From an uncultured Fidelibacterota bacterium (lineage in GTDB: Bacteria; Fidelibacterota; Marinisomatia; Marinisomatales; TCS55): a stretch of DNA of 64,000 bases. The position numbers and the translations under genes are program-made. The stretch is taken from NCBI GenBank assembly GCA_902615915.1, contig CACMQQ010000003.1, forward strand, positions 124,001 through 188,000, read 5' to 3'. Below, piece after piece: positions 1-64,000 of the stretch. How positions within the stretch are numbered: position 1 is the first letter of the stretch; each line of letters opens with the position of its first letter. Under the pieces are notes generated by a model. The model searched no databases, was not told where the DNA came from, and saw only the letters and a list, made by a program, of their open reading frames with translations.

Positions 1-1786
1 AATTATTTGAAACTGTAACACCGTTTACTATCTCAAAGGGGCTTTTGACACCTTCCCATATGAAATTAACTGCAGTATCTATTCTATATCCATTTCTAAA
101 TTCCCAATGATTATCAATGTGCAAATAACCTGACTGTTGAAAGCCATCAAAATCCCAATAACTCCAATAAGTAATATGGGGTCTTAGCTCTAATATGCCA
201 TAAAAATCCTTAGGTCTAGTTCTATTTAAAATCCGGAATAAAACCTTTCGATAGCCAAGCCTTCTAACATATCCCATTTCAGGATTAAAATTCTTTCCAA
301 CTTCACTGTATCGTAATTGCGTTGTTAAGGCTTGAGTATTTCGATTGGCTTCAAGCATGTAGGCATATGAATCACCATTATTGTCTGAATCAGCAGGAAG
401 GTCAGAGGTAGCTAAAAAGCCTTTTAATTGAATTGTTTCACCAATCCCATACGCACCATCTAGCGCATATGCTCTATTATTAGCACTAGAATTCAAGACA
501 TTTTTAGACGTTATCAATGCTCCAAAATTAGTCCTATTGGGCAGTTCTTTTCTTATACGATAGACTCCATAATTTTCAGCTTTTGCAATGTTTTTGACCT
601 CTTTGGTTTGCATGTTAAGAGCGCCTATTTTAAAACCTCCCATCTCTCCAGTCAGTCTACCACCCCCAAGTATAGGTACTAAAGAGCCATCATTAGCAAT
701 GCCAATACGCCTGCTAAAGAACATTTCAATATCAGGACCATAAAAAGTATTTTCACCAGAAGAAAAAAGGCCTGCATTTTCTAAGAAGAAAGAACGTTTT
801 TCAGGAAAAAATAAGCTAAATCTGTCGAGATTTATTTGCTGTTCGTCTGCTTCAACCTGAGCAAAATCCGTGTTATAGGTTACATCAAGATTTAAACTTG
901 AAGTAATACCAATTTTTGCATCAAAACCAAAATCACTTTTCGTCTCATCCGATTTAACATCTTCTTTATTAGCATCATTTGACAAGCCCAAAGCATAAGG
1001 CATTATCTTGATATTTCTTGATGAAGGAATATTGATTCCAGTAACATTTCCAGCAAGACTTAAACGATTTAAACTAAACTGTCGTGGAATTGGAGCCCAA
1101 AAAGACTGTTCATTTTTTTGGGCAATATTTCTTTGGAAGTTTATTCCCCAGTTCTGATTTTCTTGGCTTGAAAATCTTAAGGTTTTAAATGGAATTGCAA
1201 ACTCAGCGCTCCAACCAAAGTCTCCGATAATTGTTTTCACTTCCCATGATGCATCCCAATTTATGTTTAGGTTGGCGCCAACCCCTACAGATTGTCTACT
1301 GCTATTCATAGACATTCCATCCCCTCCAATGACCTGCGCATCATATTCTATGCCTGCCGCATTGGTACCAAATACATATCCATTTTGTTGATCTTTGAAT
1401 GTATCCAAAACAAACATAAAGCTATCAGTATTATTTAATGGAGCATCTCTTCTTGAGTCTGAAATAACAATACCATTCGGGTTTGAATCATAACAAACAA
1501 CGCTTACATACAGAAATTTTGCTGAATAAATAAGCTTAACAATAGTTTTTTCAGAGCTGGGCTCTCCTTCATCTGGAGATTTTTGCGTAAAATTTGTTAT
1601 TACGTTCGCATTATTCCATGCCATATCATCCAAAACATTGCCATCAATGTTAGGATTTGCAGTGGCTAGAGTGGCATTAGTAGAATTCTGAGAAAAAAGA
1701 TAGGTTTGAAATAGAATTAAAAATAGAAATAATTTATTTTTTAATAAATAAGGCTTCTGAAAGCTTAGCCATCTTAATGCAATCAT
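1..1786 (-). CDS. DUF5916 family protein with N-terminal CBM9-like domain (partial)
   Basis: The frame is open from an ATG at 1786 to base 1, so about 595 N-terminal residues are present and the C-terminus lies outside the window. A hydrophobic signal-like stretch (residues about 17-33) is followed by a CBM9-like domain that begins with IDGNVLDDMAW. After it come beta-rich segments such as FFPEKRSFFLENAGLF and FSRRIGI, typical of DUF5916 proteins, which look like outer-membrane or surface beta proteins. The start lies inside the upstream pterin dehydratase gene, and I chose it because a perfect AGGAGGT sits 7 nt upstream. Substrate unknown. The family call is from recognised motifs, not a search. 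Confidence 0.8.
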   Translation of the reverse strand, partial: MIALRWLSFQKPYLLKNKLFLFLILFQTYLFSQNSTNATLATANPNIDGNVLDDMAWNNANVITNFTQKSPDEGEPSSEKTIVKLIYSAKFLYVSVVCYDSNPNGIVISDSRRDAPLNNTDSFMFVLDTFKDQQNGYVFGTNAAGIEYDAQVIGGDGMSMNSSRQSVGVGANLNINWDASWEVKTIIGDFGWSAEFAIPFKTLRFSSQENQNWGINFQRNIAQKNEQSFWAPIPRQFSLNRLSLAGNVTGINIPSSRNIKIMPYALGLSNDANKEDVKSDETKSDFGFDAKIGITSSLNLDVTYNTDFAQVEADEQQINLDRFSLFFPEKRSFFLENAGLFSSGENTFYGPDIEMFFSRRIGIANDGSLVPILGGGRLTGEMGGFKIGALNMQTKEVKNIAKAENYGVYRIRKELPNRTNFGALITSKNVLNSSANNRAYALDGAYGIGETIQLKGFLATSDLPADSDNNGDSYAYMLEANRNTQALTTQLRYSEVGKNFNPEMGYVRRLGYRKVLFRILNRTRPKDFYGILELRPHITYWSYWDFDGFQQSGYLHIDNHWEFRNGYRIDTAVNFIWEGVKSPFEIVNGVTVSNN

Positions 1787-2021
1787 CAGTAACACCTCCT
1801 TGGTCATGTGAAGTAAAAGTCACGCTCACTTTGCACCATCCAATCGATAAATCTGGGTGATGGTTGTTTTCTTCAGCAATTAATGCCAATTTATTTACAA
1901 AATCTATCCCTGATAAATAAGTATCAAATGAATAATCTTTTGTAATGGTCTTTTCTATATAATTCCATTCAGGTAAATTTTCAATTTCTAAATTGATATC
2001 TGATTCATCTAGCAGAGGCAT
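1734..2021 (-). CDS. phhB: Pterin-4a-carbinolamine dehydratase
   Basis: This 95-residue protein has the usual length and motif set of the PCD/DCoH family: ENNHHP (catalytic His54 and His55), W62, and SHDQGGVT, which carries the third active-site histidine (His72). The enzyme dehydrates 4a-hydroxy-tetrahydropterin to recycle pterin cofactor, classically for aromatic amino acid hydroxylases, none of which is in this window. Its role here could instead be in molybdopterin or folate-like pterin metabolism. The gene follows the MATE gene by 14 nt, and its 3' part contains the ribosome binding site and start of the DUF5916 gene, so the three genes are probably one transcript. Confidence 0.92.
   Translation of the reverse strand: MPLLDESDINLEIENLPEWNYIEKTITKDYSFDTYLSGIDFVNKLALIAEENNHHPDLSIGWCKVSVTFTSHDQGGVTDDCIKMAKLSEALFIKK
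1794..1800 (-). promoter_or_regulatory. Strong Shine-Dalgarno inside the pterin dehydratase gene
   Basis: AGGAGGT on the minus strand, 7 nt before the ATG at 1786. It lies within the coding region of the upstream gene and sets the start of the DUF5916 gene by translational coupling in a different frame. Confidence 0.75.
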
Positions 2022-2035
2022 GATAACTCCAAATT

Positions 2036-3394
2036 CTATGTAGGAAGCAATTTTTTAAAAGCAACTTTTAACCATATTGATGATATTATTGATGCTATTA
2101 TAGCAGATATTATCATTGAATACCACATCCATTCTAGTGGTTTATTTAAAATATAGACAAAATAATACGCCAAAGGACCCGCCACTCCTACTACTCTAAT
2201 GATTGTAATTACCAAAGATGGCATTCCTAAGCCCAAACCATTCAATATTCTACCAACTGTAATTCCAATAGAAATCATAGGAAAGATCAAACAAATCATT
2301 TGAAGATAATTTGAAGCGATGGATTGAATAGCTAGGTCATTTGTAAAAATAACTGTAACCCATGGAGCACTAAAATACAAAAAAACCGAAGCAATTAATG
2401 TTATGAATATGGAGCGAGAGATACCATATTTTGTTATGAACCTAATTTTATCATATTCTTTTGCCCCAAAAAACATACCGATAATGGTTGTAAGTGCTGA
2501 TGCAATACCCATTATTGGTAAAAAAACCAGCATATCAACCCTTCCGCCAACTTGATAAGCTGCAACTGCATCAGTAGAATATGAAACCAACATCTTATTA
2601 AAAACAACTTGGCCAAGTGACATAATTATCATTTGTATGGAAGTAGGTAAGCCGACTTTTATTATGTCCATTATTATAAAAAAAGATGGTGAAAAATCTT
2701 TCATCTTAAATTGAACATAAGCGTGTTCTTTGACAAAAAGCATATATACAAAAATAAGAAAGACAACGATCTGGCTTATGGTCGTTGCCCATGCTGCGCC
2801 AGCCACACCTAAGTCTAAAGCAAAGATGAAAATTGGATCAAGGATAGTATTTAGAACGGTACCTAAAGCTGCTATCATCATGGGAAGTTTCATGTCGCCC
2901 TCTCCTGAAAGAATGGACCGAAAAAATGCTGAAAAGATTAGGAATGAGATACCATAACAGCTTATTCTCAAATAATCATAGGAAAGATCTATAACATCAT
3001 CAGTACAACCCATCAATATTAGAATGTCCTTTCCATATATTAAACCTAAAACAGTCAAGATCAGACTAAGAAGGAATGCTATCACTACAGAATGTTCAGC
3101 AGCATTATCGGCATTTACTTTATCATCAGCGCCAATAAACCTTGCTATGGATGCAGTAACACCACTACCTAAACCAAAGGTTAAGCCCATAATAAAAAAG
3201 AAGATAGGAAAATTAAATGCAACCGCAGCAATAGATTCACCTCCTAGTCGCCCAATAAATATCATGTCAATTATCGTATATAAAGTTTGTATCGCCATCC
3301 CTGCAATTATAGGTATCGCTAACCTCCATAAAGATTTGGATGGATTATCAATAAAGGACTTTAAACGATTATTTTTAGTTTTATTTGAATTCAT
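2036..3394 (-). CDS. MATE family efflux transporter
   Basis: The 452-residue polytopic inner-membrane protein has about 12 hydrophobic helices in two homologous halves. The N-half carries typical MATE elements: SLWRLAIPIIAGM, IDMIFIGRLGGESIAAVAF, GLTFGLGSGVTASIARFIGA. These proteins export cationic compounds or drugs using H+ or Na+ gradients; substrate and coupling ion cannot be told from sequence. Length fits the family (about 450). It precedes the pterin dehydratase by 14 nt and follows the SLC13 gene after 45 nt. A weak inverted repeat near 3421-3444 lies between those two genes, so a separate transcript is possible. Confidence 0.9.
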   Translation of the reverse strand: MNSNKTKNNRLKSFIDNPSKSLWRLAIPIIAGMAIQTLYTIIDMIFIGRLGGESIAAVAFNFPIFFFIMGLTFGLGSGVTASIARFIGADDKVNADNAAEHSVVIAFLLSLILTVLGLIYGKDILILMGCTDDVIDLSYDYLRISCYGISFLIFSAFFRSILSGEGDMKLPMMIAALGTVLNTILDPIFIFALDLGVAGAAWATTISQIVVFLIFVYMLFVKEHAYVQFKMKDFSPSFFIIMDIIKVGLPTSIQMIIMSLGQVVFNKMLVSYSTDAVAAYQVGGRVDMLVFLPIMGIASALTTIIGMFFGAKEYDKIRFITKYGISRSIFITLIASVFLYFSAPWVTVIFTNDLAIQSIASNYLQMICLIFPMISIGITVGRILNGLGLGMPSLVITIIRVVGVAGPLAYYFVYILNKPLEWMWYSMIISAIIASIISSIWLKVAFKKLLPT

Positions 3395-3439
3395 TGAAAT
3401 TGTTTAAAAAACCTCACCCTTTAAGCATTATGGTTTATG

Positions 3440-5233
3440 CTAAGAGAAAGGCCAAATTATAGGTATTAAAATTACAGCAAGTGTTAACAATATCAAAGAT
3501 AGTGGAAGACCGACTTTCATAAAATCAAGAAACTTATATCCACCTGGTCCATATACCATTAAATTGGTTTGATAGCCAATTGGTGTGCTAAATGAAGCTG
3601 ACGCGGCAAAACAAACCGCAAATATAAATGGTCTTGCATCAAACCCCATCAGAGAAGATACTGAAAGAACTACAGGTGTCATGATAATAGCAGTAGCGGT
3701 ATTAGAGGACATCTCAGTTAAGATCATTGTAACTCCATAAATAATAGCCAGCAAAATATAGGGCTGAACCTTTCTTTCGTACCCACTCACCAAATTTGAA
3801 ATACTGTCCCCAATATAGTCTGCAGTACCTGTGGACTGTATAACTGTTCCTAATGGTATTAAAGCTGCAATTAATATAATGACTTGCCAATGTATAGCTT
3901 GATAAGCCTCATTGGGCGTAATAACTTTCAGCAGTAACAAGATCACGCAGCTAAATAAAGCTCCTTTAATTATGGGTAGAATTCCAAAAGCAGCTAAAAT
4001 TATTGTTACTATTGTTAGCAGTATACTTGACCACCATAATTTTACTTTTAATAGATCCGCTGTAACTTCACCCATTAGAATAAACTCACCGCTTGCAGCC
4101 ATTTGCTGCAGCTGTTTTCTCTTTCCATAAATCAATAGCGCATCATAAGTATGGATAACAACATGTGCGATCTTTTTTCTTATTATTGCTCCTTCTCTTC
4201 TAATTGCTAAAATAAATGCACCAAATCTCTTTCTAAAATTTGAATCTATCAATGTATTACCAACAATTGATGATCTATCGGTAACCATACATTCAACTAA
4301 GATATTATCTTCTTGCTCTAACTCATTTTGAGTTAGTTTTTCGTCAGTTAATAATGTGGTCTTCTCAACTTCCTTCATTCTCAAAAAACTCTCTAAACTC
4401 CCTTTTACAAAAAGAATATCGCCAGCTTCAAGAACCTCCTGTCCAATATTATAGGTAATTAACCTACCTTGACGCTGAATGTCCAATATGATAACATCAT
4501 AATTTTGATTAACATTCCTCTTAAAGCATGTTGAGCCAACTAATGGAGAATCCTCTGAAATTTTCATTTCTGTTAGATACCCAGCCATATGATAACTTTG
4601 GGTCAAGCTTGAAGTAACTGTTCTTGATGGTAAAATTCTTGGTGCTACTGCTAAGATATATATCAAGGCTATGATTAAGGCTATCCATCCATATTTTGCA
4701 AACTCAAACATACCTAACGGTTCATTGCCAGAATTGATATATATTGAATTAACAATTAAATTGGTAGAGGTTCCAACAAGTGTAAGTGTGCCACCCATAA
4801 TCGCTGCATAACTAAGAGGTATTAATAATTTAGATGGACTAAGATGATATTGATGCGCTATTCTAATCGTAACAGGCATAAATATCGCCACAATTGCGGT
4901 ATTGTTCATGAGCGCGCTTGCAATACTAATTGTCAGCAAATACACACCAAGACCAAGATTTTTTGATTTGGAAACGATCTTATTGATTCGAACAATTAAA
5001 TATTCTAGAATTCTAGTTTTTTGCAGAGCATGGCTTAGAACAAAGAGCAAGGCGATTGTGATTACAGCCGGATTTGAAAACCCTGCCAACGCTTCATCGA
5101 TCGTTAAAAAACCTCCAAAAAATAGAACACTTAGCAGAGATAGGGCTACAACATCAATGCTAAATTTTTCAGAAATAAATAAAATAAATGCCACTAGAAC
5201 TAGACATATGACAAATATAATTTCAGGAGTCAT
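3440..5233 (-). CDS. SLC13/DASS-type permease with two RCK_C (TrkA-C) domains
   Basis: The 597-residue protein has two membrane blocks (about residues 1-200 and 400-597) separated by a soluble region. This is the layout of bacterial SLC13-like anion permeases with inserted TrkA-C domains. Seen are MNNTAIVAIFMPV, GGTLTLVGTSTNLIVNS (anion/sodium-binding hairpin type) and, in the second half, EMSSNTATAIIMTPV and SFSTPIGYQTN, the paired SNT motifs of the fold. Soluble RCK_C units lie near residues 205-290 and 300-385. Likely substrates are sulfate, dicarboxylates or similar anions; not resolvable. It starts 11 nt after the HD-GYP stop, so the two are likely co-transcribed. Confidence 0.88.
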   Translation of the reverse strand: MTPEIIFVICLVLVAFILFISEKFSIDVVALSLLSVLFFGGFLTIDEALAGFSNPAVITIALLFVLSHALQKTRILEYLIVRINKIVSKSKNLGLGVYLLTISIASALMNNTAIVAIFMPVTIRIAHQYHLSPSKLLIPLSYAAIMGGTLTLVGTSTNLIVNSIYINSGNEPLGMFEFAKYGWIALIIALIYILAVAPRILPSRTVTSSLTQSYHMAGYLTEMKISEDSPLVGSTCFKRNVNQNYDVIILDIQRQGRLITYNIGQEVLEAGDILFVKGSLESFLRMKEVEKTTLLTDEKLTQNELEQEDNILVECMVTDRSSIVGNTLIDSNFRKRFGAFILAIRREGAIIRKKIAHVVIHTYDALLIYGKRKQLQQMAASGEFILMGEVTADLLKVKLWWSSILLTIVTIILAAFGILPIIKGALFSCVILLLLKVITPNEAYQAIHWQVIILIAALIPLGTVIQSTGTADYIGDSISNLVSGYERKVQPYILLAIIYGVTMILTEMSSNTATAIIMTPVVLSVSSLMGFDARPFIFAVCFAASASFSTPIGYQTNLMVYGPGGYKFLDFMKVGLPLSLILLTLAVILIPIIWPFS

Positions 5234-5244
5234 GTAAAAATTAT

Positions 5245-6930
5245 TTAGATTTTGACTTCATCAATTTGCTCAGGCTCAAGAAAACCATCAGCATATTTTA
5301 AATATATTTTTTCCTTAACAAAAATATCAAATAAATCGACATCTATATGAGCATCATCCTTCATGAATCCTAGTATTCTCATAGCCTGACTTAAAGTTTT
5401 GCCCTTCTTATATGGACGATCCCTTGCAGTCAAGGCTTCAAAGATATCAGCAATTGCCATTATTCGTGCTTGAACTGACATTTCATCTTTAGTCAAACCT
5501 TTTGGATATCCTGTTCCATCCAGTTTTTCATGATGGCCGCCAGCAAATTCTGGAACGTTTTTTAAATGCTTAGGGTAGGGCAATTCCTCTAACATTTTAA
5601 TGGTTACTACAATATGATCGTTAATCACTTTTCTCTCTTCAGCAGTTAATGTTCCTCTGGCTATAGATAAATTATACACCTCATCTTCTGATAAAAAATT
5701 TTTCATCTCTCCGTTGGGCTGCCATTGATATCTAGAAATTTCATTAATTCTTTCTTTTTTATCTGGCGACATGAACTCGCCCCCAATATTTGATTCTTTT
5801 ACGAAGTTTTCATCAACTTTAAGCTGTTCAATGGTCTTTTTAAACTCATCGTTAAGCTTTTTTATTTCTTGTTGCTTTTGATCAAAAGATAAAGATTCAT
5901 TTCTTTCAATTTTTAGTTCTTTGTTCAGTTTTTCTATCTCAGCATCTCGATGAAGAACGACAAATCTTGTTCCGACTTCATTGATTCTATCATAGATGGT
6001 TTCAAGCTTGGTTGATTTATCAACAACAAACTCAGGAGTAGCGACTTTACCACAATCATGTAGCCATGCTGCAATCTTCAGTTCATATAATTCCTTTTCA
6101 CTAAATTTTGTGTTAGCAAAAGGACCATAATTGGTATTGTGGACAGCATCAGCTAGCATCATGGTTATTTCTGGGACTCTCGCGCAATGCCCACCTGTGT
6201 AGGGAGATTTTTCATCAATAGCTGAAGCGATTAGTTTGATAAATGATTCAAATAGAGCTTCTAAATCTTTAATTAGATTTTTATTGGTAATTGCAACAGC
6301 TGCCTGACTTGCTAAGGCTTCAACCATTTCTTGTACTTTCTTGGAAAAGGAAATTATTTTTTCTTTTTCACTAGATTGTGCATTTAATAATTGCAAAACT
6401 CCAATGATTTCATCTTCGTGATTTTTTAATGGCACTGTTAAAAACGACTTTGACCTATATCCAGTTTTTTCATCAAACATTTTTGTTCCTGTAAAGTCAA
6501 ATCCTTTAGCCTCATAAGCATCCTTAATATTCACCGTTTGGCCAGTCAGGGCAACAAAGGCAGCAATCATCGTTTCATTAGGTTTTCCATCATCTGTGTA
6601 TAATTTAATGGGATAAAAAGGAATATCTTTTCCTGATGTACCACCCATATGAAAATCTAAGGAATCGGTCATCATGATTTCGAATCGCAGTCTCTGGTCA
6701 TCCGTCATCATGTATAATGTTCCTCCATCCGAATTAGCAATCCTTTTAGCCTCCAGAAGAATCATTTCTAAAAGTTTTGACATATCTTTTTCTTTAGATA
6801 GTGCTAATCCTATATTTGATAAATTTGATATTTGTTTCTCAAGATCAGATATATAAAGATTAATAAAATCTGGCGCTCCAGTTAAATATTTAGCAACATC
6901 ATTTGCATTATAGGAAGATTTTTTAGACAT
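5245..6930 (-). CDS. GAF domain plus HD-GYP phosphodiesterase
   Basis: The 561-residue cytoplasmic protein has an N-terminal GAF sensor (about residues 40-220) and a C-terminal HD-GYP domain. Motifs include GGHCAR (His248), WLHDCGK (His291-Asp292), a late HHEKLDGTGYPKGL (His466-467, then the GYP loop) and ADIFEALTARDRPY. The family usually hydrolyses cyclic di-GMP or related cyclic dinucleotides using a bi- or tri-metal centre. About 115 residues (roughly 310-428) with charged coiled-coil character interrupt the catalytic domain between HDCGK and HHE, where most HD-GYP proteins have about 50. No GGDEF or EAL gene is in the window. The ligand of the GAF domain is unknown. Confidence 0.9.
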   Translation of the reverse strand: MSKKSSYNANDVAKYLTGAPDFINLYISDLEKQISNLSNIGLALSKEKDMSKLLEMILLEAKRIANSDGGTLYMMTDDQRLRFEIMMTDSLDFHMGGTSGKDIPFYPIKLYTDDGKPNETMIAAFVALTGQTVNIKDAYEAKGFDFTGTKMFDEKTGYRSKSFLTVPLKNHEDEIIGVLQLLNAQSSEKEKIISFSKKVQEMVEALASQAAVAITNKNLIKDLEALFESFIKLIASAIDEKSPYTGGHCARVPEITMMLADAVHNTNYGPFANTKFSEKELYELKIAAWLHDCGKVATPEFVVDKSTKLETIYDRINEVGTRFVVLHRDAEIEKLNKELKIERNESLSFDQKQQEIKKLNDEFKKTIEQLKVDENFVKESNIGGEFMSPDKKERINEISRYQWQPNGEMKNFLSEDEVYNLSIARGTLTAEERKVINDHIVVTIKMLEELPYPKHLKNVPEFAGGHHEKLDGTGYPKGLTKDEMSVQARIMAIADIFEALTARDRPYKKGKTLSQAMRILGFMKDDAHIDVDLFDIFVKEKIYLKYADGFLEPEQIDEVKI

Positions 6931-6984
6931 ACTATTCTCTAATTAATTGATTATGTTCTGTGAAATGTAATGAATAAACTATTT

Positions 6985-7503
6985 CTAGTACAACATTACA
7001 TAAATTACTACACCTGTAACAGAAACATAAAGCCAAATTGGCATAGTTATTCGAGCTATTTTCTTATGTTTTGGAAGGCTGTTTGTCCAGCCTCTATAGA
7101 GTGTAATCAAAGCCAAGGGTATAATTATAGCGGCTAGAATAATATGAGTTATTAGAATGAAGAAATATATTTCGGGGTATTCTCCAATATATTTTTTTGG
7201 TCCAGATTTGAACCAATGATATATAATATAACTAACTAAAAATGCCGCAGAAGTACCAAATGAGGTTAGCATTACATTTTTGTGTAGTGCTCTTTTTTTA
7301 TTTAAAATTAGGAAGATACCGAGCATCAAAAGGACTGTTGTAACAAGATTTAGTGAAGCATTAACTAAGGGTAAGCTCGAAACATCAAGAGAACCTTCAA
7401 TCCCCTCAGGTCGTGGCCCTAAAATTAAAAAAGCAACGGCACCTGAGATAACTATTGAAATAACATAGATTATTCTCAGCCAAAAACTATCGTTATTGTT
7501 CAT
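6985..7503 (-). CDS. DUF420 membrane protein, oxidase-assembly type
   Basis: The 172-residue protein has about five hydrophobic helices and family-typical histidines in transmembrane context: RALHKNVM, YIIYHWFKSG, LITHIILA and the loop LPKHKKIAR. DUF420 proteins (CtaM/YozB type) are associated with assembly of heme-copper oxidases. It is the last gene of the respiratory locus, and its start overlaps the stop of the SCO1 gene by 4 nt, which supports joint expression with the oxidase. The exact biochemical step (heme or copper handling) is not established by the sequence. Confidence 0.85.
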   Translation of the reverse strand: MNNNDSFWLRIIYVISIVISGAVAFLILGPRPEGIEGSLDVSSLPLVNASLNLVTTVLLMLGIFLILNKKRALHKNVMLTSFGTSAAFLVSYIIYHWFKSGPKKYIGEYPEIYFFILITHIILAAIIIPLALITLYRGWTNSLPKHKKIARITMPIWLYVSVTGVVIYVMLY

Positions 7504-8084
7504 GCTTTCTCAGATAATAACTTTTTAATATCTTTTTTTAATTGTGACATCTCTTCTGTTTTCATTCCATTGTAATAACCTCTGATATTTCCATTTCTAT
7601 CAACTAATGCAAATTTTTCACTATGAAAGATGATATCTTCATAGTCTCCAATTTTAAAGCCATCTTTGATTATTTTTTTTATGGATTCTTCAGGCCCTGT
7701 GAGAAAATGCCATCTATCTATATTAGCATCGTATTGCGAAGCATAATTTGTCAATACCTCAGGTGTGTCATATTCAGGATATACTGATATTGAAACTGTT
7801 CTGACATCATTATTTGATTTAAAAGATTTATGCAAAATATTCATATTACCAGTCATGACCGGGCATGCTCCTTGGCAAGTGGTAAAAATAAAATCAGCGA
7901 CCCACACTTTGTCAATTAAGTCTTCTTTGGTAATATTTTTATTCTCACTATCTACAAGTGTAAAGCTAGGAACTTTTCCAATTACAGGAAGCTTTGCAAG
8001 CGATTCAGATTTGTTAAAGAAATATGTTCCTGCAATAAATAGTGCAACTATACCATAAATAGTAAATCTAATTTTTCTACTCAT
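7500..8084 (-). CDS. SCO1/SenC copper chaperone for cytochrome oxidase
   Basis: The 194-residue protein has an N-terminal membrane anchor (residues about 7-23) and a periplasmic thioredoxin-like domain. The copper/thiol site CQGAC (Cys70, Cys74) and the distal histidine in IFHSEKFAL (His154) are present, which is the complete SCO ligand set. SCO proteins deliver copper to, or reduce, the CuA centre of subunit II. The gene overlaps both neighbours by 4 nt, between ctaB and DUF420, so it is surely part of the oxidase locus. Length is normal for the family. Confidence 0.93.
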   Translation of the reverse strand: MSRKIRFTIYGIVALFIAGTYFFNKSESLAKLPVIGKVPSFTLVDSENKNITKEDLIDKVWVADFIFTTCQGACPVMTGNMNILHKSFKSNNDVRTVSISVYPEYDTPEVLTNYASQYDANIDRWHFLTGPEESIKKIIKDGFKIGDYEDIIFHSEKFALVDRNGNIRGYYNGMKTEEMSQLKKDIKKLLSEKA

Positions 8085-8968
8085 GACCCTAATCCTTTAT
8101 CAATGATTATTATAAACAGTAATACTGGTAAGTATAAAACAGATGCTTTTAATAAAAGCAATGCACTTTTGTTAGATCTATCTTTTGCTAAAGGTAATGC
8201 AGATAGAAAAAAGATAAATGTTATTATTGTTACACCAACTAAATAAATGATACCAAGATTACCTTGAATGACAGGCAGAAAGCTTAGAGGTATCATTAAA
8301 AGAAGATGCCAAAATATCTGTCTCATGGTTCGCGATCCAGATTCCTCAATTACAGGCAGCATTTTAAAATTAGCTTTAGCGTAGTCATTCTTGCAAAGCC
8401 AAGCAATAGCGTAAAAGTGAGGATGTTGCCATAGATACATAATACCAAACAAAACCAATGCCATAGGACTGATACTATTGCTAGCAGCTGTCCATCCTCC
8501 AATAATAGGTATTGCACCGGGAATCGAACCAATGGATGTGTTTAGCCAAGTAATTTTTTTTAATGGTGTATAGACAACTATATACAAGAAAGCGGTTAAT
8601 AAGGATAAAAAACCAGTTAATAAATTGACAAAATATGCAAGCGTAACACTTCCAATAACGACCAATGCCATACCATATAAAACAGCAAATAAAGGTGTTA
8701 AAGTTCCAGAGGGCAGAGGTCTATTACGAGTACGATCCATTTTTTTATCTGCATCTCTTTCCAGGTAGTGATTAAGAGAGCCTGAGCCAGCTGCAGTAAG
8801 CGCTGTTCCTAATAAGGTTAAAAGAAGCTTGTTGTATTCCATTTCTCCATTACTACCTAAATAAAAGCCTAAAAAAGTCGCTACGAGAACTAGTGACAAA
8901 ATATTAAGTTTACTTAGTTCAGCAATTTTACTTGATAAAGAAATGGCAGTAGGTTTGCTTAACTTCAT
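8081..8968 (-). CDS. ctaB: Protoheme IX farnesyltransferase (heme O synthase)
   Basis: The 295-residue UbiA-superfamily membrane enzyme has about nine helices. The first prenyl-diphosphate motif is seen as NHYLERDADKKMDRT, followed by RNRPLPSG, as in CyoE/CtaB. The second part has the LKKITWLNTSIGSIPGAIPIIGG loop and the WQHPHFYAIAW segment of heme O synthases. It farnesylates heme B to heme O, the step before heme A synthesis by the neighbouring CtaA. It overlaps ctaA by 4 nt upstream and the SCO1 gene by 4 nt downstream. Confidence 0.94.
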   Translation of the reverse strand: MKLSKPTAISLSSKIAELSKLNILSLVLVATFLGFYLGSNGEMEYNKLLLTLLGTALTAAGSGSLNHYLERDADKKMDRTRNRPLPSGTLTPLFAVLYGMALVVIGSVTLAYFVNLLTGFLSLLTAFLYIVVYTPLKKITWLNTSIGSIPGAIPIIGGWTAASNSISPMALVLFGIMYLWQHPHFYAIAWLCKNDYAKANFKMLPVIEESGSRTMRQIFWHLLLMIPLSFLPVIQGNLGIIYLVGVTIITFIFFLSALPLAKDRSNKSALLLLKASVLYLPVLLFIIIIDKGLGS

Positions 8969-10002
8969 AATGCTCTACGTCTTAATTCGTTAGGAATTAA
9001 ATTCAAATATAGCAGGACACTCAGACCAAGCAATGCAGCTCCAGTTACAACATGAAAACTTGCAATGAATGGTGCTTTTTGTGACATTACAGTTGAAATA
9101 CCCAATACAACTTGTATTGCAATAACAAATATAATCAAATTAAAAATTTTTGAACTCAACCTATCATGATTAAAATAACTTCTATAATATACAAAAAAAT
9201 ACATCAGGAATGATGATACAACAACTGCTCCCAACCTATGCAAAAAATGAATCAAAGATTGTGTTCGAATAACAAGGTCTAAGTCGTTTTCAAATAGGAT
9301 AACATTTATATTGTTCATCATCTTGTCAGAAAAAGTTGGCAGCCACTGACCACCCATTGTGGGAAAATCTGGGATTGCTAAACCAGAAGCAGTATGTCTC
9401 ATTAACGCACCAAGAACAAGTTGCATATATATTAAACCGCAGAATAAAAGGGCATTACTTTTTAATTCTTTACTGTAATTATCACCATTTTTATTAGAGC
9501 GCGCATTGGACAATGAATAAGCTATAAATATGGTTACTACAAAAAAAGTTTGCGCGAGAACTCCATGCGCCATAGAAACTATTGGAGGGAGATAAAAAAG
9601 TACGGTAATACCGCCAAGCATCCCTTGGAGAATTACAAGAAAAAGTGCGAAAAAAGCTGTTTTTTTCAACCAAAGAGGTTGATTTGAGAATGCAATAAGC
9701 AATGACTGGGACAAAGTTAAAAAACCTACTATCGTTGCAAATAATCGATGACCATGTTCATAAAAAATACCTCCAACCCATTGGGAAATAGGAAATGTGA
9801 ACATGTTATATCCATAGCTTGAGGGCCAATCAGGAACAGAGAGACCAACTTCATGGCTTTTTATTAAAGCGCCTAAAAAGATCAAAAATAAAGTAGAAAA
9901 AACAACGATTTTAGAGAATTTTCTTAAGAATGGAACGCTTGTCAAAATCATAATAAAAGATGTAGTAATGGCAGAAGGAGAAGCAGGTTTATAAAATAGC
10001 AA
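8965..10002 (-). CDS. ctaA: Heme A synthase (COX15/CtaA family)
   Basis: The 345-residue membrane protein has eight helices in two related four-helix bundles. Likely heme-ligand histidines are in FYEHGHRLFATIVG, SMAHGVLAQ, HFLHRLGAVVVS and SFHVVTGAALLG, plus the conserved RHTASGLAIPDFP loop. It oxidises the C8 methyl of heme O to give heme A for the A-type oxidase encoded next door. An internal Met at residue 18 could be the true start because the first 17 residues are not hydrophobic. The gene begins 3 nt after coxB and overlaps ctaB by 4 nt. Confidence 0.92.
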   Translation of the reverse strand: MLFYKPASPSAITTSFIMILTSVPFLRKFSKIVVFSTLFLIFLGALIKSHEVGLSVPDWPSSYGYNMFTFPISQWVGGIFYEHGHRLFATIVGFLTLSQSLLIAFSNQPLWLKKTAFFALFLVILQGMLGGITVLFYLPPIVSMAHGVLAQTFFVVTIFIAYSLSNARSNKNGDNYSKELKSNALLFCGLIYMQLVLGALMRHTASGLAIPDFPTMGGQWLPTFSDKMMNNINVILFENDLDLVIRTQSLIHFLHRLGAVVVSSFLMYFFVYYRSYFNHDRLSSKIFNLIIFVIAIQVVLGISTVMSQKAPFIASFHVVTGAALLGLSVLLYLNLIPNELRRRAL

Positions 10003-10005
10003 AAA

Positions 10006-10842
10006 CTACCATTCGTCATCGCCCCAATCATCTTCATCCTCTTCAAGCAAATATTCTTTTTGCTCTTCAAGCCAATTAGAATAACCTTCATCGTCGTGAA
10101 CAGTCATATAACCAACCATTTTAGAATGTCCTAGACCACATAGCTGGGCGCATGCAATTTGAAATCCTTTGCCTTCTCTACCAGTTCCAACGCTCTGCTC
10201 AAGAAATTCCTCGCTTGTCATCGTAGCTTCAAACCAAACGGGAATTTGCATTCCTGATATTGCGTCTTGAGAAACTCGAAGTTCTGGCAATTTAAAATTA
10301 TGAATCACATCCTTTGTTGAAAGAAGAATGTTTACAGGTGTGTTAACTGGTATGTGCAATTGATTGATGGTCCAAATGTCATCTTTAGCAAAATCATCTG
10401 ATCGATCTATGCCAATTGGATTGTCTTGCTCATTAACCAAATTAACATCTGTTTTACCAAAAACTCCATCGTCACCTGGGTAGTGGATATTCCAAGCAAA
10501 TTGCTGTCCAATTACCCTAATTTGTACAGTATCTGGGCCTTGAGGAACATCATTTATTCTACTAGCCCAAATAGGAAATGCAAAACCAAATAAAAGTGCA
10601 ATTTCAATTAATGCCACCCCTGCTTCAGCATAAGATGAATAATGATTTTTTATACCTCCATAGTCAGCTTTTGGATTCTTTGACTCTCTAAATCTGAGTA
10701 ATGTGTAAATAAAGAAAATACCCCAACCAACAAACAAAACAAGCATTAGCCAGTGTACCATTGAAATAATATTATCAATAGATGGTCCTTGTGTAGAGGC
10801 AGATACTGATGGAAGGCCGAGCTTTCTTAAAACTTCTAACAT
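10006..10842 (-). CDS. coxB: Cytochrome c oxidase subunit II
   Basis: The 278-residue protein has two N-terminal membrane helices (about 28-50 and 70-93) and a periplasmic cupredoxin domain. The full CuA ligand set is visible: His181 in VIHNF, then Cys231, Cys235, His239 and Met242 in CAQLCGLGHSKM. There is no CXXCH, so unlike caa3 enzymes it carries no fused cytochrome c and needs an external donor. Helix 2 reads YAEAGVALIEI rather than the common LEVVWT pattern. The C-terminus has an unusual acidic tail ending DDWGDDEW (residues 266-278), almost identical to the end of the octaheme cytochrome in the same locus. It starts 6 nt after the 83-residue CXXC protein. Confidence 0.94.
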   Translation of the reverse strand: MLEVLRKLGLPSVSASTQGPSIDNIISMVHWLMLVLFVGWGIFFIYTLLRFRESKNPKADYGGIKNHYSSYAEAGVALIEIALLFGFAFPIWASRINDVPQGPDTVQIRVIGQQFAWNIHYPGDDGVFGKTDVNLVNEQDNPIGIDRSDDFAKDDIWTINQLHIPVNTPVNILLSTKDVIHNFKLPELRVSQDAISGMQIPVWFEATMTSEEFLEQSVGTGREGKGFQIACAQLCGLGHSKMVGYMTVHDDEGYSNWLEEQKEYLLEEDEDDWGDDEW

Positions 10843-10848
10843 ATAAGA

Positions 10849-11100
10849 CTATTCTTTTTCATTTGTTTGGTTTAATTGGATTTTATCAGAATATTTTTTA
10901 GCTCGCTGTCTTAGAACAAATATTAATGAACCAAAACCCCCTAGAACGCCCCCTGTTACACCAAGCATAGCAGCAATAGCTTTATTCATTCCTTTTGTAG
11001 CCAGCGCATCAGGATCGCCAAAGCATGTTGCACAGGCTTGTAAGACCTCAGGTTGAATAATTGCAATAACTAAAACAAATGTCATTAAACGAAACTTCAT
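10849..11100 (-). CDS. Small exported membrane protein with CATCFGDP motif
   Basis: The 83-residue protein starts with a signal-like hydrophobic segment, then CATCFGDPDALATKG and one membrane helix (about residues 43-63), and ends in a basic/polar tail. I recall similar short proteins with a C-x-T-C-F/Y-GDP motif next to cytochrome oxidase genes in other phyla, but no function is known to me. The CXXC could bind copper or act in thiol chemistry; that is inference. Its ATG overlaps the stop of the 59-residue gene (ATGA), and coxB follows after 6 nt. Confidence 0.75.
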   Translation of the reverse strand: MKFRLMTFVLVIAIIQPEVLQACATCFGDPDALATKGMNKAIAAMLGVTGGVLGGFGSLIFVLRQRAKKYSDKIQLNQTNEKE

Positions 11101-11276
11101 TTGGGTAAAGCCTTTAATTTTTGAAATGTATTATAACCGTAGTAGATAAGAATAAAAAATGAAACCATTGAACCAATAAACATGGGAATTGATTCGCTCA
11201 GTGCCCAATTACTAACAAAAATCATTAGTAAGGCGCAAACTATAATAAAAAAAATGTGAAACGACTTTAACGACAT
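11097..11276 (-). CDS. 59-residue two-helix membrane protein in the cox cluster
   Basis: An ATG frame from 11276 ends in TGA at 11097 and encodes 59 residues, starting MSLKSFHIFFIIVC and ending FQKLKALPK. Two hydrophobic helices (about residues 5-24 and 31-47) are joined by a short polar turn. The ATGA overlap with the next gene, and only a 3 nt gap to the subunit IV stop codon, show it fills the slot exactly. Function unknown; by position it may be an accessory subunit or assembly factor of the oxidase. Confidence 0.75.
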   Translation of the reverse strand: MSLKSFHIFFIIVCALLMIFVSNWALSESIPMFIGSMVSFFILIYYGYNTFQKLKALPK

Positions 11277-11279
11277 AAA

Positions 11280-11573
11280 TCAATAACCTGCGTTAGAAAA
11301 CATTGTACTTAAAGGAACAAATATTAATATCATAAAGGATATAACTGTGGCAAATAAGGTCCATAATATGGTCTTTTTTTCATCAATCAAATGCATAAAA
11401 TAACAAGCAACAAGCGAACCTTTAACGCTAGCAACTAATAGACCTAATGCTATTCCTGGGCCTACACCTATATCAATATAAGATATACCTACAGTAACAA
11501 CGGTTAGAAACAGTAATGCTACAAAAACATTAATATAAATTTTAACGTGATGTTTTACTTCTTCGGGTTTCAT
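11280..11573 (-). CDS. Cytochrome c oxidase subunit IV (prokaryotic type)
   Basis: The 97-residue membrane protein has three helices (about 12-32, 38-58 and 68-90). The pattern matches short bacterial COX subunit IV: an HHVKIYINVFVALLFLT start, then KGSLVACYFMHLIDEKK between helices 2 and 3. This subunit stabilises subunits I/III and has no cofactor. It lies between subunit III (15 nt upstream) and the 59-residue protein. Confidence 0.88.
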   Translation of the reverse strand: MKPEEVKHHVKIYINVFVALLFLTVVTVGISYIDIGVGPGIALGLLVASVKGSLVACYFMHLIDEKKTILWTLFATVISFMILIFVPLSTMFSNAGY

Positions 11574-11588
11574 ATTATGCTCGTTTTT

Positions 11589-12179
11589 TTATAATAAATA
11601 CAATACTGGAAATAAAAAAATCCAGACTAGGTCAACAAAATGCCAATAAAGGCCTGTTACTTCTATTCTGCTAGTAAACCTCTCAGGGTCAGTTTCCCAC
11701 ATCTTAGCGCCAGGAAACAAGAGAAAAGCAATAACTGCTATTCCACCAATAACGTGAATAACATGAAGACCTGTCATTGTAAAGTATATCCCCAAAAAAT
11801 TGTCAGTACTGGGATAATAAGAATAACTGAATTTTGAGGAATATTCAAAATACTTAATAACTAGAAATCCACAGGCTAAAAGTAAAGTTGATCCAGCATA
11901 TAATTTAAATTTTTTAAAATCATTGAGCTTTAAAGAAGCCCAACTCATCACCATAGTGACAGAAGATGTAATAAGGAAAAGAGTATTCAATGTAGCCATT
12001 TTTACATCAAGATATTTAGACCCCATTGGCCAGTCATCAACACCTGTTCTTAAAAAAATATATGCAGAAAATAGACCACCAAATAGCATTACTTCGGATG
12101 CAAGAAACAGCCAAATCCCTAATTTTGCATTATTTAATCCTGTATCAGGACGTTCTTTTACACCGTAGGGAATTTCCAT
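11589..12179 (-). CDS. coxC: Cytochrome c oxidase subunit III (short form)
   Basis: The 196-residue protein has about five membrane helices, corresponding to the short form that lacks the first two helices of mitochondrial subunit III. Seen are KLGIWLFLASEVMLFGGLFSAYIFL, the GLHVIHVIGGIAVIAFL histidine motif and the C-terminal TGLYWHFVDLVWIFLFPVLYLL. It supports proton uptake and oxygen delivery to subunit I. The start follows coxA by 2 nt. Confidence 0.93.
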   Translation of the reverse strand: MEIPYGVKERPDTGLNNAKLGIWLFLASEVMLFGGLFSAYIFLRTGVDDWPMGSKYLDVKMATLNTLFLITSSVTMVMSWASLKLNDFKKFKLYAGSTLLLACGFLVIKYFEYSSKFSYSYYPSTDNFLGIYFTMTGLHVIHVIGGIAVIAFLLFPGAKMWETDPERFTSRIEVTGLYWHFVDLVWIFLFPVLYLL

Positions 12180-12181
12180 CT

Positions 12182-13897
12182 TTAACCTTTCTCAGTTTGG
12201 GGAGTAAAATCTATTTTGGAACCGGGCACGCTATATTCATATGGACCTCTATATACAACGGGTATTTTTTCAAAATTACCGTGACCCAATGGAGGAGATG
12301 TGGTTTCGGTCCAATCTATTGTTGTAGCGTTCCATGGGTTAATCTCGCCAGTTCTAGCTTTAAATAATGTTAAAACAACATTAGCAATAAAAAATAATTG
12401 AGCCATGCCTAATAACCATGCGGACCAAGACATTATTTCATTCAAATAAATCACATCAGCAGCGTGCGCATAAGCTTGACCGCCATCAGCTAGTCTTCTT
12501 GATACACCAGCTAGGCCCTGAATGAACATTGGCATAAAGACCCCATTCATAAAAATAAAAGAAAAATAAAAATGTAATTTGCCCAAAGATTCATTCAAGC
12601 TTTTACCAGTTACTTTAGGAAACCAAAAGTAAACTCCTGCAAATAATGCAAATAAGGTTCCAGGCGCAACAACATAATGAAAATGTCCAATCACATAATA
12701 AGTATCATGAAGATGAATATCCGCTGCAGCTAAACCAAGCGGCAAACCTGTTAAACCACCAATTCCAAACATGGGCAAGAAAGCTAGAGCAAATAACATA
12801 GGAGTATTAAAGCGAATCGAACCTCCCCACAAAGAAAGCAATAATGCTGTTAATATCACTACCGACGGAATAGAGATGATCATCGTAGTAGTTTGAAAAA
12901 ACGCTCCCATAGTTGTTCCCATACCTGTTAGATACATGTGATGGGCCCAAACAACAAATGACATAAAACCAAGGAAAGTCATCGCATATACCAAAGATTT
13001 ATAGCCGCTAAGTGGCTTTCTAGTATTGTTAGCAATTATTTCAGATATAATTCCAAAAGCAGGAAGAATTAATACATATACTTCAGGGTGAGCCAAAAAC
13101 CAAAAAAGGTGTTGCCATAATAACGGACTACCTCCACCAGCATTGGTTAGGACCTCGCCAGATACCACTAAACCTGTTGGAAGAAAAAAGCTGGTACCAG
13201 CTAAGCGATCCATCAATTGTAGTATTCCTGCAGCTTCAAGAGGCGGAAATGCAAGCAATAATAAAAAAGCGGTTATAAACTGAGTCCAGACAAAAATTGG
13301 CAATCTGAACCAAGTCATCCCTTCAGCCCTCAGTTGAATTACAGTGACCATTATATTTACTGATCCAAGCAGGGATGAGGTGATTAACATTACCATACCT
13401 AACAACCAAACAGTTTGACCAGCAGTAGCAACATCAGCTAAAGGAGGGTATGAGGTCCATCCAGAGTTTGCTGCACCGCCAGGGACAAAAAATCCAACTA
13501 CCATTATAATTGAACCTAAAAAATATGTCCAGTAAGATGCCGCATTCAGTCTTGGGAAAGCCATATCAATTGCACCAATCTGCAACGGAACTAGATAGTT
13601 GCCAAAAGCACCAAATGCTAAGGGAACCACACCTAAAAATATCATTATGGTTCCGTGCATTGCGCCCAATGAATTGTACTTTTCTGGTAAAAGCAACTTA
13701 TCTTCACCAAAAATCCATCCAATAAAAGGAATTTGGGTATCTGGGTAAGCAAGCTGATATCTCATTACCATCATTAAACCAAAACCAACTAATAGCCAAA
13801 GAAGGGCAGTAATGCCATACTGAATGCCAATTACCTTATGATCAATTGACCAAATATACTTGGTAAAAAAAGTTTCTTTTGTGTGATTATCGCTCAT
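12182..13897 (-). CDS. coxA: Cytochrome c oxidase subunit I (A-type)
   Basis: The 571-residue, 12-helix catalytic subunit retains the heme and CuB ligands: His81 (AMHGTIM), His270 with Glu272 and Tyr274 (HPEVY), His319-His320 (AHHMY), and His405 and His407 (GHFHYV). The D-channel aspartate is Asp111 (GAIDMAFPRLN). HPEVY with the tyrosine fits an A-type oxygen reductase, not a NO reductase. By ungapped hand alignment to Paracoccus subunit I, the K-channel motif IPTGIK reads IPSVVI, so the key lysine is Ile348. It starts 34 nt after the cupredoxin-like gene with a GGGA-type ribosome site. Confidence 0.95.
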   Translation of the reverse strand: MSDNHTKETFFTKYIWSIDHKVIGIQYGITALLWLLVGFGLMMVMRYQLAYPDTQIPFIGWIFGEDKLLLPEKYNSLGAMHGTIMIFLGVVPLAFGAFGNYLVPLQIGAIDMAFPRLNAASYWTYFLGSIIMVVGFFVPGGAANSGWTSYPPLADVATAGQTVWLLGMVMLITSSLLGSVNIMVTVIQLRAEGMTWFRLPIFVWTQFITAFLLLLAFPPLEAAGILQLMDRLAGTSFFLPTGLVVSGEVLTNAGGGSPLLWQHLFWFLAHPEVYVLILPAFGIISEIIANNTRKPLSGYKSLVYAMTFLGFMSFVVWAHHMYLTGMGTTMGAFFQTTTMIISIPSVVILTALLLSLWGGSIRFNTPMLFALAFLPMFGIGGLTGLPLGLAAADIHLHDTYYVIGHFHYVVAPGTLFALFAGVYFWFPKVTGKSLNESLGKLHFYFSFIFMNGVFMPMFIQGLAGVSRRLADGGQAYAHAADVIYLNEIMSWSAWLLGMAQLFFIANVVLTLFKARTGEINPWNATTIDWTETTSPPLGHGNFEKIPVVYRGPYEYSVPGSKIDFTPQTEKG

Positions 13898-13931
13898 TTA
13901 AATGTAAATCCCTTAATTAGAACCTGTAAAC

Positions 13932-14636
13932 TTATTTCTTCTTAGGGCGTTCGAAATTAAAGTTTAATGTTGCAGAACCACCCTTTACTGTCACTTGTTG
14001 CGATAGGGTTCTCTTGCTTCCAAATCTTTCTTGCCATGCTATGGCCTCATATGTTCCATCAGGTACATTTGGAATGGAAAATTTTCCATCAGTACCCGTA
14101 ACAGCAAAGTAAGGATGATCAAAAACTTGAGTGAAGCTTTTCATCCATGGATGAACATCACATTTTACCACAAAAACGTCTTCAGATTTGTCAAAAGTTA
14201 TGGTCTTTTCTTTTAAAGTTTTGGGCATACCAAAATTGAATTCTCTATTTATCTTTGGTAGACCATGAATGTTATGCATGGTTGCATCACTGTTTAAAAT
14301 TTTTACTGGTTGACCAGCCATCACGCCCATGACATGAGGTGAATATACACAACCTGCTTGATCGAGCTCTACTGGTTGAGTAGGGGTATTACCAGAATAT
14401 TTTACCCCTTTGAGATAAACAATCACATTTGCAAGATTTCCCTTTGCATCAACAATGAAAGTTTCCGCTTTTGCAGCTTCCTGGTGTGATGCAGCACAAA
14501 CTGGATCAGCATCCATTCTTAGTCTTTTGGCTTTTGGTGGTTTACCAATGTATTTTACAACGCCTGTGATCTCTCCTGCGATCAATCCCCCAGTCACAAT
14601 AAAACTTAATGTAATAGAACTTAATAGTTTGTTCAT
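13932..14636 (-). CDS. Exported cupredoxin-like protein with carboxypeptidase regulatory-like domain
   Basis: The 234-residue protein has a signal peptide (about 1-20), a plastocyanin/MauL-like domain and a C-terminal beta sandwich (about 170-230; DGKFSIPNVPDGTYEAIAW). The possible type-1 copper ligands are His121 or His124 (TMHNIHG), Cys159, His162 and Met165 (KCDVHPWM), matching the plastocyanin spacing Cys-x2-His. It lies between the octaheme cytochrome and coxA, so it may shuttle electrons or copper to CuA. A standalone role in copper delivery is the alternative. AAGGAG lies just upstream of the ATG, after a 101-nt spacer that may hold an internal promoter. Confidence 0.8.
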   Translation of the reverse strand: MNKLLSSITLSFIVTGGLIAGEITGVVKYIGKPPKAKRLRMDADPVCAASHQEAAKAETFIVDAKGNLANVIVYLKGVKYSGNTPTQPVELDQAGCVYSPHVMGVMAGQPVKILNSDATMHNIHGLPKINREFNFGMPKTLKEKTITFDKSEDVFVVKCDVHPWMKSFTQVFDHPYFAVTGTDGKFSIPNVPDGTYEAIAWQERFGSKRTLSQQVTVKGGSATLNFNFERPKKK

Positions 14637-14737
14637 TTATATTACTCCTTATTAAAAAAATCTTATATGCTTGGTAGCTAAATTAGGAAAATTATTTAAC
14701 TTAAAACAGCTATCTCGGAAGTAAAGTGATTCCTTCT

Positions 14738-17700
14738 TTACCATTCATCTCCCCAATCATCCTCTTCTTCAATGATAAAACCATATCCTTGTGAGTTCAA
14801 GTGTCTTTTGACAATACTTGACACATCCTTGCGGCCTTCCATGCCCCACATCCAATCAATTAAAGATTTGTATAATTTGGTACTATCTCTACTAATCTTA
14901 GCCACATCACTTCCCCATACTTCTCTTATAGAATTTTGAGGTTCTTCGGTAGGTATATAAGGGGCTGGCATCTTAGTTCCAGGCATTACATCTTGAGGAT
15001 TTATGAACCATTCAACTAGCCACTCTGGCCTTAAACGTTCTTTAGTTAAAACTAGATTCGGTGCCCAAGTTAAAGCGTCTTGTTTGGGCTTTTCTGCACC
15101 ATAAAAGTGGCAATTAATACATGCACCCATCTCAGCTATTCTTTCCCCAGCTTTAAATGACGATGAGTTTAAGGTAAAATTATGAGGATCCTCATATATT
15201 AAATCAAGATTGTCTTTTTGTTGAAAATATGAAATCAGATCATTCCATTCTTCGTCAGTGTAATCAAAACTAGGCATACGAACTTGAAGATGAGGCCTAA
15301 TCATAGAGACATTTTTGAACCAATTCAATAGCCATTGTGGCTGAGTTTTTCTACCTTGGGTGTTTAACAATGGAGGGCTAAAGCTTTGCACTAAGCTCAT
15401 GTCTTCAGCATTAGTATTATCAGCGACCTCTCTAAGCCAATCAGCAGTGGCTGGCCAAATCGCCCCACCTTCATCGTCTAATTTATGACAACCTAAACAA
15501 TTGTTAGTATGAATGAACTGCTCACCCTTGGTTACAGCAAGATACTGAGGAGTCTTTTCGGGAAGTTTTGTTGGAGGTATTTCGTCTTTGACTAGACCCA
15601 TAATCAACGTAACTAATGATGTAATCTCTTTATCCTCAAGGCCGTACCAAGGCATCCTAGATTTCTCTAGTGGTTTTAATTCTTTGACAGAAACACTGCC
15701 ATCTTCATTAGGAATCAAATCAAATTTCTCAGGTTCGTTTATCTTGTTGTAGAACCAGTCCCATTTGGTGTGAGGTATTTCATCATGCCAAAATCCAAAG
15801 TCAAGTTTCGAAATAAGTTTACTTCCCTCATGATTGAGAGCAATCCCTATTGGTTTTGCATCTTCAAACCCTTGAATGTTGTGACAAGAATAGCAACCAT
15901 AATGACCGATCAAATTCTTGCCTGAATAAGATAATTTTTCTTCAACAGACATTGACTCTAACTTTTGAGCTACTTGTGAGGTAGAGTTTAGCTGAGATAA
16001 AAAGTCGCTTGTAATTTCGTTAAGAATTTCTTGATCTACGCCAGGGACAGGAATTTCATCAAACTCTGTAGTCTTTCCTTGGATAAGATAAGCAACAATA
16101 TCACTTGCTTCCTCATCTGACAATCTCATATTTGGCATTTTAGTGCCAGGGTGGTAACTGTAAGGATTCTTAAGCCAATTAAATAACCATTTTTCATTGG
16201 TCTTAGAACCCAAACCTATCAAGTTAGGCCCTTGCTCTAATCGTATATTTTGCATAGAAGGTACGTATTCAGGGTCTTGCTCTGGTTGTATTTGGTGACA
16301 ACCCATGCATCCATAAGATGATACAAGAAGTTCGCCATTTTCAGGGTCACCCGAATAAGGTTTATCTACCTGTTCATAATCTTCAGATTTTTCATATAAA
16401 TATTCGATCATTGCAAGAGATTCTTGCTCTGACCTCAAAATATCTTCAGGGCTGCTGTTATTTCCTTTTTTAAAGAAATGAGGCATCCAAGTATTGTGCC
16501 TAAATGCTCTTGGCTCCATAATCCAACGATATGTCCAATTGCGATCGGTCTTTGAAGCCATTTTATATAAACTTGGTCCTGGTTTTGGAGCGTCTGCCCA
16601 TCTATCCATTTGATGGCATGAATAACATCCAGCTTTCTCAAATGTTGACATTCCAAGACTCAAAACGGGAGCTCCCTTAACAGGCATGTTATCACCATGA
16701 CATTTGAAACAACCTGCTTCAGTATACTGAACAGGCAGCATTTTATTCTCCCAGTAATGCAAATAGTCCCAATTGTATTTCTTCTTCCATTCCTTCTTTT
16801 GTTTTTCATCTCGTGGCATATGACCGGATGAAATAAAATCTGTTCCTCTTCCTCTTCCACCATGGCAACTTGTACAACCATATTCACTCATCGGATGGGG
16901 AGAGCTGCCACCAGCAAACTCATCCAAACGTGGATGTGTAGTGTAAGGCTGTGGTGCATCCTCATAGCCAGCTTTGTCGATGCCAACATGGCAGGTCATA
17001 CATCTATCAACTTTAGGCATTCCCATGTAAATAAGGTCTTCTTTGAGATCATTTACAACTACTTGTTTTACTTCATAATAAGGGTCAATAAAGTCAATTA
17101 CAGGCAGATCTCGTACTATGTTAGCAACCTTGTTTGAAAGTGACATAGCTTCGGGGTCTAACTTGGATAGCTGACGCTCTAGAAGGTCTCTATCTTTAGT
17201 AAGGACAAATAACTCGTCATTCGTTTTTTTAATAGAAGCATTCAAATCTCTAGTAATCGATTCTAAACTATCAACTTGAAGTTGATAAGATTCTGAAATA
17301 AGAAATGCTTTCTTTGTTTTGATATCAAGTTGTTTTAACTGTTTTTCAAGCTTTTCAGTATTTTGTTTTTTAAATCTGGCATCCTCTAATTGGTATTTCA
17401 CTGCATCAAAATCTGCCTTAGAAAATTGATAATTTTGATTGGAAGAATAAACAGCCCCTCTGATGCTTTCTAGTTCTTCATTTATCCCATCTACTCTATC
17501 TTGTTGTTTGTTGAACTCATCTTGTTTCAGATCTAATTGTGCAAGCAATAGTTGATAATCTTCATTTCCTTCAAGAGCTTCTTGCTTAGTGGATATTTCA
17601 TTCCTGACTTTTTCTATTTCCATTTTACGAAATTCAATCTGATATTTTTTCCAAGGTCTATTGTAGTCATCTGCAAAGGTCAGTATCCAAAATGCGGTAA

Positions 17701-17776
17701 AAAGAATACTGGATATAGCAAACCATTTATTTAGTTTGAAAATATTATAATATCGTTCTTGCTGATCTGAAACCAT
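14738..17776 (-). CDS. Membrane-anchored octaheme cytochrome c with coiled-coil stalk
   Basis: The 1012-residue protein has one N-terminal helix (about 18-34), a long charged coiled coil (about 43-215) and a periplasmic region with eight CXXCH sites at Cys259, 301, 356, 384, 490, 628, 760 and 886. The last five are each followed by a class-I-type Met (WMP 431, KMP 547, RMP 708, RMP 834, KMP 936), so they look like five mono-heme units strung together. The first three may have other axial ligands. No cytochrome c1 or small cytochrome c is encoded nearby, so this protein probably links the cytochrome b/Rieske complex to the oxidase. The tail EEEDDWGDEW resembles that of subunit II. Confidence 0.92.
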   Translation of the reverse strand: MVSDQQERYYNIFKLNKWFAISSILFTAFWILTFADDYNRPWKKYQIEFRKMEIEKVRNEISTKQEALEGNEDYQLLLAQLDLKQDEFNKQQDRVDGINEELESIRGAVYSSNQNYQFSKADFDAVKYQLEDARFKKQNTEKLEKQLKQLDIKTKKAFLISESYQLQVDSLESITRDLNASIKKTNDELFVLTKDRDLLERQLSKLDPEAMSLSNKVANIVRDLPVIDFIDPYYEVKQVVVNDLKEDLIYMGMPKVDRCMTCHVGIDKAGYEDAPQPYTTHPRLDEFAGGSSPHPMSEYGCTSCHGGRGRGTDFISSGHMPRDEKQKKEWKKKYNWDYLHYWENKMLPVQYTEAGCFKCHGDNMPVKGAPVLSLGMSTFEKAGCYSCHQMDRWADAPKPGPSLYKMASKTDRNWTYRWIMEPRAFRHNTWMPHFFKKGNNSSPEDILRSEQESLAMIEYLYEKSEDYEQVDKPYSGDPENGELLVSSYGCMGCHQIQPEQDPEYVPSMQNIRLEQGPNLIGLGSKTNEKWLFNWLKNPYSYHPGTKMPNMRLSDEEASDIVAYLIQGKTTEFDEIPVPGVDQEILNEITSDFLSQLNSTSQVAQKLESMSVEEKLSYSGKNLIGHYGCYSCHNIQGFEDAKPIGIALNHEGSKLISKLDFGFWHDEIPHTKWDWFYNKINEPEKFDLIPNEDGSVSVKELKPLEKSRMPWYGLEDKEITSLVTLIMGLVKDEIPPTKLPEKTPQYLAVTKGEQFIHTNNCLGCHKLDDEGGAIWPATADWLREVADNTNAEDMSLVQSFSPPLLNTQGRKTQPQWLLNWFKNVSMIRPHLQVRMPSFDYTDEEWNDLISYFQQKDNLDLIYEDPHNFTLNSSSFKAGERIAEMGACINCHFYGAEKPKQDALTWAPNLVLTKERLRPEWLVEWFINPQDVMPGTKMPAPYIPTEEPQNSIREVWGSDVAKISRDSTKLYKSLIDWMWGMEGRKDVSSIVKRHLNSQGYGFIIEEEDDWGDEW

Positions 17777-17789
17777 TAATAATTATCCA

Positions 17790-18908
17790 TTAAAAATTAA
17801 AGAAATACTCAGGCATTGAAATTACATATTTCAAATTAAAGAACCATCTCAAATACATTTTAACAGGCAACAAAACTCCTAATATCATCAATGATACAAA
17901 GATTGCATATCGAGAATATCCTAGTTCATCATAGAATTTTTTCAAAAGAGTTTTTGCAAGCAAAACAGGTAAAACACCTAAGATGATGAACATAATTATA
18001 AGGCCAGGGGCTTCACGCAACAAGATGTTTGAAGGCAATCCCATAGCTAACCATTTAACATAGAACAATTCTGACAAATTCACGTTAGTTAAGGCTTCAA
18101 GTCTGTGGGAGTCCCAATATTCAAAGGGTCCGAAAAATCCCCAATTAGGACCTCTTAAAAATGTGCCAATTACAATTAGAACATTCCATAGTACAAGCCA
18201 TCCAAATAGATATATTGATGCAGATAGTTTTCTATTCTTATAGCTATAAAAACCTGAACCATTAGGATCCCTATCAATGTAAGGTATAGCCATTAAGCCT
18301 ACGATGATCAAGGATGGCAAAACAACACCAGCATACCATGGATCGTAATATACTAACATTTCCTGTAAGCCTAAAAAATACCAAGGTGCTTTTGCTGGAT
18401 TGGGAGATTCAGATGGATTCGCAGGTTGCTCAATAGGTGCTGGTAATCCGATGGACCATATGAGCATAAATGCAGAAAACAGGACCAAAGATATCAATTC
18501 TACGTAGACCAGATCTGGCCATACAAGTACTTTATCATTCGGTGCCTCATAATACTCATCAACGGGTTTGCCCTCATCCATTAACTTATCATTCTCATAA
18601 GCTTGGCTCATACTTAACCAAGTAAAAAATATTAAAAGTATGATTAACCCTGATATTGGTACGTTGTCTGGCTTTAAGACAATGGATCTAAAATCGCTAT
18701 CACCCAAGCCAAAAACAAAAAACACAATGGTAACAGCTACCATTACAAACAAACCTTTTTTAGTCCATAGCTTGTCTATTTTCAATTTTTTGTTAACATT
18801 ATAAAACCAATCATTAGGCGGAAAAACAAAAGGAAAGCCAACTAAAATTGCAGTGAACAATATTGTCGGATTAGAAATATAATTAATTAATGATTTGAAG
18901 CCTTCCAT
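17790..18908 (-). CDS. petD: Cytochrome b C-terminal domain protein (subunit IV-like)
   Basis: The 372-residue membrane protein contains the C-terminal half of cytochrome b. The Qo-loop region reads NPAKAPWYFLGLQE where mitochondrial cytochrome b has PEWY, so the usual Glu is replaced. About eight hydrophobic helices are predicted, more than the three of PetD, with extra helices on both sides and a long soluble loop (about 115-150). It pairs with the b6-type half encoded 3 nt upstream to form a quinol-oxidising cytochrome b. The octaheme gene follows after 13 nt. Confidence 0.88.
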   Translation of the reverse strand: MEGFKSLINYISNPTILFTAILVGFPFVFPPNDWFYNVNKKLKIDKLWTKKGLFVMVAVTIVFFVFGLGDSDFRSIVLKPDNVPISGLIILLIFFTWLSMSQAYENDKLMDEGKPVDEYYEAPNDKVLVWPDLVYVELISLVLFSAFMLIWSIGLPAPIEQPANPSESPNPAKAPWYFLGLQEMLVYYDPWYAGVVLPSLIIVGLMAIPYIDRDPNGSGFYSYKNRKLSASIYLFGWLVLWNVLIVIGTFLRGPNWGFFGPFEYWDSHRLEALTNVNLSELFYVKWLAMGLPSNILLREAPGLIIMFIILGVLPVLLAKTLLKKFYDELGYSRYAIFVSLMILGVLLPVKMYLRWFFNLKYVISMPEYFFNF

Positions 18909-18911
18909 AGA

Positions 18912-19700
18912 TTAAACTGGTGTTGAGATTCCACCATCCTTTCTAATTCTCCAAAAATGTACTGCCATAAATATCATTATAATAAAAGGCAATCCAATAC
19001 AGTGTAAAACATAAAATCTCAATAACGTAGCCTCTCCAAGAAACCTGCCACCAATCAAACCAAATCTTGCATCGCTAGCTTTGGTAATAAAGTTAACGTC
19101 GCCTATTGCAAGTAATGATGCCCCAGGGCCCTCAGATCCTAAAAAAGGAGTAGCGCCAGCCATGTTAGAGCCTACAGCAATTGCCCATATTGCTAGCTGA
19201 TCCCATGGAAGCAAATAGCCAGTAAAGCTTAATAAGAGTGTGAGTACTAGCAAAATAACCCCAACAGACCAGTTGAATTCTCTTGGCGGTTTGTATGAAC
19301 CTGTCATAAATACACGAAACATATGTAGCCAAACAGCAATTACCATAGCATGGGCACCCCAACGATGAATCTCCCTCATAATACCGAACGGAACTTGCTC
19401 AGTTAAATCAATAATGTCGGTGTAAGCGTACTCAATCGTGGGCCTGTAATAAAACATTAAAAGTATTCCTGAAATGGTTAGGATGAGAAAAAGGAAAAAG
19501 GATAAACCCCCCATGCACCAGGTAAATTTTAACTTAACCGCATGCTTGGGAAGTCTGACAGGATGAAGGTGCAAAAACACAGAATTTAAAACAACCATCA
19601 TTCTTTGTCTTCGTGTAGTTGGAACACCACCACCACGGAAAATAGATTTCCATACCTGACCTTCGCTAATTTTTTCTAAAATAGACTTTTTTTCTGACAT
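18912..19700 (-). CDS. petB: Cytochrome b6-like N-terminal cytochrome b subunit
   Basis: The 262-residue protein has four membrane helices with four heme-ligand histidines: His112 and His126 (helix B, 13 residues between) and His233 and His248 (helix D, 14 between, the b6f-type spacing). Cys62 in TWCMGG aligns with the cysteine that covalently holds heme ci in cytochrome b6 and Bacillus-type b6c. FYYRPT follows as in b6. With the Rieske protein (5 nt upstream) and the subunit IV-like gene it forms the quinol oxidase module. Confidence 0.93.
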   Translation of the reverse strand: MSEKKSILEKISEGQVWKSIFRGGGVPTTRRQRMMVVLNSVFLHLHPVRLPKHAVKLKFTWCMGGLSFFLFLILTISGILLMFYYRPTIEYAYTDIIDLTEQVPFGIMREIHRWGAHAMVIAVWLHMFRVFMTGSYKPPREFNWSVGVILLVLTLLLSFTGYLLPWDQLAIWAIAVGSNMAGATPFLGSEGPGASLLAIGDVNFITKASDARFGLIGGRFLGEATLLRFYVLHCIGLPFIIMIFMAVHFWRIRKDGGISTPV

Positions 19701-19705
19701 AAATA

Positions 19706-20263
19706 TTAAACCTTCAAAAAGGCTTCAGGATCGTTCCATTGGCCTTTTTCTTCTTGATATTTTTGAGTTTTATCAACAATGATTTCACCATTATCAGCAA
19801 GAGTTATCTTATACCTCTCAAGTGGTCTTGGAGCTGGGCCTTCAAAATGTATCCCTGTGATCCTGAAACCACTTCCATGACATGGGCATTTAAACTTTTG
19901 GCCAGATGGTTGCCAATTTGGTGTGCAACCAAGATGTGTGCAAACAGTAGATAGGGCATAAATGCCATCATCATTTCTAACCATCCAAACACCGAATTTT
20001 TCTTTCCACCTCAAGTCAACTTCACCTATAGTATAGTCATCCGGAAAGCCTGCGCGAAAAGTTTGTACTGGCTCAAAAAGGACATTGGGAAAGAAAAATC
20101 TCAAAATCATGGTAAAAAAGCCACCCGCAGCAGCCACAAACGCTAACCAACCAACAGCAATCCATGAAATAATGCTTCTACGGGGCGCTGAAATTTCTTC
20201 TTGGACCTTTCCTAATGCCGCTGGTGGTCTAATTCTTATTTTAGTTTTAACTTCTTCAGACAT
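19706..20263 (-). CDS. petC: Rieske [2Fe-2S] protein
   Basis: The 185-residue protein has one membrane helix near residues 32-54 preceded by PRRSIIS, a twin-arginine-like signal usual for Rieske proteins exported folded by Tat. The cluster-binding boxes are CTHLGC and CPCHGSGF, both complete with the two Cys and two His ligands and the disulfide cysteines. It takes electrons from quinol at the Qo site. It begins 1 nt after the HEAT-repeat gene and precedes the cytochrome b6-like gene. Confidence 0.95.
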   Translation of the reverse strand: MSEEVKTKIRIRPPAALGKVQEEISAPRRSIISWIAVGWLAFVAAAGGFFTMILRFFFPNVLFEPVQTFRAGFPDDYTIGEVDLRWKEKFGVWMVRNDDGIYALSTVCTHLGCTPNWQPSGQKFKCPCHGSGFRITGIHFEGPAPRPLERYKITLADNGEIIVDKTQKYQEEKGQWNDPEAFLKV

Positions 20264-20264
20264 A

Positions 20265-21146
20265 TCAATTTAATATAGTGAATTTTTCTAATTCTGAACG
20301 TGCCGCTTCTCTTATTTTCAAATTAGGATCGCTAGTTTTTAAACCTTCGAGAATCCTCATCAAATCTTCGTTTTCAACATGGTGAGACACTTTAATGGCA
20401 ACTAAAATTATCTGAACCCGCTCCTTTTCATCTAAGTTTGAGAAAGAATTTAAATACTCTCTATCCAATAGGTCCATTAAAATCGTACGCGAAGACAAAT
20501 CTTTTTGTTTCGCTAATCCAATCGCTGCATCCCATCTAACATTTGGTTCTGTATCGTAAAGCATTGTCCTTAACGGTTCGTTGGTTGAATTTGTTCCAAT
20601 TTTACCCAAAGCCATCACCGAATGAAGTCTAGATTGAGCATCATTACTTTTTAATAGATCAACTAAAGAATTAACAGCTTTCTCATCACCTATATTCCCT
20701 AGGGCAAATGCACATGCCTGTATGACCCCTTCATTAGCACCACTTAAGCCATTAATTAGTGTATTGATATATCTTTTATCTTTAGTTGCACCCATGGCAA
20801 GAGCAAGATATTGTCTTATTCGATCATCTTTATCATTCGAATAATATTCAAAGGTATTGATCATCTCATTTACAAAGGAATCGTCCTTTGGTACCATTTT
20901 AGGATTAGATAAAAGCTTAGATAATTCAAAGGCGCCTTGCCATCTTTTAGTAACACCGCCAATTTTTACATCCTCTAAAAAATCTCTGGCAGTGTTTGGC
21001 TCTGATGTTAGAATCCTTATCATCAAAAATACCATAACAGCAAAAATTGAAATTATAAATGGTATTACAAAAAAACTGTGAATGACGACCTGAACAATGG
21101 ATTTTTTTTCATCTTTTTGCTCAGTAGCAGCATTATTGTCTTGCAT
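20265..21146 (-). CDS. Membrane-anchored HEAT-repeat protein heading the respiratory locus
   Basis: One membrane helix (about residues 22-44) is followed by 5-6 HEAT/PBS-lyase-like helical repeats of about 30 residues, with recurring patterns such as ALGNIGDEKAVNSLVDLLKSND and ALGKIGTNSTNEPL. These form a protein-binding solenoid; no enzymatic motif is seen. I place the start at ATG 21146 (293 residues); a TTG at 21164 would add six residues. As the first gene before the Rieske gene (1 nt gap) it may help assemble or scaffold the complex, which is inference from position. It begins only 26 nt after the tRNA-Leu gene. Confidence 0.8.
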   Translation of the reverse strand: MQDNNAATEQKDEKKSIVQVVIHSFFVIPFIISIFAVMVFLMIRILTSEPNTARDFLEDVKIGGVTKRWQGAFELSKLLSNPKMVPKDDSFVNEMINTFEYYSNDKDDRIRQYLALAMGATKDKRYINTLINGLSGANEGVIQACAFALGNIGDEKAVNSLVDLLKSNDAQSRLHSVMALGKIGTNSTNEPLRTMLYDTEPNVRWDAAIGLAKQKDLSSRTILMDLLDREYLNSFSNLDEKERVQIILVAIKVSHHVENEDLMRILEGLKTSDPNLKIREAARSELEKFTILN

Positions 21147-21172
21147 TGAATTTTCCGAAGTCAAAGTTTACG

Positions 21173-21254
21173 TGCCGCGGAAAGGACTCGAACCTTCACG
21201 CCATAAGGCACTGGTTCCTAAGACCAGCGTGTCTACCAATTCCACCACCGCGGC
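21173..21254 (-). tRNA. tRNA-Leu (anticodon UAG)
   Basis: A cloverleaf is readable on the minus strand: acceptor GCCGCGG/CCGCGGC, discriminator A, D-arm with GGTAGAC, anticodon stem CTGGT/ACCAG with loop CTTAGGA (anticodon TAG), a long variable arm as in Leu tRNAs, and the T-arm GGTTCGAGTCC. CCA is not encoded. Confidence 0.96.
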
Positions 21255-21318
21255 TATTGTTTAAGCTCTAAAATTACCAACTTCTGATGCTTTTGAAAAC
21301 ATTTTTAAGAAAAAATTT

Positions 21319-22494
21319 TTAAAAAAATGAAGAATTTAGATCATTGATTAAATCGCTACAATCTTCAATTCCAATCGATAGACGAATCAAGCTTTTGGTA
21401 ATTCCCATTTCAAGTTTTGATTCTACAGGAACTGCAGCATGAGTCATGTCATAGGGAACACAAACTAAACTCTCAACACCACCCAAACTTTCAGCAAGAG
21501 AAAAAATTTCTAATTTTTCTAAAAAATTATCTCTTTTTTCTTCAGATCCAATATCAAAGGATATCATATTGCCAAATATTCTTTCACCATTAGGGTTCAG
21601 TTGCTGTTTTGCTGCTAGCGAAAACTGGGGGTGTGACTCTAGGCCTGGATAAAGTAATTTTTTTGTATAGTTTTTTTTATACAGCCATTCTGCAATCTTC
21701 ATAGCATTATCACAAGACCTTTGGTAGCGCAATGAAAGAGTTTTTGTAGATCGCAATAAAATCCAATTATCAAAAGGACTTGGTACAGCACCAGTTGCTT
21801 TTAAAATAAAATGTAGTTTTTCATCTAATTCTTTATCATTTGTTGTCAATACTCCCCCCAAAAGATCAGAATGGCCTGACAGAGATTTAGTTGAGCTTTG
21901 CATGACCACATCTGCACCATAATCGATAGGTCGCTGACCGTAAGGACTCATAAAAGTATTGTCAACACTAAAAAGGATATTTCTTTGCTTGCACAAATGA
22001 GAAATTTTTTCAAGATCGCAAATTTCTAGCATGGGATTTGTCGGTGTTTCAACATGAATAAGTTTCGTATTCTGTTTTATGGCATTTTCAACATTTTCTA
22101 TTTTTCTGGTGTCAACCCAATCAAACGAAATGCCATGCCTAAGAAGAACATTCATAGACATTCGATAAGTTCCACCATATGTATTTCTTGATATAATTAT
22201 ATGATCACCTTTATTAAAAAGTTGAAAAAGAGCAGTTGTGGCTGCCATTCCAGTGCTAAAACATGTAGCATATTTAGCGTTGTCTAAAGCTGCTAGATTT
22301 TGCTCTAACCTATCTCTAGTAGGATTGGATACTCTGGAATAATCATGACCACGATTTTTATATACAGAATCTTTTAAAAAGGTTGAGGTTAAATGAATGG
22401 GAGGAGATATTGAACCAAATTCTTTATCAGGTGTATTTCCAATATGAATAGATTTAGTTGAAAAGCCTAATTTAGATTTTTTTCCAGACTTCAA
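21319..22494 (-). CDS. PLP-dependent trans-sulfuration enzyme (cystathionine gamma-synthase/lyase family)
   Basis: The 391-residue protein matches the Cys/Met metabolism PLP family: YSRVSNPTRD, the phosphate-binding FSTGMAATTA, VDNTFMSP, and the lysine site SSTKSLSGHSDLLGG. The end has SLGGVESLVCVPYDMTHA, which fits cystathionine gamma-synthase, gamma-lyase or methionine gamma-lyase; sequence alone does not separate them. It acts in methionine/cysteine interconversion in the cytoplasm. The start is TTG at 22494, overlapping the secA stop codon by 4 nt (TTGA), so translation is probably coupled to secA. The final residue lies 65 nt from the tRNA-Leu gene. Confidence 0.9.
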   Translation of the reverse strand: MKSGKKSKLGFSTKSIHIGNTPDKEFGSISPPIHLTSTFLKDSVYKNRGHDYSRVSNPTRDRLEQNLAALDNAKYATCFSTGMAATTALFQLFNKGDHIIISRNTYGGTYRMSMNVLLRHGISFDWVDTRKIENVENAIKQNTKLIHVETPTNPMLEICDLEKISHLCKQRNILFSVDNTFMSPYGQRPIDYGADVVMQSSTKSLSGHSDLLGGVLTTNDKELDEKLHFILKATGAVPSPFDNWILLRSTKTLSLRYQRSCDNAMKIAEWLYKKNYTKKLLYPGLESHPQFSLAAKQQLNPNGERIFGNMISFDIGSEEKRDNFLEKLEIFSLAESLGGVESLVCVPYDMTHAAVPVESKLEMGITKSLIRLSIGIEDCSDLINDLNSSFF

Positions 22495-25400
22495 ATTTGT
22501 TTATATCCTTGATTTAAATAATTATTTAGTTTTTTGTATTTGACTTGAATTCTTTTTCCACTAGGACTAACCAATTCAATTTTGTCATTTCTTCCCTTTT
22601 TTAAGTCATTCTGAATCGGCTGACTGCGCATATTTGATGACTGTGCTGCTTGTTCATTGAGAGGTTTTTCGCGAAAAATCATTCCTGTTGAATCTTGGTG
22701 ATTCTCTTGCACATTTCTAACATTCGTTGAATTTTCAATACCTGGATTAGCATTTACACTCTGAATTTGTGTTCTGTAGAGTCTTTGAACGGTAGATTCA
22801 TTTGTAGCGGATAACATTTGCTGAAACATTTGAAATCCTTCAGATTTATACTCTAACAAAGGATTTTTTTGCCCGTAAGCTCTCAAATTAATTCCTTCTC
22901 TAAGTTGATCCATAGCATAAAGATGATCCTTCCATTTTTCATCAATCGTACGCAATACGACAAACTTCTCAAAACCGCGAATTAATTTTTCTCCTAAAAG
23001 TGATTCCCTGTTTTTATAAACTGCAGAAGCTTCCTCAATTACTAAAGATTTAATATTATCAATTGACAATGCTTCAGAGTTACTAGGATGCAAGATTTTT
23101 TCTGTATTTAAATCAACTAAAAGATGGGATGAAAAATTCTGTTTTAATCTGTCCCAATCCCATTCTTCCAAATTTGGACTTTCATTTATTTCTAACTCTT
23201 CATCAATATAATCGGAAACCATTTCATTGATAGCTTCAGTTATATCGTCTTCATTTAAAGCTTGGTTTCTAATATCATAAACTACTTTTCTTTGCTGGTT
23301 CATAACATCGTCATATTCTAATAAATGCTTTCTGATGCCAAAATTCCTTTGTTCAACTTTTTTTTGTGCAGATTCTATTGCTCTTGTAACCATTTTTGCA
23401 GTTATGACCTCTCCTTCCTCAGCGCCTAACCTATCCATGACAGCTGCAATTCTTTCACTATTAAACAAACGCATCAAATCATCTTCAAGAGAAAGATAAA
23501 ACACGCTTGACCCGGGATCACCTTGTCTTCCAGATCTTCCTCTTAATTGGAGATCAATGCGCCTTGATTCATGACGCTCAGTTCCAATAATGTGCAAACC
23601 GCCAAGTTCTTTTATTCCATTGCCGAGTTTAATATCAGTTCCCCTGCCAGCCATATTTGTTGCTATTGTAACGGCTCCTTTTTGTCCAGCTCGAGCTACA
23701 ATCTCAGCTTCACTTTTATGCTGTTTTGCATTTAAGACATTATGCGGAACACCTTTTCTTTTTAACATTCTTGAAAGAAGCTCTGATGCTTCAACTGAAA
23801 TTGTACCCACTAATGAAGGTTGACCTTTTCTGTGGCATTGCTCAATTTCATTTACAACAGCATTATATTTTTCTCTTTTAGTTTTGTATATCAGATCGTC
23901 TTTATCAATTCTGGCTAACGATCTATGTGTGGGTATAACAATAACATCTAAATTATATATAGTTCCAAATTCTTCTGACTCAGTTTCAGCGGTACCTGTC
24001 ATTCCTGATAATTTGTCATACATTCTAAAATAATTCTGAATCGTTATTGTAGCTAGGGTTTGAGTTTCTCTTTCAACAGTTACATTTTCTTTAGCTTCCA
24101 AAGCCTGATGAAGGCCATCACTATATCTTCTTCCAGATAATATTCTTCCAGTGAATTCATCAACTATTTGAACGCGACCATTTTGCACAACATATTCAAC
24201 ATCTCTGTCATACATAGTATATGCTCTCAATAATTGAGTTAAGTTGTGAATTTTTCCAGAACGATCTGCATGAAGCTGATGTGCTTTTTCTTTCTCTTTG
24301 TCTTTATCCAGCTGGCTTAAAGCCTTATTAGTGTCAACATCATTCAACAATTCTCCAAGATCTGGTATAACGAACATATCTGGATTGTTTGGGGCCAAGG
24401 TATTGCGACCCTTTTCAGTTATGTCTATAACTTGTGTTTTTTCATCAACGCTGAAAAATAAGTCTTCATCCACCTCGTATAATTTTTTATCACGCATATA
24501 TTCTGATTCTACTTGGAATGCCAATTTCTTAGGACCAGCTTCTTGAAACACTTTTAAAAGTTTTGGGTGTTTAGGCATGCCTCTGAGAGCTTGCAAGTAT
24601 TTATAACCTGCTTCTTTTTCTTTACCTGATTCAAAAAAGTTATTTGCTTCGTTAATAATATCCGTAACCAAAATATTTTGTTTCTTTACTAGATTTTGGA
24701 TTAAAGGTTTAAGGTCAATGAATGAAGAGTCAACAGGTGCATCTACAGCACCTGATATAATTAAAGGTGTTCTCGCTTCATCGATCAACACCGAATCAAC
24801 CTCATCAACTATTGCAAAAGCATGTCCTCTTTGAACTTGATCTTCTTTTTGTAAAGACATGTTATCACGAAGATAATCAAAACCGAATTCATTATTTGTT
24901 CCGTATGTTATGTCACACAAGTAATTGGATCGTCTTTGGTCCGGATGCATCGAGTTCAATATGTAGCCTACTGATAAGCCTAATCTTCTGTAGACCTCAC
25001 CCATCCACTCCGCATCTCTTTGCGCCAAGTAATCGTTTACAGTAATTAAATGGACACCTCTTCCTGCTAACGCATTAAGATAGATAGGAAATACTGCAAC
25101 CAAAGTTTTGCCTTCTCCAGTTTTCATTTCAGCAACATTTCCCCTGTGAAGAATGATGCCTCCAATTATTTGAACATCGTATGGAATCATTTCCCATTTT
25201 GTTTCGCGCCCAACCACACTCCAAGACTTGCCACATAACCTCTTACACACTTCCTTTGCAAGAGCAAAAGCATCGGGTAATATTTCTTCTAAAGCTTCAT
25301 GCTCTGCCAGAAGAATATGTTTTTTTTGCTGATCAATATCCGAGAATTTCTCTAAGGCATCTTTTCTTGCTGAATCTACTTTTTTTGCAATTACGCTTCT

Positions 25401-25550
25401 AAATTGTCCTGATTTATGAATTATTTCTCCATCTGAGATATTTTCTATTTCAAGGTTCAGTGAATTAATCTTTTCAACAAGTGGTAAAATTTTTTTTATT
25501 TCTTTATCTGATTGAGAACCAAAGACTTTTTTAATTAAATTTTCAAGCAT
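22491..25550 (-). CDS. secA: Preprotein translocase ATPase SecA
   Basis: The 1019-residue motor has the Walker A region MKTGEGKTL, DEVDS (Walker B), helicase motifs TNMAGRGTDIKLG and GTERHESRRIDLQLRGRSGRQGD, and the preprotein cross-linking and helical wing domains. It is longer than E. coli SecA (901) because of an insertion in the first half (about 270-420), as in other FCB-group SecAs. The C-terminus ends in a basic region without the CxCx8CH zinc motif used for SecB binding. It drives export through SecYEG. It overlaps nusB by 8 nt upstream and the trans-sulfuration gene downstream. Confidence 0.97.
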   Translation of the reverse strand: MLENLIKKVFGSQSDKEIKKILPLVEKINSLNLEIENISDGEIIHKSGQFRSVIAKKVDSARKDALEKFSDIDQQKKHILLAEHEALEEILPDAFALAKEVCKRLCGKSWSVVGRETKWEMIPYDVQIIGGIILHRGNVAEMKTGEGKTLVAVFPIYLNALAGRGVHLITVNDYLAQRDAEWMGEVYRRLGLSVGYILNSMHPDQRRSNYLCDITYGTNNEFGFDYLRDNMSLQKEDQVQRGHAFAIVDEVDSVLIDEARTPLIISGAVDAPVDSSFIDLKPLIQNLVKKQNILVTDIINEANNFFESGKEKEAGYKYLQALRGMPKHPKLLKVFQEAGPKKLAFQVESEYMRDKKLYEVDEDLFFSVDEKTQVIDITEKGRNTLAPNNPDMFVIPDLGELLNDVDTNKALSQLDKDKEKEKAHQLHADRSGKIHNLTQLLRAYTMYDRDVEYVVQNGRVQIVDEFTGRILSGRRYSDGLHQALEAKENVTVERETQTLATITIQNYFRMYDKLSGMTGTAETESEEFGTIYNLDVIVIPTHRSLARIDKDDLIYKTKREKYNAVVNEIEQCHRKGQPSLVGTISVEASELLSRMLKRKGVPHNVLNAKQHKSEAEIVARAGQKGAVTIATNMAGRGTDIKLGNGIKELGGLHIIGTERHESRRIDLQLRGRSGRQGDPGSSVFYLSLEDDLMRLFNSERIAAVMDRLGAEEGEVITAKMVTRAIESAQKKVEQRNFGIRKHLLEYDDVMNQQRKVVYDIRNQALNEDDITEAINEMVSDYIDEELEINESPNLEEWDWDRLKQNFSSHLLVDLNTEKILHPSNSEALSIDNIKSLVIEEASAVYKNRESLLGEKLIRGFEKFVVLRTIDEKWKDHLYAMDQLREGINLRAYGQKNPLLEYKSEGFQMFQQMLSATNESTVQRLYRTQIQSVNANPGIENSTNVRNVQENHQDSTGMIFREKPLNEQAAQSSNMRSQPIQNDLKKGRNDKIELVSPSGKRIQVKYKKLNNYLNQGYKQI

Positions 25551-26007
25551 TAATTGACTCGTTTCGTGACTGATAAATTTTATCTAAAACCCCATTTACA
25601 AAACCTGAACTCTCGCTAGTGCTATATTCTTTTGCTAGTTCAATTGCTTCGCTAATTGATACTTTGGGAGGAATTTCATCTAAAAAGTGAATTTCACAAA
25701 TCGCTAAAGTCAGCAATATTCTGTCGATTAAAGCAACTCTATCAAATTCCCAATTATTCAATCGTGATTTTATCTCTTCTTCGCATTTAACCTTATTTTT
25801 TACTGATAAATTAAATAGTGATTCAATGTATTTTTTTTGATCATCATCAAATGATTTTCTTGAAAGTATATCGTCAAGAATTGAAGCAGATGGAAGTGGC
25901 CCCGTTTCAGATTTATCATTTACGTTATTATGAATCTCAAGAGCATACAAAGCCATCATAACAGCTTCTCTACTTTTCCTTCTAGGATGTTCAACACTGT
26001 TTTTCAT
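25543..26007 (-). CDS. nusB: Transcription antitermination factor NusB
   Basis: The start at ATG 26007 (MKNSVEHPRRKSREAVMMALYALE) gives 154 residues, typical of NusB; an upstream ATG at 26034 would lie inside ilvE and adds nine atypical residues. The all-helical protein carries the N-terminal RRKSREAVMMALYA RNA-binding arginine patch and the C-terminal LDEIPPKVSISEAIELAKEYS and FVNGVLDKI signature. NusB with NusE binds boxA RNA for rRNA antitermination. It lies 2 nt after ilvE and overlaps secA by 8 nt. Confidence 0.93.
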   Translation of the reverse strand: MKNSVEHPRRKSREAVMMALYALEIHNNVNDKSETGPLPSASILDDILSRKSFDDDQKKYIESLFNLSVKNKVKCEEEIKSRLNNWEFDRVALIDRILLTLAICEIHFLDEIPPKVSISEAIELAKEYSTSESSGFVNGVLDKIYQSRNESINA

Positions 26008-26009
26008 AT

Positions 26010-27038
26010 TTAATCTGTTAAAGGATAAATCCAATCGAAAGGGTCTGCTATTTCTTCTAACTGAATTGATAGAAGAGTTTCACGTAATTTTTTTGTTATT
26101 GGACCATAACCTTTGTTACTTAGAGAAATTTTATTATCATCTTTTGTAATACTTCCTATTGGATTTACAATTACTGCTGTTCCAGTACAAAAAACTTCAT
26201 CAGCGGACAAAATTTGATCCACTGATAAATCTCCTTCGTCAACCTCTAGATCGAGCAAATCTTTTGCAATTCTGATTACAGAATTTCTAGTTATTCCTGG
26301 CAATATTGAACCACCGAGTCTAGGTGTAATTAATTTTTTATTTTTTACAGCAAAAATATTAGCAGAACCCATTTCTTCCACAAAACCTTCATTGGAAGCT
26401 CTTAAATAAATCATATCATTATAACCTCTTAACTTTGCCTCTTTCCCAGGAAACAAAGAAGCAGAATAATTGCCAATTGCTTTTGCATTTCCTATGCCTT
26501 TTGGAGCTGCGCGATGAAAATCTGATGATATTAGCATATTAAGAGGCTTTGCTCCTTCTGGAAAATAAGAACCAACAGGAGATGCAAAGACTATGAATTT
26601 ATATTCAATTGAAGGGCCTACACTGATTGATGGTGTAGTCCCAAAAACGATCGGTCTTAAATACATTGCCCCTTTTTCAAAAGGAGGGACAAAATCAATA
26701 TTATCTAAAATAGTAGCCTTAACAGCATTAATAAAATAGTCTGGCACCATTTTCGGAATGCACATTTTTTCAGTGGATTCTGCCATTCTATTTGCATTCA
26801 TATGGGGGCGAAATAAAACGATTCTATCTTTCTTCGTATGATAAGCCTTCATTCCTTCAAATACACCTTGAGCATAGTTTAAAACACATGCAGCTGGTGA
26901 AATATTTATATTACCGTAAGGTTCAAGAGCTCCTCTGGACCATGTCTCATCATTAATACAATCTCCGACCCACATACTCCTAGTTTTTGAAGCATTAAAT
27001 CCTAATTTATCCCAATCAATGTTTTGTTTTTGCAACAT
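26010..27038 (-). CDS. ilvE: Branched-chain amino acid aminotransferase
   Basis: The 342-residue fold-type IV PLP enzyme shows ALEPYGNINISPAACVLNYAQGVFEGMKAY at the N-terminus, the PLP-lysine region GIGNAKAIGNYSASL and the family signature ending LITPRLGGSILPGITRNSVI. It catalyses the last step of Val, Leu and Ile synthesis or the first step of their degradation. The length suits the longer, BCAT-type group. It starts 2 nt after the acyl-CoA dehydrogenase gene, which may point to joint branched-chain catabolism. Confidence 0.92.
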   Translation of the reverse strand: MLQKQNIDWDKLGFNASKTRSMWVGDCINDETWSRGALEPYGNINISPAACVLNYAQGVFEGMKAYHTKKDRIVLFRPHMNANRMAESTEKMCIPKMVPDYFINAVKATILDNIDFVPPFEKGAMYLRPIVFGTTPSISVGPSIEYKFIVFASPVGSYFPEGAKPLNMLISSDFHRAAPKGIGNAKAIGNYSASLFPGKEAKLRGYNDMIYLRASNEGFVEEMGSANIFAVKNKKLITPRLGGSILPGITRNSVIRIAKDLLDLEVDEGDLSVDQILSADEVFCTGTAVIVNPIGSITKDDNKISLSNKGYGPITKKLRETLLSIQLEEIADPFDWIYPLTD

Positions 27039-27040
27039 TA

Positions 27041-28201
27041 TTAATCTCCTTTCAGTAGAGATTTTGCAATGACTTTTTCCTGAATTTCAGAAGTTCCCTC
27101 ATAAATTTGAGTTATTTTTGCATCTCTGATTAATCTTTCAACACCAGTCTCTTTGACATATCCGTAACCTCCGAAAATTTGGACACATTCTAAAGCATTG
27201 CTCATTGCTGCTTCAGAAGAAAAATGCTTTGCCATAGAAGCCTCCTTTGAAAACTCTAAACCTTTATCTTTCAATATTGCAGCTTTATGAATTAATAGCC
27301 TTGAAGCTTCATTTTTAATTGCCATATTTGCAATTTTGGATTGAATAATACCAAAGTCTGAAATACTTTTGCCGAATTGCTCCCTTTCTTTAGCATATTG
27401 AATTGACCGATCCAGCGATTCTTGAGCTATGCCAAGTGCTTGAGTAGCAATTCCAATCCTTCCGCCATTCAAAATATCTAATGCAATTCTAAACCCCTCA
27501 CCCTCTGTTTCAATTAAATTTTTAGATGGAACTTTACAATTATCAAAATAAATTTCACAAGTGTCTGAGCCTCTGATTCCTAATTTATTTTCTTTATTTC
27601 CAGTAGTTAAACCATCGAATGTTTTTTCCACAATGAATGCAGAAATACCTTTATATCCAACATTTTTCTTTGTAAGGCAAAGTAAAATGACAATATCCGA
27701 AGATGTACCATTTGTAACCCAATTTTTTGTACCGTTGATAACAAAATCAGAGCTTTCTCTCCTTGCAAATGTTTTCATATTACTAGCATCAGAACCAGAT
27801 TGAGGTTCCGATAAGGAGAAAGAGCCTAAACTCTTGCCGGAAGCTAATTTTGGCAAAAATGTATTTTTTTGATACTCGTTGCCATATTTGTAAAGAAGAT
27901 TGCAAACTAGAGAATTATTAACGGACATTATTACACCAACAGAAGCATCAACTTTTGAAATCTCTTCAAGAGCTAAGCAATATGACAATGTGTCTAGGCC
28001 TGAACCTCCAAATTTTTCAGGTACCATCATTCCCATAAAACCAAGTTCACCCATCTGTATGATCTCATTCTTGGGAAAAAGACTCTTTTCATCTCGTTCA
28101 ATAACACCAGGACGCAAAATATCATTTGCAAACTCCCTTGCGGTCTTTTTAACTAGCTCTTGTTGATTATCTAAAATAAAATCCATACTCGGTACATTCA
28201 A
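27041..28201 (-). CDS. Acyl-CoA dehydrogenase
   Basis: The 386-residue flavoenzyme has the two family signatures: FSLSEPQSGSDASNMKT (FAD/substrate loop) and the C-terminal IQIFGGYGYVKETGVERLIRDAKITQIYEGTSEIQ, whose YEGT carries the usual catalytic Glu of short/medium-chain enzymes. It oxidises an acyl-CoA thioester to enoyl-CoA and passes electrons to ETF. The tight link with ilvE suggests a branched-chain acyl-CoA substrate, but butyryl-CoA is equally compatible. Confidence 0.93.
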   Translation of the reverse strand: MNVPSMDFILDNQQELVKKTAREFANDILRPGVIERDEKSLFPKNEIIQMGELGFMGMMVPEKFGGSGLDTLSYCLALEEISKVDASVGVIMSVNNSLVCNLLYKYGNEYQKNTFLPKLASGKSLGSFSLSEPQSGSDASNMKTFARRESSDFVINGTKNWVTNGTSSDIVILLCLTKKNVGYKGISAFIVEKTFDGLTTGNKENKLGIRGSDTCEIYFDNCKVPSKNLIETEGEGFRIALDILNGGRIGIATQALGIAQESLDRSIQYAKEREQFGKSISDFGIIQSKIANMAIKNEASRLLIHKAAILKDKGLEFSKEASMAKHFSSEAAMSNALECVQIFGGYGYVKETGVERLIRDAKITQIYEGTSEIQEKVIAKSLLKGD

Positions 28202-28240
28202 ATCAACTTCATTTTAAAAATTATCATTTTTATGTTTAAT

Positions 28241-29176
28241 TCAACTTTCAGCTTCATACGCATCGATAATTTCTCTAACTAATTTATGCCTAACAACATC
28301 TTTCGAGGTTAAGTGAGCAAAACCAATACCATCAATATTTTTTAACAAATCAATTACTTCAACTAGTCCAGATTTTACATTATTGGGCAAATCAATTTGA
28401 GTTGTGTCTCCAGTAATAATTGCTTTAGAATTATTCCCAAGTCTGGTCAAAAACATCTTCATTTGAGTTTTTGTTGCATTCTGAGCTTCATCTAAAATCA
28501 TAAAAGCATTATTTAGTGTTCTTCCTCTCATAAATGCCAACGGGATTATCTCTATGACCTTATCTGCTATAAGTGGCTTATATTTTGATATAGATATCAT
28601 TTCTCCAAGAGAGTCGTAAAAAGGGGCTAAGTAGGGATCGACTTTCTCTTTTAAATCTCCAGGTAAAAAACCCAAATTTTCACCTGCTTCAACTGCTGGT
28701 CTACACAATACGATCCTATCAACTTCTTTCGAGGTTAATGCGGAAACAGCAAAAGCTACAGCCATAAAGGTTTTTCCAGTTCCTGCTGGACCAATTGAGA
28801 ACGTAACATCATTTCTTTTTACTATATTATAATAATCTTTTTGTCCTTTAGTTCTTGCACAAATAGCACCTTTAGAACCAAACATTATTTGATAATCTAG
28901 GTTTTTATTGAAGTCTATATCTCCTCTAGAAATAATATTTAACAAAGATGATACATCTTTTCTTGTTAAAGATCCCTTAGTATTTAAAGCAGAAGTAATA
29001 CTATCAATAGCTGTCAAGGATAGTTGAACATTATCTTTTTTTCCTAAAACTTTTATTCTATTATCACGTACGATAATTTTTGATGCAAAAGCATCTTCAA
29101 TTAATTTTATATTTTGGTCTTGAGGTCCCAAGAAGCTATTGATATCTATACCGTTTAATTCAATGATCTTTTCCAT
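28241..29176 (-). CDS. PhoH-like ATPase
   Basis: The 311-residue protein has a P-loop GPAGTGKTFMAVAFAV, then CRPAVEAGENLGFLPGDL, Walker B region MILDEAQNATKTQMKMFLTRLG and the sensor ITGDTTQIDLP, exactly the PhoH/YbeZ pattern. PhoH-like proteins are cytoplasmic ATPases, with YbeZ linked to ribosome and RNA metabolism with YbeY; no ybeY is next to it here. It is transcribed divergently from the TAtT lipoprotein gene, with an inverted repeat between them. Confidence 0.92.
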   Translation of the reverse strand: MEKIIELNGIDINSFLGPQDQNIKLIEDAFASKIIVRDNRIKVLGKKDNVQLSLTAIDSITSALNTKGSLTRKDVSSLLNIISRGDIDFNKNLDYQIMFGSKGAICARTKGQKDYYNIVKRNDVTFSIGPAGTGKTFMAVAFAVSALTSKEVDRIVLCRPAVEAGENLGFLPGDLKEKVDPYLAPFYDSLGEMISISKYKPLIADKVIEIIPLAFMRGRTLNNAFMILDEAQNATKTQMKMFLTRLGNNSKAIITGDTTQIDLPNNVKSGLVEVIDLLKNIDGIGFAHLTSKDVVRHKLVREIIDAYEAES

Positions 29177-29190
29177 GAAACAAAAAAATA

Positions 29191-29221
29191 TTAGTTAAGT
29201 TTAAAAAGAGAATTTAACTAA
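29191..29221. repeat. 8-bp perfect inverted repeat between divergent genes
   Basis: TTAGTTAA (29191-29198) and TTAACTAA (29214-29221) form a perfect inverted repeat with a 15-nt spacer, in the 67-nt gap between phoH (minus) and the TAtT gene (plus). It could be an operator for both or a leader hairpin; the arms are AT-rich, so chance cannot be excluded. Confidence 0.4.
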
Positions 29222-29243
29222 TTTATTCTACAAATGACCTAAA

Positions 29244-30122
29244 ATGGCAATAAAAAAGAAAAAAATAGAAATTCATTTACTTTTAATTCTTTGCATAGGA
29301 ATAGGTTGCTCAAACAACAATAATTTCCTAAACATGATCATTAACAAGCGTGCTAGTAGAAATGTGAATTTTGAAAGAGGTAAAGAGAATTGGGAAAAAA
29401 GGGCTAATAAGAACAATATTTATGAATCATTAAAATATTTGACAAAAGCAATTAATGAGAACGGTGAAAATTTGGAAAGATCAAAGCTAATGTCTCAGGC
29501 TTGTCACTTTACAGCTGAATACATTGAAGATGATGAAACCAAATCAGACTCTCTTTATTTGCTTGGGAAAGATACTGCATGGAGCTTTATAACTAAAACA
29601 GACTCATATATTGAAGGGTTTAATAAATTTTCCGGTGATCTTGATGGTAAAAAGATCGCAGGTATCGATAATATTTCTGAAAACGATATTGAAGTTTTGT
29701 TCTGGTGGGTAAAGAATTACGTCAGTTTCATTGCAAATAAGCCTGTTACAGAAAGATTAAGTGCCCGCGAAGAAATTGAAACTGCTCTTTACAAAATATT
29801 ATCTCAAAAGCCTGATTTTTACTTTGGAGGTTGTCATCAAATTTTCGGCATCCTTTATGCAAGACTGCCAGGAGTAGAATTAAATAAATCAATTTCTCAG
29901 TTTGAAACTGCTATTACAAAAGGACCAGATTTTTTTGGCAATTATGTTGCTAGAGCTAAATATCTCTATCCTAGAGTAAATGATAAAGATAGCTTTGAAA
30001 AGGATATAAATTATATTTTGGGTTTAGATCCATCTAACGTACCAGAGATTGGTCCAGAAAATTTAATGGAACAAGAGATTGCAAAAAAACTTCTTCAAAA
30101 ATCTTCCAGCCTATTTAAATAA
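29244..30122 (+). CDS. TAtT family (TRAP-associated T-component) lipoprotein
   Basis: The 292-residue protein has a lysine-rich signal peptide ending in a lipobox-like GIGC, with Cys22 as the lipidation site. The body is alpha-helical and TPR-like: MSQACHFTAEYIEDDE, FGGCHQIFGILYARLPG and LNKSISQFETAITKGPDFFGNYVARAKYLYPRVNDKDSFEKD match the TRAP-transporter TatT family, a trimeric periplasmic lipoprotein. No TRAP DctP, Q or M gene is nearby, so this is an orphan. It ends at exactly the base before the aspS stop codon of the opposite strand. Confidence 0.82.
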   Translation: MAIKKKKIEIHLLLILCIGIGCSNNNNFLNMIINKRASRNVNFERGKENWEKRANKNNIYESLKYLTKAINENGENLERSKLMSQACHFTAEYIEDDETKSDSLYLLGKDTAWSFITKTDSYIEGFNKFSGDLDGKKIAGIDNISENDIEVLFWWVKNYVSFIANKPVTERLSAREEIETALYKILSQKPDFYFGGCHQIFGILYARLPGVELNKSISQFETAITKGPDFFGNYVARAKYLYPRVNDKDSFEKDINYILGLDPSNVPEIGPENLMEQEIAKKLLQKSSSLFK

Positions 30123-31871
30123 CTAACTCTCATTAATCTTTATATTTAGTTCTTCAAGTTGAAGATTTGAAACATTGCTAGGAGAGTTATCCATTAAAGA
30201 ATTAGCAGAAGTGGTTTTAGGAAAGGCAATAACGTCTCTAATATTATCAGATCCTGATAATAGCATTACCAATCTGTCAAACCCAAAAGCTATTCCTCCA
30301 TGAGGGGGAGTGCCATATTTTAAAGCTTCAATAAAAAATCCAAACTTAGAATCAATTTCATCTTTATTCATTTTTAACAATTCAAAGATTTTAGATTGGA
30401 TTTTAGGATCATAATTACGAATAGACCCTCCTGCTACCTCATTGCCATTTATTGTTAAGTCATATGCTCTTGATAATATGTTCTTTTGATCTAAATTAAG
30501 ATCATTGATATTATCAATCTTAGGTGCGGTAAAAGGGTGGTGCATTGGTGTCAGTTGATCCATATCATCATGATCAAACATAGGAAAATCTGTTATCCAA
30601 ACAGGTTTAAAAACACCAACATCGATTAAATTTAAATGTTTTGCTATTTCAATCCTTATGGCTCCCAATGCAGTGCATGCTACTTTATGAGAATCAGCAA
30701 CAATAAATAAAATGTCATTTTCAGAGAGATTTAAAGTCTCGATCATTTCTAAAGATAAGTCCTCATCAAAAAATTTTGATATACCTCCAGATAATTCATT
30801 ATTACCAACCTTAAACCAAGCCAATCCTTTAGCTCCACACGTTTTTGCAATATCGGTTAGATTGTCAATTTTTTTTCTTGTAAAAAGATCTGCATTGTTT
30901 ACAATAACAGTCTTGATCGCATCAGCTTCAAAAAAAGTTTTAAAACTGGATTTTAAAGCATATTCCTTAAAATCAGTAAGCTTAAGCTCAAATCTTAAAT
31001 CTGGCTTATCCGAACCGTAAGAGTCCATTGCTTTTGACCATGTCAATTTTTCAAAAGGGGTGTCTAATTCGATATTTTTTACAGTTTTGAAAACATGTTT
31101 TGTTAATTTTTCCATGTAATCCATTACATGATATTCATCAACAAATGACATTTCAATATCGATTTGGGTAAATTCAGGCTGTCTATCCGATCTAAGGTCT
31201 TCATCCCTAAAGCATTTTACAATTTGAAAATATCGATCAAAACCTGCAATCATCAAAATTTGCTTGTATAGTTGTGGAGATTGAGGCAAAGCATAAAACC
31301 TTCCTTCATGTATTCTACTTGGTACTAAATAATCTCTAGCCCCTTCTGGTGTAGATTTCATCAATACTGGTGTTTCAATTTCTAAGAAGTCATTATTTGA
31401 AAGATAACTGCGAACAGCCTGATAAGCTTTGTGACGAATAATAAGATTATTCTGAAGCTCTTCTGTACGTAGCTCCAAATAACGGTATTTTAACCTTAAA
31501 TTCTCTTCAGCGCTATTTCGGTTAGATATTACAAATGGTAATGGCTTGGCCTCATTAACTAATAGAATATTAGATACTAAAATTTCTATCTGACCTGTTA
31601 TGATATTTTTATTGAAAGCTGATTGTGCTCTGAGCGAGACAATTCCTTCAATCGCGAGAACGTCTTCTAATGATAATTTTTTGACAATTTCAAAATCTCC
31701 CAGGAATGTTTTAGAATCAAATACTAACTGGGTTTTGCCATATCTATCTCTCAGGTCAATAAAAATAATTTGTCCATGCAAACGAATGCTATTGACCCAA
31801 CCATTTAGAACAACTTTAAGATCATTTTCTTTTGAGGTTAGCTGGCCACATGTATGAGTTCTATGTTCCAT
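30123..31871 (-). CDS. aspS: Aspartyl-tRNA synthetase
   Basis: The 582-residue class II synthetase has the N-terminal OB anticodon-binding domain (GWVNSIRLHGQIIFIDLRDR), motif 2 (CFRDEDLRSDRQPEFTQIDIEMSF), a bacterial-type GAD insertion (about 290-400) and motif 3 (GGIAFGFDRLVMLLSG). The GAD domain marks the bacterial AspRS form. Whether it is discriminating or also makes Asp-tRNAAsn is not decidable here. It stands after the ATP synthase operon with a 58-nt gap from the atpC stop, and ends head-on against the TAtT gene with no intergenic base. Confidence 0.96.
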   Translation of the reverse strand: MEHRTHTCGQLTSKENDLKVVLNGWVNSIRLHGQIIFIDLRDRYGKTQLVFDSKTFLGDFEIVKKLSLEDVLAIEGIVSLRAQSAFNKNIITGQIEILVSNILLVNEAKPLPFVISNRNSAEENLRLKYRYLELRTEELQNNLIIRHKAYQAVRSYLSNNDFLEIETPVLMKSTPEGARDYLVPSRIHEGRFYALPQSPQLYKQILMIAGFDRYFQIVKCFRDEDLRSDRQPEFTQIDIEMSFVDEYHVMDYMEKLTKHVFKTVKNIELDTPFEKLTWSKAMDSYGSDKPDLRFELKLTDFKEYALKSSFKTFFEADAIKTVIVNNADLFTRKKIDNLTDIAKTCGAKGLAWFKVGNNELSGGISKFFDEDLSLEMIETLNLSENDILFIVADSHKVACTALGAIRIEIAKHLNLIDVGVFKPVWITDFPMFDHDDMDQLTPMHHPFTAPKIDNINDLNLDQKNILSRAYDLTINGNEVAGGSIRNYDPKIQSKIFELLKMNKDEIDSKFGFFIEALKYGTPPHGGIAFGFDRLVMLLSGSDNIRDVIAFPKTTSANSLMDNSPSNVSNLQLEELNIKINES

Positions 31872-31929
31872 AGTCAGCTAATATTATCATTTTGATATGT
31901 TTAGAGAAACAAAAAAAAAATTTAAATTT

Positions 31930-32328
31930 CTATCGCTTTGATACTGACAACCTACTTAGGGCTCTCGCTAAGGAGTGCTCTGCTCTAGGAATGTCAATAT
32001 CAACATTACTTGATGACAATCTTTCTTTTGCTCTAGTGACCGCATCACGAGCTCTTTTTTCGTCTATTTCTTCTTGAGACTCAACAGAATCAACCAGTAA
32101 AAGCAGGCGATTGCTTGAGATTTCTGCATAACCGCCACTAGTTGAAAAGTATGATTCTTTTGAGTTGTTTAAGACTTTGATCTCACCAGCAGCGAGTGAA
32201 ATTACACTATCTGTATGATTTGCCATCACTCCAAATGAGCCATCAAGGCCTGGGCACTTAGCATATTCAACATCCAAAATATCGAAACTCCTTGTTGGGG
32301 TTATAAACTCAATATCAAACAGTGCCAT
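31930..32328 (-). CDS. atpC: ATP synthase epsilon subunit
   Basis: The 132-residue F1 epsilon subunit has the beta-sandwich start FDIEFITPTRSF, the conserved CPGLDGSFGVMANH loop, and a C-terminal helical hairpin rich in Arg/Ala/Glu. It couples the rotor to the c ring and can inhibit hydrolysis. It is the last gene of the operon, 6 nt after atpD. Confidence 0.93.
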   Translation of the reverse strand: MALFDIEFITPTRSFDILDVEYAKCPGLDGSFGVMANHTDSVISLAAGEIKVLNNSKESYFSTSGGYAEISSNRLLLLVDSVESQEEIDEKRARDAVTRAKERLSSSNVDIDIPRAEHSLARALSRLSVSKR

Positions 32329-32334
32329 AACTAT

Positions 32335-34602
<2,268 letters not shown>

Positions 34603-34603
<1 letters not shown>

Positions 34604-36129
34604 TACTTTGCTTGAAATCCTCTTGTGAACTCCGAAATTGCTTTTTCTAGATTCTTTTCAACTGAGTCTGAAATCAAGCCTTCTCTAACTATTGCTTTTA
34701 AATCTTCAGAATTATTTGCATCAAGATAGTCAAACAAATCGTTTTCATAAACTGAAACCTTTTCTACATCAATATTGTCTAAAAAACCTTTAGAAGCGGC
34801 AAAAATGATTGATATTTGTCTCTCCACATCCATAGGCATGTATTGACCTTGCTTGAGAACCTCAACCATTCTTTCTCCTCTAGTTAATTGAGCTTGTGTG
34901 CTCTTGTCAAGGTCAGAGCCAAATTTTGCAAATGCTTCCAGTTCTCTATATTGAGCAAGATCGAGTCTCAAAGTACCTGCGACACCTTTCATTGCTTTTA
35001 TTTGAGCGTTACCTCCAACTCTTGATACTGAGATACCAACATCAATTGCCGGCCTTATACCTGAGTTAAAAAGATTTTTTTCCAAATAAATTTGACCATC
35101 AGTAATTGAAATAACATTAGTTGGAATATACGCAGAGACGTCTCCTTCTTGAGTTTCAATTATAGGAAGTGCAGTTAAAGAACCTCCACCCAATTCACTA
35201 GAAAGTTTTGATGCTCTTTCAAGTAATCGACTGTGGAGGTAAAATACATCGCCTGGAAATGCTTCTCTGCCAGGAGGCCTTCTCAAAACCAGCGACATCT
35301 GTCTATATGCCACGGCTTGCTTGGATAGATCATCATAAACGATCAAACCGTGCTTACCGTTATCCCTGTAATATTCTCCCATCGCACAGCCTGAATATGG
35401 TGCAATATATTGTAGAGGTGCCTCATCTGATGCATTTGCCGCTACAACAGTTGTATATTCCATAGCGCCATTGGATTCTAATTCGGATACAATGGATGCA
35501 ACAGTTGATGCTTTTTGCCCAATTGCAACATAAATACAATATACAGGCTGATCAGTTTGATGCGTATATTTTTGATTAATTATAGTGTCTATTGCAACAG
35601 CGGTTTTTCCTGTTTGCCTGTCTCCAATTATCAATTCTCTTTGACCTCTCCCAATTGGTATCATACTATCTACGGCTTTAATTCCAGTTTGTAGAGGTTG
35701 ATTTACTGGGGATCTGGCCATAACACCATGTGCCTTGCTTTCTATTGGAAGCGATTCTTTGGTATCAATAGGGCCCTTGCCGTCAATTGGCTGGCCTAGC
35801 GGGTTAACTACACGCCCAAGCATCGCATCACCTACTGGCACTTCAACCACGCTTCCAGTCCGTTTCGCTAAATCTCCTTCTTTAACCAATCTTGAATCTC
35901 CAAAAAGAACCAAACCAACATTATCCTCTTCCAAATTTAAAGCCATACCATAAATTCCATTTGGAAGCTCAACCAACTCTGAGCTCATCACATTTTCAAG
36001 GCCACTAACCCTAGCAACACCATCACCAACATCTATAACTTCTCCTACTTCAGATACATCGATAGAGGAGTCAAATTTTGAAATTTGTTCTTTGAGAAGA
36101 CTAGCTATATTCTCAGTATTAATACTCAT
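34603..36129 (-). CDS. atpA: ATP synthase alpha subunit
   Basis: The 508-residue non-catalytic F1 subunit has the P-loop [41 protein letters not shown], and the signature [14 protein letters not shown]. It also has [43 protein letters not shown]. The length is usual for the family. It lies 6 nt after atpH and overlaps atpG by one base. Confidence 0.98.
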
Positions 36130-36135
36130 TTTTAA

Positions 36136-36681
36136 CTAATTCCTTTTTGATTCTATTAGAGATCGCTTCATCTCTGATAATTGACTTTTAATAGTTGAAT
36201 CTAAAAACTTATTGCCAATCCTAACTTTAATCCCTCCAATAAGTGCTGGGTCTTCAATGATTTTAAACTTCAACGATTTTTTTAATTTATGCCCAAGAAT
36301 TGATTTAATTTCATCAGAATCTGAGTTAGCTAAATCAGCGACGTAGGCTGTAACGTTTACAATATCCATTCTTGACGAATATATCAATGAAAAGTGCTTG
36401 AAAATTTTTCTGAATAATTTCAAATTAAAATCAATATCGATTGTATTTATGTATTCAATAAATATCGAACTGGATTTATCCTTAAATGATTGATTCAATA
36501 ATTTTGATTTTTCCAAGTTTTTAACTTTTTTTGACTGAATGAAAGAGCGCAATTCTGGACTAATTTTTATGACTTTTGCAAAATCTTCCATAAAGCCCAT
36601 TAATGACTCTTGCTGATCAAGTTTATGTGAAACTTCAAACAGAGCAGTTGCATGATTTTTAGCATAAGCCTCAAGCTTCAT
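36136..36681 (-). CDS. atpH: ATP synthase delta subunit
   Basis: The 181-residue helical peripheral stalk subunit starts AKNHATALFEVSHK and carries the C-terminal family signature DPALIGGIKVRIGNKFLDSTIKSQLSEMK. It clamps F1 alpha to the b subunits. It overlaps atpF by 11 nt. Confidence 0.94.
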   Translation of the reverse strand: MKLEAYAKNHATALFEVSHKLDQQESLMGFMEDFAKVIKISPELRSFIQSKKVKNLEKSKLLNQSFKDKSSSIFIEYINTIDIDFNLKLFRKIFKHFSLIYSSRMDIVNVTAYVADLANSDSDEIKSILGHKLKKSLKFKIIEDPALIGGIKVRIGNKFLDSTIKSQLSEMKRSLIESKRN

Positions 36682-37216
36682 AATTACCGACCTGATCTAA
36701 AGAATCCTTAATAAGTTTTTTATTATCTTCAGAAGAAAGATTTTTAGAAATCAATTTTTGAGCAACGTTCAAAGAAATATCAGCTATTTCATCCTTAATT
36801 TCACTCATCGCCTTTTCCTTTTCTGCTTCAATTTGTTTCTTTGCGTCTTCAATAATTTTAGCAGATTGGTCTTTAGCGTCAGAAATCGTCTGCTGTTTAA
36901 TATTTTCAGCAGCAGACTTTCCATCTGCAAGTATTGACTGTGCTTCGGATCGAGCATTTGTAATAATGTCTTGAGATTCCTGATTTATATTTTCAAGCTC
37001 TTCTCTGGCTTTTTCTGCATCTTTGAGAGAATTACTAATGAAATCCTCTCTTTCATTTAAAGCATTAAGAAGTGGTTTCCAAGCAAACTTTCTCAGGACA
37101 AAAAACAATAATAAGAACGTTATTATTGTCCAAATATAAAGACCTGGTGTAGGTTTTAATAAAAGTTCAGTTGGTGAAGCAGCAGCAGCTAAAAATATAT
37201 ATGCTGTAAAATTCAC
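36671..37216 (-). CDS. atpF: ATP synthase b subunit
   Basis: The 181-residue protein has one N-terminal membrane helix (about 27-42, followed by RKFAWKPLLNALNEREDFI) and a long Ala/Glu/Lys-rich coiled-coil stalk, the standard b subunit plan. A single b gene is present, so the stator should be a b homodimer. The N-terminal AAAASPTELLLKPTPG extension before the helix is common in Bacteroidota-type b subunits. It overlaps atpH by 11 nt. Confidence 0.94.
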   Translation of the reverse strand: MNFTAYIFLAAAASPTELLLKPTPGLYIWTIITFLLLFFVLRKFAWKPLLNALNEREDFISNSLKDAEKAREELENINQESQDIITNARSEAQSILADGKSAAENIKQQTISDAKDQSAKIIEDAKKQIEAEKEKAMSEIKDEIADISLNVAQKLISKNLSSEDNKKLIKDSLDQVGNYEA

Positions 37217-37238
37217 TTTTTATTTCTTTTGTTGATAT

Positions 37239-37454
37239 TTATAAGAACAACATCAATAAAGCAAATACCTCAGCCAAGATAGCAACTCCTTCGAGCAAAA
37301 ATAAAGGGAGGTTAACTGCTCCGGTGATCTTGTCAGCAGCTTCAGGTTGGCGAGCAATACTCTCTGCAGCTGCAGCAGCAAATTTACCTATTCCAGCGGC
37401 AGCGCCAATTACGATCATGCCAAGCCCTATTGGGAGTAGTAGTGTTGAATCCAT
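37239..37454 (-). CDS. atpE: ATP synthase c subunit
   Basis: The 71-residue proteolipid is a two-helix hairpin with the ARQPEA loop (34-39). Glu55 (FLLEGVAIL) aligns with the ion-binding carboxylate; the Na+-type Gln in helix 1 is Lys24 (GIGKFA), as in many Bacteroidota c subunits, so H+ coupling is likely. A second Glu (Glu62) lies seven residues further along helix 2, unusual in the membrane. A run of alanines (26-30) packs helix 1. Confidence 0.95.
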   Translation of the reverse strand: MDSTLLLPIGLGMIVIGAAAGIGKFAAAAAESIARQPEAADKITGAVNLPLFLLEGVAILAEVFALLMLFL

Positions 37455-37473
37455 TTTTTATTTCCTTATTATT

Positions 37474-38385
37474 TTAGTGATGAACATTTATTGCCATTCC
37501 AATAAAAACAGCAGTTAATAATGTAAAAACATATGCTTGAACAAGAACAACTATGATTTCAAGCCCAGATATTGCTGTAGCCATTGGCACAGAAATTGCA
37601 GCAACGCCAATTCCAGCTACAGCAGATTGAAAAATTTCAGCAAAGATTGCAATGAGTGATAGCAACGCCAAAATTGCAATATGACCACCTGTCATATTAG
37701 CAGCCAATCGCATTGTTAAAGCAAAAGGCTTAACAAACATTCCCATTAACTCTATTGGAATTAATATGATGTAAACAGGCCACGGGAGACCATGAGGTAC
37801 AAGATTTTTCCAGTGGTTAATAAAACCATGAGCTAGGGAACCAGCTATCATTATAGCAAAAAAAGTAATGGTTGCAAGGCCTGCAGTAACATGAAAATTT
37901 CCAGTAGCAGTAGCACCGCCTTCCGTTAATCTCTTTAAAAAATAACTGTCAAAGAAAAATTTGTTTAGCAAGCTGATAACATCAAATACTGGCACCATCC
38001 CAATACCATTAGCAAATAAAATGAAAAAGAAAAAAGTTAAAACAAGCGGTGTCCAAGTATTGACCCATTTAGCGCCTACATTTGGAAGAACGATCGAATC
38101 TCTAATGAATTGAACAATGGCTTCAATGCCATTAGACAGTATACTAGGTTTGTAATCACTGTTTCTTAAAAATTTCCTGACAGGTAAAATAATTATTAAT
38201 GAAGTAATAATGGCAACGAACCAAAGCATAAATACATGTTTTGTTACTGACATATCTATGCCGAAAATAGATGGAATTTTTATTATAGGGTTTGCAGAAT
38301 CTGAATTTGAAACATGACCAATAATATAATCCCCGACTTGTTCGATTACACTGGATTCTTGATCTTTATCGCCTGGAAGAAACAT
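37474..38385 (-). CDS. atpB: ATP synthase a subunit
   Basis: The 303-residue stator channel subunit ends with the conserved helix-5 region MRLAANMTGGH (essential Arg) and the C-terminal LEIIVVLVQAYVFTLLTAVFIG. The N-terminal periplasmic part (about 1-45) is longer than in E. coli, as in other FCB-group enzymes. It starts the functional F0 block and precedes atpE by 19 nt. Confidence 0.96.
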   Translation of the reverse strand: MFLPGDKDQESSVIEQVGDYIIGHVSNSDSANPIIKIPSIFGIDMSVTKHVFMLWFVAIITSLIIILPVRKFLRNSDYKPSILSNGIEAIVQFIRDSIVLPNVGAKWVNTWTPLVLTFFFFILFANGIGMVPVFDVISLLNKFFFDSYFLKRLTEGGATATGNFHVTAGLATITFFAIMIAGSLAHGFINHWKNLVPHGLPWPVYIILIPIELMGMFVKPFALTMRLAANMTGGHIAILALLSLIAIFAEIFQSAVAGIGVAAISVPMATAISGLEIIVVLVQAYVFTLLTAVFIGMAINVHH

Positions 38386-38486
38386 AAATAATTAATATTT
38401 TAAGTTAACAATTAAACAAAATTTTTGAAAAATTAAGGCGGTCAATATTACGCAAAAAAAAAATGCCTTTAAAAGCAATTAATTAG

Positions 38487-38723
38487 TTATTTATTTTTAA
38501 ATATGCCTTTTCCAAGAATGTAGAATCCACAAACTGTTCCAACGATAATGCCAATTATTTTTCCGATATTTTTATCACTATATTTCAGGTCATAAAAATG
38601 GCCAATGATGATAAAAAATAATATTGAACCTATAACTGAATATGAAATTGATGCGGAATTAGCTGAATTCTTAACAGATGAATTTAATCTTTGTAGAAAT
38701 GATAATAATTTAAATTTTTGTAT
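38487..38723 (-). CDS. AtpI/AtpZ-like two-helix protein without a canonical start codon
   Basis: Between atpB and the bactofilin gene a minus-strand frame runs from an in-frame TAA (38727-38729) to TAA at 38487. It encodes up to 79 residues with two membrane helices, including YSVIGSILFFIIIGHFYD and GKIIGIIVGTVCGFYILGKG, the pattern of AtpI/AtpZ proteins that usually precede atpB. No ATG, GTG or TTG precedes the helices in this frame. The given start is an ATA two codons after the stop; an ATT start, a sequencing error or a decayed gene are alternatives. AtpI-type proteins help c-ring assembly or Mg2+ supply. Confidence 0.5.
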   Translation of the reverse strand: MQKFKLLSFLQRLNSSVKNSANSASISYSVIGSILFFIIIGHFYDLKYSDKNIGKIIGIIVGTVCGFYILGKGIFKNK

Positions 38724-38739
38724 AGCTTAAGCTTGATGT

Positions 38740-39114
38740 TTATTTTTTCTTAGACCCTTTTGAAGATGAAGAATCTTCATTTTCAACTAAGATGCAATGC
38801 CCCTGAAATTCAGCACCCTCCTCAATGACTAAACTTCTGTAAGCTAGGTCTCCTTTGAGTGAGCATTCAGCACCCAGCACTACTCTATTTTCAACTCTGA
38901 TGTTTCCATCGACTGAGCCGCCAATTTGAGCATCGTTAGCCTGAACGTTACCATGAACCTCGCCACCCTTTGCTATCCTTACAGGGCCCTCTGAAATTAC
39001 ATCGCCAAATACTCTTCCATAAACAGCAACGCCCCCTTGGCAAGTAACATTGCCTTGTATAACTGCGTCTGCACCCACCATTGTGTGAACATCTCTGTAA
39101 TCATTTTTTGCCAT
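38740..39114 (-). CDS. Bactofilin
   Basis: The 124-residue polymer-forming cytoskeletal protein has a central right-handed beta-helix of short repeats (ADAVIQGNVTCQGGVAVYGRVFGDV through GHCI, about residues 14-108) flanked by polar tails; the C-terminal tail is Ser/Lys-rich. Bactofilins form filaments at the inner membrane and often recruit peptidoglycan enzymes. The gene lies 4 nt after an M23 peptidase gene, the typical bactofilin partner for cell-shape control. Confidence 0.9.
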   Translation of the reverse strand: MAKNDYRDVHTMVGADAVIQGNVTCQGGVAVYGRVFGDVISEGPVRIAKGGEVHGNVQANDAQIGGSVDGNIRVENRVVLGAECSLKGDLAYRSLVIEEGAEFQGHCILVENEDSSSSKGSKKK

Positions 39115-39118
39115 AATT

Positions 39119-39898
39119 TTAGTTCTTTACGCTAATATTTGATTTGTTTAAAGCTGGAAAATACAACAACGGATCAATCGCAACACCGTCTTTCCAAATT
39201 TCAAAATGAAGATGTGGACCAGAGCTTAAACCAGAATTTCCAGAAGTTGCTATAACATCACCAATATCTACACTTTTATATTGATCTACTAATATTAATT
39301 CATTATGCCCGTAATATGTGAAATAATTATTCCCATGATGTATGACTATTAAATTGCCATATTTGGGAGTCCAATCTGCAAAAACAACATTGCCAGAGGC
39401 AGATGCAAAAATAGGCTCACCCTTTGGGACAGCAATATCAATTCCAAAATGATTGTTAACGTCTTCCTCATTGTTTATAATCATTTCTTGAGTAACCATT
39501 CCAGATATTGGCAGTAGTGATGGAATATTATTTAAATAACCAGACCTAATTTCTTCATTATTGTGAAATTCACCAAGTCTTTCGTCTAAACTAGAGTCTT
39601 CTTTAAGGTTTGACCCTAATGCTTTTTGAACAACTACTTCAATTTGTTTCATTCTCTCAAGATCCCTGTATAATTCAATTACCTTAGCTCTTTCACTCAT
39701 GACATTATCATAATTATTCTTCATATTTGAATAATCAAAATAGCTTGGAATAGTCACAATTAAGAAACCGAAAATAACAATAACCACAATGATAAAAAAA
39801 GATAACAATCGAAAAAGGTTTGAACGGGAGATTGAAAATTTTTTATTAGAGCCATCGTTATCTGGCACAAGAATGAAAGTAAATCGTTCAGATTTCAT
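39119..39898 (-). CDS. M23 (LytM-like) peptidase with N-terminal membrane anchor and coiled coil
   Basis: The 259-residue protein has a cytoplasmic N-tail, one helix (about 27-50), a short coiled coil (about 55-95), and a periplasmic M23 domain with NHFGIDIAVPKGEP (His-x3-Asp zinc ligands) and HLHFEIW (second metal/catalytic His). The active-site residues are complete, so it should be an active peptidoglycan endopeptidase. It abuts parB (0 nt gap) and bactofilin (4 nt), suggesting a shape or division module. Confidence 0.92.
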   Translation of the reverse strand: MKSERFTFILVPDNDGSNKKFSISRSNLFRLLSFFIIVVIVIFGFLIVTIPSYFDYSNMKNNYDNVMSERAKVIELYRDLERMKQIEVVVQKALGSNLKEDSSLDERLGEFHNNEEIRSGYLNNIPSLLPISGMVTQEMIINNEEDVNNHFGIDIAVPKGEPIFASASGNVVFADWTPKYGNLIVIHHGNNYFTYYGHNELILVDQYKSVDIGDVIATSGNSGLSSGPHLHFEIWKDGVAIDPLLYFPALNKSNISVKN

Positions 39899-40765
39899 TT
39901 ATTTTTTTTCAATACTTTTTAATAATTCCAGCAAACGTTCTAAATCATCGTTTGAATAATACTTTATCATTAAAGAACCGGATCCGTTTTTTTTGTGTTT
40001 CACGCTTACTTTTGTGCCTAATAAAGATATCATATCCTTTTCAATTGAATCAATTTGAGAAGTAAATGATATTTTTTTAATTTTTTCAACTCTTAGTGAT
40101 TTTATACTATTTTTTGATAGCTCTTCTGTCTGCCTCACAGATAATTTATTACTCAAAATTTTCTTCCAGAGTTTCAACATTGCTGATCTAGTATTCAAAG
40201 CAAGTAGTGCCCTGCCATGTCCGGCAGAAATTTCGTTTCTTATGAGGCTTTTTTTTATCTCAGATGGAAGCTTCAACAATCGCATTGAATTAACTATCGT
40301 TGATCGATTTTTGCCAACACTTTCAGCTATTTTTTCAGGAGATAGATTGAACTTTTTTTGCAATATTAAATATGCTTCCGATTCCTCGATCGCATTCAAA
40401 TCTTCCCTTTGAATGTTTTCAATCAATGCAATTTCCATCAATTCCGAGTCTTCAGAAATGTTTAATATGTAAGCAGGAATATTTTTTTTTCCTGCAATCA
40501 ACGATGACCGATATCTTCTTTCCCCAGCTACTATCATATAACCGTTATTATTTGGACGAACAGTTATAGGCGTTATAACACCTTTTTGCTTAATTGAGCT
40601 TGCAAGGTCACTTAAAGCATCCTTTTCAAAATTTTTTCTCGGCTGATTAGGGTTAGTTGTAATACTATCTAACGGTAATAGAGTAACTCCTTTTTTAGAA
40701 TCTAAAGGATTAACATCAGTTTTAATAATGGCGCTTAAACCCTTGCCAAGTCTTTTAGTTGCCAT
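39899..40765 (-). CDS. parB: Chromosome-partitioning protein ParB
   Basis: The 288-residue protein has the N-terminal ParB/Srx CTPase domain with [22 protein letters not shown] and [10 protein letters not shown], the [18 protein letters not shown] segment, and a helix-turn-helix ([23 protein letters not shown]). ParB loads at parS sites and spreads as a CTP-dependent clamp. The start overlaps parA by 11 nt. A clear parS site was not found in the window. Confidence 0.95.
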
Positions 40766-41516
40766 TTTTTAGTATCTCCGCAACCAGATCAAGATAGTTT
40801 TGTGCTCCCATAGAATTAGCAGCATACATTAAAGCTGGCTTTCCAAAACTAGGCGCTTCGCTTAATCTGACATTTCTTTGAATGATTGTTTCAAAGACTT
40901 TGTCATCAAAAAAACTTCTCACCTCATCTGCAACCTGTTTTGACAAATTAAGACGCTGATCATACATTGTAAGTAATACCCCTTCAATCTCCAGGTTGGT
41001 ATTCAATTGTTGCTGAACAAGTCTTACTGTGTTGAGAAGTTGCCCTAACCCTTCTAAAGCATAATATTCGCATTGAATTGGAATCAAGACCGAGTCTGAG
41101 GAAGTTAGAGCATTCAAGGTAAGCAATCCCAACGAAGGAGGGCAATCAATTAATATGTAATCATATTTTTCTAATAATGGCTTTATGGCTAAAAAAAGCT
41201 GCCTCTCTCTGTCTTCAACACTTACTAGTTCAACTTCAGCTCCAACCAATTCATTTGTAGATTTGATAACATGTAAATCTTTAATCGAAGTACTTGAAAT
41301 AGATTCATTTGCTTTGCCTGATATTATTAAATCATAGACATTTTTCTCAACTGGGTCTAAAAGTTCAGAAAGTCCTGTAGAGGCATTTGCTTGTGGATCT
41401 AAATCAATTAATAAGGTTTTAACCTCAGATACAGCAAAACTTACAGCGAGATTTATAGAAGTCGTAGTCTTTCCAACACCGCCTTTTTGGTTTGCTATAG
41501 ATATTATTTTTGCCAT
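40755..41516 (-). CDS. parA: Chromosome-partitioning ATPase ParA/Soj
   Basis: The 253-residue ATPase has the deviant Walker [17 protein letters not shown], Walker A' [10 protein letters not shown] and Walker [16 protein letters not shown]. It lacks the N-terminal DNA-binding extension of plasmid ParA, so it is a chromosomal Soj type. It works with the downstream ParB to segregate the origin region. A TATAAT lies about 25 nt upstream of the ATG. Confidence 0.96.
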
Positions 41517-41540
41517 TCAAATAGTATAAATATGTCTAAA

Positions 41541-41546
41541 ATTATA
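41541..41546 (-). promoter_or_regulatory. Candidate -10 element for parA
   Basis: A perfect TATAAT lies on the minus strand in the 66-nt gap upstream of parA, about 25 nt before the ATG. No good TTGACA-like -35 is visible, and the region is AT-rich, so confidence is low. Confidence 0.3.
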
Positions 41547-41582
41547 GATTAAAATAAACTTTTATATTCTATTTGTGAATTA

Positions 41583-42125
41583 TTATTCATGTAATTTTGG
41601 AAACTTATTAATCCATAAAAGAGCATCCAAAAATATACAATGAAATGATATTGCAGATAAACCAATTACAGCTAGATAGTATTCATAAGAAGATGGTCTA
41701 TCATTTATAAAAATTATTCCTAAAAAGATTGCCAATACTGATAACCCTGTTGACCAAAGTTCTACATTTATGAGAAACCATTTTGTTTGAGATGGTTCAT
41801 TTAAATGAGAAAAAGTAGTATGAATCCATAAAGCCGCAGATAATAAAAAAATGATTTGAGTAATTAATATGAATCTCTCTCCAAGCAGCCCAAAAAAGAA
41901 TTTAAAAGGAATCCCATCATCCAATAGAAGAAATTTCATAGCATAACAATATCCAAATGCTGACACAAACATCATTCCAACAATCCAAGATCTGTAATTT
42001 TCTGGAACACCTCCCCATAGTTGCATTCTATTTGTTGGATTATTTATAAGAGCATATACATACCCGCCCAGCACAAATAAACCACCAATTATGTTAATTA
42101 TTATTAATTGATTTTGAATTCGCAT
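41583..42125 (-). CDS. Unrecognised polytopic membrane protein
   Basis: The 180-residue protein has five hydrophobic helices (about 7-26, 46-64, 78-99, 115-137 and 147-167), without cofactor or catalytic motifs that I recognise. Polar features are PTNRMQLWGGVPENYRSW in the first loop and HTTFSHLNEP before the fourth helix. It lies upstream of parA in the same direction and divergent from tdh. No function is assigned. Confidence 0.75.
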   Translation of the reverse strand: MRIQNQLIIINIIGGLFVLGGYVYALINNPTNRMQLWGGVPENYRSWIVGMMFVSAFGYCYAMKFLLLDDGIPFKFFFGLLGERFILITQIIFLLSAALWIHTTFSHLNEPSQTKWFLINVELWSTGLSVLAIFLGIIFINDRPSSYEYYLAVIGLSAISFHCIFLDALLWINKFPKLHE

Positions 42126-42203
42126 ATATAGTTAATTTTTTTTTATTAAGTTTATAAAGATAATAATTTGAACTTATTCATTTTTATAACTTAAGAAAAG
42201 TAA

Positions 42204-43226
42204 ATGAAAGCTCTTGTAAAGAATATTGGTGAAAAAGGTATTTGGTTAAAAGATGTTGCCAAACCTACAATAAACACAAATGATGTAATGATTAAAATTA
42301 CCCATACAGCAATTTGTGGCACAGATTTGCATATTTATAAATGGGATGATTGGGCAAAAAAAACTATTAGAACCCCCTTAGTAATTGGTCATGAATTCTG
42401 CGGTGTAATATGCAAAATTGGCGCAGGGGTAAAAAATTTAAAAGTTGGAGATAGAGTTTCTGGTGAAGGTCATTTGACCTGTGGAAACTGCAGAAATTGT
42501 AGAGCAGGTAAAAGACATTTATGCCACAAAACAATAGGAATTGGTGTTCACAGAGATGGTGCTTTTGCTGAATATTTATCATTGCCGGAGTCTAATGTAT
42601 GGCCCATCCACAATGATATTTCATCTGAAATTGCCTCATTTTTTGATCCACTAGGAAATGCTGTCCACACTGCCTTGTCTTTTGATATAACTGGAGAGGA
42701 TGTTTTGATCACGGGAGCTGGTCCTATAGGATTAATGTGCGTGGCTATTTGTAAATATTCAGGTGCTAAAAATATTGTTATTACGGATATTAATGAGTAC
42801 AGGTTGGCAATAGCTAAGGAACTAGGTGCCAGCAAAACAATAAACATTAAAAATGACTCAATAGATAATCATCTCGAAAAACTGGGAATTAAATATGGTT
42901 TTGATGTAGGGTTGGAGGTTTCAGGCAATCCAACAGCTTTTAACAGCATGCTAACTAATATGTATCATGGAGGTTCAATTGCTCTACTTGGGATTTTGCC
43001 AAACAACACTAAAATAGATTGGGATAATGTGATTTTTAAAGGGTTGAAAATCAAAGGGATTTATGGTAGAGAGATGTATGAGACATGGCATAAAATGGTT
43101 CAGATTTTAAGAGGTGGTTTAAATGTAAAAAAAATACTTACCCATACCTTTCCCGTAAGTGACTATCAAGAAGCATTCAACATTCTCGATATTGGACAAT
43201 GTGGAAAAGTAGTTCTAGAATGGTAA
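42204..43226 (+). CDS. tdh: L-threonine 3-dehydrogenase
   Basis: The 340-residue zinc medium-chain dehydrogenase shows the catalytic zinc site (ICGTDLHIYKWDDWA, then GHEFCG), structural zinc cysteines in CGNCRNCRAGKRHLC, and the NAD fold ITGAGPIGLMCVAICK. GIYGREMYETWHKM near the C-terminus is specific for threonine dehydrogenase. It oxidises threonine to 2-amino-3-ketobutyrate, which the adjacent Kbl (4 nt downstream) cleaves to glycine and acetyl-CoA. Confidence 0.95.
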   Translation: MKALVKNIGEKGIWLKDVAKPTINTNDVMIKITHTAICGTDLHIYKWDDWAKKTIRTPLVIGHEFCGVICKIGAGVKNLKVGDRVSGEGHLTCGNCRNCRAGKRHLCHKTIGIGVHRDGAFAEYLSLPESNVWPIHNDISSEIASFFDPLGNAVHTALSFDITGEDVLITGAGPIGLMCVAICKYSGAKNIVITDINEYRLAIAKELGASKTINIKNDSIDNHLEKLGIKYGFDVGLEVSGNPTAFNSMLTNMYHGGSIALLGILPNNTKIDWDNVIFKGLKIKGIYGREMYETWHKMVQILRGGLNVKKILTHTFPVSDYQEAFNILDIGQCGKVVLEW

Positions 43227-43230
43227 AAAA

Positions 43231-44415
43231 ATGAAAAATTATCAAAATCAGTTTAAATCAACCTTAAGTGAAATAAAAAAAAATGGACTTTTTAAGGAAG
43301 AGAGAATTATAAACTCCTCTCAGCAAATCAAGATTAAAACAAAAGATTTCGGAGAAGTTTTAAATTTTTGCTCAAACAATTATTTAGGATTGGCAAATGA
43401 TTACAGATTAATTGATGCTGCCAAGCAAGCATTAGATAAATATGGCTTTGGCCTTGCATCCGTGCGGTTTATTTGTGGAACTCAAGACATTCACAAAGAA
43501 CTAGAATACAAAATTTCAGAATTTTTTGGAACAGAAGATACAATACTATATCCATCATGTTTTGATGCAAATGGAGGTCTATTTGAGACCATACTAACAA
43601 AAGAAGATGCTGTCATTTCTGATAGTTTAAATCATGCTTCTATCATTGATGGGATTCGTCTATCAAAAGCAAAAAGATACCGCTATCTTAATAACGACAT
43701 GGAAGACCTCGAACAAAAACTAATTGAATCCAAAGATGCAAAAATAAAACTAATTGCCACTGACGGTGTTTTTTCAATGGATGGTTACATAGCTAAGCTT
43801 GATAAAATCTGCAGTTTAGCTGAGGATTATAACGCTTTAGTAATGATAGATGATTGTCACGCAACAGGTTTTATTGGAGAAAATGGAAAAGGATCAGCAG
43901 AATATAATAATGTTTTAGAAAAGGTAGATATTTTTACATCCACACTCGGAAAAGCACTTGGCGGAGCATCTGGAGGTTTTACTACAGGCAAAAAGGAGAT
44001 CATTGATATCTTGAGACAACGTTCCAGGCCTTATTTGTTCTCCAATACACTTGCTCCTGCTATTGTTGCAGCTAGCCTAAAAGTTTTTGATATCATTTCT
44101 TCGTCCAACGAACTGATAACAAAATTGAATGATAATAAATCTTTTTTTAGAAAAAAGATGATGAACTTAGGTTTTGATTTAAAAGAGGGTGACCACCCTA
44201 TTATTCCGGTAATGCTTTATGATGCAAAGTTAGCTCAAAAAATGGCTAAGAAATTATTTGAGAAAGGTGTTTACGTAGTTGGCTTTTTTTATCCAGTTGT
44301 TCCAAAAGATCAAGCTCGTATACGAGTTCAGATATCTGCAGCAATGTCAATAAATGACATTGAAAAAGCGGTTAACGCTTTTGAAGAAGTTGGAAAAAGT
44401 TTAAACATCATTTAA
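43231..44415 (+). CDS. kbl: 2-amino-3-ketobutyrate CoA ligase (glycine C-acetyltransferase)
   Basis: The 394-residue alpha-oxoamine synthase has the PLP-lysine motif TSTLGKALGGASGGF, DDCHATGFIGENGKG, and the N-terminal FCSNNYLGLAND. VRFICGTQDIHKELE is the typical substrate/CoA region. With Tdh it converts threonine to glycine and acetyl-CoA. The pair is clearly one operon. Other AOS members (BioF, HemA) are less likely given the tdh neighbour. Confidence 0.95.
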   Translation: MKNYQNQFKSTLSEIKKNGLFKEERIINSSQQIKIKTKDFGEVLNFCSNNYLGLANDYRLIDAAKQALDKYGFGLASVRFICGTQDIHKELEYKISEFFGTEDTILYPSCFDANGGLFETILTKEDAVISDSLNHASIIDGIRLSKAKRYRYLNNDMEDLEQKLIESKDAKIKLIATDGVFSMDGYIAKLDKICSLAEDYNALVMIDDCHATGFIGENGKGSAEYNNVLEKVDIFTSTLGKALGGASGGFTTGKKEIIDILRQRSRPYLFSNTLAPAIVAASLKVFDIISSSNELITKLNDNKSFFRKKMMNLGFDLKEGDHPIIPVMLYDAKLAQKMAKKLFEKGVYVVGFFYPVVPKDQARIRVQISAAMSINDIEKAVNAFEEVGKSLNII

Positions 44416-44442
44416 TTGTAGATGTTGTTCAAAAGATTTAGG

Positions 44443-44464
44443 TAAGGTATATTTCTCGACCTTA
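44443..44464. other. Small stem-loop between kbl and secD
   Basis: TAAGGT (44443-44448) and ACCTTA (44459-44464) form a 6-bp stem with a 10-nt loop, extendable by two G-T pairs, followed by TTTTAAAAAAA. It may be a weak terminator for tdh-kbl or a secD leader element; the stem is short. Confidence 0.3.
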
Positions 44465-44490
44465 TTTTAAAAAAATAAAAATATCTCATT

Positions 44491-46410
44491 ATGAATAAAG
44501 ACTTAACACCTAGATTTATTGTGATCACATTGGTTTTGCTTTGGGGAATTTGGTCAATATGGCCCACCCTAAAATTCCAAAACTTGACCGATAAAGAAAG
44601 ATCCTTTTTATCAGAATCTGGAAAGCTATTTGAATTAGAATCAAAAGCTATCAAACAAGGACTTGATCTTAAAGGAGGTATGTATATTGTTTTAGAAGTT
44701 GATGTTCCTACGCTCATCGAAAATATTGCAACTAACACCGATGCTAGGTTTGAAAACTCCATGATTGAAGTTAGAAACAATTTAAAGGAAAACCCTGAAT
44801 CTGATTTTTTCAACTTATTTGCTGATATTTCAACAAAAAATGAACTTCGACTTACGCGATATTTCTTTGATTATGGTTCAAACAATCAAATTATTGCTGA
44901 TGCTTTAAAAACTGAATCCGAAGATGCAATAGATAGGGTATTAGAGATTCTACAAAACAGAATTGACCAATTTGGTGTTTCTGAACCTACTATTCAAAAA
45001 CAAGGCTCACAGAGAATTATAGTAGAATTGGCTGGAGTTCAAGATTCTGAAAGAGCAAGAGCATTGCTTGAGAGCACAGCACTTCTAGAGTTTTATATTG
45101 TTAAAGATGTGACCTCTACTAATGAGGTTATGTTAAAAATTGATGCTGCTTTAAAAGACAACAAAGAATTGATTTCAGAGCTTAATACTTCTGAAAATGA
45201 AATAAGTTCAATGTCTGATGAAACAGCAACTGGAGATGAAACCGTATCCGTTGGAGATCTTTTTGGTCAACCCAAAATTGAGAATGACGAAAGTGCAGAT
45301 TCTCTGTCTGAGCCTGCCCCCCAATCAAATATAGTTTTTGACAGACCCTTTTCCTCCATGCTCAGAAATTTGGGAAATTCGATTGGAGTTCCTGAAAAAA
45401 ATATTAACAATGTCAAATCCATCATTGATAGACCTGAAGTTCAATCTCTTTTATCAAATATTGGTGGAGAGTTTCTATTTGGTCATAAGATTGAAGAATT
45501 TGGTTTATCAAATGGTGGAACTGAGAAGATGTCTGAGCTTTACCTTGTTGAGGATCAAGCTGAACTAACTGGCGGAGTTGTAGAAGATGCTAAAGCGAAT
45601 CTTGGCCCCCAAGGCTCAACCTCAGCGGGTCAACCAATTGTAAATCTCACAATGAGCACAGATGGAAGCAGAAAATGGGCAATAGTGACAGGCTCTAATA
45701 TTGGCAGGCAAGTTGCTATCGTTCTTGATAAAAAAGTTCATATGGCACCAAATATTCGTGAAAAGATTAGTGGTGGAGGTACTCTAATAGAAGGGTTTGC
45801 AAACATTGATGAGGCTAAAGACATAGCTATTGTGCTTCGCGCTGGTGCACTTCCTGCGCCAGTTGATATTATTGAAGAAAGGGTGATTGGTCCATCCCTA
45901 GGGGCTGAATCTGTAAGAATGGGGTCTTTATCAGTTATTGTAGGGCTTATAGCTGTGCTTATTTTTATGATCACATATTATAAATTAGCCGGCGTAATAG
46001 CAAATTTTGCTCTCATATGGAATATTATCCTGGTTCTTGCAATACTTGCTTCTTTAAACGCTACGCTCACTTTGCCTGGCATTGCTGGTTTAATTCTCAC
46101 AGTAGGAATGTCAATTGATGCAAATGTAATTATTTTTGAAAGAATTAGAGAAGAGCTAAAAAAAGGCAAGGGGCCCAAAGCTGCAGTTGACGGTGGTTAC
46201 CAACGAGCTCTTACTACTATTATAGATGCAAATATGACAACCGTTATAGCTGCTTTGGTTCTTTGGCAATTTGGAACTGGACCCATAAAGGGTTTTGCTA
46301 CTGTACTTTTCTGGGGGATTTTAATTTCAATGTTTACCTCTATTTTTGTCACAAGAACTATTTTTAATTTTTATACAAACAGAAAAAAATTATCAAATCT
46401 TAGCATATGA
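44491..46410 (+). CDS. secD: Protein translocase subunit SecD
   Basis: The 639-residue protein has a first membrane helix (about 9-26), a periplasmic P1 domain starting GLDLKGGMYIVLEVD, the NRIDQFGVSEPTIQKQGSQRIIVELAGV repeat and a C-terminal five-helix RND-type block with TVGMSIDANVIIFERIREELKKG. An acidic, Ser-rich, low-complexity insertion (about residues 230-285) lies in the periplasmic part. With SecF it uses the proton gradient to complete Sec export. Its stop overlaps the secF start by 4 nt. Confidence 0.96.
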   Translation: MNKDLTPRFIVITLVLLWGIWSIWPTLKFQNLTDKERSFLSESGKLFELESKAIKQGLDLKGGMYIVLEVDVPTLIENIATNTDARFENSMIEVRNNLKENPESDFFNLFADISTKNELRLTRYFFDYGSNNQIIADALKTESEDAIDRVLEILQNRIDQFGVSEPTIQKQGSQRIIVELAGVQDSERARALLESTALLEFYIVKDVTSTNEVMLKIDAALKDNKELISELNTSENEISSMSDETATGDETVSVGDLFGQPKIENDESADSLSEPAPQSNIVFDRPFSSMLRNLGNSIGVPEKNINNVKSIIDRPEVQSLLSNIGGEFLFGHKIEEFGLSNGGTEKMSELYLVEDQAELTGGVVEDAKANLGPQGSTSAGQPIVNLTMSTDGSRKWAIVTGSNIGRQVAIVLDKKVHMAPNIREKISGGGTLIEGFANIDEAKDIAIVLRAGALPAPVDIIEERVIGPSLGAESVRMGSLSVIVGLIAVLIFMITYYKLAGVIANFALIWNIILVLAILASLNATLTLPGIAGLILTVGMSIDANVIIFERIREELKKGKGPKAAVDGGYQRALTTIIDANMTTVIAALVLWQFGTGPIKGFATVLFWGILISMFTSIFVTRTIFNFYTNRKKLSNLSI

Positions 46411-47339
46411 GAATAATTAAAGAAACAAAAATTGAATTTATGGGCCAAAGAAAATTTGGTTTCATTCTATCGGGAACTCTCTTGATTGCCGGTTTATTAT
46501 CACTCTTAATCAACCAAGGACCCAAGCTAAGTATTGATTTCAAGGGTGGTACTCTTGTTTCCGTTCAATACAATTCAAATATTGAAATTTCAGATGTGAA
46601 AAATTCTTTAAAAAGATTTTCAATAAATGGTGAAAATTTTGATTTTAGCAGCGAAGAGGTGAAATATTTTGGTAGCCAGTCAGCCATTTCTGTAAGAATT
46701 CCATTAATTGAAAATGCTCCAGATAATTTTGCTCAAAATATTGTAGATCATCTATACAATTCCTTTCCAAGTAAAGTATCTGAAGACAGGAGTGTCTTTG
46801 TTTTGAATAAAGGGAGCGTTGGGCCAAAAATAGGTGCGGAACTTAGCGGTAAGGCTGTTATGGCAATTCTGTCCTCACTAGTTTTAATTTTACTCTATAT
46901 TTCATTTAGATTCGAATTTAAGTTTGCATTAGGAGCAATTGCAGCTCTAACGCACGATGTACTCATTACGCTTGGAATTTTCTCAATCCTGAGATATGAA
47001 ATTAGCCTCCCCGTAATAGCTGCATTTTTAACTATTGTTGGATATTCACTTAATGACACGATTGTAATCTTTGATAGAATTAGAGAAAATATAAAGTCAT
47101 CAACCAAAACTAATTACGATGGCATAATTAACAAAAGTATCAATGAATCTCTATCTAGAACCCTTGTTACTTCATTGACAACATTTTTTGTTGTGTTTAT
47201 TTTATGGTTTTTTGGTGGTGAGGTAATAAACACATTTGCCTTTGCTATGATAGTAGGAGTGATAGTTGGAACCTATTCTTCAATATATGTAGCTAGCCCC
47301 ATAGTACTTTTATTAAACGAGAAATATCCTTCAAAGTAA
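46407..47339 (+). CDS. secF: Protein translocase subunit SecF
   Basis: The 310-residue protein has a six-helix RND-like fold with LSIDFKGGTLVSVQY in the first periplasmic part and FLTIVGYSLNDTIVIFDRIREN in helix 4, the SecF signature. ATG overlaps the secD stop (ATGA). The gene ends 20 nt from the convergent ABC permease gene with no obvious terminator. Confidence 0.96.
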   Translation: MRIIKETKIEFMGQRKFGFILSGTLLIAGLLSLLINQGPKLSIDFKGGTLVSVQYNSNIEISDVKNSLKRFSINGENFDFSSEEVKYFGSQSAISVRIPLIENAPDNFAQNIVDHLYNSFPSKVSEDRSVFVLNKGSVGPKIGAELSGKAVMAILSSLVLILLYISFRFEFKFALGAIAALTHDVLITLGIFSILRYEISLPVIAAFLTIVGYSLNDTIVIFDRIRENIKSSTKTNYDGIINKSINESLSRTLVTSLTTFFVVFILWFFGGEVINTFAFAMIVGVIVGTYSSIYVASPIVLLLNEKYPSK

Positions 47340-47359
47340 AAATTTCTTTATTACTCTTT

Positions 47360-48556
47360 CTAATTTCTAAATATTGTTCCCTCTTGATTGAAGGAATAAA
47401 CGCACCACATGATTGACAACCCCGCGTAAGCAAATAAGGATAAAAAAACCTCAATCATATAAAATGTTGTTATTGATCCAGCAATTACTTCTTTAGTCGC
47501 CAACGATACATTTAATATTGGAACCAAAGCAGTATAAGCATTTAGTTCGGTTCCAGGCAAAAGTGTCAATAATACTGGAATGATAATTAAAAACTGAAAC
47601 GGAGCAGAAATAGTTTGCGCCTCTTTAAATGATTTTGCATATATTGATATTGCAAGAAGAATGGATGCAAAAAAAACGCAAATAGGTATAATCAAGGAAA
47701 ATACGGTAAGTATTGTGGTGACATTGATTATATCATCAAATAGACTAATCATTTGTGTAGGTATCTGTGGATTAGCTTTGAAGCTCAAAAAAATTCCAAT
47801 AATTGCAGACAATGATGATGCTAAAGCTGATAATGTAACAACAATCACCTTGCCAATAACAATGTCAAGCCTGCTCGCAGGAGAGGATAATAATGTTTCA
47901 AGGGTTCCTCTTTCTTTTTCACCAGCGCCCAAATCAAGAGCTGGATATAAAGCACCCATAAAACCAAGTAAAATTAAAAAATAGGGAAGATAACCCCCAG
48001 CTGATTTGCCAATAATTTCTTTCTCTGAGGCAACATTTAAAATTTTGAAATTAAATGCGGTCAATATATTTATATCTAATTGTAAATCTTTTGCTCTATT
48101 TTTTATAATCTCTTTTTCAACATTTTTGATTATTCTAGATATTCTTTCTTGAGTGACTCCAAAAGAATCTGTTCCTTTAAATTGTAGCTGTAACTGTGCT
48201 TGTTTATTATTGGATATTGCAATTTGATAATTTTTATCAATATATATTGCTGCATCTATTAGCTCCTCTTGAATATAATTTTCAATACTATCTTTGTTTA
48301 TATCGTTTAAAATTGTTATGTCACTGATATCAGAAAAAGCTTTATTTATTTCTGGGGCGTATTCACCACCATAGATAACAATCTTTAGGTTTTTTTCCAC
48401 TGCTTTTTCTTGGGCCTGTTTAACATATGACATGCCTCCAATAAAAAAGAGAGGCATAAATAACAAAGGAAAGCCAAACATAAACATTAGCGTTCTTCTG
48501 TCTCTAGTTAAATCTAAAATTTCTTTTTTTGCAATGATTAATGACTTCATATTCAT
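47360..48556 (-). CDS. ABC-2 type transporter permease (NatB-like)
   Basis: The 398-residue protein has one N-terminal helix (about 24-45), a large extracytoplasmic domain (about 46-185) and five C-terminal helices. The segment GAGEKERGTLETLLSSPASRLDIVIGKV is the hallmark of ABC-2 permeases of the NatB/YhaP group. It pairs with the ATPase whose gene overlaps by 4 nt. The substrate is unknown; Na+ or peptide export are family possibilities. Confidence 0.9.
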   Translation of the reverse strand: MNMKSLIIAKKEILDLTRDRRTLMFMFGFPLLFMPLFFIGGMSYVKQAQEKAVEKNLKIVIYGGEYAPEINKAFSDISDITILNDINKDSIENYIQEELIDAAIYIDKNYQIAISNNKQAQLQLQFKGTDSFGVTQERISRIIKNVEKEIIKNRAKDLQLDINILTAFNFKILNVASEKEIIGKSAGGYLPYFLILLGFMGALYPALDLGAGEKERGTLETLLSSPASRLDIVIGKVIVVTLSALASSLSAIIGIFLSFKANPQIPTQMISLFDDIINVTTILTVFSLIIPICVFFASILLAISIYAKSFKEAQTISAPFQFLIIIPVLLTLLPGTELNAYTALVPILNVSLATKEVIAGSITTFYMIEVFLSLFAYAGLSIMWCVYSFNQEGTIFRN

Positions 48557-49323
48557 GCCTCCTCAATTCTGACTATAAATTCGTCCTCAAAATTATCTTT
48601 TGTCATTTCAGCTTTAAATTTTTCTAATGGATCATTGCAAAAAAGTTTTCCACCAAAGATAATAGCTATATCATCACAAACTTGATTTATCTCACCCATT
48701 CTATGGGTTGAAAAAATTACAGTTTTGCCTTCCTCTTTGCATCTTCTTATTAGATCCATAATAGCTCTAGAAGTCATTATGTCTAAACCTGAGGTTGGTT
48801 CATCAAATATCATGACTGGTGGATCATGGATGATGGTTCTCACAATTGAAGTCTTCTGCTTCATTCCTGTGCTAAGCTGACCTATTCTCCTTTCTGCGAA
48901 ACTGGTCATATCCAAAGAGCTAAAGAGCTCATTTTTTCTTTTTTCAAATGTATTATGGTCTATACCGTGCAAATCTGATATATATTTTACCATTTCGGTT
49001 GGTGTCAATCTATCATACAATGCAGTTTGACCTGTCATAAAACCGATTTGCTTTCTAACTTCTTGAGCATTATGCATGGTATCAAAACCTGATATTGAAA
49101 TTGATCCTGAAGTTGGCTTGAGCATTGTTGCTATCATTCGAAGTGTAGTTGTTTTGCCAGCTCCATTCGGCCCTATTAAACCAAATATCTTACCGGGGCT
49201 GCATTCAAAAGAAATATTATCGACAGCTTTAAAGATTTTAACATCTTTAAATTCATCTCCCATTTCTTTACGTTTTTGTTTTGACAATTTAAATTCTTTT
49301 GAGAGGTTTTTAACTTGAATCAT
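48553..49323 (-). CDS. ABC transporter ATP-binding protein (NatA-like)
   Basis: The 256-residue nucleotide-binding subunit has Walker A GPNGAGKTTTLRM, the Q-loop GFMTGQTALYD, the signature GQLSTGMKQKTSIVR and Walker B VMIFDEPTSGLD. The LSTGMKQK form and the short C-terminal tail match NatA-type exporters. It is followed by the permease gene with a 4-nt overlap. It diverges from the DUF502 gene. Confidence 0.94.
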   Translation of the reverse strand: MIQVKNLSKEFKLSKQKRKEMGDEFKDVKIFKAVDNISFECSPGKIFGLIGPNGAGKTTTLRMIATMLKPTSGSISISGFDTMHNAQEVRKQIGFMTGQTALYDRLTPTEMVKYISDLHGIDHNTFEKRKNELFSSLDMTSFAERRIGQLSTGMKQKTSIVRTIIHDPPVMIFDEPTSGLDIMTSRAIMDLIRRCKEEGKTVIFSTHRMGEINQVCDDIAIIFGGKLFCNDPLEKFKAEMTKDNFEDEFIVRIEEA

Positions 49324-49405
49324 AATAACCTTTATATTTTAAGATGTAGAAAATATATATTAAAAATATAGGTATCAACTACTACCTTAATTATTAAATT
49401 CTTAT

Positions 49406-50002
49406 ATGTGGCAACGAATTAAAAGAAGGATCTTAGCTGGACTACTAGCTATGCTACCCCTAGTTGCGACCTACTGGGTTGTAAGTATTTTATTCAAATT
49501 CCTTGGAGATTTAGCATCTCCCTTTCTTGAGCAACTAGGAATAAAAATACCTGGCCTAGGTATTATTCTAACATTGCTTGTAATATTTTTAATTGGTTTA
49601 TTTGTTACTAATGTATTAGGCAGAACCATTCTTACATGGGGGGAGAAAATTCTCTCACGTCTTCCAATTATAAACACAATCTATGGGACCGTTAAACAAA
49701 TAACTAACGCTTTCTCAGGTCCAAATGTCAAGTCATTCAAAAAGGTTATATTAATTGAATATCCTAGAAGAGATCTTTGGACAATGTGCTTTGTAACAAA
49801 CAAATCAAAGAATAATAAAGGCACATTATTTTATCATGTTTTTGTTCCAACTACACCCAATCCTACTTCTGGTTATTTTATAATTATTCCTAAAAAAGAT
49901 ACTATTGAATCAGAAATTTCCGTTGAAGATGGTTTCAAAACAATAATATCTGGAGGAATACTAGATTCAGGAAAATCTCTAAGCTCAAAGATTAAAATCT
50001 AA
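49406..50002 (+). CDS. DUF502 family membrane protein
   Basis: The 198-residue protein has two helices (about 10-33 and 47-70) followed by a cytoplasmic beta-rich domain with family-typical segments: RLPIINTIYGTVKQI, FKKVILIEYPRRDLWTMCFVTN and FVPTTPNPTSGYFIIIPKKD. DUF502 proteins have no established function in bacteria (plant homologues include LAZ1/COV-type proteins). It precedes the PlsY-like gene by 23 nt and may share its transcript. Confidence 0.88.
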   Translation: MWQRIKRRILAGLLAMLPLVATYWVVSILFKFLGDLASPFLEQLGIKIPGLGIILTLLVIFLIGLFVTNVLGRTILTWGEKILSRLPIINTIYGTVKQITNAFSGPNVKSFKKVILIEYPRRDLWTMCFVTNKSKNNKGTLFYHVFVPTTPNPTSGYFIIIPKKDTIESEISVEDGFKTIISGGILDSGKSLSSKIKI

Positions 50003-50025
50003 TAAGTTTTACATATTACGTTTAA

Positions 50026-50601
50026 ATGGATTTATTCCAATATTTACCATTGCTTTTTTACTATCTATTTGGCTCAATACCTACTGAAAAATTTTACAAG
50101 AAACTTCCAAAAAAAGTAATTAATAATTTGGGTCCCATTTTATCTAAATCTTTTTTCTTGTCAATTTCAGATTTTTTTAAGGGATTAGTTGGTGCAATTC
50201 TATTATCCATATTTCATGAATCTTTTTCTAATTCGATTGACATCAGTTACTTTCAGATTCTTTGCAGCTTATCTATTGTAGTAGGCACTTCATTCAAAAT
50301 TTTTAATAATTTTCAAGGAAATGACTGCTTACCTGCATATCTTGGAATAGTTTTTATTTTATATCTACCAGCTTTCATATCTGCATTAATTTTTTTTACT
50401 TTTTTGGTGATAAACATAAAAAAAGTAATATTATCTTCTATTGTAACAACATGTTTTATACCAGTGTTCCTTTTAGCGGTGGTTCCATTATTAAGCTTCA
50501 AAGTACCTCCCTTTAGTATAATCATTATAAGTGTTGTAATGCCATGGGTGTCTCTTTTTTACAATCGAAAAAACTTGAAAAATATTTTTAAGAATAATTG
50601 A
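50026..50601 (+). CDS. Divergent PlsY-like (glycerol-3-phosphate acyltransferase fold) membrane protein
   Basis: The 191-residue protein has five to six helices with the PlsY outline: YYLFGSIPTEKFYK near the N-terminus (PlsY GSIPTGYL), ISDFFKGLVGAILL (PlsY D-x2-KG) and VVGTSFKIFNNFQGNDCLPAYLG in place of the GH-x-FP-x-FKGGKGVAT loop. The active-site motifs are therefore degenerate: the GSGNxGATN block is missing and the FKGGKG glycine/lysine loop is changed. It may have another substrate, a regulatory role, or be inactive. Convergent with the Omp85-like gene, 6 nt apart. Confidence 0.6.
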   Translation: MDLFQYLPLLFYYLFGSIPTEKFYKKLPKKVINNLGPILSKSFFLSISDFFKGLVGAILLSIFHESFSNSIDISYFQILCSLSIVVGTSFKIFNNFQGNDCLPAYLGIVFILYLPAFISALIFFTFLVINIKKVILSSIVTTCFIPVFLLAVVPLLSFKVPPFSIIIISVVMPWVSLFYNRKNLKNIFKNN

Positions 50602-50607
50602 ATTTTA

Positions 50608-51903
50608 TTAAATCTTATTTGAAATGCCTATGTGAAAAGATTTATCTGAGAGCTTGTTCTTGTAAAAACCAAAACCATATTCTAATCTTATTACACTAAC
50701 AAAAGGCAATTGAAATTGGAGTGATATTCCAGTGCCAACAAGTGGATCTTCCTTAAACACATCAAAAAAATCGTTTTTCCCTATGTAGCCGACATCAATA
50801 AAGTATGCTATATTAAATCCAAATTCGTAAAGATCATCAATTGGCATTCTTGGAACAACAACTTTTCTAAGTTCAATTGATGTGATGAATGTATGATATC
50901 CAAATCTGTATGAATTTTTTTCATTGGCAAAATCAACTCTGGATGGATATGACCAGCCTCTTACCGTATTTGCTTCTCCTAATACAGATTGAAATCTCAT
51001 ATCCTTCGATCCAAAATTAGTTTTACTTTTAAATCCAAATGCCAACAATAACGGATTGGATTTATTAGTCTTTGTTAGATTTTGGTAAAAACCAATGGAC
51101 TGAAACCAAGTAAAATTATTTTCGTTTTCTTTTTTTAAATCTAATCGTGAATAAAATGACTGCCTAAACAAAATTCCCTTTGTAGGATTAGAATAAATGT
51201 CTCTTGTATCGTAAACGAAGAAGCCTTGAGGTGCAAAATACTGATAATTTGAAGAAGAATCTGAAGCAATAAAATTCCAATCTTCTAATTCAAAACCTAT
51301 TGATGTTTTTATTTTATCGCCAAAATATCTTCCACTATTTAGCTCAACTGTGTTGATCTGAATATCATACGCCAAAAAAGGATGCGAATAATCCATAATT
51401 GCAAGATCACCATCCAATGATACGTGATCTCCACTAATCCATGGATTCGAGAACTGGAAACCAAAAGTGTTTCTTCCGCCTCTTGAAAATGCAAAACCTA
51501 TTGATTCATTTCTGCCTCTAAAATTTCTTAATTGCCCTCCTCCTCCAAATGACCAACCAAGATCTTCCTCATAAGCAGGTAAGGCTGCGCCAATGAATCT
51601 TCCTCCGAAAAATTTACTATTCTCAATAATTTGATATTCTAATCTATACGAAAAATCTTCGAGTGGAACTGCTTTCCATTTTACTTCCGCAAAAATTCCA
51701 AGATTGATCAATCTATTTCTATCCTGAATGGCAATTGAACTATCTAAAGGAACATTGATAGGATGTTGTATTTCTCTAGTTATTACATAATCTTTAGTGA
51801 AGCTATTTCCAGAATGTGTTATTTCAGAAACAAAAAAATTTTGCGAAAGTAGTAAATGGGTGGATATAGCTAAAGCCAATCCAAAAAATTTAAATGAGAA
51901 CAA
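50608..51903 (-). CDS. Omp85-superfamily outer-membrane protein with one POTRA domain
   Basis: The 431-residue protein has a signal peptide (about 1-20, LLLSQ), one POTRA-like domain (about 25-95: ITHSGNSFTKDYVITREI, NRLINLGIFAEVKW) and a C-terminal 16-strand-type beta barrel with alternating aromatic strands. RFQSVLGEANTVRGWSY includes the conserved VRGW element of Omp85 barrels. It has fewer POTRA domains than BamA (five), as in short surface-antigen proteins. The start is TTG, 2 nt after the stop of the lipoprotein gene, with no separate ribosome site, so translation is probably coupled. Confidence 0.82.
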   Translation of the reverse strand: MFSFKFFGLALAISTHLLLSQNFFVSEITHSGNSFTKDYVITREIQHPINVPLDSSIAIQDRNRLINLGIFAEVKWKAVPLEDFSYRLEYQIIENSKFFGGRFIGAALPAYEEDLGWSFGGGGQLRNFRGRNESIGFAFSRGGRNTFGFQFSNPWISGDHVSLDGDLAIMDYSHPFLAYDIQINTVELNSGRYFGDKIKTSIGFELEDWNFIASDSSSNYQYFAPQGFFVYDTRDIYSNPTKGILFRQSFYSRLDLKKENENNFTWFQSIGFYQNLTKTNKSNPLLLAFGFKSKTNFGSKDMRFQSVLGEANTVRGWSYPSRVDFANEKNSYRFGYHTFITSIELRKVVVPRMPIDDLYEFGFNIAYFIDVGYIGKNDFFDVFKEDPLVGTGISLQFQLPFVSVIRLEYGFGFYKNKLSDKSFHIGISNKI

Positions 51904-51905
51904 TT

Positions 51906-52700
51906 TTAGGGATCAATTGAGCGAAGCAATAATCTTTTTTGATATTCTATACCCTCAACAGAATACATATCCTCAATCGCAATATCCAACTGTTCTGAGA
52001 CTTCAGGGCTATTCATGAGGATTTGAACATGACTTTTATCAAGCTCACGTACCTTCAAAACAGTTTTAGAATTATCATAATGATGAAAACCGTCGCTAAA
52101 TTCTCTAGGTGTACCATAAGTCATCAAATATTTATACTTTATAACATCATCCGCTGTTAGTTGAGGAAAGCCAGTTGGTTTTAGTTCAATAGCTCTAATG
52201 ACTTTATCCATAATGTAATGTGAAGGTTCGTGATTGGTTGCGCTGTAGATATGATTAATGTTTAAAAAGTGCAATTCCACGGTTTCAATTGTTAAGCGAG
52301 TTATAATTTGAAACATTACTTTTGATCTTTTTATTGGGACTTTATAACCTGTAGGCAAATCAAGAACTTCTTCCCAGTATTCAACTGTTTGAGCTGAATC
52401 CAATACATTTGAAAGTACTGTTGGTAATGACATCCCCCATTTAGCAACCGGGTGCCTATCGACTGTCCACCCCTCTGGTAAAGGCTCAATATTCAAACTT
52501 GGACGTACTCTGTCAATACTCACTAATTCTGATGTAGAAATATTTCTAACAGATTTTACTTCTTTAGGAATAATATTCGGTGATACTTGATTTGGGATAG
52601 ATCGATTTTTTTTCTTTTTTGATATAAATGGAGGCTTGATCGAGCACCCTAATACCATCAAAGAAACAAGCATAATTGTAGCGATTTTATAATTTTTCAA
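51906..52700 (-). CDS. Lipoprotein of unknown function, coupled to an Omp85 protein
   Basis: The 264-residue protein has a signal peptide ending in VLGCS with Cys19 as the lipidation site, then a Lys/Asn/Pro-rich linker and a mixed alpha/beta body (about 60-264) in which I recognise no family. A strikingly polar segment is HYDNSKTVLKVRELDKSHVQILMN. The start is TTG at 52700. The Omp85-like gene follows 2 nt downstream, so the two products may work together at the outer membrane; inference from position only. Confidence 0.7.
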   Translation of the reverse strand: MKNYKIATIMLVSLMVLGCSIKPPFISKKKKNRSIPNQVSPNIIPKEVKSVRNISTSELVSIDRVRPSLNIEPLPEGWTVDRHPVAKWGMSLPTVLSNVLDSAQTVEYWEEVLDLPTGYKVPIKRSKVMFQIITRLTIETVELHFLNINHIYSATNHEPSHYIMDKVIRAIELKPTGFPQLTADDVIKYKYLMTYGTPREFSDGFHHYDNSKTVLKVRELDKSHVQILMNSPEVSEQLDIAIEDMYSVEGIEYQKRLLLRSIDP

Positions 52701-52837
52701 CTTAAATCAAAGTTTATTTGTGGTATGCAGAAGTCATATATTTAAATACAAACTAGTAATTATTTACCATATAATATAACATTCAATTTTGATAAAGGCA
52801 CATAAATTGAATAATGAACCTATATCATTCATTTTCA

Positions 52838-53350
52838 TTAATTGAGTTCTAAATAGTAATCAATTTTTATAAGGTCGTCAATAGGGATAAACATGAGAGA
52901 TGGTCTTTGAACCTTAAAATCCGAAAGTTTGATTGATAATGATCCGTTAACAGCGAACTTATCGGTTTGATCGATTAAGGCTGATGAGTTGATTTTCTTG
53001 GTCACATTATTAAAAGTTAAATTTCCAATAACATTTACAGAATCATCTATGAGTTCAAAATTTGATAATTCAAAGGTGACATCAGGATAATCTATAGCAT
53101 TGGTATAAATTAACATATTCGAATCTCTACTTGGAACTTTGCTATCAAAAGATGATAATGGAACAACTAACCTAACACTTGCAGTTCCTTTTTGTACATC
53201 ATAATTGAAATCGCCTTTGATGCTTGACGAAATACCAACCCAACTATGAAGAAAGTGCTCTCCGTAATATTTTATTTCACCTTTAAAATCTTTCAAAGCT
53301 TGAGAATAAAGAATCGAAAGAAAAGAAAAAAGTATAATCTTTCTAATCAT
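52838..53350 (-). CDS. YceI family periplasmic protein
   Basis: The 170-residue protein has a signal peptide (about 1-18) and a lipocalin-like YceI beta barrel, recognisable from HSWVGISSSIKGDFNYDV, SFDSKVPSRDSNMLIYTNAIDYPDVTF, IGNLTFNNVTKKI and the C-terminal FKVQRPSLMFIPIDDLIKIDYYLEL. The family binds isoprenoid quinone-like lipids. Its start codon overlaps the stop of the upstream four-helix protein by one base; in E. coli yceI neighbours the cytochrome b561 gene yceJ. Confidence 0.88.
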   Translation of the reverse strand: MIRKIILFSFLSILYSQALKDFKGEIKYYGEHFLHSWVGISSSIKGDFNYDVQKGTASVRLVVPLSSFDSKVPSRDSNMLIYTNAIDYPDVTFELSNFELIDDSVNVIGNLTFNNVTKKINSSALIDQTDKFAVNGSLSIKLSDFKVQRPSLMFIPIDDLIKIDYYLELN

Positions 53351-53925
53351 TAATAAGGTAGAACAGTTAATAGTGCAGAAATAGTTAGTGAACCAAGCGT
53401 AACTAAGGCTACATTTTGATGCAATCTAACTGCATTGTCATAATCAGAAGATTTTACAATATTTACACCTAGTAAAGGAGCAGCCATCATTCCTGTCAAA
53501 TGCACATATGACAGCAAACGATGAATTTTCATAGAGCTTATTTTTTTTTCATATTTTAACGCTGGTGGGGCAAAATAACTAAGCGAAGCTGAGGTCATAT
53601 ACGTTACCCATGCTATTCGACTAAATTTCTTATGGTCTTCATAGTAAGAATAGTCACCATCCAACATTTTATTTCCTAAATTCGATTGATATGCAACTAG
53701 ACCCAAACTAGCTAAAGCTAGCTTTTGGTGGGTTTGGAGCATCCTCACTCTTAATTTTAATTCATCTTTTCTATTGTCGGGTGCTAGATTTAATTTTCTG
53801 AACAACCCAGATTTCCCCCAAAGTAATTTTGTATGTAAAGGCATATGGTCATAGCCTTCAACTCTTAGTTCTTGTTGAGCAAAAAGGATGTTTAGAAGAA
53901 ATAAACACACTAAAATTTTTTTCAT
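53350..53925 (-). CDS. Four-helix membrane protein, possible b561-like partner of YceI
   Basis: I take ATG 53925 as the start (191 residues) because it opens a normal signal peptide (MKKILVCLFLLNILFAQQ); the upstream ATG at 53973 would add 16 atypical residues. Four hydrophobic helices follow a polar N-domain (about 20-65). Histidines recur near the helices: MLQTHQKLAL, MKIHRLLSYVHLTGMM and RLHQNVAL, which recall di-heme b561 proteins, though I cannot assign the family. It precedes the YceI gene with a 1-nt overlap. No domain search was possible. Confidence 0.6.
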   Translation of the reverse strand: MKKILVCLFLLNILFAQQELRVEGYDHMPLHTKLLWGKSGLFRKLNLAPDNRKDELKLRVRMLQTHQKLALASLGLVAYQSNLGNKMLDGDYSYYEDHKKFSRIAWVTYMTSASLSYFAPPALKYEKKISSMKIHRLLSYVHLTGMMAAPLLGVNIVKSSDYDNAVRLHQNVALVTLGSLTISALLTVLPY

Positions 53926-53958
53926 ATTTTGAATAATAACTTTTCTAAATTCTAAAAT

Positions 53959-53996
53959 AAAAAAAGCCCCCACAAAAAGCGGAGGCTTTTTCTTGA
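53959..53996 (-). terminator. Rho-independent terminator of the 75-residue repeat gene
   Basis: On the minus strand an 8-bp stem AAAAAGCC/GGCTTTTT (53961-53968 with 53984-53991), extended by C-G pairs, has a short loop and runs into a T-rich tail. It sits 13 nt past the stop codon of the 75-residue gene. The reverse orientation also has a T-run, so it may act in both directions. Confidence 0.75.
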
Positions 53997-54008
53997 GGAT
54001 TTAAATGC

Positions 54009-54236
54009 TTATTTACGCCCTCTTGCCATGGGTGATCGCCCAACATTGCCATTCTTATCTATAAAATATAGATAACCAGCTTCGCGAGTTACACCAGCAT
54101 CTGCAACTTTCTCAGCATTTCCACCGCCTTTTCCAGCGCGAGCCATTTGAGAACGCCATACATGCCCATCTTTACCTAGATAATATAAGTAACCAGATTC
54201 TTTAGTTACTCCAGTTTCTTTTACAACTTCAGCCAT
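54009..54236 (-). CDS. 75-residue protein made of two tandem 28-residue repeats
   Basis: Two repeats are visible, residues 9-36 and 48-75, with 17 of 28 identical positions: G-V-T-[KR]-E-x-G-Y-L-Y-x3-K-x-G-x-V-x-R-S-x-M-A-R-x2-K. A Gly-rich linker joins them. The protein is very basic, with no signal peptide or membrane helix, so it is likely cytoplasmic. AGGAGGT lies 7 nt before the ATG, and a strong terminator follows, so it looks like a well-expressed single-gene unit. I do not recognise an established function; a nucleic-acid or ribosome-binding role is only suggested by the charge. Confidence 0.8.
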   Translation of the reverse strand: MAEVVKETGVTKESGYLYYLGKDGHVWRSQMARAGKGGGNAEKVADAGVTREAGYLYFIDKNGNVGRSPMARGRK

Positions 54237-54243
54237 AATTATG

Positions 54244-54250
54244 ACCTCCT
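54244..54250 (-). promoter_or_regulatory. Perfect Shine-Dalgarno of the 75-residue repeat gene
   Basis: AGGAGGT on the minus strand ends 7 nt before the ATG at 54236. Few genes in this window have such a complete site, which suggests high translation. Confidence 0.8.
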
Positions 54251-54322
54251 TCGTATGTTATTTTTTGGTAAATATCACTTTGTTGGTTCAATTGTACGAT
54301 GTATCTAGAATAAGATGCAACA

Positions 54323-54366
54323 TTTTTCTCGTCGATAGACCGAGGAGAAAATTTTTACTTTTTTTA
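54323..54366. other. Stem-loop in the leader region between the repeat gene and tRNA-Arg
   Basis: CTCG (54328-54331) pairs with CGAG (54341-54344) around a 9-nt loop, extended by five T-A/G-T pairs (9 bp in all, 54323-54349), with T-runs after it on the plus strand. It may be part of the 5' leader of the 75-residue gene or a stray terminator. Apart from this and the promoter space, nothing else is seen in the 184-nt gap. Confidence 0.4.
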
Positions 54367-54420
54367 CCATATTCAAAAAAATAATTACTTAATTTATACA
54401 CCTATTCATAATCATTATTT

Positions 54421-54494
54421 GCCCCGGTAGCTCAGCTGGATAGAGCATCTGCCTTCTAAGCAGAGGGTCACAGGTTCGAATCCTGTCCGGGGTA
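54421..54494 (+). tRNA. tRNA-Arg (anticodon UCU)
   Basis: A complete cloverleaf: acceptor GCCCCGG/CCGGGGT with discriminator A, D-loop AGCTCAGCTGGATAGAGC, anticodon stem TCTGC/GCAGA with loop CTTCTAA (anticodon TCT), and T-arm CAGGTTCGAATCCTG. CCA is not encoded. Confidence 0.97.
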
Positions 54495-54499
54495 CTTAC

Positions 54500-55033
54500 T
54501 TACTTGCTAACCAACTTGTCTTTAATCACTTTAAATTTATTTTTAAAATGGTCTGAAACTCCTCTCATGTTATCCTGAATTATATCGACTCCATCTTTTA
54601 AGTTAGTTGATATATCTTTAGAATATAAATCTGGCAAGAATTGATCTTTATTAGAATTGCTTGATTTGCGATTTTTTTTGTTATTTGATTTAAGGTTGCT
54701 ATTTGAAAAAAGTAATTTGTATTTAATCTCATAAAAATGTTTAGATTTACAAAAATACAATGTCTTTGATTTGTAATTTAAGCTCAAAGTTTTCTTTGTA
54801 AAAATCCCCCATTTACCACAAACGTAACATTGGTAATGTTTTCTGGACCAACTAAAAGCACAATTTTTAGAACAAAATCTTTTCTTAGTACCTTTAAAGA
54901 TGTATTCATTTATTTTATTTTTACTACCACACCAAGCACATTCCTTATTAAGCAATTTTGGTTTATTTTTGACAAAGACAAACCATAAAAAAGCAAAACA
55001 CAGAAAAGATAGGATAATTTGAATTTCACTCAA
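54500..55033 (-). CDS. Membrane-anchored protein with two TRASH/MYM-like zinc fingers
   Basis: The 177-residue protein has an N-terminal helix (about 4-21) and two cysteine clusters. The first is CAWCG followed by FCSKNC (C-x2-C-x18-C-x3-C); the second is CYVCG followed by FCKSKH (C-x2-C, then C-x3-H). Each resembles a TRASH/MYM-type metal-binding finger. A basic, Asn/Ser-rich linker and a C-terminal helical part (about 145-177) follow. TRASH domains are linked to heavy-metal sensing or trafficking, but no metal transporter is adjacent. It faces the tRNA-Arg gene 5 nt away. Confidence 0.6.
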   Translation of the reverse strand: MSEIQIILSFLCFAFLWFVFVKNKPKLLNKECAWCGSKNKINEYIFKGTKKRFCSKNCAFSWSRKHYQCYVCGKWGIFTKKTLSLNYKSKTLYFCKSKHFYEIKYKLLFSNSNLKSNNKKNRKSSNSNKDQFLPDLYSKDISTNLKDGVDIIQDNMRGVSDHFKNKFKVIKDKLVSK

Positions 55034-55146
55034 CTTTATTTCCTTTTAAACATCAACCCGTAATTATGTTCTAAATAAAAAATTAATTCTTAAGTTTAGA
55101 ATATATCACCTTTATTTTTTTTTGTTATTGATTTAAGGAGAGTCAA

Positions 55147-58100
55147 ATGAAACGAGTTACAATTTTTCTTTCAATTTTTACTAGTTTTTTAATCGCACTA
55201 AATAATGACAAACCAAATTTTAAAAATTTAAATTTTAGATTCATTGGACCGGATGGTAATCGCGCTATAGCAATAAGTGGCGTTTCTAGTGATCACAATA
55301 CCTATTATGTAGGAGCAGCTTCAGGAGGTTTATTTAAAACTACAAATAAAGGAATCTCCTGGGAGCCCATCTTTGACGATCAAGATGTTTCTTCTGTAAG
55401 TGCAATTGCTATTTCTCAAAAAAATCCTAACATTGTTTGGGCAGGCACTGGTGAGACTTTTTTAATCAGGCCAGCTCACGCTATAGGAGACGGCATTTAT
55501 AAATCTGAAGATGGTGGTGAGACATGGAAGAATATGGGGTTGCAAAAAACAGCAAGAATAGCAAAGATAGTTATTCACCCCAAAAATGATAAGATTGTAT
55601 ATGTTGCTGCTTTGGGCCACACTTTTGGCCCACAAGAAGATAGAGGAATTTACAAAACTACAAATGGTGGTAAAACATGGAAGAAAATTTTATTTATCGA
55701 TCAAAATACTGGTGGCATCGATATTGCCTTAGATAGAAAAAACCCTAATTTTTTAATCGCCAGCATGTGGGAAATTTATATCAATACCTGGGGCCTCAAT
55801 AGTGGTGGTGAGTCTGGAGGCGTATTTATTTCAAAAAATGCAGGAAAATCATGGGAAAGACAAGACAAAAATGGACTGCCTGGAGGCAAAGGAAAACCTG
55901 TAGGAAAAATTGCTGTATCAATATCACAAAGCAATCCCAATACTATGTATGCACTATGTGAGGAAAAACATCCCGGTCTTTACAGAACTGACAATAAAGG
56001 AAAATCATGGTATTTAGTTAGCAGAAATCATACTTTGGCTGAGCGAGCTCCATATTATATGAGAATGGCAGTAGATCCAAATGATCCTGAAAGAATTTAT
56101 GTTTTAAATGTGCAGTATAGTGTTTCGGAAAATGGAGGAAAAACCTTTAAATCTGGATATAGCGCAGGTGGCGATAATCATGATATTTGGATAGACCCCG
56201 AAAATGGAAAAAGAATCATGGTGGCCCATGATGGTTGTGCAAGCATAATGGAAAATGGAAAAGACTTTAAACGCATTGTCCTTCCAATCGCACAAATGTA
56301 TCATGCGCATGTGGATGATCAAATCCCTTACAATGTCTACGGTAACAGGCAGGACGGTTATTCATACAGGGGTCCAAGCAACAGTAGGGAGCGTGGAATA
56401 AATTTGGGACACTGGAGAGCATTCGGAGGGTGTGAATCAGGCTTCGGAATTCCAGATCCCAATGACAACAACATTGTTTGGTCGGGCTGTTACGATGGTG
56501 GGCTTGAGGTTTATAATGTAAAAACCGGACACGCCCGAAATGTAAGAGTTTGGCCTGAAGCGGCTTATGGTTGGGCACCCAAAGATTTAAAATACAGATG
56601 GCACTGGACATTTCCTATTCACATTTCTGAGCATAAAAGAAATACAGTTTATGTTGGGAGTCAATATGTACACAGAAGTTCAAACCAAGGACAATCTTGG
56701 GAAATAATCTCTCCAGATTTAACCCTTAATTTAAAAAGTCACCAAGAAAGCTCAGGGGGCATTGCTATTGATAATCTAATGACATTTGATGGCTCGGTTC
56801 TTTTTGCAATTACTGAATCTTCCATTGAAAAAGATCTTATTTGGGCTGGAAGCAATGATGGGCAAGTTCATATTACCCGAAATGGTGGAAAGACATGGAA
56901 AAATGTTACTGATAATATCGATATGCCACCATGGGGTACCATCTCAAACATTGAAACTTCTAAGTTTAAAAAGGGTAAAGCATATATCAGTGTAGATCTT
57001 CATCAAATGGCAGATTTTGACCCGTATATTTTTGTTACAGAAAATTATGGAAAATCGTGGAAAAAAATTACGAATGGTATTCCAAATAGCTATTCAAGCT
57101 TCGTTCATGTTATAAAAGAAGATTATTATGATAGTTCAGTTTTATTTGCTGGAACGGATAACGGATTATATTATTCTGTAAATGATGGAAATAATTGGAA
57201 CAGATTGAAAAACAATCTTCCTCCAGCGCCTGTCTATTGGATTAGTTTGCAAAAACGGTTTGATGATATGGTTGTGGGTACCTATGGCAGAGGTATATAT
57301 ATAATGGATGACATTAGCCCAATAAGAGAACTAGCAAAAAAGGATCTTTCAATCGATCAATTACTGCCAACTCAAAGTGCATATCGATTTCAAATGCTAC
57401 AAGCTATGAAAAGTGATGGGTCTAGCCTAATTAACGGAAGAAATCCAAGCTACGGAGCTAATATAGATTTTTATTTAAGCGACGAAAATAAAAAATCTAT
57501 TTTCATAGAAATAAAAAATAAAGATCTTGAAGTTGTGAGAAAATTAGATGTCAAAAAATTCACAAAAGGGGTTAACAGAATAATGTGGGATTTACGTTAT
57601 GAACCAACTACAACCCCCAAGCTGCGTGTTGATCCAGATGGTGTAGACTGGGTTAAATATAATTCTGACGGTTGGAGACCTTTGAGAACATGGGATCTTG
57701 ATGTTAATGCTGGCAAGCTAGGGCCTTTGGCTGTTCCAGGACAGTATAGTGTGACGCTAAAAATTGATGGAAAGGAATATTCAAATAAATTTGAAGTATT
57801 AAAGGATCCTAACACAATAGGCACATTGACTGATATAAATGATCAATTTCAGTTTTTGTTTACGCTTAGAAATACTATAAACGAAACTGTTGATCTAATA
57901 AATAAAATTGAAAATATTCGATTTGATCTTCAAAATAACGATAAATCATCTAGATCTCAAAAATTAGAAAGAGAGCTTTACAGAATTGAGAGTAACCTTT
58001 TTGATACCAAGCTCACTGGTGCCAGAGAAGATGCCTTTAGGAATCCTAACAAAATCTATGGACGCTTAGCTGCTCTAGGGAGTGATCTGACTAGATTTGG

Positions 58101-58227
58101 ATCTGATTTTAAACCAACTGATCAGCAGGTTGAAGTATATAATGTGTTATCAAATAGGTTAATTGAGCAAAAAAAAGATTTTGACAAGGTGATGAAAAAT
58201 GAATTTTGGTATTCAGAGAATAAATAG
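55147..58227 (+). CDS. Exported Asp-box (VPS10/sortilin-like) beta-propeller protein
   Basis: The 1026-residue protein has a signal peptide (about 1-18) and at least nine Asp-boxes of the form S/T-x-N/D-x-G-x-S/T-W, for example KTTNKGISW, KSEDGGETW, KTTNGGKTW, SKNAGKSW, RTDNKGKSW, RSSNQGQSW, TRNGGKTW, TENYGKSW and SVNDGNNW. They mark two stacked propellers over about residues 30-720. The C-terminal third (about 730-1026) has a beta domain (YSVTLKIDGKEYSNKFEV) and a helical tail. Such proteins are often annotated as glycosyl hydrolases, but no catalytic residues can be named. GGAG lies 7-10 nt before the ATG. Confidence 0.88.
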   Translation: MKRVTIFLSIFTSFLIALNNDKPNFKNLNFRFIGPDGNRAIAISGVSSDHNTYYVGAASGGLFKTTNKGISWEPIFDDQDVSSVSAIAISQKNPNIVWAGTGETFLIRPAHAIGDGIYKSEDGGETWKNMGLQKTARIAKIVIHPKNDKIVYVAALGHTFGPQEDRGIYKTTNGGKTWKKILFIDQNTGGIDIALDRKNPNFLIASMWEIYINTWGLNSGGESGGVFISKNAGKSWERQDKNGLPGGKGKPVGKIAVSISQSNPNTMYALCEEKHPGLYRTDNKGKSWYLVSRNHTLAERAPYYMRMAVDPNDPERIYVLNVQYSVSENGGKTFKSGYSAGGDNHDIWIDPENGKRIMVAHDGCASIMENGKDFKRIVLPIAQMYHAHVDDQIPYNVYGNRQDGYSYRGPSNSRERGINLGHWRAFGGCESGFGIPDPNDNNIVWSGCYDGGLEVYNVKTGHARNVRVWPEAAYGWAPKDLKYRWHWTFPIHISEHKRNTVYVGSQYVHRSSNQGQSWEIISPDLTLNLKSHQESSGGIAIDNLMTFDGSVLFAITESSIEKDLIWAGSNDGQVHITRNGGKTWKNVTDNIDMPPWGTISNIETSKFKKGKAYISVDLHQMADFDPYIFVTENYGKSWKKITNGIPNSYSSFVHVIKEDYYDSSVLFAGTDNGLYYSVNDGNNWNRLKNNLPPAPVYWISLQKRFDDMVVGTYGRGIYIMDDISPIRELAKKDLSIDQLLPTQSAYRFQMLQAMKSDGSSLINGRNPSYGANIDFYLSDENKKSIFIEIKNKDLEVVRKLDVKKFTKGVNRIMWDLRYEPTTTPKLRVDPDGVDWVKYNSDGWRPLRTWDLDVNAGKLGPLAVPGQYSVTLKIDGKEYSNKFEVLKDPNTIGTLTDINDQFQFLFTLRNTINETVDLINKIENIRFDLQNNDKSSRSQKLERELYRIESNLFDTKLTGAREDAFRNPNKIYGRLAALGSDLTRFGSDFKPTDQQVEVYNVLSNRLIEQKKDFDKVMKNEFWYSENK

Positions 58228-58228
58228 T

Positions 58229-58420
58229 TTAACTATCATTTGTCTTATCACTTTCTCTACTATCTTTAATATATTTCATTGAAAGTATGACTCCTCCAGA
58301 TGCTATTAAAATTGTTGCAAGGCCAATCAACGTATCACTCATAAGAAAACTAATGAATTTTAAAAGCAACAATAAAGCACCAGCGATAATCAAATATACC
58401 GCTATTTGTCTTGATTCCAT
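58229..58420 (-). CDS. Small two-helix membrane protein
   Basis: The 63-residue protein has two hydrophobic helices (about 7-27 and 31-50) and a short charged C-terminal tail (KYIKDSRESDKTNDS). No family is recognised. It is convergent with the propeller gene, one base apart, and divergent from the metallo-beta-lactamase gene, so their promoters share the 58421-58501 gap. Confidence 0.65.
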   Translation of the reverse strand: MESRQIAVYLIIAGALLLLLKFISFLMSDTLIGLATILIASGGVILSMKYIKDSRESDKTNDS

Positions 58421-58450
58421 GTTATTTCCTTTTATTATGATTATTATATT

Positions 58451-58456
58451 ATAATA
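58451..58456 (+). promoter_or_regulatory. Candidate -10 element for the metallo-beta-lactamase-fold gene
   Basis: TATAAT at 58451-58456 lies about six bases before the inverted repeat at 58462. If used, transcription would start at or just inside that dyad. No clear -35 is seen. Confidence 0.35.
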
Positions 58457-58461
58457 TACTT

Positions 58462-58500
58462 AGATGAATTTTTCAGTTAAAAGGGAATAAATTCATCTAT
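58462..58500. repeat. 11-bp perfect inverted repeat around the ribosome site of the MBL-fold gene
   Basis: TAGATGAATTT (58462-58472) and AAATTCATCTA (58490-58500) are exact inverted repeats with a 17-nt spacer that contains the AAGGGA ribosome site. The ATG follows one base later at 58502. It could be a repressor operator or a leader hairpin controlling translation. Confidence 0.6.
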
Positions 58501-58501
58501 T

Positions 58502-59164
58502 ATGCCTGAAACAGATTTTTCAATTAGGAGCTTCAAAGGTGGTTTCGATAATAACCTCAGTTACTTGGTCTCATGCTTAAGAACCGGAAACCAACTAATT
58601 GTTGATGCCGCACTACCGCTAAAAGAACTTAGGCCTTTTATAAATAGACGTGGTCTTATTGCAGTCATGATTACACACACTCATGGTGACCACATTCAAT
58701 ACCTTAAAGAATATGTTGATGCTTATCCAAACTTAGTGGTAATAATTTTTAAAGAATCAAAAGAAAAAATCAAGAGTAATTACATTAAACCTGTAACTGA
58801 CCAAGAGATTGTAACCGTAGGTCAATTGAGCATTGAGATTATTCACACACCTGGACACCACCCAGATTCTTTATGCTTTTATATCGAAAATGTTCTTTTT
58901 ACAGGTGATACATTATTTGTTGGAAGAACAGGTCGAACTGTGGGAATAAAGAGTGATACTAAGGATCTATACCATTCAGTTTTTGAAAAGATTATGAAAT
59001 TGCCAAAAGATACTGTTTTGTATCCGGGGCATGATTACGGCAAAAAGATGAGCATCACTTTAGAAGAAAATATTAAAATAAGTTCTCTTCTACAGGCTAA
59101 AGACGAAAAGGATTTTCTAAAAAAAATGAAGGACTACGAAAAAAATCGAACCAAAGGTTCATAA
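58502..59164 (+). CDS. Metallo-beta-lactamase-fold hydrolase (glyoxalase II-like)
   Basis: The 220-residue protein has the zinc motif THTHGDHIQYL (H-x-H-x-D-H), the HTPGHHPDSLCFY and FTGDTLFVGRTGRT motifs, and PGHDYGK, giving the full di-metal ligand set of the glyoxalase II/ETHE1-type group. It probably hydrolyses a thioester or oxidises a persulfide; sequence does not decide. It is preceded by a perfect inverted repeat that encloses its ribosome site. The 98-residue gene follows after 17 nt and may share the transcript. Confidence 0.9.
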   Translation: MPETDFSIRSFKGGFDNNLSYLVSCLRTGNQLIVDAALPLKELRPFINRRGLIAVMITHTHGDHIQYLKEYVDAYPNLVVIIFKESKEKIKSNYIKPVTDQEIVTVGQLSIEIIHTPGHHPDSLCFYIENVLFTGDTLFVGRTGRTVGIKSDTKDLYHSVFEKIMKLPKDTVLYPGHDYGKKMSITLEENIKISSLLQAKDEKDFLKKMKDYEKNRTKGS

Positions 59165-59181
59165 TTCTAAGGAGAATATCT

Positions 59182-59478
59182 ATGAATGATCTAAAAAAAG
59201 GATTTATTGCTGGATTAGTAATTTCAACATTGTTTTTTACAATAACAGGTTTCGCTCAAGCAAAGGATGAAAACCTAAACAATATGATAGAAGAAATAGA
59301 TACTTATGTGCAAGATCAATTAAATAACAAGGGAAGATTTCAATTGCAATCTTTTCAAATAGAAAGAACCCATTGGCACTATATGCTTGATACCGCAACT
59401 GGCAAACTTTATCGTTTAGAGCCTAGCAGATCTCCGGGTAATTCTAAATGGATTTTAACCGCAGACTCAAACTTTTAG
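59182..59478 (+). CDS. Small exported protein of unknown function
   Basis: The 98-residue protein has an N-terminal signal or anchor (about 8-26, with a GFAQAKD possible cleavage site), a short helical part and a beta-like C-terminus HWHYMLDTATGKLYRLEPSRSPGNSKW. No family is recognised. AAGGAG lies well placed before the ATG. It is followed after 9 nt by the Cys-rich 85-residue gene. Confidence 0.7.
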   Translation: MNDLKKGFIAGLVISTLFFTITGFAQAKDENLNNMIEEIDTYVQDQLNNKGRFQLQSFQIERTHWHYMLDTATGKLYRLEPSRSPGNSKWILTADSNF

Positions 59479-59487
59479 GTCTTAACA

Positions 59488-59745
59488 TTGAAGAAGATAA
59501 TTCTTTCAGCGCTATTTATCTTAACAACGCTTTCCTGCGATGAGGATAGCAAATGCAACAAATGTGGTAATATATCTGGGGGAATGGTAACAATGAAAGT
59601 ATCAGCAAGCGATCTTGCTCGCTATGAAGGCCTTGCAAGCGTTAATGATGTATATGTTGGTACTTGCATTAAAGCATATATCTATGAAGAAGAGTTATTT
59701 ATCAATTCAATTATGGTCTTGGATGAATGCTGTTGTGAGCTTTGA
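59488..59745 (+). CDS. Small cysteine-rich lipoprotein-like protein
   Basis: The 85-residue frame starts at TTG (59488) with a signal peptide ending TTLSCDEDS, where Cys17 fits a lipobox. Cysteines continue in KCNKCG, GTCIKAY and a final ECCCEL, giving seven in all. The pattern suggests metal or disulfide binding outside the cytoplasm. No family known to me. Its last 23 bases overlap the esterase gene in another frame. Confidence 0.55.
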   Translation: MKKIILSALFILTTLSCDEDSKCNKCGNISGGMVTMKVSASDLARYEGLASVNDVYVGTCIKAYIYEEELFINSIMVLDECCCEL

Positions 59746-60382
59746 TTTATACACAAAAAAAATTATAAAAGATAAAGAATCAAAATATGCAATTATTGGA
59801 ATACATGGATTTAATGGAGATGAGAACTCTTTTGATCCTGTTGTAGAGCTCATCAATTTCAATCAGGCTAGCTGGTATTTGCCTCGCGCTCCATATGTGT
59901 CTAAATGGAAAAACAAAGAGGGGAACTCTTGGTTTTTTGGAAACGATGAGATTGGATGGGAATACAAAAAAACTTTCAGCGGAATGCAAAATTTAATAAA
60001 TAGAATTATGCAAGATGGTTTCAGTACAGAGAAGATTTTTTTGATGGGTTTTTCCCAGGGGGCCTGTTTAGCCCTTGAATTTGGATTACGATTACCTTTT
60101 GAAGTTGGAGGACTGATACCTATAGCAGGTTTTATCAAGTTTAAGGATCTCCTCATTAAAGAAGCATCAATTGAAAGCAAACAAAGTCCCATATTGTTGA
60201 TGCATGGATCAAAAGATGATGTTATTCCTATAAGTGCAAGTGAAACAACTTATCAAATTCTAAGTGATATGAATTACAAGGTTAAATTTTTAAAATATGA
60301 CCTTGGTCATAAGATACCTATTAACAAAAGGGATCAAATAAAGAATTTTATTATCAATAGAAATCATGCCAGATCAACATAA
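59723..60382 (+). CDS. Alpha/beta-hydrolase (phospholipase/carboxylesterase type)
   Basis: I place the start at ATG 59723 (219 residues); the frame is open further upstream, but that part overlaps the Cys-rich gene and is not family-like. The motifs are IIGIHGFNGDENSF, the nucleophile elbow GFSQGACLA (Ser in G-x-S-x-G), LLMHGSKDDVIPISAS (catalytic Asp) and YDLGHKIP (catalytic His). The complete triad supports an active cytoplasmic esterase of the YpfH/carboxylesterase group. Upstream gene overlap is 23 nt. Confidence 0.85.
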   Translation: MNAVVSFDLYTKKIIKDKESKYAIIGIHGFNGDENSFDPVVELINFNQASWYLPRAPYVSKWKNKEGNSWFFGNDEIGWEYKKTFSGMQNLINRIMQDGFSTEKIFLMGFSQGACLALEFGLRLPFEVGGLIPIAGFIKFKDLLIKEASIESKQSPILLMHGSKDDVIPISASETTYQILSDMNYKVKFLKYDLGHKIPINKRDQIKNFIINRNHARST

Positions 60383-60400
60383 TTTTTTGTATAAAGAAAA

Positions 60401-60438
60401 TTTAACACCACACAATTAATTGTGTCTAAATTGTTAAA
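60401..60438. repeat. 16-bp perfect palindrome within a nested inverted repeat
   Basis: ACACAATTAATTGTGT (60410-60425) is a perfect palindrome, flanked by TTTAAC (60401-60406) and GTTAAA (60433-60438). It lies in the 95-nt gap between the esterase gene and the DUF1800 gene. An operator for the DUF1800-DUF1501 pair or a terminator hairpin are both possible. Confidence 0.5.
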
Positions 60439-60477
60439 ATAAATAAATCATAATTTTTAAAATATTTAGTTTTATAT

Positions 60478-62112
60478 ATGCAAAAAAATATCTCAAGAAG
60501 ATCATTTTTAAAGTTCGATGTTAAAGAACAAGAAAGAATTGTATGCATCAAACCAAACTTTCCTTCTCCAGAGATAGCTCAACTGGAACTTGAAAACATT
60601 GAAAACGAGCCTTTCATTTTCAAGCTCCCAGTTGTAAAAGATAAAGCAAAAAAAATTGAAACTATACCAACCTTAAAGAAGCTGAATTCAAGTGAATGGG
60701 ACATGTCAAAAACAGCTCATTTATTAAGGAGGATTTCTAACACTGCAAATTATAAGGATATTGAGCAATTATACAATAAAGGCTTAGACAATACAGTTCA
60801 ACAACTGCTTGATAATGCAAAAAATACAAAGGCTCACCCTCCTGGAAATTGGGTGTATGAAAAAGTGCCGAATTTTTCTCAATTGTCCTCAGGCGAAAAA
60901 AGTGAAATTCGCAGTCTTTATAGTGATAGACGAAAAATATTGATTGATTGGTGGCAAGATCTGATTCTAAAAGATGGTATTTCTTTGAGAGAAAATATGA
61001 CATTGTTTTGGCATAATCATTTTGCGACAAACGCTCAAAGTGTATTTTTTCCTCAAGCCATATTTGAACAAAATGATGCGATTAGGGAAAATTGTATTGG
61101 AAATTTCAAAACGCTCTTAAGAAGAATCACATTTGGTCCAGCAATGATGATATGGTTAGATTTAAATGATAATAAAAAAAATGCACCAAATGAAAATTTT
61201 GCAAGAGAGCTAATGGAGCTTTTTACAATGGGAGTTGACACCTACACTCAAGACGATGTAATAAATGCCTCAAAGGCTTTTACAGGCTATTATACTGATG
61301 GATTCGAGACTAATTATTATAGCGATTATAAAAGAGGTGACGGCAACTATTGGCAAGCCCATCACGACCATAATTTGAAATCATTCATGGGCAGAACAGG
61401 TTATTTTAATGGCGATGATATTATTGATATTATCTTAGAACAAGATATTGTAGCCGAATTTATTTGTAGAAAGATCTATAAGTGGTTTGTATATGAGATT
61501 CCAGATGATAATTTTGTTGAAAAAATGGCTTCCATTTTCCGTGATAACAATTATCAAATAGAACCTGTATTACATTTTCTATTTACATCTGAGCATTTTT
61601 ACGACGAAAATTTTTTTGGAGCTAAGATACCAGATCCAACTTTTCACACACTAGGAATGATTAATAAGCTGGGCCATAAAAACACAACGTTCCCTAATAG
61701 ATATATTTATAGAAGCATTCAATCTATGGGTATGGTTTTATTTTATCCACCTGATGTGAATGGATGGTCAGGGTATCGCTCTTGGATCAACTCAATTACT
61801 TTGCCTTTTAGAAAGATGGTCGTTTCTCAAATTGCTAATCCAAGTTTAAATAAAAGTCTAAAATTTGAAACGAATTTAATTGAAATCCTCAATGATTTAT
61901 CTAAGCCACAAGATTTAAGACAATCCATCAAGGATCTTGCATTAGTTTTCATTGGCATACCTCTTTCTAAAGCATTGGAAGATAAACTAATAGATAACGT
62001 TATGGATGGTGCATCAGAATACGAATGGGATCTCAATGCAGATGGAATTGAAAATCGAATAAATATATTGTTTCAAAATTTACTAAAACTCCCAGAGACG
62101 CAGCTGATATGA
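60478..62112 (+). CDS. DUF1800 family protein
   Basis: The 544-residue protein carries the DUF1800 core: HLLRRISNTANYKDIEQLY, NMTLFWHNHFATN, NFARELMELFTMGVDTYTQDDVINASKAFTGY, FHTLGMI and FYPPDVNGWSGYRSWIN. The N-terminus has SRRSFLKF, a textbook Tat box, but no hydrophobic stretch follows. It overlaps the DUF1501 gene by 4 nt; the two families are usual partners, seen often in marine bacteria and assumed to be exported. Function unknown. Confidence 0.88.
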   Translation: MQKNISRRSFLKFDVKEQERIVCIKPNFPSPEIAQLELENIENEPFIFKLPVVKDKAKKIETIPTLKKLNSSEWDMSKTAHLLRRISNTANYKDIEQLYNKGLDNTVQQLLDNAKNTKAHPPGNWVYEKVPNFSQLSSGEKSEIRSLYSDRRKILIDWWQDLILKDGISLRENMTLFWHNHFATNAQSVFFPQAIFEQNDAIRENCIGNFKTLLRRITFGPAMMIWLDLNDNKKNAPNENFARELMELFTMGVDTYTQDDVINASKAFTGYYTDGFETNYYSDYKRGDGNYWQAHHDHNLKSFMGRTGYFNGDDIIDIILEQDIVAEFICRKIYKWFVYEIPDDNFVEKMASIFRDNNYQIEPVLHFLFTSEHFYDENFFGAKIPDPTFHTLGMINKLGHKNTTFPNRYIYRSIQSMGMVLFYPPDVNGWSGYRSWINSITLPFRKMVVSQIANPSLNKSLKFETNLIEILNDLSKPQDLRQSIKDLALVFIGIPLSKALEDKLIDNVMDGASEYEWDLNADGIENRINILFQNLLKLPETQLI

Positions 62113-63644
62113 AAAGAAGAGACTTTGTAAAATCATTGACAGCATTATCAGTGGCAGGTTCTCAAATTCCGTTAATGGCATTCGGCAGACCTAAACACTT
62201 ACGAACGTCTTCTGGCAAGTGGAATCCTGATAGAATTGTAATTATGATCAAATTAAATGGAGGAAACGATGGACTCAATACATTGATTCCCGTTCAAGAT
62301 CAAATTTATTACGATCTTAGGCCAAACCTTTCTTTAAGGACAAATGATTGTCTTCCATTGACGTACGATACAAAACTTCATCCTTCAATGAAAAATACCA
62401 AAACATTGTTTGATCAAGGACTGGCTTCTGCTGCCCAGGGTGTTGGATATCCATCAGGCAATCTCTCTCATTTCAGGTCTTCTGATATTTGGGTCACTGG
62501 TTCAGGCTCGGAAAAGATATGGAAGACCGGCTGGCTAGGAAGAATGTTTAAATATGATTATCCTGATTATCCATCATCGATTCCTGAACATCCCATCGGA
62601 ATTCAAATGGAAAGTTCAAATCTTTTAGAATTCCAAGCAGAAGATGTTAATATGGGTACAATTATAGGGAGTAATGATTCTCTGTACAATATTATCAAGC
62701 AAAATTATTTTCCAGGAACCAATGACCCCGCTAATGATAATTATGGCGGAAGTGAGCTTGAATACATAAGGGCAATCGACAGGAGCACTTTTGAGTACTC
62801 AGATACTATTCAAAATGCTGGCAATCGCGGTTTAAATAAAGTAGAATATCCCAATACTCAAATTGGTGTGCAGCTTGCAGTTGCTGCTAAATTAATTTCT
62901 GGAGGGCTAAAAACACCTGTTTATAGACTAAATCTGGGAGGATTCGACACACACGCAAATCAATTCTTTTTTCATGCTGATCTTCTACAGCAACTTGATG
63001 ATGCTGTTTTTGCTTTTATAAAAGATATGAGCGCACAAGAAATGCTTCAAAATGTATTGCTAGTTACTACTTCTGAGTTTGGAAGAAGAGTAAAAGAAAA
63101 TGGTTCAAAAGGGACCGATCATGGAACAGCGGCGCCTATATTCCTTTACGGTACCTCCCTAAGAGGAAAAATACTTGGCTCGCAGCCTAATTTGAGCGAT
63201 CTTGATAGTAAAGGCAATGTTAAAATTCAATATGACTACAGGCAGATCTATTCTTCAATCATGAAAGATTGGTTTGAGCTTCCTGAAATAACCGCAAAAG
63301 AAGTGCTTGGAGACGATTATACACCGCTTGATCTTATAAAAGAACCATCACTCAATATTTCTAATGACATTCAAATTCCGTCATCATTTGAATTATCTCC
63401 AGCCTATCCTAACCCCTTCAATCCATCATGTCTTGTAAAATATAGACTTCCTAAAGGGAGTGACGTTACTATTTCCATTTATAACTTAAACGGTAAAGAG
63501 ATATTAAAAGAGCAACTTGGATATAAAAACAGAGGTATGCATCAATATACAGTTTTGCCTAATAATTGGGCAGGGGGCACTTATCTTATCAATGTCAAAG
63601 CATTAGGTTCTAGCAAAACTCATAAAATAACTTATTTGAAGTAA
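62109..63644 (+). CDS. DUF1501 family exported protein with C-terminal sorting domain
   Basis: The 511-residue protein starts KRRDFVKSLTALSVAGS, a Tat-type signal with a hydrophobic stretch. The body has DUF1501 motifs: LNGGNDGLNTLIPV, GYPSGNLSHFRSSDIW, LGGFDTHANQ and TTSEFGRRVKENGSKGTDHGTAAP. The C-terminal about 85 residues (PAYPNPFNPS, YNLNGKEIL, GGTYLINVKA) are a Por/T9SS-like sorting domain typical of FCB-group bacteria. It thus combines Tat-type export with a second sorting signal for the cell surface. It is co-transcribed with DUF1800. Confidence 0.9.
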   Translation: MKRRDFVKSLTALSVAGSQIPLMAFGRPKHLRTSSGKWNPDRIVIMIKLNGGNDGLNTLIPVQDQIYYDLRPNLSLRTNDCLPLTYDTKLHPSMKNTKTLFDQGLASAAQGVGYPSGNLSHFRSSDIWVTGSGSEKIWKTGWLGRMFKYDYPDYPSSIPEHPIGIQMESSNLLEFQAEDVNMGTIIGSNDSLYNIIKQNYFPGTNDPANDNYGGSELEYIRAIDRSTFEYSDTIQNAGNRGLNKVEYPNTQIGVQLAVAAKLISGGLKTPVYRLNLGGFDTHANQFFFHADLLQQLDDAVFAFIKDMSAQEMLQNVLLVTTSEFGRRVKENGSKGTDHGTAAPIFLYGTSLRGKILGSQPNLSDLDSKGNVKIQYDYRQIYSSIMKDWFELPEITAKEVLGDDYTPLDLIKEPSLNISNDIQIPSSFELSPAYPNPFNPSCLVKYRLPKGSDVTISIYNLNGKEILKEQLGYKNRGMHQYTVLPNNWAGGTYLINVKALGSSKTHKITYLK

Positions 63645-63647
63645 ATA

Positions 63648-63851
63648 TTAGCCTGGCCGCACATTGACCGCCTTGTCCCCCTTCATATTGTCAAATTCAA
63701 CATCAAAGAGAACTTTTTGACCTGAACGCAAGCCAAAGTTCTTTAATTTTGGCCCTAATCCATACACATGAACAAAATAATCTTCTCCATTCTCTCCAGC
63801 TATAAAACCATATCCTTTTGAATTATCGTATTCCTTCACTATTCCTTTCAT
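63648..63851 (-). CDS. Cold-shock domain protein
   Basis: The 67-residue protein is a single CSD: KGIVKEYDNSKGYGFIAGENGEDYFVHV, RNP1-like KGYGFI and RNP2-like YFVHV are present, though RNP2 lacks the usual Phe-Val-His-Phe-Ser form. It binds single-stranded nucleic acids. GGAGA lies 7-9 nt before the ATG. Its ATG overlaps the stop of the upstream EamA gene (ATGA), and it is convergent with DUF1501. Confidence 0.92.
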   Translation of the reverse strand: MKGIVKEYDNSKGYGFIAGENGEDYFVHVYGLGPKLKNFGLRSGQKVLFDVEFDNMKGDKAVNVRPG

Positions 63852-64000
63852 TGATTTCTCCTTTGACTTAAAAAAGCCTTACAAAAAGTTCCAAAAAGAA
63901 CCAGTAATCCTCCAATTATAGACCATCTACCAACTGGTTCATTTAAAAATATATACACCCAAAATGGGTTTAAAATAGGTTCTATCATGCATAATAAAAT
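63848..64000 (-). CDS. EamA/DMT family transporter, C-terminal end (partial)
   Basis: The last 50 residues of a gene that enters from beyond the window end. The frame reads MIEPILNPFWVYIFLNEPVG and then GGLLVLFGT, the final helix pair of the drug/metabolite transporter (EamA) repeat, where the I-E-P and N-E-P turns are characteristic. It ends KAFLSQRRNQ. The TGA overlaps the cold-shock gene start, so they are likely co-transcribed. Confidence 0.85.
   Translation of the reverse strand: MLLCMIEPILNPFWVYIFLNEPVGRWSIIGGLLVLFGTFCKAFLSQRRNQ

Follow-up and report, generated by a model that had tools for sequence, protein, structure and literature searches.

A two-repeat microprotein gene with a candidate palindromic operator at its promoter in Neomarinimicrobiota and Marine Group III archaea

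Small DNA-binding antitoxins autoregulate via palindromes at their own promoters (PMC4803016). A microprotein of an uncultured Fidelibacterota bacterium resembles the AbrB/MazE-type and ribbon-helix-helix antitoxins as well as the phage proteins Cro and Arc in its very small size, in the putative operator dyads at its own promoter and probably also in negative autoregulation. In contrast to these proteins, it is all-beta by prediction, carries tandem repeats in one chain and has neither a partner gene nor a family match, and its putative operator is found at sigma70 promoters in bacteria and at TATA promoters in archaea. Sul7d, Cren7 and HU are likewise small and basic, the former two also beta-rich. 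Neither Sul7d nor Cren7 is among the matches of the PDB sequence search or among the Foldseek matches listed, and the microprotein is set apart from all three by two homologous repeats, a specific putative operator at its own gene and its coexistence with HU in bacteria. An aromatic beta-hairpin repeat with a D-x-G turn is shared with the choline- and cell-wall-binding repeats (PF01473, PF19127), whereas the microprotein stays below the threshold of these families, lacks a secretion signal, is basic and has a conserved R-S-x-M-A-R tail. Two phage families of unknown function (PHROG 9154 and 38594) show repeat-level similarity to members of the microprotein family (E down to 2.4e-5), in partial alignments only (24 residues for the protein studied here).

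The window, i.e. the whole stretch of 64,000 nucleotides analysed (contig CACMQQ010000003.1, positions 124,001 to 188,000), carries the microprotein gene on its minus strand (Table 1), and translation from 54236 to 54009 yields MAEVVKETGVTKESGYLYYLGKDGHVWRSQMARAGKGGGNAEKVADAGVTREAGYLYFIDKNGNVGRSPMARGRK. A first-pass annotation had described a microprotein built from two tandem 28-residue repeats, preceded by a perfect AGGAGGT and followed by its own terminator, and this description was borne out in each of these points. The ORF starts with ATG and has relatives within the phylum that are 72-91% identical. The two repeats are identical at 17 of 28 ungapped positions, whereas 5000 shuffles agreed at 5.4 positions on average and never at more than 10. 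AGGAGG was found at the Shine-Dalgarno position of none of the 50 ATG ORFs of at least 150 amino acids in the window (GGAGG or AGGAG in four), and the terminator is located just downstream of the gene. The same annotation called the protein strongly basic; with a predicted pI of 9.7 and a net charge of +4.6 it is basic, though not extremely. Neither a signal peptide nor a membrane segment is visible in the ORF. The gene is present in a single copy in its own genome, and both the promoter type (TTGACA-18-TACACT) and the ribosome-binding site look strong. Divergent from the gene lies a tRNA-Arg (TCT) gene (54421-54495), and a similar tRNA start adjoins the microprotein gene in at least one relative (L190). 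A further divergent neighbour, encoding a 1026-aa Sortilin/BNR-repeat protein (55147-58227), is conserved in 11 of the compared loci.

Table 1. Features of the microprotein locus (positions in the window unless given as amino acids)
Feature	Position	Strand	Description
Microprotein gene	54009..54236	minus	ATG ORF; 75 aa, two repeats
Repeats 1 and 2	aa 9-36 and aa 48-75		motif GVT.E.GYLY...K.G.V.RS.MAR
Shine-Dalgarno AGGAGGT	54244..54250	minus	assigned from sequence
Intrinsic terminator	53959..53993	minus	35-nt stem-loop, then T7; -22 kcal/mol
-10 box TACAAT	54291..54296	minus	18-bp spacing to -35; layout shared by relatives
-35 box TTGCAT	54315..54320	minus	TTGACA in most relatives
Candidate operator, inverted pair TCTCCTCGG-TCTA-TCGACGAGAA	54326..54348	minus	five bases upstream of -35; sole pair in own genome

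A characterised family was sought as a refutation of the earlier statement that no function is described, and none was significant. The searches of Pfam, NCBIfam and PADLOC gave no family above cut-off or significant for the microprotein, the best PDB matches had E values of 0.12 (hmmsearch) and 0.34 (Foldseek) with no DNA-binding fold recognised, and a viral fold search returned no significant match. PF00216 (HU/IHF) did not match the microprotein, HU being encoded by a separate gene in genome G000. Peptide strings of the microprotein were not found in a literature search. The microprotein is a genuine, conserved protein that has not been described before. The AlphaFold2 model is all-beta and of fairly high confidence (pLDDT 88, pTM 0.71), with six strands arranged as two three-strand units, and a one-repeat relative was modelled with three strands at low confidence.

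The wider family includes several other architectures. The protein had been annotated as stand-alone, which holds in Neomarinimicrobiota and fails elsewhere, where fused relatives exist. In six Marine Group III loci (L124, L167-L171) the two-repeat domain is C-terminal to HEAT repeats in proteins of approximately 265-287 aa. A Thermoplasmatota protein (L125:1495-2376, reverse strand) combines two N-terminal repeats with an Mrr_cat restriction-endonuclease domain (Pfam E 1.4e-33) and a transmembrane segment. Thermoplasmatota also have a divergent form with a KEQ signature (L113-L121), and a second, divergent paralogue was found in Marine Group III (L127-L131 and L134; also L135-L137, with a succinyl-CoA ligase subunit gene close by). 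Stand-alone forms of one repeat are approximately 42 aa long (L122, L133, L146), and L146 is a virus-classified contig on which phage-like genes adjoin. Both one- and two-repeat forms are encoded on virus-classified contigs. One of these contigs, 430 kb in size, encodes a two-repeat relative with a C-terminal extension (L143:4001-4396) and also a DnaJ-like protein and metabolic enzymes.

When genome contigs were scanned, 335 relatives were identified. The best 80 of these 335 belong mostly to Neomarinimicrobiota (72-91% identical) and also include Marine Group III/Poseidoniia archaea (74-75% identical). Among the Neomarinimicrobiota (Marinimicrobia), to which the genome of the window belongs as judged from these relatives, the gene is present in 169 of 245 genomes and in 68 of the 94 near-complete ones, nearly always as one copy. 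Its occurrence in Thermoplasmatota is limited, with 19 of 243 genomes (E <= 0.001), and in the class to which Marine Group III belongs it was detected in 17 of 293 genomes (E <= 1e-20). In the tree, the Marine Group III clade is supported and nested inside bacterial sequences, the nesting forks being weak (75 columns); the archaeal sequence L166 is placed outside this clade. A gene transfer from bacteria to Marine Group III is suggested, its direction being weakly resolved. The one contig checked for its flanks (L077) is archaeal, with genes named from their sequence as ThrRS and GGGP synthase. No account of a transfer between Marinimicrobia and Marine Group III was found in the literature searched. 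Spread through Bacteroidota was rejected, since 198 genomes of that phylum gave a single match, labelled 'Cryomorphaceae', which is probably a contaminant contig. Mislabelling or contamination probably accounts for two loci, titled Thaumarchaeota SAT137 (L028) and Cryomorphaceae bin.919 (L057), whose copies and promoters are Neomarinimicrobiota-like. A mobile gene was likewise rejected: there was no plasmid match and only a marginal phage match, and the relatives on virus contigs are distant and were found with a broad profile only.

A structured leader had also been reported for the gene. The hairpin in question is located upstream of the -35 box, outside the expected transcript, and therefore should not be transcribed. 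Folding of the leader region was close to that of shuffled sequences (z = -1.17; 26 of 200 shuffles fold equally well), and an Rfam search of this region gave no family at gathering score. An RNA leader or riboswitch was dismissed on these three grounds, and the best reading of the hairpin is that of an operator in the DNA.

When the upstream DNA of the relatives was compared side by side, a sigma70-type promoter (CTTGACA-18-TACACT/TACAAT) was found to be conserved. In the bacterial relatives this promoter is surrounded by copies of the dyad TCGWCGA, mostly extended to CGAGAA. Half-sites were counted as YCGWSGAGAA with at most one mismatch in 73 upstream regions of Neomarinimicrobiota; at least one copy is present in 67 of them, compared to an expectation of 0.046 per 170 nt, and six have no recognisable half-site. 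The preferred offsets from the -35 box are -28/-27 (inverted), -14 (direct), +10/11 (in the spacer) and +33 (just after the -10 box). For the inverted pair, a spacer of 4-5 bp, corresponding to about one helical turn, is preferred across 78 loci. The locus in the window has the inverted pair, and the copies in the -35/-10 spacer and after the -10 box, which many lineages have in addition to the pair, are not recognisable there; some other lineages (L063, L066, L067, L073) mainly kept the latter two sites. A variant, CCGACGGAAA, precedes the -35 box in deep families, and the deep lineages have this variant, AGAGGAGAAA or degenerate sites.

The 10-mer half-site occurs six times in the genome from which the window was taken. 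Two of these copies form the microprotein promoter pair and the remaining four appear within coding or rRNA sequence, as read from ORF maps. Without mismatches, the paired pattern matched in 4 of 41 genomes, always at the microprotein gene. With up to two mismatches it was found at this gene in 52 of 245 genomes (50 matched by hand to gene positions, two confirmed separately). Every match with no or one mismatch in the 245 genomes is at the microprotein gene, and the 16 pair matches elsewhere all have two mismatches and are not commoner than those of a reversed-pattern control. In these 245 genomes the full paired site is thus practically confined to the microprotein gene. The bacteria have a dedicated palindrome at the gene's own promoter that is absent at full strength elsewhere. 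In GC-rich archaeal genomes the loose pair motif (two mismatches) is too common to gauge uniqueness, and its presence at the gene stands.

In Marine Group III, the region upstream of the gene was readable in 14 loci, and the 7-mer TCGWCGA is present in all of them. Its position relative to the start codon is -59 to -63, and it precedes the TATA box by 19-23 bp. The copy next to the TATA box is exact in 12 of the 14 loci and has one base changed in L105 (ACGACGA) and L109 (TCGTCGT), the latter having an additional exact copy 12 bp upstream of this one. The operator pair, with a 5-bp spacer, is found in the GC-rich members of Marine Group III. The archaeal upstream regions of distant clades are 46-53% identical in global alignment, which we take to be near the level of unrelated DNA. 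Since the upstream DNA is otherwise nearly unrelated between the clades, the motif is apparently kept by selection in the archaea, too. The motif is absent from the more distant archaeal relatives L110 and L111 and from the relatives on virus contigs, and none was seen in the one region inspected upstream of the second paralogue (L128).

The core transcription machineries of bacteria and archaea differ, and regulatory sites are not expected to be functional after transfer between the domains. Because of this difference, the microprotein is the one shared trans factor known. A strong site which is used once per genome and is kept throughout a phylum and in archaea with an unlike polymerase recruitment would therefore most simply be bound by the protein encoded there. 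We consider the chances about even that the microprotein is a sequence-specific DNA-binding protein repressing its own promoter. The small, basic, all-beta protein would bind the TCGWCGA(GAA) sites, and its pair of homologous repeats within a single chain might serve as a built-in pseudo-dimer reading both halves of TCG-W-CGA. Occupancy of the operator would block RNA polymerase in bacteria and the recruitment of TBP/TFB in archaea; the positions of the sites, over the -35 and -10 boxes in the former and beside the TATA box in the latter, fit with repression. Since both the promoter and the ribosome-binding site look strong, synthesis of the protein would be fast and its amount would then be held at a set level. 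As no further genomic site of full strength was found, the main work of the protein beyond autoregulation is probably general binding of DNA or RNA, as an abundant nucleoid or stress protein under tight dose control, rather than the regulation of many genes. The first-pass annotation had guessed at binding of nucleic acid or of the ribosome. Nucleic acid is the best guess, and the dyad array at the promoter, found nowhere else at full strength, points to DNA at the operator rather than to the ribosome. A somewhat bolder reading, to which we give a little less than an even chance, is that the microprotein represents a new all-beta, two-repeat DNA-binding family whose TCGWCGA site moved with the gene between the domains and works on sigma70 as well as TATA promoters.

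The operator might instead be the target of another protein, a dedicated regulator with its gene elsewhere that controls only the microprotein gene, while the microprotein itself has another job such as binding RNA, the ribosome or a protein. This is the strongest of the alternatives, although we regard it as rather unlikely. It would be in line with the lack of a recognised DNA-binding fold and with the basic character and Gly-rich loops of the microprotein, and its occurrence as a fused module, next to HEAT repeats in several archaea and elsewhere together with a transmembrane segment plus Mrr-type nuclease, suggests a general role in binding. A single-target factor, however, would need co-conservation throughout the phylum plus co-transfer to the archaea, and no gene-neighbour cluster was seen in common between the bacterial and archaeal loci, so that there is no candidate for such a factor.

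It is improbable, but partly compatible with autorepression by the microprotein, that the latter is a non-specific architectural protein of the nucleoid whose dose is set by the operator, bound either by itself or by another factor. Small size, basic character, a mostly single-copy, phylum-wide gene and a promoter and ribosome-binding site that look strong would suit such a protein, as would the finding that HU-family proteins, the one group of chromatin proteins tested for, are present in none of seven Marine Group III genomes. On the other hand, the net charge is modest, and the Neomarinimicrobiota also have HU (nine of nine genomes tested).

An antitoxin-like autoregulator of a toxin-antitoxin module is very unlikely, although palindromes at the own promoter are known as autoregulation sites of small DNA-binding antitoxins (PMC4803016). 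The terminator follows directly downstream, a conserved adjacent partner is lacking and a toxic partner is largely absent from the neighbourhood, where the next genes encode a DUF420-like protein, a YceI protein and, further on, an outer-membrane-type protein; moreover, there was no PADLOC match and the gene was not found on plasmids. A cell-wall or choline-binding-like surface repeat, proposed for the resemblance of the GYxYxxxxG motif and weak sub-threshold matches to choline-binding and glucansucrase repeats, is hardly credible given the lack of a visible signal peptide or membrane segment and of any score over the Pfam cut-off, the presence in archaea and phages and the conserved Lys/Arg pattern.

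The unexpected result is the same putative operator at one gene in two domains, where the promoter is of the sigma70 type in the bacteria and has a TATA box in the archaea. If the microprotein binds this operator, gene and site would form an autoregulatory unit that is both minimal and portable, and the DNA-binding domain would be one not described before. Most members of the phylum, which is marine, abundant and uncultured, carry this candidate unit, and an anonymous microprotein thereby becomes a directly testable problem.
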